In this document: in pieces, positions 1 to 24,535 of the stretch
Numbering within the stretch: position 1 is the first letter of the stretch
How the letters are laid out: every line of letters starts with the position of its first letter
Origin: a virus
Strand: one strand, 5' to 3'
Length of the DNA: 24,535 bases
IMG/VR virus record: IMGVR_UViG_3300030389_002517
Location: 1 to 24,535 of that record
Translations under genes and position numbers: made by a program
Notes under the pieces: model-generated
Seen by the model: the letters and a program-made list of their open reading frames with translations, nothing else
Database searches by the model: none
Told to the model about the DNA's origin: nothing

Positions 1-493
1 CTTCTTCAAACGTAATAAGAAATGTTGGTATGGTTGTGTATCGTATCGGCTGGGTATCGTTTCCTGGCTGTATCAGCATAACCGCTGTACCGATAGCTAG
101 TTCCAGTAAAAATTCACCCATCGACATATCGAAATCGGACTGCCTCATACAATCAAACATTTTTTCGGTATAGCTATCGAGTATCTGCATGACCTCTATC
201 GCTTTTTCTGGCGGTATACTGTCTCCAGGAACAAGCCGACACCATTCACGCTGGGTTGGAAATATGTTTGCCTGTAGTCGGTTTGCGAATCGTTGTGTGG
301 ACTGGATAGCGGTACTATCGAATATCGCTTGCATTTTATTCTGCCCAGGCGCGTTACTCTCGTAGTACCCATCGTACAAATTTCTCATGGGAAGGGCATA
401 CTTATACGCATCCTCGTAGACAGAACGCCAATGGTCTTTGTGACTTACGGACCTCTCATATTTCTTTTTTAATTCGGTTGGTGATAGTTTCAT
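1..493 (-). CDS. Head-tail connector (portal) protein, 3' end outside window
   Basis: This is the portal, the dodecameric ring at the capsid vertex through which DNA is packaged and ejected. The reading frame starts at ATG 493 and stays open to the left edge, so only about 164 N-terminal residues are visible. It opens MKLSPTELKKKYERSV and continues with DHWRSVYEDAYKYALP, FDSTAIQSTQRFANRLQ and PTQREWCRLVPGD. This is the usual N-terminal pattern of podoviral head-to-tail connectors (T7 gp8-like): an early helix, a conserved DST motif, then an F-x-x-R-L-x-x-x-(I/L)-x-P stretch. AGG lies 7 nt before the ATG. The start overlaps the stop of the upstream 89-residue gene as ATGA, which suggests coupled translation. 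The position downstream of terminase and small virion genes fits a portal. Family assignment is by eye; the missing C-terminus cannot be judged. Confidence 0.88.
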   Translation of the reverse strand, partial: MKLSPTELKKKYERSVSHKDHWRSVYEDAYKYALPMRNLYDGYYESNAPGQNKMQAIFDSTAIQSTQRFANRLQANIFPTQREWCRLVPGDSIPPEKAIEVMQILDSYTEKMFDCMRQSDFDMSMGEFLLELAIGTAVMLIQPGNDTQPIRYTTIPTFLITFEE

Positions 494-759
494 GCTTTAT
501 GCCTATTCGCAAAATTTCTAGCTGCCTCTGGACTGTTAAACCCCCATCCTCTGCCAGCTAATGCGTATCTAGTGGGCGTTCCGTCTTTGTTTTTCATTGG
601 GTGGTTCATGCCAGCCCATCTCGCTGCAAATGAAATACGTCTTGGATCAGTTCCTTTTTTTAATGGGCGCTTGAGGTTTGAGCCTTCTTTTTTTTTAAAA
701 TGTTTTCTGCCAGCCTCGTTCAAACCACCTTTTGGATTTTGAAACCGTTTAGCTACCAT
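490..759 (-). CDS. Small basic conserved phage protein (DUF6321-like)
   Basis: This 89-residue, very basic protein has no membrane segment. Its core reads KGGLNEAGRKHFKKKEGSNLK, then PRRISFAARWAGM and YALAGRGWGF, ending in SPEAARNFANRHKA. I recall this pattern (G-L-N-x-A-G-R, R-R-x-S-F-A-A-R, A-x-x-x-W-G-F, E-A-A-x-x-F-A) from small phage proteins grouped as DUF6321. Their role is unknown, and they usually sit among structural genes. High Lys/Arg content would suit binding of nucleic acid or of an acidic protein, but that is inference. The ATG at 759 overlaps the end of the upstream 56-residue gene by 11 nt. The stop overlaps the portal ATG by 4 nt, so it is probably translated in step with the portal. 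Confidence 0.8.
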   Translation of the reverse strand: MVAKRFQNPKGGLNEAGRKHFKKKEGSNLKRPLKKGTDPRRISFAARWAGMNHPMKNKDGTPTRYALAGRGWGFNSPEAARNFANRHKA

Positions 760-919
760 ACTTCTTTTTCATTTTGCTTTTAGCAGAATTATTCATGGAC
801 ATATCGAGCTTACCGCCAATGGTTTTGGCAAAGTTTTTTGCTTGCTCAATGCCATCTTTTGTGTAGGGAAATGTTTTTTTCTTCATTCCTTGTTTGGTTT
901 TATACATAACTCCAGGCAT
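749..919 (-). CDS. Small Lys-rich phage protein (56 aa)
   Basis: This short reading frame encodes 56 residues, beginning MPGVMYKTKQGMKKKTFPY and continuing YTKDGIEQAKNFAKTIGGK. A Y-T-K-x-G-x-x-x-A-K-x-x-A-K-x-x-G-G-K pattern is common in tiny proteins encoded near portal genes of marine phages; no function is known to me. AAGGAAGG precedes the ATG, with AGGA 7 nt upstream, which is a good ribosome binding site. The start directly follows the stop of the 17-codon frame upstream (TAA-ATG), and its own stop lies 11 nt inside the next gene. That tight packing supports real translation. An amphipathic helix is likely across residues 22-36. Confidence 0.68.
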   Translation of the reverse strand: MPGVMYKTKQGMKKKTFPYTKDGIEQAKNFAKTIGGKLDMSMNNSAKSKMKKKYGS

Positions 920-973
920 TTACTGTCCTTCCTTAGTTTTTTTACGTGGATTGCGTTTATATTTTTTTGCCAT
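920..973 (-). CDS. Possible 17-residue basic micro-ORF
   Basis: The frame encodes MAKKYKRNPRKKTKEGQ, 17 residues of which eight are Lys or Arg. Its ATG shares bases with the upstream stop (TAATG), GGGAG lies 9 nt before it, and its TAA abuts the ATG of the 56-residue gene. It therefore fits exactly into a chain of coupled genes and may simply keep ribosomes moving between its neighbours, or make a tiny basic peptide. At this length coding statistics mean nothing, so the support is position and ribosome binding site only. Confidence 0.45.
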   Translation of the reverse strand: MAKKYKRNPRKKTKEGQ

Positions 974-1290
974 TAGTTACTACTCCCAGCACCTAAGTTT
1001 CGTTTTTTGCGTTGTTCAGCTAGTTGTTTTAGAGTTTCGTTCATATCACGCGGATTTCTGCCAGCGCCCAGACCTCTATCTGGCGCTTCAATGCCAGTAG
1101 CTGGATTATCTCTGTCAGTCATGAATAAAAGATTGTTACCGCCCTTACTTTGTGCGTTGCGTCTACTAGCGATAGACCGTTTCTGGGCATTTTCCTGTTC
1201 TTTTGCTTTTCGCTCTCTTGCTCTAACTGCATCCTGTTCTGCTTTACTAGGTCCACTAGAGCCACCGCCACCACCGAATATACCACCCAT
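973..1290 (-). CDS. Putative small virion-associated protein, Gly-rich N-terminus
   Basis: The protein has 105 residues and opens MGGIFGGGGGSSGPSKAEQD. A charged helical stretch (VRARERKAKEQENAQKRS) follows, then a C-terminal segment with GLGAGRNPRDMNETLKQLAEQ. An MGG-hydrophobic-FGG opening followed by a charged helix is frequent in small structural proteins encoded beside podoviral portals, so a virion role is likely but not proven. The start is chosen at ATG 1290 because it lies one base after the stop of the preceding gene and has a GGAAGGG purine run upstream. Longer in-frame starts at 1341 or 1311 would overlap that gene. Its stop overlaps the next micro-ORF start as TAATG. Confidence 0.72.
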   Translation of the reverse strand: MGGIFGGGGGSSGPSKAEQDAVRARERKAKEQENAQKRSIASRRNAQSKGGNNLLFMTDRDNPATGIEAPDRGLGAGRNPRDMNETLKQLAEQRKKRNLGAGSSN

Positions 1291-1291
1291 G

Positions 1292-1780
1292 TTACTCAAA
1301 CACCCTTCCATAGATAAAATAATCAAGTTTATCAGGCCCAAATTTTTTTAGACGACCTTCATTTGTAAAGTAACATGCTTCTATCCATTTAATCGCTAAC
1401 ACATTCAACGCACATACATAGCACTGATAGCGCCACAATTTCAGTTTGATAGCGGAATACCGTAAAAATCGATGTGTTGTTCTATGAAAATGGAACTTGT
1501 GGTCGTGTAGGTGTGTTGTTGCCACCATAAAAATGTCAGCAACGCCAGTCCATAGAGGATACACACCAACTATCATAATCACCGTATTGCCATACAGGGC
1601 TGTAAAGGTCAGACCATCTATGTGTTTTTCATCTATAAAATTTATCTCAAACGAATTTATCAGTTGTTTATCAATATCTCGCAGACTGGCATTCTGCAAA
1701 TGAGAGGGATTGTAGTATTCAAATCGGTATTTACTGGTATTGAGCCCGATTTGTGTTTGCAGTTCGCTAGCCGTAAACAT
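1292..1780 (-). CDS. T7 gp13-like (GNAT-fold) virion protein
   Basis: This 162-residue protein resembles the T7 gp13 / DUF2833 group, small proteins with an acetyltransferase-like fold needed for assembly of the T7 internal core. Visible similarities are a central strand segment ending in WTGVADIFMVATTH, a basic helical stretch (HRTTHRFLRYSAIKLKL), and a C-terminal run AIKWIEACYFTNEGRLKKFG before a final YFIYGRVFE strand. These match the order of elements in gp13, where an R-F-L-K-x-x-G-(A/F) element precedes the last strands. No clear acetyl-CoA loop (Q/R-x-x-G-x-G/A) is visible, so enzymatic activity is doubtful. ATG 1780 is preferred (AGGA 6 nt upstream) over a GTG at 1810. It overlaps the terminase end by 14 nt. 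Assignment rests on pattern only. Confidence 0.6.
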   Translation of the reverse strand: MFTASELQTQIGLNTSKYRFEYYNPSHLQNASLRDIDKQLINSFEINFIDEKHIDGLTFTALYGNTVIMIVGVYPLWTGVADIFMVATTHLHDHKFHFHRTTHRFLRYSAIKLKLWRYQCYVCALNVLAIKWIEACYFTNEGRLKKFGPDKLDYFIYGRVFE

Positions 1781-3296
1781 TAAAATCCTGTTTGGCGATA
1801 TAAAAACCACGATAATGCGTACCGCGCTTGCCCTTTGTCAAAGAGTGATGCTCTCCACCGCCTAGCAAACAATAGCCTGTAGCATCGCCAATATGTGAGT
1901 GTTCGTTTTTATTGGGTACATCTTTGAATCGCTCATGCCCAGCGCCTACTGCCACACGTTTAAAATGGTATCCACCAGCAAGCGCTTTGCGAATACGCAC
2001 ACATTTTCGGTCTACTAAAAATCCAGGTTTGCCATTTATCAGTCTGCCCATAGGGGCAGCCAGCGCCTCGCGTCTTACTTTGAAATCGTTTGAGGCTGTA
2101 GGTCTGGCAAGTAGCCCATGTGTTCGCAAATGGTCAAATGCGGTTGTCTCATATATCGCATCTCTGGCAACACCAGCTGGGTCACCCCATATGGATAAAT
2201 TAAATTTTGGAAAACGACTTTCGATTTCCTGATTAAGTATGGTTGCAAATCTTTCCAGACCCATCGAAAAGGTAACCAGTTCGTGTAATACATGCCATGT
2301 GCCAGACGGCATACGCTGGGCAAAGGTGGCAGCTGGGGTCAATCCAAAGTCTAATCCGATGTGAAGCATAACATCAGGGTCAGGCTCAAGGTCAGTAGAC
2401 ATAAGATTATCGTCATATTCCGACCATACTGGTTTGCCTTCTTGGACGTAGGTGTAGCGCCCTTGCGCGTAGCAACGTATCCAGTCAAGATTCTTGCCAC
2501 CCAGTAATTGGTCATAGTAACCCTCCACTAAATTATTTAAATTTTCTGCTTTCGGATTTGTTTTCCACCAGCGATTTGCACTAAACACATAGCCTTGTGC
2601 TTCTGGCATATCGTCAGGTATTTCACTTTTATCGCACTCTAATACGCCACCAGGTTGCTTAAAAAACTTCCAAGCAAATTTTCCTGACGGTCGTTCTTTT
2701 TCTGCTAATCGATACCAGTAATGGTCATCATCGGGTGGGTTGGTATCCATAATCACGCCTCGATAGGTCGGACCTCCATCAGCCTTGGTCGGATAGCGCC
2801 CCACTCTGTGTGTCAATCCATCGACAACTGCCTTTGGCAACTCCCTTGCTTCATTGACCCATGCTGCGGTAAGCTCCAAGGATAACAGTTTTCGTTGGTC
2901 TTTAGGCTGGTCAAGCGCTAAAAAAATAACTTCCATATCAATGCCAGCGGCATTTCCGCGACTAGGCAATTTCAAATGATGGGTGATAGGGGGTGACCAG
3001 TGGACATTACCCCAGACATGCTCTGGAAATAACTCAAGCCATGTTTTTAACGTGGTGGTTTTCAACATCGGATAGCTGTTACGGACAATCGCAAACCGCG
3101 AATACTTAATGCCATCTCTGGGAGAGGGCTTTTGCTGAACAGCAATCTTGAATAATTCGGCACAACAGGCATAGGATTTACCACTACCGACAGGCCCCAT
3201 GATACCTTTTACAAAATGTTTATCCTGTAAGAACTTCCAGATAGTAGGGGATTGCTGAAAGTTTAATTTTAATGCTGGGATTTCATTTGTTTCCAT
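1767..3296 (-). CDS. terL: Terminase large subunit
   Basis: TerL is the packaging motor: it hydrolyses ATP to drive DNA through the portal and cuts concatemers. The 509 residues show an N-terminal ATPase domain with Walker A GPVGSGKS (34-41) and a Walker B-like strand ending LTAAWVNE (142-149), where E149 is the likely catalytic carboxylate. The C-terminal RNase H-like nuclease has GLDFG (D316), GDPAG (D372) and GDATGY (D471) as the three metal-binding acids. Length is typical for podoviral TerL. The ATG at 3296 lies 14 nt inside terS with AGG upstream, the standard coupled terS-terL order. All key motifs are intact, so it looks functional. Packaging type (cos, pac or terminal repeats) cannot be told from this alone. 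Confidence 0.95.
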   Translation of the reverse strand: METNEIPALKLNFQQSPTIWKFLQDKHFVKGIMGPVGSGKSYACCAELFKIAVQQKPSPRDGIKYSRFAIVRNSYPMLKTTTLKTWLELFPEHVWGNVHWSPPITHHLKLPSRGNAAGIDMEVIFLALDQPKDQRKLLSLELTAAWVNEARELPKAVVDGLTHRVGRYPTKADGGPTYRGVIMDTNPPDDDHYWYRLAEKERPSGKFAWKFFKQPGGVLECDKSEIPDDMPEAQGYVFSANRWWKTNPKAENLNNLVEGYYDQLLGGKNLDWIRCYAQGRYTYVQEGKPVWSEYDDNLMSTDLEPDPDVMLHIGLDFGLTPAATFAQRMPSGTWHVLHELVTFSMGLERFATILNQEIESRFPKFNLSIWGDPAGVARDAIYETTAFDHLRTHGLLARPTASNDFKVRREALAAPMGRLINGKPGFLVDRKCVRIRKALAGGYHFKRVAVGAGHERFKDVPNKNEHSHIGDATGYCLLGGGEHHSLTKGKRGTHYRGFYIAKQDFNVYG

Positions 3297-3669
3297 CAGG
3301 ACCTACCATTGTTACCTCTACAACACTTGGTTTATCGCTCTCACGTTCACGATCTAAAATACCAGAACCCTTTGCTAGCATCTGAAACACACGCACCTTA
3401 TCCACCATTTCTAAATCCAGACCGCCATTGATAACGCGAATACGTTTTATGGCTGCAAGGGCATGTGCTGGTATCTCGTCTGGTGTCTTGACCGTGACAT
3501 TTCCTTCTTTATCCCAGCTAACAATGTCCGTAATGCTGGCAGAACCGATGCCCATAAGCTCAGAAGCTATCGCCTCACGGTTCTCAAAAATTAAATCTGA
3601 CCCTTTTAGGCGCCTGGATATTTCCCTGACACCACCTAGACCACTTACTTTTGGAACTTTACGCGCCAT
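3283..3669 (-). CDS. terS: Terminase small subunit (probable)
   Basis: The protein has 128 residues and lies directly upstream of terL with a 14-nt overlap, the usual place for the DNA-recognising small subunit. Three regions are visible: an N-terminal helical segment (VREISRRLKGSDLIFENRE), a middle part with alternating strands (VSWDKEGNVTVKTPDEIPAH), and a helix LEMVDKVRVFQMLAKGSGIL. The last resembles the D-K-x-x-x-L-x-x-L-G-K-x-x-G-L/I-L/F element that ends Terminase_2-type small subunits, and a β-rich tail follows. The ATG at 3669 has GGGAG 5 nt upstream and is separated from the previous stop by one base. Identification combines this element with gene order. The N-terminal HTH is not obvious by eye. 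Confidence 0.72.
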   Translation of the reverse strand: MARKVPKVSGLGGVREISRRLKGSDLIFENREAIASELMGIGSASITDIVSWDKEGNVTVKTPDEIPAHALAAIKRIRVINGGLDLEMVDKVRVFQMLAKGSGILDRERESDKPSVVEVTMVGPDGNK

Positions 3670-3670
3670 T

Positions 3671-3898
3671 CTAACTCCCTGTATCCATCGGATGACACTC
3701 TGCTAGCATTCGGTAAAACTGATTATTAATAACTGGTTTCCACATACCCTCATCAATCAAGTACGCGCATTGGTCTTCTGTCATAGCTTGCTGTAATGCT
3801 AGCTGATTGCCTAAATACACCCAGTCAAAACCGTTAAAACCCCACATACTGATAACCAGCACGTAGGCGATTTCGACTGTATGGTGTACCTCAAACAT
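3671..3898 (-). CDS. Hypothetical protein (75 aa)
   Basis: I do not recognise this protein. It has 75 residues with an aromatic, hydrophobic first half (VEIAYVLVISMWGFNGFDWV) and a more polar second half (MTEDQCAYLIDEGMWKPV), ending AECHPMDTGS. The hydrophobic stretch contains a charged residue early and is too short to call a confident membrane segment. It lies in the terminase cluster: its ATG abuts the stop of the preceding gene (TAA-ATG) and its stop is one base before the terS ATG. Consistent spacing on both sides argues that it is translated. A head-assembly or packaging accessory role would fit the place but is not shown by the sequence. Confidence 0.66.
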   Translation of the reverse strand: MFEVHHTVEIAYVLVISMWGFNGFDWVYLGNQLALQQAMTEDQCAYLIDEGMWKPVINNQFYRMLAECHPMDTGS

Positions 3899-4168
3899 TT
3901 ATCTTGGGTATCCTTGCTGATACGGCTGTTGTACTGGCTGTTGCTGTACTTGTTGTTGCTGGTTAGTTTCGTTCTCGAATACATTCAGACGCACCTTCAA
4001 GCTCCCATCATCTTGCAGCTGGGGAAAAGGGGTAGCATTCAACTCAATAGCCGTTACTTTACCTGTTTTATCATCTGTAAAAGCCGTGCCTAGCTTCTGC
4101 CAGAAGTGACCTTTATCTCCATTACTTTTTGTAAATAATATTTTTTGTGATACATTTAGTCTTGACAT
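3899..4168 (-). CDS. Hypothetical protein with Gln-rich tail, first gene of the terminase cluster
   Basis: The protein has 89 residues. The first 66 form a compact β-rich domain (QKILFTKSNGDKGHFWQKLG, then KVTAIELNATPFPQLQDDGS and LKVRLNVFENE). The last 20 or so are low complexity, mostly Gln with Pro and Tyr. Phages often carry small proteins with a W-x-x-(L/I)-G-x-A-(F/W) core followed by an A-x-P strand near replication or packaging genes; their role is unknown to me. It has the strongest ribosome binding site in the area, AGGAGG 6 nt before ATG 4168. A 123-nt non-coding stretch precedes it, so it may be the first gene of its own transcript. Confidence 0.72.
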   Translation of the reverse strand: MSRLNVSQKILFTKSNGDKGHFWQKLGTAFTDDKTGKVTAIELNATPFPQLQDDGSLKVRLNVFENETNQQQQVQQQPVQQPYQQGYPR

Positions 4169-4291
4169 ATTTGCCTCCTGTCAAATTGGAAAATAGTTTT
4201 GTGGTACACACCGCACACCATCACGACCCCCAGGGGGGCAAGGTCGATGTTTTGTTTTGACCCCTGATAATTACAAATCCTAGACGACCGT
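4169..4291 (-). promoter_or_regulatory. Leader region of the terminase cluster with candidate promoter
   Basis: This is the longest non-coding stretch in the left minus-strand block (123 nt), between the initiator stop and the gene at 4168. On the minus strand a -35-like TTTACA (4305-4300, inside the last initiator codons) is separated by 17 nt from a -10-like TAGGAT (4282-4277). The leader then carries a GC-rich dyad (listed separately) and an AGGAGG site before ATG 4168. The -10 matches consensus at only four of six positions, so the promoter is tentative. No tRNA or further gene is visible in it. Confidence 0.4.
4224..4246. repeat. GC-rich dyad in the terminase-cluster leader
   Basis: Arms CGACC (4224-4228) and GGTCG (4242-4246) are inverted repeats enclosing a run of C followed by a run of G (CCCCC-A-GGGGGG). 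The element is strikingly GC-rich compared with its AT-rich surroundings. In RNA it would fold just ahead of the gene at 4168; as DNA it could be an operator. No U-tract follows on either strand, so it is not a classical terminator. Confidence 0.45.
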
Positions 4292-5248
4292 TTAGATTTT
4301 GTAAATCTTAGATATTCGTAGCCCTTTGACTGTATCATTCACTAATTCTTCTACACTCATTTCTGTTACTTCCTTCTTCTCTTTGAAGCTATCCTTATAG
4401 AATGCAAGAGAGAAGGGTGGACGTTTCATTTGTTTCTTATGCCAGCGTAATGAACTGGTGACCTTCTTGTCGAACTGTTGCAATGTTACACCAGCCTCTA
4501 CCATATCGATTGCAATGTTGATTTGTCTCTCATCCCATCGCCAGTTTCCACGACTTTCGAGTATGGTATCGCACTTGTGTGCGTAGCACTCACATAACTT
4601 TATAGCTAAATCTCTACTAGTATTCTTATTAGTTAATGCTAATGAGTTACATACAACTTCATTAGGTTGTGCGCTTATACAACCTGATTGGGTTGTGTGC
4701 TTGTCATTATTTGAAAAGTTATCCACAGGCTCTACCGTGTTGCACTGTGCCACATGGTCAATAGTATTCTGAGCCTCTTCACGTTGTTTATTTTCATCCA
4801 TTGCTAGCTCCATAGAATGCAGTTCGTCTACCGTTATTGCTGGGTCATATACAATGCGATACAGGCTCGTCTTATTCTTCTTGCGTAGTGATGAGCCTTT
4901 ACGCAGTATTTCGACATAGCCGTATTCAACCAGTAGTTTTATGTGTTTGCTGATAGCTTGCTGGGATTTGCCCAGACGTTTCGATAACAGAGCTTGTGAA
5001 GGAAAGCACATACCACTGTAACTGTTTGCGTAGGAACATAGCGCCATCAATATAATGAGTGTTTGAGGTCGTTTGTGTAGCCGTGCATCGTTACAAGCGC
5101 GACTGGGCATAATCGTATAGCCAGACGGTGCTAGTTCCTCGCCAGTCATATGCTCAGTTGGCACGTTTAGTATCTCCTGACGCGCCTGTTTAATACGTTC
5201 TACCCTCTCATTTTTGGGTAGAGAGTTTGTGTTGCTCATATCGTTCAT
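4292..5248 (-). CDS. Winged-helix replication initiator / replisome organiser-like protein
   Basis: This 318-residue protein is probably the phage replication initiator. Residues about 45-115 form a winged helix typical of initiators and HTH_36 proteins: KRPQTLIILMALCSYAN, CFPSQALLSKRLGKSQQAIS, then KHIKLLVEYGYVEIL. A polar linker of about 100 residues follows, then a helical C-terminal part (RWDERQINIAIDMVEAGVTL, then KRPPFSLAFYKDSFKE). This is the lambda O/DnaD-like design: a DNA-binding N-terminus, a linker, and a C-terminal domain that recruits a helicase or loader. The linker-coding DNA carries two iteron-like repeats and a DnaA box (separate entries), as the lambda origin lies inside O. 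ATG 5248 was chosen; ATG 5239 and TTG 5257 are alternatives. It overlaps the DnaA-domain gene by 41 nt. The C-terminal assignment is inference. Confidence 0.72.
   Translation of the reverse strand: MNDMSNTNSLPKNERVERIKQARQEILNVPTEHMTGEELAPSGYTIMPSRACNDARLHKRPQTLIILMALCSYANSYSGMCFPSQALLSKRLGKSQQAISKHIKLLVEYGYVEILRKGSSLRKKNKTSLYRIVYDPAITVDELHSMELAMDENKQREEAQNTIDHVAQCNTVEPVDNFSNNDKHTTQSGCISAQPNEVVCNSLALTNKNTSRDLAIKLCECYAHKCDTILESRGNWRWDERQINIAIDMVEAGVTLQQFDKKVTSSLRWHKKQMKRPPFSLAFYKDSFKEKKEVTEMSVEELVNDTVKGLRISKIYKI
4653..4704. repeat. Two abutting 26-bp direct repeats (iteron-like) inside the initiator gene
   Basis: Unit 1 is 4653-4678 and unit 2 is 4679-4704, directly joined. They match at 21 of 26 positions, sharing ACAAC at the start, ATT and GGTTGTG in the middle, and GCTT near the end. 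Each unit contains an inverted pair, ACAAC/GTTGT in unit 1 and ACAACC/GGTTGT in unit 2. Because 26 is not a multiple of three, the two copies are read in different codon frames. The repeat is therefore kept at the DNA level and not as a peptide repeat. They fall in the initiator's linker-coding region (about codons 182-199). Likely binding sites for the initiator, by analogy with lambda ori. Confidence 0.65.
4719..4727 (+). promoter_or_regulatory. Consensus DnaA box
   Basis: TTATCCACA, an exact match to the high-affinity bacterial DnaA box, lies 14 nt after the second 26-bp repeat. The intervening sequence (CATTATTTGAAAAG) is AT-rich, which would suit duplex opening. I noticed no other exact copy in the window. 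It is coding sequence of the initiator gene, whose 3' neighbour in the map encodes a DnaA DNA-binding domain, so it may bind host DnaA, the phage protein, or both. Confidence 0.6.
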
Positions 5249-5537
5249 GTCGTGCAATGATACTCTGTATTCTCTCTTCTACTTTTATCAGCATGTTACG
5301 TACTTTATCGGTCAGCTTTTTAGCCTGGTAATACATGATGGTTGTGTGGTCACGTTGTAGAAACCGTCCAAGTTCTGGATAGCTCGATGTAGTATGACGC
5401 AATGCAATCAATACAAACACATGACGCGCATCTGCCTTCTTGTTACCATTATGTGTCCGTGGCTTCTGAATAAGCTGGTTTAAAGTAACTCCAGTGATTT
5501 CGTGTACGCATTCCACAATGTCTGCCAAGGTAATCAC
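5208..5537 (-). CDS. Stand-alone DnaA domain IV (DNA-binding domain) protein
   Basis: From GTG 5537 the product has 109 residues and matches the C-terminal DNA-binding domain of DnaA almost end to end. It has an opening helix ITLADIVECVHEITGVTL, a basic loop (QLIQKPRTHNGNKKADARH), a helix HVFVLIALRHTTSSYPELGR, and the signature LQRDHTTIMYYQAKKL. The last corresponds to the G-R-D-H-T-T-V helix-turn-helix of DnaA that reads DnaA boxes. No AAA+ domain or Walker motifs are present, so it cannot itself open DNA. The frame extends upstream to 5696, but that part lies inside the DUF1064 gene. GTG 5537 sits just after that gene's stop and begins exactly at the domain; GTG 5573 (GGTGGA upstream) is a second choice. 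It precedes the initiator gene and probably serves replication or titrates DnaA sites. Confidence 0.82.
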   Translation of the reverse strand: MITLADIVECVHEITGVTLNQLIQKPRTHNGNKKADARHVFVLIALRHTTSSYPELGRFLQRDHTTIMYYQAKKLTDKVRNMLIKVEERIQSIIARHERYEQHKLSTQK

Positions 5538-5539
5538 TT

Positions 5540-5860
5540 CTAGATTTCCGTAATCACCAACCCTACGTAACACGCTTCCACCAGTTTCTTTTTCAATCGA
5601 TAGACAGATGTCTTGTAGCCTTTGACGTCTTCCACAACAATCGCACTGCCATTCGGTGTCAATTTTGTATATTTGAAATCCGCGATGTAATTGCATATGT
5701 GTCTCCCACCAATACTTATGTCAAACTTGGGCTGTAATTCCAGCCGTTCTATCTCTCCAGCACTCTGCAAGGCCCTCAATTCTACGTACCGTTTTGCTTC
5801 TTTTTTGCTGGCAAAGGAAACCCCATCGATTTCGGTTCGTTTAGCTCTGTACTTTGTCAT
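5540..5860 (-). CDS. DUF1064-type PD-(D/E)XK nuclease
   Basis: This 106-residue protein matches the DUF1064 phage family over its length. It opens MTKYRAKRTEIDGVSFASKK, then EAKRYVELRALQSAGEI, ELQPKFDI, YIADFKY, VVEDVKGYKT and YRLKKKLVEA. The fold is predicted to be a PD-(D/E)XK nuclease. The candidate catalytic residues are all present: E21 in SKKEA, D61 in ADF, and E77/D78 with K80 in EDVKG. Such proteins are thought to cut branched or structured DNA during phage replication and recombination, but I know of no firm substrate. It overlaps the methyltransferase end by 20 nt and lies between it and the DnaA-domain gene. A restriction partner for the methylase is conceivable but less likely, since DUF1064 genes are usually found without one. 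Confidence 0.82.
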   Translation of the reverse strand: MTKYRAKRTEIDGVSFASKKEAKRYVELRALQSAGEIERLELQPKFDISIGGRHICNYIADFKYTKLTPNGSAIVVEDVKGYKTSVYRLKKKLVEACYVGLVITEI

Positions 5861-6992
5861 CCTCTATCTTTCTGATCACAATACCGATTTGCTCTACAAT
5901 CTGAGGCACTAGCGCATTTCCCAGCGCCTTTAGCTTTTGTGTTCGCATTTCTGCCCCTTTGATGATTCTGGGAATGTCTGGTGGCTCGAAGTCAAATCCT
6001 TCATGTCTAGCCAGCCTCGCGGAAAGCCCATCATCCAGCATACCCAGTCTGGATTTAATGTTCCTTGTTCCCAATCCTCTTTTGTTGCTCCTCTTATTTC
6101 GGGATGATTGCCCAGCATTTTCTGCATATTCCCATTCGGTGTTCCGCAAGCATCCTCGTTTGCGGTCGGTGTCGGGTAGAGTTTTTCGATATGATTTACT
6201 GCGTCCTTCAGCTTCACTCCCCAGCGTACTCCGTCCTTGTTCTTGCGTGAGAACGAGCCGTTCCGCAGTTCCACATTCTTGACTACTCCGCCCTCGATGT
6301 CTGACACGCGAGGTGTCGGGTACATCCGCATGGTCACTGGGTTGACTTGCTCCCTTAGATTTGATGGACGAGTGCGACCTTTGCGGTGTCCTTCCATCAT
6401 TTTCTGGGTGGCTGCCGAACTCCTCTGAGGTAGATGATCCATTGTATTGGGTGTTGCCCACCAGCCACTGTTCATTGACGGTGCTAGCTGGTTCGCTTTG
6501 GCGGTTGGTGTGTGCAATAATGAAGATTCGGTTTCTGAGGTGCGGTGCATTGACGGAGCAAGCTGGAAGACAAAATGTTTGGACTTCGTAACTGGCTTTA
6601 TCTTCCAAGTCAGATAACACGCGGTCGAGCCCCAAGGCGATGTGTCCAGCCACGTTTTCAAAAATGCACCAGCTAGGCTGTTTGGCTTGCACAATCTCAA
6701 ATATTTCTCCCCAGATATAGCGGTCATCTTTTTCGCCACGTTGCAGTCCAGCGACACTAAATCCTTGGCATGGGTATCCAGCGGTGAGGATGTCGCAGTC
6801 TGGAACAAGTCTAGCTGGGTCACGCGCAAGCTCCGTTACATCTTCTGCAATCGGCACATGTTGCCAGTGTTTTTTCAGTATACTGCGACACCAGGAATCC
6901 AGTTCGCAGAACAAAACTGGCTCTGATAAGCCAGCCCATGACAACCCTAATGCAAACCCACCGATGCCACTGCATAAATCAACGTGCCTCAC
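5841..6992 (-). CDS. C5-cytosine DNA methyltransferase (Dcm-type)
   Basis: The enzyme transfers a methyl group from S-adenosylmethionine to cytosine C5 in DNA, probably to protect phage DNA from host restriction. The 383 residues show motif I DLCSGIGGFALG (5-16), motif IV GYPCQGFS with catalytic Cys75, motif VI ENV (112-114), motif VIII ending in R153-N-R155, and motif X ALGNALVPQ (about 356-364). The segment from about 160 to 340, where the target-recognition domain should be, is poorly ordered in appearance. It is rich in Ser, Arg, Asn and Thr, with recurrent D-T/N-T motifs (PDTSRVR, PDTDRKRG). This oddity coincides with a second reading frame on the same DNA (5930-6823). The start is GTG 6992, overlapping the regulator gene by 14 nt. 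The target sequence cannot be deduced, and no cognate endonuclease is evident. Confidence 0.9.
   Translation of the reverse strand: MRHVDLCSGIGGFALGLSWAGLSEPVLFCELDSWCRSILKKHWQHVPIAEDVTELARDPARLVPDCDILTAGYPCQGFSVAGLQRGEKDDRYIWGEIFEIVQAKQPSWCIFENVAGHIALGLDRVLSDLEDKASYEVQTFCLPACSVNAPHLRNRIFIIAHTNRQSEPASTVNEQWLVGNTQYNGSSTSEEFGSHPENDGRTPQRSHSSIKSKGASQPSDHADVPDTSRVRHRGRSSQECGTAERLVLTQEQGRSTLGSEAEGRSKSYRKTLPDTDRKRGCLRNTEWEYAENAGQSSRNKRSNKRGLGTRNIKSRLGMLDDGLSARLARHEGFDFEPPDIPRIIKGAEMRTQKLKALGNALVPQIVEQIGIVIRKIEDDKVQS
5930..6823 (-). CDS. Nested gene in a second frame of the methyltransferase: conserved phage protein with TPTA and MGFP-x-GW motifs
   Basis: A 297-codon frame lies entirely within the methyltransferase gene, same strand, +1 frame. 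It begins at GTG 6823 with GGAG 7 nt upstream and gives MTQLDLFQT. I recognise the following from phage/prophage proteins often labelled hypothetical or cytosine methylase: AFLKTWLDTSPWGSTACYLT and W-K-I-K (residues 53-75), FQLAPSMHRT (86-95), LLHTPTAKAN (102-111), ATPNTMD, YPTPRVSD (168-175), YPTPTANED (216-224) and LNPDWVCWMMGFPRGW (256-271). These are too many and too well ordered to be chance. The D-T/N-T motifs of the methylase are the other-frame reading of the TPTA repeats. Both start codon and ribosome site look usable. Function is unknown; it may act with the methylase. The alternative is that database hits in this frame are themselves mistranslations of dcm-like genes. Confidence 0.62.
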   Translation of the reverse strand: MTQLDLFQTATSSPLDTHAKDLVSLDCNVAKKMTAISGEKYLRLCKPNSLAGAFLKTWLDTSPWGSTACYLTWKIKPVTKSKHFVFQLAPSMHRTSETESSLLHTPTAKANQLAPSMNSGWWATPNTMDHLPQRSSAATQKMMEGHRKGRTRPSNLREQVNPVTMRMYPTPRVSDIEGGVVKNVELRNGSFSRKNKDGVRWGVKLKDAVNHIEKLYPTPTANEDACGTPNGNMQKMLGNHPEIRGATKEDWEQGTLNPDWVCWMMGFPRGWLDMKDLTSSHQTFPESSKGQKCEHKS

Positions 6993-7203
6993 TAATCAGC
7001 CTGTTTACTCTGTCAGATACATCTAAGTCTTCCATATGTGTCGGTGGCTCATGGTGTAATGCCGATGGTGCGCGTCTTCGCATTTCCTGACGCAGTACAA
7101 ACTCAGTAAAACTTGCCATGCTTCTGCGTTCTTTTTTTGCGTGTTCTGTGAGCCACTGATGCACTTCTGGGCTGATGCGTACAAATAATCCTATGGTATC
7201 CAA
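6979..7203 (-). CDS. Ribbon-helix-helix (CopG/Arc-like) regulator
   Basis: Starting from TTG 7203, which has GGAG 6 nt upstream, the product has 74 residues. An N-terminal β-strand GLFVRISPEV is followed by two helices, VHQWLTEHAKKERRSMASF and TEFVLRQEMRRRA, the classic ribbon-helix-helix order. In this order the F-V-R-I strand pairs in the dimer and reads the major groove. The rest is a polar tail. A longer frame runs to 7281 but its extra residues look non-coding and lie in the divergent promoter region. It is the first gene of the leftward unit and overlaps the methyltransferase start by 14 nt. It probably regulates its own promoter and perhaps the divergent rightward promoter. An octamer repeated at 11-bp spacing lies in that region (separate entry). 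Confidence 0.75.
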   Translation of the reverse strand: MDTIGLFVRISPEVHQWLTEHAKKERRSMASFTEFVLRQEMRRRAPSALHHEPPTHMEDLDVSDRVNRLISEAR

Positions 7204-7236
7204 AATAAACTCCAATCTAAAAGTAACCTCTAGGTC

Positions 7237-7265
7237 TTGTAAAAATGATATCGAACTGATATATA
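7237..7265 (+). promoter_or_regulatory. Candidate sigma-70 promoter for the rightward genes
   Basis: TTGTAA (7237-7242) and TATATA (7260-7265) are spaced by 17 nt; TATATT at 7262 is an overlapping alternative -10. Initiation would fall near 7272, about 50 nt before ATG 7323. The ATATC/GATAT dyad fills the spacer, so a repressor could block polymerase. The prediction is from consensus matching only. Confidence 0.45.
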
Positions 7266-7274
7266 TTATGGAAT

Positions 7275-7294
7275 AGTACATTCACAGTACATTA
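7275..7294. repeat. Tandem octamer AGTACATT, likely regulator operator
   Basis: AGTACATT occurs at 7275-7282 and again at 7286-7293, 11 bp apart, which is close to one helical turn. Ribbon-helix-helix dimers typically bind such short direct repeats side by side on one face of DNA, and such a protein is encoded by the adjacent leftward gene. It lies just downstream of the predicted rightward start, where binding would repress. Confidence 0.45.
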
Positions 7295-7295
7295 A

Positions 7296-7319
7296 CGACA
7301 CAACAACAAACGGAGAAAA
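7296..7319 (+). promoter_or_regulatory. A/C-rich leader motif, copy 1 (CGACACAACA)
   Basis: CGACACAACA at 7296-7305 is followed by ACAAACGGAGAAAA, in which GGAG is the ribosome binding site for ATG 7323. Nearly the same leader precedes the gene at 8143, and a looser copy precedes the gene at 10359. It has no dyad symmetry and is likely unstructured in RNA. Confidence 0.5.
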
Positions 7320-7322
7320 CCT

Positions 7323-8078
7323 ATGGCAGCCATAGAAAAAGACAACATTGTAAGAGCAATTATCGCAACAGACTACACTAAAATAGACGATGGTTTGAAC
7401 AAGCTATGCCGATATGTACAGGACATTTATAACCAGACAGATGGCGGTGTAGCTGGGATGTTCTGGTCTACATATAAAGATAGCGATGGGAATGTTGTGG
7501 GTCTTAAAGACTACGATATATTAATGGAGTACGTCACTCAGGAAGAGATGTACCAGCCTCAAGACTATATACAAGCGTTGCTGGAAAAGACAAATGAGAG
7601 ACTGCATGAGCGTTACTACGAAGGGTTAGTTAAAGATGAACCACTTGTTACAGGTAAAACACCACCAGATTGGAAAGACAGTAGCTATAGTAATGACGAA
7701 TGCCGTTCTATTTGCTTCTACACAGACAACGACAACGAAACCTATGTCTATCTCCATGCCTTTGAGACAAAGGAAGATGCACAGTCCGTTGACTATGCCA
7801 TGAAACAGTTTTCCGTCAATGCCTATGTCGGTGGCGATAACACGTTCAGCGAAGCGTTTGACGATGAAGATGACGCAATCAAAAGTGCTATCATACAGGC
7901 ACACGCACAATGGGTCGAACATGGTTTATATCCAATCCACAAATTCGGCTCAGACATCGCAGACCTTATGAATCAATATGATGGTGGCAAGCTAGAACCT
8001 CAACAAGCGTTTCAAGATATCACCAACATTTGTAATTATTGGTTAAAGAAAAACGTCACGGTAACTGATGAGGCTTGA
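7323..8078 (+). CDS. Acidic hypothetical protein (251 aa), first gene of rightward unit
   Basis: I do not recognise this 251-residue protein. It is acidic, rich in Asp, Glu, Tyr and Asn, and has no signal peptide, membrane segment or evident catalytic motif. The N-terminal part (MAAIEKDNIVRAIIATDYTK) looks helical, the middle has strand-like segments (ICFYTDNDNETYVYLHAFET), and an Asp/Glu cluster occurs near AFDDEDDAIKSA. The start is well supported: ATG 7323 has GGAG 7 nt upstream and is the first ATG after the divergent promoter. As the first rightward gene it is likely expressed early. Small acidic early phage proteins often mimic DNA or inhibit host enzymes, but nothing specific points to that here. 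Confidence 0.78.
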   Translation: MAAIEKDNIVRAIIATDYTKIDDGLNKLCRYVQDIYNQTDGGVAGMFWSTYKDSDGNVVGLKDYDILMEYVTQEEMYQPQDYIQALLEKTNERLHERYYEGLVKDEPLVTGKTPPDWKDSSYSNDECRSICFYTDNDNETYVYLHAFETKEDAQSVDYAMKQFSVNAYVGGDNTFSEAFDDEDDAIKSAIIQAHAQWVEHGLYPIHKFGSDIADLMNQYDGGKLEPQQAFQDITNICNYWLKKNVTVTDEA

Positions 8079-8087
8079 GTAGCCGAA

Positions 8088-8112
8088 ACCAGCACTTGTC
8101 TATAGTGCTGGT
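8088..8112 (+). terminator. Intergenic hairpin, possible attenuator or processing site
   Basis: ACCAGCACT (8088-8096) pairs perfectly with AGTGCTGGT (8104-8112) around a 7-nt loop. The stem follows the stop at 8078 and ends six bases before the second leader motif. The sequence after it (CTTACCG) lacks a U-tract, so intrinsic termination would be weak. It may instead stabilise the upstream message or be an RNase III site that separates two messages. Confidence 0.4.
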
Positions 8113-8117
8113 CTTAC

Positions 8118-8139
8118 CGACACAACAATACGGAGAAAT
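8118..8139 (+). promoter_or_regulatory. A/C-rich leader motif, copy 2
   Basis: CGACACAACA followed by ATACGGAGAAATA leads to ATG 8143, with GGAG 7-8 nt upstream of the start. It is a close match to copy 1 at 7296, from CGACACAACA through CGGAGAAA, apart from a short difference in the middle. Confidence 0.5.
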
Positions 8140-8142
8140 AAA

Positions 8143-8688
8143 ATGTTTACATTTAAAAATGGTGACACACTACAATTAAAAAATATCCAGTACGCAGAGT
8201 TTGCCTCAGAAGAGACACATTGTTTTGAGGCATCAGTGTATTTCAATAACACATTAATTGGCACGGTATCAAACGAAGGTCGTGGTGGTGCTAATCGCTT
8301 TGAGCCTTTTCTGTCAGCCACTGATGCACTGGAATACGGAAAGAATAACAGACTATGGGCTGACTTGGATACACGCATCAAAGAAGAACATCCAAAACAT
8401 TACATCGAATGGGATGATAGCTATAACGATACCTCACTAGAGGTCTGGGTAAGTGAGCAAGTGTTTCTATGGCTTTGCGAAAAGGATTACAAGAAACTCA
8501 TCAAATCAAAAATTGTCTACACAGAACCACAATCAGATAAACCAGATGCAGTATATACTATGGGCTTAAAAGGTGTACGTAAAATCAACGAACATCATAT
8601 TGCATGGGCAAAAGCCAATCATAAAGACTGGTCTATCCTAAATGATATGCCGATGGATGAGGCAATTAAGATATTTGCAAAAGCATAG
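8143..8688 (+). CDS. Hypothetical protein (181 aa)
   Basis: The protein has 181 residues with no membrane or signal segment. Its first part (LKNIQYAEFASEETHCFEAS, VYFNNTLIGTVSNEGRGGAN, RFEPF) recalls an unnamed family in plasmids and phages. Those proteins open with a strand that reads A-x-F-A-S-E-E-T-x-C-F-x-A and continue to a G-T-V-S-N-x-G-x-G-G motif. I know no function for it. The second half is mostly helical with aromatic and charged residues (VSEQVFLWLCEKDYKKLIKS). The start has GGAG within the repeated leader. It is followed after 10 nt by the gene at 8699, so the two are likely co-transcribed. Early-phase accessory protein by position only. Confidence 0.76.
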   Translation: MFTFKNGDTLQLKNIQYAEFASEETHCFEASVYFNNTLIGTVSNEGRGGANRFEPFLSATDALEYGKNNRLWADLDTRIKEEHPKHYIEWDDSYNDTSLEVWVSEQVFLWLCEKDYKKLIKSKIVYTEPQSDKPDAVYTMGLKGVRKINEHHIAWAKANHKDWSILNDMPMDEAIKIFAKA

Positions 8689-8698
8689 GAGCAAACTG

Positions 8699-8941
8699 AT
8701 GCAAATTAAAAAAGAAATCTGGGCAGATAGGTATCCTTTTTTCTGCATAAATCTGCAAGGGATGCACGTTGTATCAATAGAAGAATATGACAATCAGGGA
8801 TTGGTAAAATTCAAAGAGCCTATCCCCGAATGTGAGGAGTGGGATAATTGCGTAGTCTATCAATTATTAGACGATGATGAAAACGAAATCGCAAATTATA
8901 ATTACATCAAATCGGAATGGGAGCAATTCGATGGCAATTAG
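8699..8941 (+). CDS. Small acidic hypothetical protein (80 aa)
   Basis: The frame is open further upstream, but ATG 8699 is the sensible start because AGGAG lies 7 nt before it and the longer form would run into the preceding gene. The 80 residues are acidic, with likely β-strands (RYPFFCINLQGMHVVSIEEY, VKFKEPIP, NCVVYQLLDDDENEIANYNY). No family is recognised. Its end overlaps the serine recombinase start by 11 nt, so it belongs to the same transcript and may be translationally coupled to it. Function unknown. Confidence 0.66.
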   Translation: MQIKKEIWADRYPFFCINLQGMHVVSIEEYDNQGLVKFKEPIPECEEWDNCVVYQLLDDDENEIANYNYIKSEWEQFDGN

Positions 8942-9677
8942 ATCAACGGCTGGTCAGGAGCATGTAGGCGAGTTTTTCGCCTATGTGCGTGTCTCTACAG
9001 ACGACCAAGACAATGACCGACAACGCAAAGAAATACGTGACTGGCTCAATGGTGGTAAGCATACTGTTAAATGGTATGAAGATAAAATCACTGGCACAGT
9101 TCATCCTGAGATGAGGGAAGGGCTGGCACAATGTATCCGCGATTGTCGTAAGGCTAAAGGTACAATCATCCTGTCAGACATAGATAGATTTTCACGTACT
9201 GCATGGCAGACACTACAGTTTTTCGATGAGAAGGTGCAACGTGGTAAGATAAAACTGGTGGTCGTCAATGACCCACTGATTACTGAGAATGCACTGGGAT
9301 TACAGATGAAAACTTTGATTGCCGAAGGTGAATTAAAAAAGATACAGGAGCGCACAAAATCTAAACTGGATTTTATCAAAGAAGAAATGTCGCACCAAGG
9401 TCATTACATCACCAAGGACGGCAAGAAGATAACAAAGCTAGGTGCAGATACCAATGTACTTGCAAAGGCGCGTGACGAGGCTAAAATCGTCATAGAGAGG
9501 CAAGCAGATGTCTTTGCAGAGAAAATGAAACCCTTGCTAAAATATTATATAGATCAGGATTTCACCTATCAGCAAATTGCAGACGAGCTAAACACACGAC
9601 AAGAGAAAACCAGAAGAGGGGGGGAGTGGTATCCTTCTACTGTGCGTAATTTAATTAAACGACTTATGGGAGAATAA
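8931..9677 (+). CDS. Serine recombinase (resolvase/invertase type)
   Basis: The 248 residues contain a resolvase catalytic domain. FAYVRVSTDDQDNDRQRKEI places the nucleophile at Ser22 with Arg20, and the strand-helix IILSDIDRFSRTAWQ gives D83-x-D85-R86-x-S88-R89, the arginine cluster that activates the scissile phosphate. A long helix follows (LIAEGELKKIQERTKSKLDF). The C-terminus (FTYQQIADELNTRQEKTRR, then GGEWYPSTVRNLIKRL) looks like the start of the Recombinase domain helix-turn-helix, but the protein ends there. It is therefore far shorter than large serine integrases. ATG 8931 has GGGAG 7 nt upstream. It might act as an invertase, a dimer resolvase, or a small integrase. I found no convincing crossover sites, and no phase-variation cassette is obvious next to it. 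Confidence 0.88.
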   Translation: MAIRSTAGQEHVGEFFAYVRVSTDDQDNDRQRKEIRDWLNGGKHTVKWYEDKITGTVHPEMREGLAQCIRDCRKAKGTIILSDIDRFSRTAWQTLQFFDEKVQRGKIKLVVVNDPLITENALGLQMKTLIAEGELKKIQERTKSKLDFIKEEMSHQGHYITKDGKKITKLGADTNVLAKARDEAKIVIERQADVFAEKMKPLLKYYIDQDFTYQQIADELNTRQEKTRRGGEWYPSTVRNLIKRLMGE

Positions 9678-9679
9678 AC

Positions 9680-10300
9680 ATGACTAACTACAGAGATAAC
9701 GACCATGTTAATGGTCACGATGACGAAGCACAAGCACCACCTAAAAAACATATGTCATTGCGTAATCAGCGACTTGTAAATTTACATGACAGAATACCTG
9801 ACGATTACGTAACAGGGCTGACAATGCCTGACGGCATCCCTCTCAATGGTAACATCAATGCTTGGAACGATTACTGTATGACGCTAGCCTACATGCAACT
9901 GACCGCAAACGATGGTACTTACGACACTAAATATAAAAAATGTATTGAGTATTTTAAATCAACTTTTCAAAAAATGAGTGTATTTCGTCTTTTATATTTA
10001 CAACATAGTGTAGGCGGTAAATACACAAAATCATTCATTTACAGGCGACTTAACTTAACAAGAGGCTTTGTCTATGGTGTCATCAATGATGCCGTTCAAG
10101 AGGGTTGGTTCACTGACGATAAAAACGGCATATCCCTTACCCAACATAGCATAGAGGCATTCCGACATTACGCAATGAAGTGGTGGAAAGCGAACGAAAA
10201 TAGTGGATTATCAGGGCAGTATTTCCGCGTTTGGCATAGTCGAAATGCTGATTTCGTTAAAGACAATATTTGTAATCAGTATTTACAAAAGTACCTGTAA
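9680..10300 (+). CDS. Putative winged-helix protein (206 aa)
   Basis: The protein starts two bases after the recombinase stop, with GGGAG 7 nt upstream of ATG 9680. Residues 1-90 are polar and unrecognised. Residues about 99-160 look like a winged helix: SVFRLLYLQHSVGGKYTKSF, IYRRLNLTRGFVYGVINDAV, then QEGWFTDDKNGISLTQHSIE. The order is helix, recognition-type helix pair, then a wing with G-W-F-x-x-D-x-x-x-x-I-S-L-T, as in MarR-like regulators. The end is aromatic (AMKWWKA, YFRVWHS). A DNA-binding regulator or partner of the recombinase would fit, but the family is not established and the wing assignment is by eye. Confidence 0.68.
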   Translation: MTNYRDNDHVNGHDDEAQAPPKKHMSLRNQRLVNLHDRIPDDYVTGLTMPDGIPLNGNINAWNDYCMTLAYMQLTANDGTYDTKYKKCIEYFKSTFQKMSVFRLLYLQHSVGGKYTKSFIYRRLNLTRGFVYGVINDAVQEGWFTDDKNGISLTQHSIEAFRHYAMKWWKANENSGLSGQYFRVWHSRNADFVKDNICNQYLQKYL

Positions 10301-10323
10301 GCGATTTGACAATCACAACACAC

Positions 10324-10350
10324 CGACACAACATTAACAATACAGAGAGC
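10324..10350 (+). promoter_or_regulatory. A/C-rich leader motif, copy 3
   Basis: CGACACAACA at 10324-10333 again precedes a gene, here with ATTAACAATACAGAGAGCG before ATG 10359. The core is identical to copies 1 and 2, but the ribosome site is weaker (GAGAG). TTGACA at 10307-10312 upstream could be a -35, but no good -10 lies at the right distance. Confidence 0.42.
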
Positions 10351-10358
10351 GTACAAAG

Positions 10359-10751
10359 ATGGAAAAGAAAGAAAAGTTACGGATACAAAATAGACAAATT
10401 AGTCGATGGGAAGCTGAGAACTGGAACACTAAGTTCAAGTCATCACACCAAGCGAATAAGGTAGCTAAACGTGAGATGAATGATGCTGATTATCTGATCT
10501 ACAGAGGCATACGTCCATCGTGTCGTATCACCGTACCACTTATTTCTTATACACATATTCGTGAGGCTGCCATGACGTTTAGACGACTTGCAACAGGGTT
10601 AGAAGAGATACATTCAAACACCAGTATCTCTGTTGAGAGCCGTGTCAAGTTAGCGCAAGGCGAGTGTGTCATGGCAAACCAGCACCTTAAAAATAAGGCG
10701 CGTAGAGACTATGAACTAGACCCTGACGGTACGTTTAATAATACGCGGTAG
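10359..10751 (+). CDS. Basic hypothetical protein (130 aa)
   Basis: This unrecognised 130-residue protein is basic and mostly helical. It opens MEKKEKLRIQNRQISRWEAE and continues FKSSHQANKVAKREMNDADY, then IRPSCRITVPLISYTHIREA. The end (VKLAQGECVMANQHLKNKAR) is helical too. No membrane segment or catalytic motif is visible. It sits between the winged-helix gene and the recombination genes, preceded by the third leader motif. Basic character would suit DNA or RNA binding, but this is inference from composition. Confidence 0.7.
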   Translation: MEKKEKLRIQNRQISRWEAENWNTKFKSSHQANKVAKREMNDADYLIYRGIRPSCRITVPLISYTHIREAAMTFRRLATGLEEIHSNTSISVESRVKLAQGECVMANQHLKNKARRDYELDPDGTFNNTR

Positions 10752-10773
10752 TGCAGAGTTTTACTAGTATAGG

Positions 10774-10801
10774 TTGAAATCTCAGAGCGACCGTTTAGAA
10801 T
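10774..10801 (+). promoter_or_regulatory. Candidate promoter for the recombination genes
   Basis: TTGAAA (10774-10779) and TAGAAT (10796-10801) are spaced by 16 nt in the 90-nt gap before ATG 10842. The spacer ends in CGACCGTTTAGA (10788-10799), a 12-mer also found at 4285-4296 with TTACAA at the same distance upstream. No terminator is visible for the preceding gene, so this would be an internal promoter adding transcription of the exonuclease and RecT genes. Confidence 0.42.
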
Positions 10802-10841
10802 GTGTATGTGTTAGAAACAATATGTAAAGGATTGTAATCAA

Positions 10842-11075
10842 ATGCTATTTACTTATTTTTGTCGCATAATATATATTGCGACTGGTCAGAGTTTGGTTAG
10901 GGTAGACAGTCTAGACAGACTAGATAGCCTAACTAGGTTAGGCAAAAATATATTACGTTTGTTATTTATGTTTACCCTCTCTTTATTTTTTGTCCTTATA
11001 ATATGGGCTTTCTTCTGGGTAGCTTGCTTTGCCAGTGATGTGTGTTACAACGCACAATTTATTGAGTTACCGTAA
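10842..11075 (+). CDS. Small membrane protein (77 aa)
   Basis: The 77 residues carry one clear membrane segment, about residues 38-62 (LRLLFMFTLSLFFVLIIWAF, then FWVACF). A hydrophobic start (LFTYFCRIIYIA) may also contact the membrane. Between them lies a three-residue repeat, VDS-LDR-LDS-LTR-LG, coded by a 9-bp DNA repeat. The stop overlaps the exonuclease ATG as TAATG, which supports translation. The ribosome site before ATG 10842 is poor (AGGA about 12 nt away), so a later start such as the Met at codon 43 is possible. It could be an early membrane-active protein or an exclusion factor. No family is recognised. Confidence 0.55.
   Translation: MLFTYFCRIIYIATGQSLVRVDSLDRLDSLTRLGKNILRLLFMFTLSLFFVLIIWAFFWVACFASDVCYNAQFIELP
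10903..10947. repeat. Five tandem 9-bp units with dyad symmetry
   Basis: Units TAGACAGTC, TAGACAGAC, TAGATAGCC, TAACTAGGT and the weaker TAGGCAAAA follow one another at a strict 9-bp period. The third to fifth units also form a perfect 7-bp inverted repeat, GCCTAAC-TAG-GTTAGGC (10927-10943). A nearby AT-rich dyad has arms GTCGCA and TGCGAC (10861-10882). The array is inside the membrane-protein frame and could be an operator array or simple slippage. Confidence 0.5.
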
Positions 11076-11995
11076 TGAAGTGGTCTAATGACGCACACGA
11101 ACTAGGAGCAAGTAAAGTTCCTATTGCGGTACTTGGCAAAGACAGGTTCGGTACATCACGCAATGACCTCAAACAGATTGTCCATCAGGCAAGGGCTGGT
11201 GTCACACACGTTGACAATAGATATGCCGATGCTAGTGAACGTGGCAACGAACTAGAAAAACCACTGGCTGAATGGGCAGTCAAACGTATTCGTAAATATT
11301 GTACCAGTCCGCAAGACGCAGTGCTGGTGTATCCCAAAGAAGGCTACCGCATAGAGGATGAAAAGATATGTGCCAGTCTGGATGCGATGGTTTTCATTCA
11401 AGGTGGTAACGTCAAAATATGGTGTCCGTTTGGCGAGTTCATCTTGCCAGAAGGCGAGTACATACCACTGGAAATAAAAACAGATGGATATACAGAGGGA
11501 CCTCCGACCGAAGAGCATGTCATCCAGCTACATACTCAGATGATGTGTACAGGCACATCGATGGGTATCATTGCAAAGCTGGGACCTAAACTCAATTTTG
11601 ATTTATGGTGCTATGAGCGTGACGATGATTTGTGTGCAGTCATTCTGCAAAAGGTGAGGGAGTTTTGGTACAATGTTGAACACGATATTGATTTCGATGA
11701 GACAGAACAGAAACCAGCAGTTGTTGATCTAAATGGCAATGATGAAGCAGAGCGATTACAGGCAATGGTAGATGGCTATCTCAAGGCAAAAGCAAAACAA
11801 GAGGATGCCAAGGTTGAGAAGGAACAATATCAGGAGTTGATAGAAGTGTTTCTGCATCGAAACAATGTGCAAATTGGCTCACTGGGTAACCATCGGCTGG
11901 AATATAAAAAAGTTCTACGCAAATCCAAACCAGAACAAATCACACCAGCAACACCAGCCACAGAATATTATCGATTTTCAGTAAAGGAATTATAG
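11075..11995 (+). CDS. YqaJ/lambda-type phage exonuclease
   Basis: This is probably the 5'-3' exonuclease that resects double-stranded ends for single-strand annealing. The 306 residues carry the PD-(D/E)XK core of the YqaJ/lambda exonuclease group: ERGNELEKPLAEW (55-67) with the helix glutamates, SLDAM with D103, the central PLEIKT with E133 and K135, and VIQLHTQM (149-156) with the conserved Gln. A charged C-terminal third follows (AKAKQEDAKVEKEQYQELIE), likely a coiled coil, and the end reads EYYRFSVKEL. The start overlaps the membrane-protein stop (TAATG), and the stop is directly followed by the RecT ATG, giving a nuclease-annealase pair as in Red and RecET systems. No single-strand binding protein is seen. 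Confidence 0.86.
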   Translation: MKWSNDAHELGASKVPIAVLGKDRFGTSRNDLKQIVHQARAGVTHVDNRYADASERGNELEKPLAEWAVKRIRKYCTSPQDAVLVYPKEGYRIEDEKICASLDAMVFIQGGNVKIWCPFGEFILPEGEYIPLEIKTDGYTEGPPTEEHVIQLHTQMMCTGTSMGIIAKLGPKLNFDLWCYERDDDLCAVILQKVREFWYNVEHDIDFDETEQKPAVVDLNGNDEAERLQAMVDGYLKAKAKQEDAKVEKEQYQELIEVFLHRNNVQIGSLGNHRLEYKKVLRKSKPEQITPATPATEYYRFSVKEL

Positions 11996-12715
11996 ATGGA
12001 TTTAATCGTACCGAAAACATTAGACCAAGCTATGTCACTAGCCGAAATGCTATCTAAATCAACTATCGTACCACAAAATTATCAGGGTAATTCTGCGAAT
12101 TGTTTTGTTGCGATCCAACAGGCATTAACATTAAAGATGTCGGTGTACCAAGCAATGCTATCTATTGCAGTAATTAATGGCAAACCAACTATCTATGGTG
12201 ATGCCTTGCTTGCTCTGGTAAGGGCAGACAAGAGGTGTCTAGGTGTTGAAGAGGACATTGAGAAAGTACCAAACCCTGACAAACAAGGTGAGTTTAGAGA
12301 GGTAGTTGCTACCTGTACCGTAAAGCGAGAGCATCATAACAAGACCGTAGAAACCATCACACGATACTTCAGATGGTCGGATGCACAACGTGCTAATCTT
12401 ATCGGTAAATCGGGACCTTGGAAGCAATACCCAGAGCGCATGTTACAGATGAGGGCAAGGGCATTTGCCCTGAGAGATAGCTTCCCAGATGTCCTAGCTG
12501 GCATGTCAGTGACGGAAGAAGTTGAGGATTATTCTGAGGAAAATCTGGAAAAAATTAGACCGTTACAGAATATTACACCACAACCCCAGCCAGCAAAAAC
12601 ATTATCAGACAAACAACAGATGGCAGAAAAAAAAGCAGCTGGCTACAACAGAAATCCGCAAGACATTGTGAGCAAAGTTACAGAGGGTAATAGAGATGAG
12701 ACAATCAATAACTAA
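11996..12715 (+). CDS. recT: RecT-family single-strand annealing protein
   Basis: The partner of the exonuclease, this protein anneals complementary single strands during phage recombination. The 239 residues include SANCFVAIQQALTLKMSVYQ, AMLSIAVINGKPTIYGDALL and PWKQYPERMLQMRARAFALR, followed by DSFPDVLAGMSVTEEVED. These are hallmark stretches of the phage RecT group (a G-K-P-x-(I/L)-x-G-D-A-L motif, then W-x-x-(Y/H)-P-x-x-M-L-x-x-R-A). The C-terminal 50 residues are polar and likely disordered, as is common. AAGGA lies 7 nt before ATG 11996, which follows the exonuclease stop with no gap. The end overlaps the LexA-like gene by 20 nt. Confidence 0.88.
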   Translation: MDLIVPKTLDQAMSLAEMLSKSTIVPQNYQGNSANCFVAIQQALTLKMSVYQAMLSIAVINGKPTIYGDALLALVRADKRCLGVEEDIEKVPNPDKQGEFREVVATCTVKREHHNKTVETITRYFRWSDAQRANLIGKSGPWKQYPERMLQMRARAFALRDSFPDVLAGMSVTEEVEDYSEENLEKIRPLQNITPQPQPAKTLSDKQQMAEKKAAGYNRNPQDIVSKVTEGNRDETINN

Positions 12716-12908
12716 AGAGCAAAAACGTGTGCTTGATTGTTATTCAAAATTCCAGAAGAGGCACGGTTACACTCCGACTATGCGAGAGGTTAGCAAAAAA
12801 TTAAAATACAAATCACACACGACAGTCAGGCAACACCTACTTAGTCTACAAGACAGAGGCTATATAGACATGGTAGCTGGTAGGACGTCAGGTATTACAA
12901 TACTCTAA
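12696..12908 (+). CDS. LexA N-terminal DNA-binding domain protein
   Basis: The 70 residues match the winged-helix domain of LexA: TKEQKRVLDCYSKFQKRHGY, TPTMREVSKKLKYKSHTTVR, then QHLLSLQDRGYIDMVAGRTS and a final GITIL. In LexA the P-T-x-R-E-I-(A/S) helix and S-x-x-T-V-x-x-H-L recognition helix contact SOS boxes, and the K-G-Y-I wing follows. The S24 peptidase half is absent, so it cannot be cleaved by RecA-stimulated self-proteolysis. GAGGG lies 8 nt before ATG 12696, inside recT. It may bind LexA-like sites to repress, or compete with host LexA. It is the last rightward gene; its stop overlaps the stop of the convergent lysozyme gene. Confidence 0.8.
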   Translation: MRQSITKEQKRVLDCYSKFQKRHGYTPTMREVSKKLKYKSHTTVRQHLLSLQDRGYIDMVAGRTSGITIL

Positions 12909-13375
12909 ACGTCACGTATCATCTCTGCTACACGTTTAGCTCTGGCTGGTGTCTGCTCATGCCAACGCGACTTGAGTGCATGTTCGGCTGCCAAGTCGAA
13001 CTGTTTATTCTCCATAGCTTCTAGCTGATTACTAAATTGCATCAACGTAGGCACACCCAGTTGGAATGCCTGGAGTACAAGTGCTTTACGTGGGTTGATA
13101 GGTAATGTTCTCCACCATTTCAGACGGTCATCAAGCTCATCCATCATGTTGAGAATATCGCTATCGAGCAAATACTCTGCTTCTTCTTCTGATATACCAG
13201 CACCTTTTTTCTTGCGATCTACCAGTCTGCCATAACCTATTGTGTCAAAACCTAGGTGGTCTTTATACAATACATGCCGACCATTTTCTATGATAGCACC
13301 TTCTTCTACTTTTAGAATGTCTGCTATCTCTGACAAGAATGTATCCTGTTCGCTTGCCTTAGATAAATCTGTCAT
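12905..13375 (-). CDS. GH24 endolysin (T4-type lysozyme)
   Basis: The enzyme cuts the N-acetylmuramic acid-N-acetylglucosamine bond of peptidoglycan to release progeny. The 156 residues show the family triad in correct spacing: E30, eight residues, D39, five residues, T45 (IIENGRHVLYKDHLGFDTIG), then YGR. The C-terminal half has the usual LVLQAFQLGVPTLMQFSNQL, then AAEHALKSRWHEQTPARAKR and VAEMI. No signal peptide or SAR anchor is seen, so release needs the holin. The ATG at 13375 is one base after the stop of the 45-residue gene. It lies at the end of the leftward tail/lysis unit, and its stop shares bases with that of the convergent LexA-like gene. Confidence 0.9.
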   Translation of the reverse strand: MTDLSKASEQDTFLSEIADILKVEEGAIIENGRHVLYKDHLGFDTIGYGRLVDRKKKGAGISEEEAEYLLDSDILNMMDELDDRLKWWRTLPINPRKALVLQAFQLGVPTLMQFSNQLEAMENKQFDLAAEHALKSRWHEQTPARAKRVAEMIRDV

Positions 13376-13376
13376 G

Positions 13377-13514
13377 TTACTTCTTCTTTTTTTTCGGGAA
13401 GCCAGCTTTCATATTGGCATATGCCTCATCAGAAATGGTACTGTTCTTCTTGCTACGTGATATACCCTTGCGTCTTCGGGCATTTATATTCGCATATAGT
13501 CCAGGTTTGCTCAT
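13377..13514 (-). CDS. Small basic conserved phage protein (45 aa)
   Basis: The product opens MSKPGLYANINARRRKGISR and continues SKKNSTISDEAYANMKAGFP before a poly-Lys end. I recall a K-x-G-L-Y-A-N-I-x-x-(R/K)-(R/K) opening followed by an S-R-S-K-x-x-S-T-(I/V) segment from tiny proteins in many tailed phages, usually near structural or lysis genes. Their role is unknown to me. The ATG overlaps the holin stop as ATGA and has AGGA 8 nt upstream. The stop is one base before the lysozyme ATG. It is cotranslated with the lysis genes and may be a minor virion component. Confidence 0.75.
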   Translation of the reverse strand: MSKPGLYANINARRRKGISRSKKNSTISDEAYANMKAGFPKKKKK

Positions 13515-13885
13515 TCTTTTTTTCCTTTCTTATTGTTGAGAAATCCCTCTACTGCACCACCAGCAAAATAGAAGGACAAGATAATCAGCATGGCGTAGTT
13601 GATGGAGAATTGATCCATTACGGATGTGACTGCTTGTGCATCACCGTAACCGCTTATCGTCATGCCTAACACCAGCACATAGCTGGATAAAAATGTGAAC
13701 GAAAACATCAACGCCAGATACCTCTGACATAATTTAAAAGGCTGGTAAGCCTGTAGTAACTGCACACGGCTCTGTGATTTGATTGCAATCTCTTCTTCTT
13801 TAGATACGTGCATCTTGTCGATAAGCTGCATACCGCTTTCGACCACACCCTTGCTACCCAGAATTGTTTTTAATACAGCAAACAT
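13511..13885 (-). CDS. Holin, 3-TM type (probable)
   Basis: Holins form the membrane lesions that release endolysin at lysis time. The 124 residues have a short amphipathic N-terminus, a basic/polar stretch (VSKEEEIAIKSQSRVQLLQA), then hydrophobic segments at about residues 57-78 (YLALMFSFTFLSSYVLVLGM) and 93-114 (INYAMLIILSFYFAGGAVEG), ending in basic NKKGKKE. The order, with F-K-x-x-x-R before the first strong segment and a final I-x-x-F-Y-F-(A/G)-G, resembles the GTA-type 3-TM holins. A third, weaker segment might be the N-terminus. The ribosome site is strong (AAGGAG, 5 nt). Direct linkage to lysozyme supports the role. Confidence 0.7.
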   Translation of the reverse strand: MFAVLKTILGSKGVVESGMQLIDKMHVSKEEEIAIKSQSRVQLLQAYQPFKLCQRYLALMFSFTFLSSYVLVLGMTISGYGDAQAVTSVMDQFSINYAMLIILSFYFAGGAVEGFLNNKKGKKE

Positions 13886-13897
13886 ATGTACTCCTTC

Positions 13898-14359
13898 TTA
13901 TAAAAAAATAATCATAGCAATTAAGCCAGCGCTTAACGCACAGATAGCAAGTAAAACACCAGCGCCAATCTCCACATCATGGATAATTTGCTCTCGCCTT
14001 TTGCGTCTAGCAATACGTTCTGCCTTTTCTGCTTCTTTCTGTTCGTGTATTCTTTGCGCCCTGAGTGTTACTATTGAAGCCCAAGTACCATGTCCAAATC
14101 TGGCATCTATTAGCTGCCTCATGGTATCGAGTTCCTCTTCAGCTAACTTGGCATCAATAATTTCGTGTGCGACCTCTTTGTGCGAATGAGTTTTCTTAGC
14201 GTTTCGCTTTGCAGCATGTGCTTGGTCACGACCCTCAAAAAGATTGTCGATTGCATCAGCCATCTCGCCAATGTCTTTAGCCGTGTTGATGTTTTGTTTT
14301 ATGAAGTCAACGCCACTGCGTACTAAAGCTAAACCAGTGAGAACCTCTGCGACAACCAT
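13898..14359 (-). CDS. Coiled-coil protein with C-terminal membrane anchor
   Basis: The 153 residues open MVVAEVLTGLALVRSGVDFI and KQNINTAKDIGEMADAIDN, a mostly helical start I recall from proteins beside lysis genes in marine phages. A long charged helix region follows (RIHEQKEAEKAERIARRKRR), and residues about 130-153 form a membrane segment (EIGAGVLLAICALSAGLIAM, then IIFL). The anchor at the C-terminus and the coiled coil could suit a membrane partner of the holin or a spanin-like role, but there is no lipoprotein partner and no N-terminal anchor as in Rz. The ATG overlaps the upstream stop (TGATG). A GTG one codon earlier is less likely. Function unproven. Confidence 0.68.
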   Translation of the reverse strand: MVVAEVLTGLALVRSGVDFIKQNINTAKDIGEMADAIDNLFEGRDQAHAAKRNAKKTHSHKEVAHEIIDAKLAEEELDTMRQLIDARFGHGTWASIVTLRAQRIHEQKEAEKAERIARRKRREQIIHDVEIGAGVLLAICALSAGLIAMIIFL

Positions 14360-14589
14360 CACTTTCTCTCCAATGCCCTATCGAGCTTGTCTTCTAGACG
14401 GTTCAATGCGTCTATCAACTGTCGCATGTCATCACGTAATTCTAACCTAGTGGCATACTCCTCTCGCGTTTTGTTCAATAAAATTTGTAACCGTTTTACT
14501 TCCACAAACATTTGTCTGAAGGCCCAGAAAATAGGAGCAAACACAACGGTCAAAATAATATTCCAAAATAACATCGGGTCTATTTGCAT
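14359..14589 (-). CDS. Small membrane protein with coiled coil (76 aa)
   Basis: One N-terminal membrane segment covers about residues 7-28 (LFWNIILTVVFAPIFWAFRQ). A charged heptad-like helix fills the rest (VEVKRLQILLNKTREEYATR, then LIDALNRLEDKLDRALERK). Single-span proteins of this form sit beside holin and endolysin genes in many phages, where they act as holin-like, antiholin or inner-spanin proteins; which applies here cannot be told. AGGA lies 5-6 nt before ATG 14589, which follows the tail-fibre stop by nine bases, and its own stop overlaps the next start (TGATG). It is therefore the first gene of the lysis set. Confidence 0.68.
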   Translation of the reverse strand: MQIDPMLFWNIILTVVFAPIFWAFRQMFVEVKRLQILLNKTREEYATRLELRDDMRQLIDALNRLEDKLDRALERK

Positions 14590-14598
14590 GTGCTTCCT

Positions 14599-15606
14599 CT
14601 AACTTATCAGTGGTGTTGTTGGTGGTGTTATACCGTTAGCGTTGTACAATGTAAGCCAGTCACTACGGTTCACTCGTATTCTTATTTCGGACATCTGCCC
14701 TAAGTTCCAGTTGTTGTGGGCGAATGCTAGGTTTGTGTTAGGTGACCAACTGGTAAAGTTACTTCGTGTTCCCCTGTCAGTATAATGACTGCTGCCATTG
14801 TCTACCCTTGTAAGGTACTGGAAAAACTTACCGTCACTCATTTGCACACCTTGAATGACATGATACCATTTGTTGTCGGTTATATAGCCACTGACATGAC
14901 CTTCTCTATTACCTTGGTATCCATATTCGATATAAAAAGCTGGTCTTCCAGAAGTGTTGCTAGAGTAGTTCTCCATGTTCCAGCCGTACCCAATGTTACT
15001 CCAACCACCCTGGACATGATATTGAGTCCATGAGCTACTAAAAGCTGTGCCGCTTTTTACTAAAAAGAAATATTCCAGGGTAATGTTTGTAGTCAGGTTC
15101 TGCATGTTTGATAGCCAACTCGATGGAGTGGTAAACTGTCCATTTTGAGAAGAACCATTTATATCGAATACTGTAGAATGACCGACAGGGCTGGTATCAA
15201 CAGCACTTTGAAAAGTTCTGCCAGACCCACTGACGCTGAACCAATTTGTATTCTCTACAGCATCCGTGCTACCAGCATCAGAGGTGTAGGCTTTTATTCC
15301 TGATAGGGATGTACCAGTGCTTTCATTCAAAGGTACATATAATATTACATCGCTGGGCAAACTTAGTTCTGGCTTGTGCCATATAACATTGCTACCACTA
15401 TAAACCGTATGCACATAGGTTGAGCCATATCTGATTTCTTCTGGGGTTGTTGAGCCTATTTTAAGTTTGTCAGTAATTATCGTACCGTCATGGACAGGCG
15501 CACCAGATAGACCTGACCCAGCGGTTGCTGAACTAGGAAACGCACCTAGCCCAGAGATGTTCATACCTCTGTAGTAGCCTAAACCACTGATTTTAGGGGC
15601 AGCCAT
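14599..15606 (-). CDS. Tail adhesin with LamG/concanavalin-like C-terminal domain
   Basis: The 335-residue protein has two parts. Residues about 35-80 include ITDKLKIGSTTPEEIRYGST and YVHTVYSGSNVIWHKP, which fits a tail-tip motif (K-I-G-x-x-x-I-x-x-(V/I)-Y-x-G-x-x-x-I/V-W) common at the N-terminus of phage receptor-binding proteins. Residues about 86-335 look like a LamG/concanavalin lectin sandwich: it runs from VILYVPLNES through LEYFFLVKSG and NKWYHVIQGV to NNWNLGQMSEIRIRVNRSDW. The last is the usual final strand before a short L-Y-N-A-N turn. Such domains bind sugars, so host-surface recognition is likely. The start overlaps the upstream fibre stop as TAATG. Confidence 0.72.
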   Translation of the reverse strand: MAAPKISGLGYYRGMNISGLGAFPSSATAGSGLSGAPVHDGTIITDKLKIGSTTPEEIRYGSTYVHTVYSGSNVIWHKPELSLPSDVILYVPLNESTGTSLSGIKAYTSDAGSTDAVENTNWFSVSGSGRTFQSAVDTSPVGHSTVFDINGSSQNGQFTTPSSWLSNMQNLTTNITLEYFFLVKSGTAFSSSWTQYHVQGGWSNIGYGWNMENYSSNTSGRPAFYIEYGYQGNREGHVSGYITDNKWYHVIQGVQMSDGKFFQYLTRVDNGSSHYTDRGTRSNFTSWSPNTNLAFAHNNWNLGQMSEIRIRVNRSDWLTLYNANGITPPTTPLIS

Positions 15607-17711
15607 TAGTACAACTCTACATAAGCATCATGGATGTACAATTTTTCAGTAACATTCGTGGTGCTTGTTGTGAATATTAGAAAAAGGAAAACAGAGTTTA
15701 TTTTACCATTTCCATGAGGAAGAGTTATTGTTGTAGATGTCGGGTTTGCTTGGTCAGTGCTGATGCCTGATAGTGTTGATATATTAGCAGAAGGTGTGGT
15801 GTTTGTTCCGTTTCTGAAAGAACGAAATAATTGAGGATTATTAGATGCGTTACTTGTTTTACTTAACACTAATTGTAACCGCGCTCTATCTTTAGCAGTA
15901 TCTGACCCAGTTGGATTGTAATCTGTTGGTACTTGTACTTCTAATCCGTATGCGTAAGTACCTAGTGCCCCACCATTTTGAAGCACAACAACTTCATTAG
16001 AATTTACAGTTTCATTATAGGCTAGTACAGCACTGCCAGCACTACCAGCCGTATCTGGTAATAATAATAGCGGTAAATTATCGTAATCATTTGCGTCACA
16101 ACCAAAGGCTGCTGGGAAATTTGTATTACTTGTTGCGATTGAAACGCCAACTTGTGTTCCAATAGTGTTTTGTGTTGTTTTGTAATTACTACCGCCACAC
16201 TGCAACACACCTAAACTAGCAACAGGTATCATATCACCGTGTGTCTGTTGTTCTAATACTTTTCTCTGCCAAAAGTTAGAGGCAACAAGTGGAAGATGTC
16301 TACAAAATGGTCTACTCGCTTCGTCACTTGGTATAGACCCACCACTGTTTGGCGCATAAGCATCCCACGAACTAATGGTGCTCATCCAATGTCCACTTAC
16401 TCCAGGTCTGTATAATGTTGATGGGTAAGTGTAGGTTATATTACTATATAAACCATCGTTCCTGTTAGCATTTAGTCCTTTTGCTCTTGCATCAGTTACA
16501 CGACTAAAATAACTACTGCCATTTAAAAACTCAATATTAGGGTTAGCAGCATTGTTATTGATAAAACCAGCTTGTGTTGTGACAAAACCGTTTTCCCCTC
16601 CGTCACAATAGATAGAACCTATTTTTGTTGTTCTACCAGTAAAATTACCACCAACCGCCCTAAAAAACCACCTATCAGTAATTGTTAAATTAACTTGACA
16701 GGTAGCAGTTTGATTTGCCGATCCAGCACCCCAAGCATACCCAGTAACAAGCCCTACCTCTAAACTTGAATTACTACCATCCGCAGTCATTTGACCATTC
16801 TGATAACTTGTAGAGGTATAGAGGTTTGAATCTTCATAAAAATTAAAAGACCCCCATTGATGTGCAACGCTAGGTCTATCAGCATATAATTGAACACCTC
16901 TAAAATATCTGTATCGTTCAAATAACCCCAAGCGACCGCAATCGAAATGGACAGACGTTCCTTTAAATTGCACATATTCACCGAAATCATTCTGCCTCAA
17001 AGTTACAAACGAATATCCACCTTGCTCTGTTTCACTAGTCCACCCAGCACTAACCTTAATAATTCGCCCATTCATGTTGAACCAATGATACTTATCTTGA
17101 TTGGTAATATCTTCTTCGTGAAAATAACTATTTTTGAAAACAGCTATATCACAAAATGTAGAAGGTGAAGCAGAACTCCCACTATAACCAGCCCTTGCGG
17201 CAGCTTCCATGACAACATTAAGTGCGCCATATTCACCTCGCACTGTGTTTGATGCAGTAGAACCATTTTTGTTAAAAGCAGTACCACTACGCAACACTAA
17301 TGGCATCTTGAGTATGCCACTAACAGATGGGTACATAGCATCGATATTAGAACCTGACAGATACAAGTATCTACTACTATAAGAAGTGCTGGCTATAGTA
17401 TTAGCCCATACAGTGTTACCAGAAGCTGGGTACATTTCATTACCCGATAAATACCAACTGCCAATACTAGCGGTATACTCTGACATTGTTTTCCCTTTAA
17501 TTCTAACTTCGGTATTACTCTGTAGGGTAACTCCATTCACCGATGTTGCACTGCTACTATTGTTTTGAAAATCATTCCATTTAAAGGGATTAGCGTATGT
17601 ACCGTTTCTTGTAGTATTATATGTTGATGTGTTTGTACCAGCGCAAAGCGCACTGGTGTCAGAATTTGCAGCCGCACCAGTAATATAAGGGTCTATCCAA
17701 ACAACAGGCAT
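15606..17711 (-). CDS. Large tail spike/fibre protein, likely right-handed β-helix
   Basis: ATG 17711 (TAATG with the upstream stop, GGAG 8 nt before) gives 701 residues; a longer frame would overlap the preceding gene. It opens MPVVWIDPYITGAA, then TTRNGTYANPFKWNDF and VNGVTLQSNTEVRIKG. I recall this opening from phage proteins that go on to right-handed parallel β-helix tailspikes. The body is rich in Asn, Ser, Thr, Gly and Tyr, with short strand/turn repeats and no charged helices, as expected of a β-helix. There is no clear catalytic site for depolymerase activity. The C-terminal part (TSTTITLPHGNGKINSVFLF, then EKLYIHDAYVELY) is a β-sandwich-like cap. It follows the small fibre-linked gene and precedes the LamG adhesin, so it is part of the adsorption apparatus. 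Confidence 0.7.
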   Translation of the reverse strand: MPVVWIDPYITGAAANSDTSALCAGTNTSTYNTTRNGTYANPFKWNDFQNNSSSATSVNGVTLQSNTEVRIKGKTMSEYTASIGSWYLSGNEMYPASGNTVWANTIASTSYSSRYLYLSGSNIDAMYPSVSGILKMPLVLRSGTAFNKNGSTASNTVRGEYGALNVVMEAAARAGYSGSSASPSTFCDIAVFKNSYFHEEDITNQDKYHWFNMNGRIIKVSAGWTSETEQGGYSFVTLRQNDFGEYVQFKGTSVHFDCGRLGLFERYRYFRGVQLYADRPSVAHQWGSFNFYEDSNLYTSTSYQNGQMTADGSNSSLEVGLVTGYAWGAGSANQTATCQVNLTITDRWFFRAVGGNFTGRTTKIGSIYCDGGENGFVTTQAGFINNNAANPNIEFLNGSSYFSRVTDARAKGLNANRNDGLYSNITYTYPSTLYRPGVSGHWMSTISSWDAYAPNSGGSIPSDEASRPFCRHLPLVASNFWQRKVLEQQTHGDMIPVASLGVLQCGGSNYKTTQNTIGTQVGVSIATSNTNFPAAFGCDANDYDNLPLLLLPDTAGSAGSAVLAYNETVNSNEVVVLQNGGALGTYAYGLEVQVPTDYNPTGSDTAKDRARLQLVLSKTSNASNNPQLFRSFRNGTNTTPSANISTLSGISTDQANPTSTTITLPHGNGKINSVFLFLIFTTSTTNVTEKLYIHDAYVELY

Positions 17712-17944
17712 TAGGGTAACTCCGCTTCTTTTTGAATTGTCCAATCATTGACGTATGTACCAACGACACCATAAACATCGGATGGGTCTACAATATTCTC
17801 ATTTGGTATTGTAATAGTTTCATCATATTCCATTACTAGTTGTGCGCTGTTCATTATGGCGGCAGTTATCCGAATTTGTACCGTGTCATCATCGGTTGGT
17901 AAGATATCTGCTTGAGGTTTTTGCACCCATTTTCTATAGAGCAT
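17711..17944 (-). CDS. Small hypothetical protein between tail-fibre genes (77 aa)
   Basis: The product opens MLYRKWVQKPQADILPTDDD and continues VQIRITAAIMNSAQLVMEYD, ETITIPNENIVD and VNDWTIQKEAELP. It has no membrane segment and looks β-rich. I recognise no family. It lies five bases after the fibre stop at 17950 and its stop overlaps the next fibre start (TAATG). A small structural linker or chaperone for the fibres would fit the place. The ribosome site is modest (AGG, 5 nt before ATG 17944). Confidence 0.66.
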   Translation of the reverse strand: MLYRKWVQKPQADILPTDDDTVQIRITAAIMNSAQLVMEYDETITIPNENIVDPSDVYGVVGTYVNDWTIQKEAELP

Positions 17945-17949
17945 TGTAC

Positions 17950-20900
17950 CTATCCTGTTACAAAATATATGGTGTTGCTGTCTGGGCTACTGGGCATACT
18001 CGCAACTACGCTGAGATGATAGTTATCTACTGTATCTGCATTGGTAGCAGAACCACCACCGCCACCAGTTGCATCGGCTGCATTCTCCCACTTGGAAGTG
18101 TTACTATTATATTTTAATACTTGCCCATTACTTAGACTACTTAGGCTTACATCTGTCAGTGAACTGACAGAACCGCCACCACCAGCATCAGTCGCTGGTG
18201 ACCATGCCGACCCATTCCATTTGAGGACCTCGCCAGTATTCGGGCTGGTAGTTGCGACATTAGCTAAATCAGATAGGTTGCTTAGAGTGGACAGTAACGT
18301 ACCGTTCCCTGGTGGGATGTCCATTGTAAAATTACCACTGCTTGGGAAAGTGGAATGGGCTGGTGCGCGAAGTGCTTGGTAATGTTGATTTGTCGTTTCA
18401 CAGTACAATCGAACTTCAGAACGTGTGCCTGTATTTTTGATACTAACAATACCGCCAGCTATCTCAATACCACCAGTAATGTCGGTCAAATTTGCATTGG
18501 CAGTAAAACTACTGTCGTTATTAAAAATACTTAATGGTATCTCGTTTGCCGCCTTACGTCTGTCTGCTCCATTATCTAAAACAATAAACTCATCTGTGCC
18601 GACCATTGCTTGCGTCATGTCGGTAAGTTCAGATAAATCTACATCTAATGTTACAGAACCACTATCACCACCACCGCTCAACCCAGTGCCGGCAGTAACT
18701 CCTGTTATATCTCCAGTGGGTATGGTTGGCGTGTTTGTAAAGTTATTATAATCGAGATAATAGCTAGCAGCTTGACTGTTTAATTGTGTCGCGTTTGATG
18801 CCGTACCAGTTAAAGCACCTACAAACGTGGTAGCAGTTACAGTACCGTCAGTTTCAAGTGTCACTGCATCAGTTGTTCCACTCGACCTAATTTTCAATTC
18901 ACCGAAATTTATTAAAGTTTGTGTATTAGGTAAATATTGTAAACCAGCTTTGTTATAAACAGTTTCAGCAACTCCACTACTAGTATTAAGACCTTGTGTG
19001 AAAAGTAGATAATGTGTCAACGCAGAGGTGCTTAATGCTTCAACCTTTACTTGGTCTGCGGAACTAGCAGTTGACGCATTACCAGTGAGAGCGCCTACAA
19101 AGGTTGTGGCTGTAAGTGTGCCGTTTGATTTTGTAAATACAAATCTGTCTGTACCGTTGTCCGTAATTTTCACACTATCGGCTGGACTTTCCAATTCAAT
19201 TTCTAGATCAGAATTTGTATCGTCATAAAAAATCTTAACTGCGTCTGTTGTATTGTTTTGTGAATAATATCTAATAAAGTTACCGCTTTGGTTAAAGTCT
19301 AATACAGAGGTTCGTAGCGTACTAAATACCGTCATGTTTGCACTTGGATGGTGGTATGGAAACCCATCTGTTTCCAGTGTTTCTATTGTTGCAGTGGCGT
19401 TGTTAGCGTCAACCATCGTCAAATAACGTATATCACTGCTACCAACTATTTTTGTTGTTTTGATGGTGTCTGCACTAGCCACGTTACCAGAGCTTGTTAT
19501 ATATCCAGCACCATTAGTCAGTTGGTTATTGTTGGTTGGTATCGTTGGTGTATTAGATAAATCATTATAGCTACCGCTAGTAGCCACAGTAGCAAACCCA
19601 GCTTCGGCTGGTGTCTGGTTGATAAACTTGCCAGTAGACCCATCGTAGGCTATGATATCGTTATCGGCTACGCTGGATATTGTTGTGTCGGTTAACGCCA
19701 CCAGCGTAGTCGTCAGCGTTGGAACATTAGTAAAGTTATTATAGTCGAGGTAGTAAGAACCGTCTTGGTCATCTAATTTATCCACATTTAAATTTGCTAC
19801 TTTGGTGGTTGAAGTAACAACTAGTGGAGCAACACCAGTATTTTGCGTTATTGTTATTGGATCGGTAACTGAAATATCATTTGCATTTATATCAGCAAAG
19901 AAACCGTTTTTCGCTCTAACATCAAGAAATCTATTAGAGCTAGTTCCTAATGACAAACCTTCGTTGCTTGATGGGTGTAAAGATGTTGCATTAAATGTTA
20001 ATTTGTTTGAACCACCAACAAAAAATCTAATTATGTTATCGGAAGAACCTGATATTTTAGTGTTTCCATCACCATCTATAAGTAAATCGTTTCCATTTAA
20101 ATCGAGGTCACCTGACAATGATAACGTAATAAAACCACTATCATTTGTAAGGTCACTGGTTGCACTTGGAATTGTCGGAGTTCCAGACAGGTCACTATAA
20201 GCGCCAGAAGTAGCTACGGTTGCCAAACCAAGATTTGTAACAGCGTTAGCTTTTTGTGTTGCTGTAAGCCCTTGGTTATTGACGTCAATCCGTAAACGAT
20301 TGCCTAAAGCATTAGTCACAGTCGTATTAAAGTTTGGATCATCATTTATAGCGGCTGCAATTTCGTTTAAGGTATCTAATGTACTGGGTGCGCTATCGAC
20401 AAGTTGTGCTAGTTCTTGCTGTACAAATGCAGTAGTAGCTATTTGTGTTGTAGATGTATCAGCACTCGCGGTTGGTGCTGTTGGCGTTCCTGTAAGGGCT
20501 GGTGATGCTAGTGGTGCTTTAGCATCTAAAGATGTCTGTAAGTTGTCTACGTTAGCAATAGTATGATTATGGCTATCATCAGCAATAACGATTGCATTAT
20601 ATGTACCAGATACATCACCGCCAAAGCTGGTGGATGTTGTAAGTGCTGTGCTAGCTTGTTGATAATATGTGCCTTCTTGCCCATCTAATTTATCGGCATC
20701 CAATCCAGAGCCAGTACCATCATTAGTTGTATCAAAAAATCCTAGACCGCGAATATCACTGGCATTCTGGTCAGCAGTCGCACCTGTCTCTATGCCATCA
20801 AGTTTAGTATGGTCAGCATCTGTAAAGACATTACTATCAGTAGCACTAGCAACCAACGCACGTATCTCGCTGTCTGTTTGGTCGGCTGTTGCATTATTTT

Positions 20901-21681
20901 CTATATTGTTTAATTTTGTGTGGTCAGCATCGGTGAATACATTTGAATCTGTCGCGCTCTCTACCAGCGTTCTTATCTCACTTGCATCTTGGTCAGCGGT
21001 TGCTCCTGTTTCAATGCCAGTAAGTTTTGTTTTTTCAGCATCTGTAAAAGCATTGGTGTTAGCATTGTTTTCATAGGCTGTTTTAATTTCTGCATCGTTT
21101 TGGTCAGCGGTCGCACCAGCCTCTATACCATCTAGTTTAGTTTTGTCTGTTTCAGACATTAGACCTGGCGTTGATGTTGTTGCATTATCTGTAAGAGATG
21201 CCACTGCTATCGGGTTACCATTTGCATCAAACTGCAATACCTTACTAGCTCTATCAGCTTTTTTAGGTAGCTCCATATCTACGTCATCAGGGTCATGCTC
21301 TGGTGGATGTATTGCCCTCGATGCCTTTTCGTCTACTTGCTGAGAGATGATACGTTGTGTGTCAAAGTCATTTTCTAATGAGGCAGCTGTGAGCGCTCCA
21401 GCTACAGAGTAAACGCTAGAACGTGCTATCGGTATTGCAGATACCAATGTTACTTTTTGAGAAGACGTAGGGCCTTGACCTGATGCAAAAGTTACAGACC
21501 CAGCACCAGTGGCTAGTAGAGTTACCGTGTAATGTTGTGTTTCTGTTTTTTTAACATTGTCGATGTAAACAGATATTTCTGACGTTGCGTTAATTTGAAA
21601 CGCAAAAGAGTAGGGGCCTAGTCCAGAAGACCCATCGTATTGTACTCGCCTGTTTGCCGCTACTATTTCTCTTGTTGTCAT
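17950..21681 (-). CDS. Long tail fibre with T7 gp17-like N-terminal domain
   Basis: The protein has 1243 residues. Residues about 1-125 resemble the T7 gp17 N-terminal domain that attaches the fibre to the tail: QYDGSSGLGPYSFAFQIN, YIDNVKKTETQHYTVTL, then LENDFDTQRIISQQVDEKAS. Residues 181-315 are three and a half tandem 37-residue repeats around T-K-L-D-G-I-E-x-G-A-T-A-D-Q. The shaft then has repeated motifs (YSDLSGTPTIPS, YNDLSNTPTIPT, LDYNNFTNTPTIPT, DADKLDGQEGTYY and LNVDKLDDQDGSYY), all typical of trimeric phage fibres. The C-terminus has Gly-rich linkers and ends VVASMPSSPDSNTIYFVTG. Repeats of this kind let fibres change length or swap tips. A perfect hairpin with the ribosome site in its loop abuts the ATG. 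Confidence 0.88.
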   Translation of the reverse strand: MTTREIVAANRRVQYDGSSGLGPYSFAFQINATSEISVYIDNVKKTETQHYTVTLLATGAGSVTFASGQGPTSSQKVTLVSAIPIARSSVYSVAGALTAASLENDFDTQRIISQQVDEKASRAIHPPEHDPDDVDMELPKKADRASKVLQFDANGNPIAVASLTDNATTSTPGLMSETDKTKLDGIEAGATADQNDAEIKTAYENNANTNAFTDAEKTKLTGIETGATADQDASEIRTLVESATDSNVFTDADHTKLNNIENNATADQTDSEIRALVASATDSNVFTDADHTKLDGIETGATADQNASDIRGLGFFDTTNDGTGSGLDADKLDGQEGTYYQQASTALTTSTSFGGDVSGTYNAIVIADDSHNHTIANVDNLQTSLDAKAPLASPALTGTPTAPTASADTSTTQIATTAFVQQELAQLVDSAPSTLDTLNEIAAAINDDPNFNTTVTNALGNRLRIDVNNQGLTATQKANAVTNLGLATVATSGAYSDLSGTPTIPSATSDLTNDSGFITLSLSGDLDLNGNDLLIDGDGNTKISGSSDNIIRFFVGGSNKLTFNATSLHPSSNEGLSLGTSSNRFLDVRAKNGFFADINANDISVTDPITITQNTGVAPLVVTSTTKVANLNVDKLDDQDGSYYLDYNNFTNVPTLTTTLVALTDTTISSVADNDIIAYDGSTGKFINQTPAEAGFATVATSGSYNDLSNTPTIPTNNNQLTNGAGYITSSGNVASADTIKTTKIVGSSDIRYLTMVDANNATATIETLETDGFPYHHPSANMTVFSTLRTSVLDFNQSGNFIRYYSQNNTTDAVKIFYDDTNSDLEIELESPADSVKITDNGTDRFVFTKSNGTLTATTFVGALTGNASTASSADQVKVEALSTSALTHYLLFTQGLNTSSGVAETVYNKAGLQYLPNTQTLINFGELKIRSSGTTDAVTLETDGTVTATTFVGALTGTASNATQLNSQAASYYLDYNNFTNTPTIPTGDITGVTAGTGLSGGGDSGSVTLDVDLSELTDMTQAMVGTDEFIVLDNGADRRKAANEIPLSIFNNDSSFTANANLTDITGGIEIAGGIVSIKNTGTRSEVRLYCETTNQHYQALRAPAHSTFPSSGNFTMDIPPGNGTLLSTLSNLSDLANVATTSPNTGEVLKWNGSAWSPATDAGGGGSVSSLTDVSLSSLSNGQVLKYNSNTSKWENAADATGGGGGSATNADTVDNYHLSVVASMPSSPDSNTIYFVTG
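20737..21141 (-). repeat. Tandem 111-bp (37-residue) repeats in the tail fibre
   Basis: Three full units (residues 181-217, 218-254, 255-291) and a partial one (292 to about 315) share T-K-L-x-x-I-E-x-x-A-T-A-D-Q, a variable middle, and N-x-F-T-D-A-(D/E)-(H/K). Units 2 and 3 are closest to each other (S-A-T-D-S-N-V-F-T-D-A-D-H is common to both), pointing to recent duplication. The period is exactly 37 codons, so copy number can change without loss of frame. Confidence 0.85.
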
Positions 21682-21700
21682 TCTAAAACCCTCTTTTAGA
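21682..21700 (-). promoter_or_regulatory. Hairpin with Shine-Dalgarno in the loop, abutting the tail-fibre start
   Basis: On the minus strand, TCTAAAA and TTTTAGA form a perfect 7-bp stem around the 5-nt loop GAGGG, and the ATG follows the stem directly. GAGGG is the only ribosome binding site for the 1243-residue fibre, spaced 7 nt from the start. The weak A/U stem would present it in a loop and could set fibre output. A terminator is unlikely because the run after the loop is only UUUU and a gene starts at once. Confidence 0.55.
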
Positions 21701-21715
21701 TTTTATAAATTAAAA

Positions 21716-24535
21716 TCATTCTTCTCCAAACAAATAACTTAACCTTGGGATTTCTTTTATTAATGCTTCTTTGGCATAAATTCTTCGTCTTGATACCACA
21801 TCCGATAACATAGCGTATTTATTATCATCAATAATCTCGTCTTTATACTCATCACTTTCCATTACTGCATCTAATTTAAATGCTAATGTATTTGTTTCAT
21901 CATATCCAATGTCACCAGGCAATCTGTATTTATATTTACCGCCATATCCTCTATAGACATCGATATCATTTATAAACCTTATGTACTGGTCTTGCTCTAC
22001 ATCGCTTAAATATATCTCATTGATTTTATTTTTATGTGGGGAAAATGCACCAGCGCCAACATCTGCTAGTCTAATAAGTTCTTTATCGAGAGAGTTGAAC
22101 TGCCCATTTTGTATGCGAATAGGGTTATAATATTCGTCTGTGCGACCTTCACCTTGTGTAACTTCTTCTCCCCAGAAATTCAATCTGGTTAACAGTTCCC
22201 CAGAAAAAGCTGGATTGCCAGCCTTGGCACGTTGGAGAGCCGTATAAAATCCACGCATCCAGTCACCGCTACCGACATATTCCTCTGGTAATCCTGTATT
22301 ACTAGCTAGCGGATTTGCTACACGTTCCATTACACGTTTATAACTATCGGTCGGAATAGGTATCATTGGGAAATCTTCGTGATATTTTTCTGCTAACATT
22401 TGCACACCGCCAAACGTCATACGGTCGGCAGAGCCAGCGACATTGGTTGCAAGGCTACCTACTTGGTTGCCCATCCAGTATTGCATCCTGTCTGCCCATC
22501 TCTCTGGGTCACCAGAACGATTAGACGCTGCATCAAATAATTCTGATACACCTTGTAGGAATGGCATATTACCAGCATATTCTGCTACAGATAACGTCAT
22601 TGCTGTGAGCATAGACTGTGCATACTCTAATGCTTTTGGATCATCACCAGCCATCCGCATATACATGGTGTAGTCGGCAGCCATCATCATCAAACCTGAT
22701 AATGGGTCAAATCTGCTAAATGTATAGTTTCGATACCCACCGTCTTCCTGTTTAATACCAAATGAATATAAAGGTACGTTTGCTCCACTAGCGATGTTAC
22801 GTTGGATTTTTTTGTTTGGAGATATACTGCCCCTTATAACAATATCATCGCCTAGCATACCATTTGTGAGCATAAGTGTAGCGCCAACAATAGCATTACC
22901 AGTCAACAGTTTGCCCATTGCCTCATCGAACTCTCTACCAGTTCCTGTTTTAATAGCTTTGTAGACAGGATAAACATTAAGTGTTCTATCAAAAACGGCA
23001 TTGATAATATTGGTTGGCGTATTGTAAAAAGGTACAATAATTTTCATTAAAGGATGTTGCGTCAGATTAGCTGGCATTGCACCAAATATACCCTCTGGTC
23101 TATTTTGAAACGTCATTTTCAATGCGTCTTTATCCATAAGGTCTAATACATCTTGTGGTGGTTTGCTGATAACATCCTGATATTTTTTCGATGATAGCTC
23201 TTTTGCTTTTTCGGGTGATAACCCAGCTTGTCGGGCATTGCGATAAGATACCTGACTGCGTAAATGTGCCTCTCTGTACAGCACTCTACGTTTTGTAATT
23301 GCTTTAAAGTAGGCATCTTCTGTAGCTAACATACGTCCAGGGATGCGATTTAGTACGCCAAGTATATCTATTGTAGAATTAAAAATATCGCCTTGTGCTA
23401 AATTACCAGCTATCTCGCTGATATCATCTGTACCACCAATAGCAGTACGTGCTTTTAAATCAATCTTACCAAGGTCTTCGTTACGTCCTCTGATAGCGGT
23501 ACGTGCCATCAGAATGAGCGCATCCTTTTGCGCCATCATCATACCATATGCTTCAGCAGCCGCCTCTGATGCATACGCTCTATCATCAAGGGTATGGACG
23601 ATTTTTTTCTTACCAGTTTTAGTTGTAATGGTGTTAGCGCCAGTAAAACCTCCCAGACCTAAATCTCCAGCGGTTCTGATGCTTCCTACTAAACCAGCCA
23701 TACCGCGCTCTGCTAGCGTCTGTATTTGAAAAGCTAAGTTACCACCAATATTAATCATATGAGTGACTGGTGAGCTTAATAGCGCGTTTATGTACATCTC
23801 CATAGCCGCACTTAATGTTTTGCTTTCTGGTAGGTTTTCTGCAAACTTAGCTCGTTGTGCTTTTTTGGTTAGGCTGGTAAGAGAGAATAAATTGTAATTT
23901 ATTGTGCCTTCATCCATCTCCTGTATCACACCGCTAACGTCATCTATTAACTGGTCTAGATTGAAATCTCGCAACTTTGCCATATTAGATACTACTGATA
24001 AACCACGACCATACTCACTCGCACTTGCAGACACAGAGGCAGCTAGTTTCGTTGTGGCATTGGCTAATAACATAACCTTACGATATGCTTCTTTTTTCTG
24101 TGGACCTTCTAGAGTAAGTGCTTTTTTTGCACCAGCTTGTAACTCTTGTGTACCATTTAACTTATTTTTGTCAATCATTTTTAACAAGTCCATAACCACT
24201 TTAGCTGTAAGATTATTTGAATCGTTATCTTTCTTTTCTTGAATCTTAGCTGCTTCAACCATAGCATCAATATCAACTTCTTTTTCTTTAAGTTTTATTT
24301 CTCTATCTTTAAATTGAGCATCAACCATCTCTCTTTGTTTCTTTAATTCAAGTTCAGATTTTTGTAACTCAATGTTTTGTTGTTCAATACTAGCTAGTCC
24401 CCCTTGAGCTGCTAGTTGGTTAGCTTGTAATATTTGTTGAGCTGATTGTGACATAATCATTCCTAAACTGGCTCCTTGATCTAACTGACCTTCTTGAGCT
24501 TTCATTAGTCCACCCATCTGTTCTTGGAATCGTAG
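21716..24535 (-). CDS. Large internal virion / ejection-type protein, 5' end outside window
   Basis: The frame is open to the right edge (LRFQEQ precedes the first visible Met), so at least 939 residues are seen and the N-terminus is missing. Visible parts are a Gln-rich helical start with coiled coil (ELKKQREMVDAQFKDREIKL), a hydrophobic helical region (INALLSSPVTHMINIGGNLA, then FQIQTLAERGMAGLVGS), and KPPQDVLDLMDKDALKM. Next comes LTQHPLMKIIVPFYNTPTNI, a P-F-x-x-T-P-x-N-I-(I/L) motif I know from giant internal proteins of marine podoviruses. Then follow GAMPAN and a long helical C-terminus. Position directly before the tail fibre matches T7 gp16, the ejection protein that crosses the envelope. 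No lytic transglycosylase motif appears in the visible part. A strong fit by size and place, moderate by sequence. Confidence 0.75.
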   Translation of the reverse strand, partial: LRFQEQMGGLMKAQEGQLDQGASLGMIMSQSAQQILQANQLAAQGGLASIEQQNIELQKSELELKKQREMVDAQFKDREIKLKEKEVDIDAMVEAAKIQEKKDNDSNNLTAKVVMDLLKMIDKNKLNGTQELQAGAKKALTLEGPQKKEAYRKVMLLANATTKLAASVSASASEYGRGLSVVSNMAKLRDFNLDQLIDDVSGVIQEMDEGTINYNLFSLTSLTKKAQRAKFAENLPESKTLSAAMEMYINALLSSPVTHMINIGGNLAFQIQTLAERGMAGLVGSIRTAGDLGLGGFTGANTITTKTGKKKIVHTLDDRAYASEAAAEAYGMMMAQKDALILMARTAIRGRNEDLGKIDLKARTAIGGTDDISEIAGNLAQGDIFNSTIDILGVLNRIPGRMLATEDAYFKAITKRRVLYREAHLRSQVSYRNARQAGLSPEKAKELSSKKYQDVISKPPQDVLDLMDKDALKMTFQNRPEGIFGAMPANLTQHPLMKIIVPFYNTPTNIINAVFDRTLNVYPVYKAIKTGTGREFDEAMGKLLTGNAIVGATLMLTNGMLGDDIVIRGSISPNKKIQRNIASGANVPLYSFGIKQEDGGYRNYTFSRFDPLSGLMMMAADYTMYMRMAGDDPKALEYAQSMLTAMTLSVAEYAGNMPFLQGVSELFDAASNRSGDPERWADRMQYWMGNQVGSLATNVAGSADRMTFGGVQMLAEKYHEDFPMIPIPTDSYKRVMERVANPLASNTGLPEEYVGSGDWMRGFYTALQRAKAGNPAFSGELLTRLNFWGEEVTQGEGRTDEYYNPIRIQNGQFNSLDKELIRLADVGAGAFSPHKNKINEIYLSDVEQDQYIRFINDIDVYRGYGGKYKYRLPGDIGYDETNTLAFKLDAVMESDEYKDEIIDDNKYAMLSDVVSRRRIYAKEALIKEIPRLSYLFGEE

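Follow-up and report, generated by a model that had tools for sequence, protein, structure and literature searches.

In phage lambda and the lambdoid phages the replication origin lies inside gene O, where iterons with inverted-repeat symmetry lie in mid-gene beside an AT-rich tract (PMC7466680, PMC5043065; NC_001416), and two iterons together with the AT-rich tract make up the minimal unwinding unit (Dodson 1986, cited in PMC7466680). An origin within the initiator gene is also found in the pSK41-type RepA_N plasmids, under the linker between the DNA-binding N-terminal domain and the DnaD-like C-terminal domain; the chimeric plasmid pPR9 has an initiator with a phage-like PF13730 helix-turn-helix N-terminal domain, and DnaA boxes were not detected in the staphylococcal plasmids (PMC5703833). 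The iteron plasmids P1, F, RK2 and pSC101 bring iterons, a DnaA site and an AT-rich tract together, and their initiators cooperate with the host DnaA (PMC5043065). Within the open-access literature, to which the search was confined, no description was found of a phage origin that places a DnaA box within its initiator gene.

The locus described here lies in a virus record of 24.5 kb, the whole of which was analysed and is called the window below; its source is an uncultured, probably marine phage. The segment 4593-4727, which falls inside the initiator coding sequence 4292-5257, is very probably the replication origin of this phage, where initiator dimers are predicted to occupy the iterons and DnaA the box. 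The inverted iterons in mid-gene and the adjoining AT-rich tract are shared with lambda, so that the window has lambda's minimal unit; the position under the linker codons is shared with the pSK41-type plasmids, the Pfam family of the N-terminal domain with pPR9, and the joint presence of iterons, DnaA site and AT-rich tract with P1, F, RK2 and pSC101. The features of the region are as follows:

4292 to 5257, minus strand: replication initiator gene, 321 codons from the TTG at 5257, with ATG 5248 or 5239 as alternative starts
4853 to 5104, minus strand: winged helix-turn-helix codons (residues 52-135), recognition helix SQQAISKH, pLDDT about 90 over most of residues 51-120
4625 to 4738, minus strand: low-confidence linker codons (residues 174-211), pLDDT below 50, containing the box and both iterons
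4719 to 4727, plus strand: DnaA box TTATCCACA (TGTGGATAA in the sense of the gene), exact consensus
4679 to 4696, no strand assigned: iteron 1, ACAACCTGATTGGGTTGT, an 18-bp inverted repeat, ACAAC-N8-GTTGT
4653 to 4670, no strand assigned: iteron 2, ACAACTTCATTAGGTTGT, an 18-bp inverted repeat, ACAAC-N8-GTTGT, 26 bp from iteron 1
4593 to 4652, no strand assigned: AT-rich tract adjoining iteron 2, 75% A+T, at the 99th percentile of the gene's 60-bp windows
5208 to 5696, minus strand: gene of a DnaA domain IV-like protein, PF08299 at E 8e-12, with an RDHTTIMY signature and without an AAA+ domain
5540 to 5860, minus strand: DUF1064 gene (PHROG "Holliday junction resolvase"), a conserved upstream neighbour

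The initiator consists of an N-terminal winged helix-turn-helix, a disordered linker and a helical C-terminal domain, the last of which spans residues 213-298 in an AlphaFold2 model that was built with 23 homologues and has a mean pLDDT of 72. It matches PF13730 (HTH_36) at E 4e-13, and the PHROG families that it matches are those of replication initiation, O-like and DnaD-like proteins (E 1e-12 to 1e-8). Foldseek and VIA returned generic winged helix-turn-helix proteins and no strong full-length match; the PDB matches to this domain include the plasmid initiators 4pt7, 4pql and 5kbj, which we take to be pSK41-type RepA_N initiators. PF13730 was present in 23 of the 23 homologues, while neither RepA_N (PF06970) nor Rep_3 matched the window initiator or appeared among the 25 commonest families of those homologues.

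In the proposed mechanism the winged helix-turn-helix, put forward from the model as the iteron-binding domain, would bind the two palindromic iterons as dimers, and DnaA, most likely that of the host, would bind the TTATCCACA box on the flank. Initiator and DnaA would then bend the DNA, the AT-rich tract 4593-4652, proposed as the unwinding element, would open, and the C-terminal domain of the initiator together with DnaA would bring in the helicase and replisome of the host. Recruitment from the host is suggested because a DnaB-type helicase, a DnaC-type loader and a family A polymerase were lacking in the related records searched: no match to DnaB_C, DNA_pol_A or IstB/DnaC (PF01695) was obtained in 15 related, incomplete records searched for these three families.

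A sequence-only reading had proposed, from the letters of the window, that the initiator gene houses an iteron origin supplemented by a DnaA box; its coordinates and letters were found correct on re-reading. Between its two abutting 26-bp units (4653-4678 and 4679-4704), 21 of 26 positions are indeed identical; the ACAAC/GTTGT dyad is present in each (at 4653-4670 and 4679-4696), and 14 mostly A/T bases past the units comes the exact box at 4719-4727. Box and iterons correspond to codons 177-202 of the initiator, within the low-pLDDT linker, and the 26-bp pitch shifts the frame (HTTQSGC... vs AQPNEVV...), in agreement with the argument that the repeat is not kept for the peptide. The exact runs within the 26-bp repeat are 7 bases long, and an exact-repeat search misses it. 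The AT-rich bases that had been pointed out between the units and the box are present, but the tract richest in A+T is on the far side of the iterons from the box. GC skew, which had been recommended as a check, tracks gene orientation and gives no origin signal, and promoter and terminator scans of the window stayed at chance level.

Taken by itself, the window is less decisive. A second exact TTATCCACA occurs at 19778-19786, within a tail-fibre-like gene without iterons, where it is probably due to chance; the box is thus not unique in the window, and a single box alone means little. When the window's initiator gene was shuffled among synonymous codons, an exact box arose in about 5% of the shuffles and two palindromes of the same word in 2.4%, and the joint architecture, with the box and the palindromes close by, in 9 of 40,000. 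The signal from the window alone is moderate; the relatives make it overwhelming.

A direct search of viral contigs with the window initiator gave no match, and annotated phages searched in the same way gave weak winged helix-turn-helix matches only. Relatives were gathered by a terminase search, which yielded 80 viral loci, in most of which an initiator homologue directly precedes the terminase genes; about 50 initiator homologues adjoining terminase genes were found. In the closest relative (L002), the initiator of which has 58% protein identity, all 29 of the motif bases (box and half-sites) are the same as in the window, against 20 of the 46 spacer bases (Fisher P 6e-8); the layout and spacings are unchanged and the iteron arms identical, whereas the gene outside the origin is 59% identical and its third positions 37%. 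Relatives with the same protein and freely diverged DNA at these sites had been named as an outcome that would speak against an origin, and this comparison with the flanking codons shows the sites to be kept. Among 27 non-redundant initiator genes, with pairwise identities below 85%, 19 contain an exact box, where synonymous shuffling predicts 1.5, and the density of boxes is about 190-fold higher in initiator genes (36 in 46.5 kb) than in their flanks (2 in 498 kb). What recurs in the linker of the relatives' initiators, with box and iterons persisting down to about 25-30% protein identity, is the box, two to four palindromes of one word and an AT-rich flank. The palindrome words are ACAAC..GTTGT (18 bp), ACAAG..CTTGT (16 bp) and TATTCC..GGAATA, and in nearly all relatives the 60 bp past the last iteron, on the same side as in the window, rank with the most AT-rich parts of the gene. 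The proposal of the sequence-only reading is thus backed by the relatives.

The arrangement is not found throughout. Three relatives (L034, L035, L033) lack an exact box in the initiator but have a DnaA-like gene and clean ACAAG iterons, of which L034 and L035 carry four each, and on their sequences would be natural box-loss variants; the exact box was not found in the initiators of L030, L040 and L041 either, of which L040 and L041 carry TTATCAACA. Neither box nor iterons were found in the homologues of L044, L066, L069, L074, L055 and L075. The nearest cultured relative by terminase (67% identity) is the OM43 phage MEP301, whose gp55, a "hypothetical protein" of 201 aa (L082 113-718; MW452941 34057-34662), is an initiator homologue (E 3e-27); box and iterons were looked for in its gene and neither was found, so not every member of the group has the origin. 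No initiator homologue was found in the part of the EXVC031P Hodr genome that was examined.

The gaps between the box and the first iteron in initiator genes of the ACAAC and ACAAG classes cluster at 9-12, 21-22 and 32-34 nt, which suggests that box and iterons are placed on one face of the helix. Helical phasing as such (gaps of 11, 22 and 33) was not retained beyond a suggestion, the best period being 11.5 nt and not 10.5, and tandem 12-bp boxes inflating it. Such tandem boxes, three or four of them, mostly at 12-bp spacing, precede the iterons in three other initiators (L052 gene 3693-4718, L198 and L171); in L052 the palindrome that comes after them is a different one, TGATGACA..TGTCATCA.

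The iteron word could also be compared with the recognition helix, in 57 non-redundant initiators with a clear iteron class. With ACAAC..GTTGT, one position of the helix is K or R (SQQAIS[K/R]) in 24 of 24 cases, and with ACAAG..CTTGT the same position is Q, H, E or L in 33 of 33. Class and residue change together in a single switch on the tree; because there is one switch, a test on independent pairs is unable to reach significance, and the match of word and helix is a consistent observation rather than statistical proof. It fits a winged helix-turn-helix that would read the iteron directly.

The pattern was also searched for in DNA alone, as a box, 5-34 bases and one iteron, over 2.9 million viral contigs. 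The ACAACC form was found at 54 loci and the ACAAG form at 86, and the matches fell inside profile-recognised initiator genes in 52 of 54 cases (ACAACC) and 68 of 89 (ACAAG), figures with a mild circularity, as about a dozen matches came from records that also fed the initiator profile. With the box scrambled as a control, the 86 loci fell to 7. The exact spacing of the window (box, 22 bases, two iterons) was matched by L002 and by a new contig, L233, in both cases in initiator genes. Applied to bacterial and archaeal contigs (257 Gb), the ACAACC pattern had two matches, both by chance and neither in an initiator. One of them, apparently in Nocardiopsis (L230, about 6933-6978), is itself a tight cluster of DnaA-box-like words, possibly a chromosomal origin.

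Granted that the origin is real, the box might serve not the host but the phage's own DnaA domain IV-like protein, for instance by excluding or replacing the host DnaA. A DnaA DNA-binding domain had been placed two genes' breadth from the initiator; the gene in question, 5208-5696, is in fact the adjacent upstream one and overlaps the initiator start. Its product has a Bac_DnaA_C fold by PF08299 above the cut-off and the DHTT/S signature, and aligns to domain IV of M. tuberculosis DnaA (3pvp, E 9e-5) with RDHTT retained. That such a protein is encoded immediately upstream in the window, and that a PF08299-type gene occurs in 17 of 49 related records, speak for this reading, which is nevertheless unlikely, since box and gene come apart in both directions: the box is kept without a PF08299 match in seven records (L017, L019, L042, L047, L018, L052, L081), and the gene is present with the exact box absent in L034/L035, L030 and L040. 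The connection that had been drawn between box and phage protein is thus weaker than proposed. Because the box is kept where a phage DnaA-like gene was not found, the host DnaA is probably its usual reader, and the phage protein would be an optional extra. A more elaborate version, in which the ATPase-less domain IV protein would compete with or replace the host DnaA and so switch a DnaA-gated, lambda-type phage origin (perhaps also the host oriC) on or off, is doubtful.

The DnaA-like gene starts inside the DUF1064 gene and with its first ~52 codons overprints the 3' end of the latter in a different frame (window 5540-5696); L017, L019 and L046 have a short ORF left in that DnaA-like frame, without a DnaA domain. 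Further upstream, a 299-codon ORF on the minus strand (window 5930-6829) lies wholly within the cytosine methyltransferase gene 5841-6992, in a different frame, and matches a second PHROG methyltransferase family (phrog_1008, E 9e-24), which suggests two overlapping methyltransferase genes at 5841-6992.

A different function for the same sites would be that of an intragenic operator, at which the initiator or another winged helix-turn-helix regulator paces or represses its own operon, the box being a regulatory DnaA site. Palindromes for a winged helix-turn-helix dimer do resemble operators, the domain of the initiator resembles MarR/ArsR repressors, and DnaA doubles as a transcription factor. 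The sites, however, lie some 530-605 bases into the gene, under linker codons and not at a promoter, and the AT-rich tract is found on a fixed side, as in the lambda and pSK41 origins (PMC7466680, PMC5703833), which makes an operator improbable; initiators can moreover combine both roles, and an origin need not be excluded even by an operator.

It is very improbable that the constraint comes from the protein, with the linker keeping a repeated peptide (NKxQLV, PVDN) and the DNA repeats simply following. The copies of the ACAAG class share a frame in 84 of 108 cases, giving N/HKxxLV, and boxes on the minus strand mostly encode xVDN or xVDK, as this explanation would have it. The linker is predicted to be disordered, however, the signal is lost in synonymous shuffles, the 26-bp pitch of the window changes the frame, and the iterons occupy all three reading frames among the relatives, copies in other frames encoding different peptides. 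The box likewise occurs in several frames, on one strand in most relatives (peptides xVDN/xVDK, PVDN among them) and on the opposite strand in L003, L004, L005, L006 and L018, where it encodes LST, VIHK or SYPQ. The sites are kept at the level of DNA and are not peptide-driven. A transcription terminator or RNA hairpin, flagged by the scan at 4676-4699 on the plus strand, is hardly credible, as it would be antisense to the gene, the 5 terminator-like sites of the window are within chance of the 3.5 (sd 1.9) in shuffles, and the words of box and half-sites are kept although a hairpin does not need them for its stability.

To our knowledge, uncultured phages have hardly ever had their replication origins identified. 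If the segment 4593-4727 is the origin, that of a whole phage family would be readable from sequence to the level of the base, and the pairing of iteron word and recognition-helix residue would offer a two-part code that can be tested. A conserved dependence of these phages on a DnaA box is indicated, and with the origin lying within the initiator gene, site and protein would be inherited together. Since the related records searched yielded neither a DnaB-type helicase nor a family A polymerase, the origin is also a likely point at which these phages take over the host replisome. Inverted iterons of the lambda type, set in the initiator gene, would here be joined with DnaA co-initiation of the plasmid type, two things usually described apart.

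P1, F, RK2 and pSC101 have their origins outside the rep gene. Most of their iterons are direct repeats and bind monomers (PMC5043065), whereas those of the window are inverted, and their initiators are of the Rep_3 type (PMC5703833), whereas that of the window is of the PF13730 type. The pSK41-type origin belongs to a plasmid whose initiator has a RepA_N domain, the one described here to a phage whose initiator has none. MEP301-type phages have a recombinase, YqaJ and terminase/structural genes in an order comparable to that of the window (PMC8024684; MW452941), and no polymerase gene was reported for MEP301 (PMC8024684); its gp55 is short and without box or iterons, in contrast to the window initiator with its 321 codons and both. 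Lambda O has its DNA-binding domain at the N-terminus, as does the window initiator, which matches the PHROG "O-like" families; unlike the window initiator, the lambda O gene contains no DnaA box within one mismatch (NC_001416), its iterons have other words and pitches of 20-24 bp instead of 26 bp, and a DnaC-type loader was not found in the 15 related, incomplete records searched. The best reading of these sequences is therefore that of an intragenic origin of the lambda/pSK41 type that would also recruit DnaA, in which features of both designs appear to be combined.

Follow-up and report, generated by a model that had tools for sequence, protein, structure and literature searches.

The locus at positions 5841-6992 of the window (the whole 24,535-nucleotide stretch of viral DNA analysed here) very probably encodes a naturally split C5-cytosine methyltransferase, whose two polypeptides, alpha and beta, are read from overlapping frames and form one active enzyme in which beta picks the target. 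The alpha frame (5841..6992, minus strand, GTG start) encodes 383 amino acids and was assigned by alignment with M.HhaI and by its matches to PF00145 (3.9e-38) and TIGR00675 (5.1e-31). The beta ORF (5930..6823, minus strand), assigned by phrog_1008 and by selection tests, lies wholly inside the alpha ORF in frame +1 relative to it; it is open from TTG at 6829, its first in-frame start, or from GTG at 6823, and its stop codon lies at 5932-5930. The 297 codons of this nested frame, its GTG start and a Shine-Dalgarno-like GGAG (6831..6834, minus strand) 7 nt upstream, all described in the initial annotation, were confirmed in the sequence. We infer that alpha and beta assemble and that the enzyme methylates DNA, and likewise its target sequences and the part played by each module.

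The alpha protein carries motifs I, IV (PCQ), VI (ENV), VIII and X, as had been claimed from the letters and as motif and profile alignment bore out. Motifs I to VIII (DLCSGIGGF ... PCQ ... ENV ... RNRIFIIAH) are encoded at 6510..6980 and motif X (ALGNALVPQ) at 5901..5927, starting 2 nt beyond the beta stop codon, both on the minus strand. The alpha profile covers residues 13-173 of M.HhaI, the part with motifs I-VIII, and matches motif X weakly; HhaI 174-297, where the recognition domain and motif IX lie, had no equivalent in this alignment, and no motif IX was found ahead of motif X in alpha-type frames. In the structural model residues 1-165 reach a pLDDT of ~95 and the motif X helix is also confident, residues 168-346 lie mostly below 50, and the predicted fold resembles HhaI/HaeIII across no more than about 169 columns. 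Alpha, without motif IX and the small domain, is an incomplete methylase, and its stretch between motifs VIII and X is predicted to be mostly disordered. As pLDDT and codon phases indicate, this linker (5955..6491, minus strand) is the alpha-frame reading of the beta recognition region.

Beta comprises, all on the minus strand, an N-terminal part (MTQLDLF ... LTWK ... FQLAPS; 6515..6823) read over alpha motifs IV-VIII, conserved in relatives and assigned with the z test given below; a recognition region (6062..6514) of four TP modules (about 6514-6464, 6463-6323, 6322-6182 and 6181-6062), assigned from modules shared with different phages and from module statistics; and a motif IX-like segment, TLNPDWVCWMMGFPRGWLDM (6002..6061). 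The C-terminal end of the protein reads TLNPDWVCWMMGFPRGW. The ordered motifs and four TP stretches listed in the initial annotation are all present; the DNA of alpha motif VIII does read FQLAPSMH in the other frame, and two PDT stretches of alpha correspond to Y-P-T-P stretches of beta, as had been described. The product matches phrog_1008, labelled 'DNA methyltransferase' (8.5e-24), as do 53/53 aligned relatives, and gave no match to Pfam and NCBIfam; phrog_1008 is a sequence family for which no mechanism is stated, and its label is silent on the nesting and on a role as recognition subunit. The motif IX-like segment has the form LNPxWVxWMMGFPxGW, and in profile-profile comparison with canonical methylases the best match of beta is motif IX (RxLTPRExxRLQGFPDxF), in the right place and register and with a weak score (P 0.08; 0.016 with the beta C-terminal part). 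The AlphaFold model of beta is poor, and neither Foldseek nor VIA-align returned a fold match for it; weak PDB sequence matches to CRISPR Csf1 (E 0.16) were judged to be chance. On the Paenibacillus polymyxa plasmid pAP1 (L203:1302-2792) two motif IX-like copies (GQLNPxWVECLMGFPxxW) lie in the +1 frame with stops between them, as if the beta end had been duplicated.

Stronger support than this direct profile match for placing motif IX on beta appears to come from rearranged relatives. At three loci (L055, L239 and L269) the beta frame continues into motif X, and alpha ends after motif VIII or within the linker. Against a ten-sequence database the beta profile matches the stretch before motif X in mycobacteriophage MeeZee gp77 (1e-13) and in the one-chain Gordonia phage Derg gp4 (1e-7). 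In MeeZee a second overlapping gene encodes the TP-module region together with motif X (gp78/gp77; L192:1474-2569), and in Derg gp4 the two are part of one chain (L199:1501-2886); beta-like remnants are still present in the Derg +1 frame. By these sequence matches, beta is homologous to the regions that recognise the target in other phage methylases, both split and one-chain. Beta could instead have a function of its own, as a regulator, an anti-restriction factor or an inhibitor, and merely overlap a complete methylase; neither solved structures nor curated Pfam families give it a name, and its N-terminal part is no known methylase domain. We consider this improbable, however, given that the methylase frame is incomplete, lacking motif IX and the small domain, that beta-type sequence runs in-frame in MeeZee gp77 and Derg gp4 and, at the three rearranged loci, is fused to motif X, and that beta occurs without alpha at no locus.

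Within the proposed split enzyme, beta has a conserved start site of its own. A start codon with a Shine-Dalgarno sequence, typically aaAGGAGttagcnaATGACCCAG, is found at the beta site in 159/202 relatives versus 29% of control windows, which favours independent initiation of beta over frameshifting. A shift from alpha into beta would give a fused chain of motifs I-VIII, recognition region and motif IX, with motif X coming from the unshifted product, and would fit the rearranged relatives, in which alpha stops just past motif VIII and the beta frame goes on; it is nonetheless very unlikely, because of that conserved start site and because the beta N-terminal part is conserved and selected upstream of any useful shift point.

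Both frames of the proposed split methyltransferase are maintained, and the nested one is not due to chance. When the methylase codons of the window were shuffled synonymously, 6.1 stops were expected on average in the nested frame and none is present (P=0.002), and the third frame showed no depletion (24 stops versus 22 expected). Frequent +1 stops in homologous methylase genes, which the initial annotation had named as evidence against a nested gene, are absent: over 89 loci 0 were counted versus 473 expected from synonymous shuffles, a test flattered by nested ORF bounds that are themselves set by stops, and the +2 control gave 1551 versus 1558 expected. All 111 loci recruited by the nested frame carry the relative in +1 of a methylase frame, with nested ORFs of 176 to 602 codons, some ended by contig edges. 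Since these loci had been picked via the nested frame, a second sample was recruited by the methylase frame alone, in which the bias from stop-set bounds is absent and many contigs recur from the first; the nested frame lies in +1 at 78/78 classifiable loci, and at 75 of the 78 the +1 frame is stop-free from motif IV to motif X. The bacterial genome loci show the plain arrangement in 76/80 cases, the remainder being rearranged or interrupted. In canonical methylases of phages and of the same genomes, where motif IX is part of the methylase frame itself, the +1 frame contains 4-24 stops, versus 0-1 in alpha types.

Codon phases indicate which frame is selected along the gene. The mismatch rate at methylase codon positions 1/2/3 was taken from DNA alignments favouring neither frame (72 independent pairs); the window is too diverged to enter these pairs and is covered by the shuffle, z and linker-stop tests. 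The rates are.165/.102/.418 before the overlap and.171/.095/.263 over motifs IV-VIII, where third positions are strongly damped, so that the reduced synonymous change expected of a real overlap is observed (.263 versus.418). Between motif VIII and the nested stop they become.328/.147/.158, a pattern seen in 47/52 pairs, and return to.174/.126/.438 past it; as the nested third position is methylase position 1, the former is the signature of the nested frame. In the z test the window was compared with 109 loci over motifs IV-VIII, where the alignment is unambiguous; similarity in the nested frame exceeded that implied by the methylase residues with a median z of 4.7, the controls giving 0.4 before the overlap and 2.3 in the +2 frame. 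Beta is under protein-level selection across the family, and in the distal overlap of the relatives the codon phases show amino-acid selection in the nested frame and none in the methylase frame. The alpha linker is stop-free in 178/196 loci, with rearranged or extended loci as the largest exceptions, and in the window it holds 0 stops versus 4.75 expected. The phase switch and the open linker together show that the frames are reciprocally overprinted, the first ~100 residues of beta on the alpha catalytic motifs and the alpha linker on the beta recognition region. Two loci (L020:3474 and L205:3153) have a single in-frame stop in the alpha linker with beta open, due either to a sequencing error, to readthrough or to a separately made motif X piece.

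These results refine the earlier view that both frames are functional over 894 bp, which holds for the proximal overlap; in the distal two thirds amino-acid selection is found in the nested frame only. The idea of a new protein overprinted on a methylase is right for the part of beta that covers the catalytic motifs, with the correction that the methylase beneath is incomplete, and the suggestion that the odd target-recognition region is shaped by the nested gene survives in the sense that this region is a passenger reading of beta, free of amino-acid selection of its own by codon phases. The nested frame could be no gene but a by-product of codon constraint on the methylase, which has a negligible probability: the methylase motifs do lie over the first 100 beta codons, where some conservation is necessarily common to both frames, but the synonymous shuffles, the pre-overlap and +2-frame controls and the phase switch all contradict it.

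In the split methyltransferase as we read it, the TP modules sit between the N-terminal part of beta and motif IX, each opening with [W/L/Y]-x-T-P, with a median of 40 residues and usually 1-4, at most 7, per protein. The best matches of the four modules of the window are 79-100% identical and lie in different loci, many of which have alpha N-termini just 29-50% identical; such matches beside diverged alphas indicate module shuffling. At L106:2483-4288 a beta frame of 602 codons continues after motif IX with five further TP modules and runs about 690 nt beyond the alpha stop, where it is non-overlapping; this looks like an extended recognition-module array, and the overlap is thus not needed for the modules. 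Multispecific phage C5 methyltransferases of the SPR, phi3T and SPbeta type contain recognition modules of ~40 residues between motifs VIII and IX. Their arrays are similar to those of beta but belong to one chain in one frame; by analogy each module of beta may have its own target, the multispecificity being suggested here by the module repeats. We tentatively suggest, as a possibility somewhat short of an even chance, that beta is an array of exchangeable cassettes, each ~40-residue module reading its own DNA sequence and being shuffled between phages, with alpha fixed and the linker tolerant provided that it is stop-free. If true, the overlap would be a way to switch methylation specificity without touching the catalytic chain, and specificity changes would perhaps track host restriction.

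The arrangement is widespread. A tblastn search with the nested product gave 69 phage records, mostly of Paenibacillus larvae phages, several of them with both overlapping frames annotated as methylase. Scans of viral contigs gave 27 relatives at first and later at least 457 stretches, and 354 bacterial genome stretches hold beta relatives; the genome-locus titles include Bacillota, Bacteroidota, Pseudomonadota, Acidobacteria, Planctomycetes, Treponema, Nitrospirales and others, in a patchy distribution (7/99 genomes within one bacterial family). The homologues sought in the initial annotation, nested or free-standing, all lie in methylase genes, some of them motif X-fused or part of one chain, and no truly free-standing one was found in the viral, phage, plasmid and genome collections. 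Two candidates for a free-standing homologue, a Lacticaseibacillus 'hypothetical protein' and a frame on a Paenibacillus bovis plasmid, are actually nested in methylase frames. A scan with alpha as a single protein found no relatives, because its patterns came mostly from the unconserved linker.

In the window, G+C is about 0.50-0.52 over the methylase (6000-7000) versus 0.38-0.44 on both sides, which could reflect recent acquisition or double coding. A DUF1064/Holliday-junction-resolvase-like ORF (5540-5860) adjoins an ORF with a DnaA C-terminal helix-turn-helix domain (PF08299; 5208-5696, minus strand) of a phage replication module.

Two-polypeptide C5 methyltransferases have precedents, M.EaeI being one like M.EcoHK31I. 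The larger polypeptide of M.EcoHK31I contains motifs I-VIII and X with a predicted recognition domain and the smaller one contains motif IX, and M.AquI is split between motifs VIII and IX (PMC3404938). By this published description the window locus shares with M.EcoHK31I (YGGCCR) motifs I-VIII and X on the large subunit, and its small subunit carries a putative motif IX. For EcoHK31I, the small subunit is reportedly read in an alternative frame from within the gene of the large one (Lee, Kam and Shaw, 1995), a nesting shared by the window locus. The two differ in that the recognition domain of M.EcoHK31I is predicted in the large subunit, a published placement that speaks against our reading, whereas here the selected recognition region belongs to the small nested subunit and is modular. 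Given the probable motif split and the nested frame, the window locus is best described as EcoHK31I-like, with recognition moved to beta and modular; both would be of the same kind if the EcoHK31I recognition domain itself sits in beta, and a re-check of its published location is suggested. M.AquI (CYCGRG) is likewise made of two polypeptides with the break between VIII and IX, but has motifs IX and X both on the small subunit, whereas motif X stays on alpha here; nesting in another frame is a feature of the window locus and not of M.AquI, whose form is resembled by L055, L239 and MeeZee gp78/gp77. Searches of the available literature for a described phage family of nested-frame methylases found none, and the family scale, the in-gene switch of the selected frame and the modular recognition arrays in beta are new.

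In the mechanism that we propose, alpha would provide the catalytic large domain (motifs I-VIII, a disordered linker and motif X), the linker being a mere alpha-frame reading of the beta gene. Translation of beta would start at its own internal ribosome site and give a new N-terminal part over the alpha motifs, followed by ~40-residue recognition modules and then motif IX; alpha and beta would assemble into one active enzyme, the DNA target being chosen by beta. The evidence supports the earlier idea of a hidden partner, perhaps steering specificity. For large numbers of 'DNA cytosine methyltransferases' of this type in phages and prophages the annotation gives a single protein; with the recognition subunit in an unannotated frame, one frame cloned by itself would be expected to seem inactive or to have a specificity that cannot be assigned. 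As an example of overlapping genes the family is unusually clear and abundant, with two enzyme halves mutually part-overprinted and the selected frame switching within the overlap, and it turns M.EcoHK31I from a lone biochemical curiosity into a widespread, testable system represented at hundreds of phage and bacterial loci.
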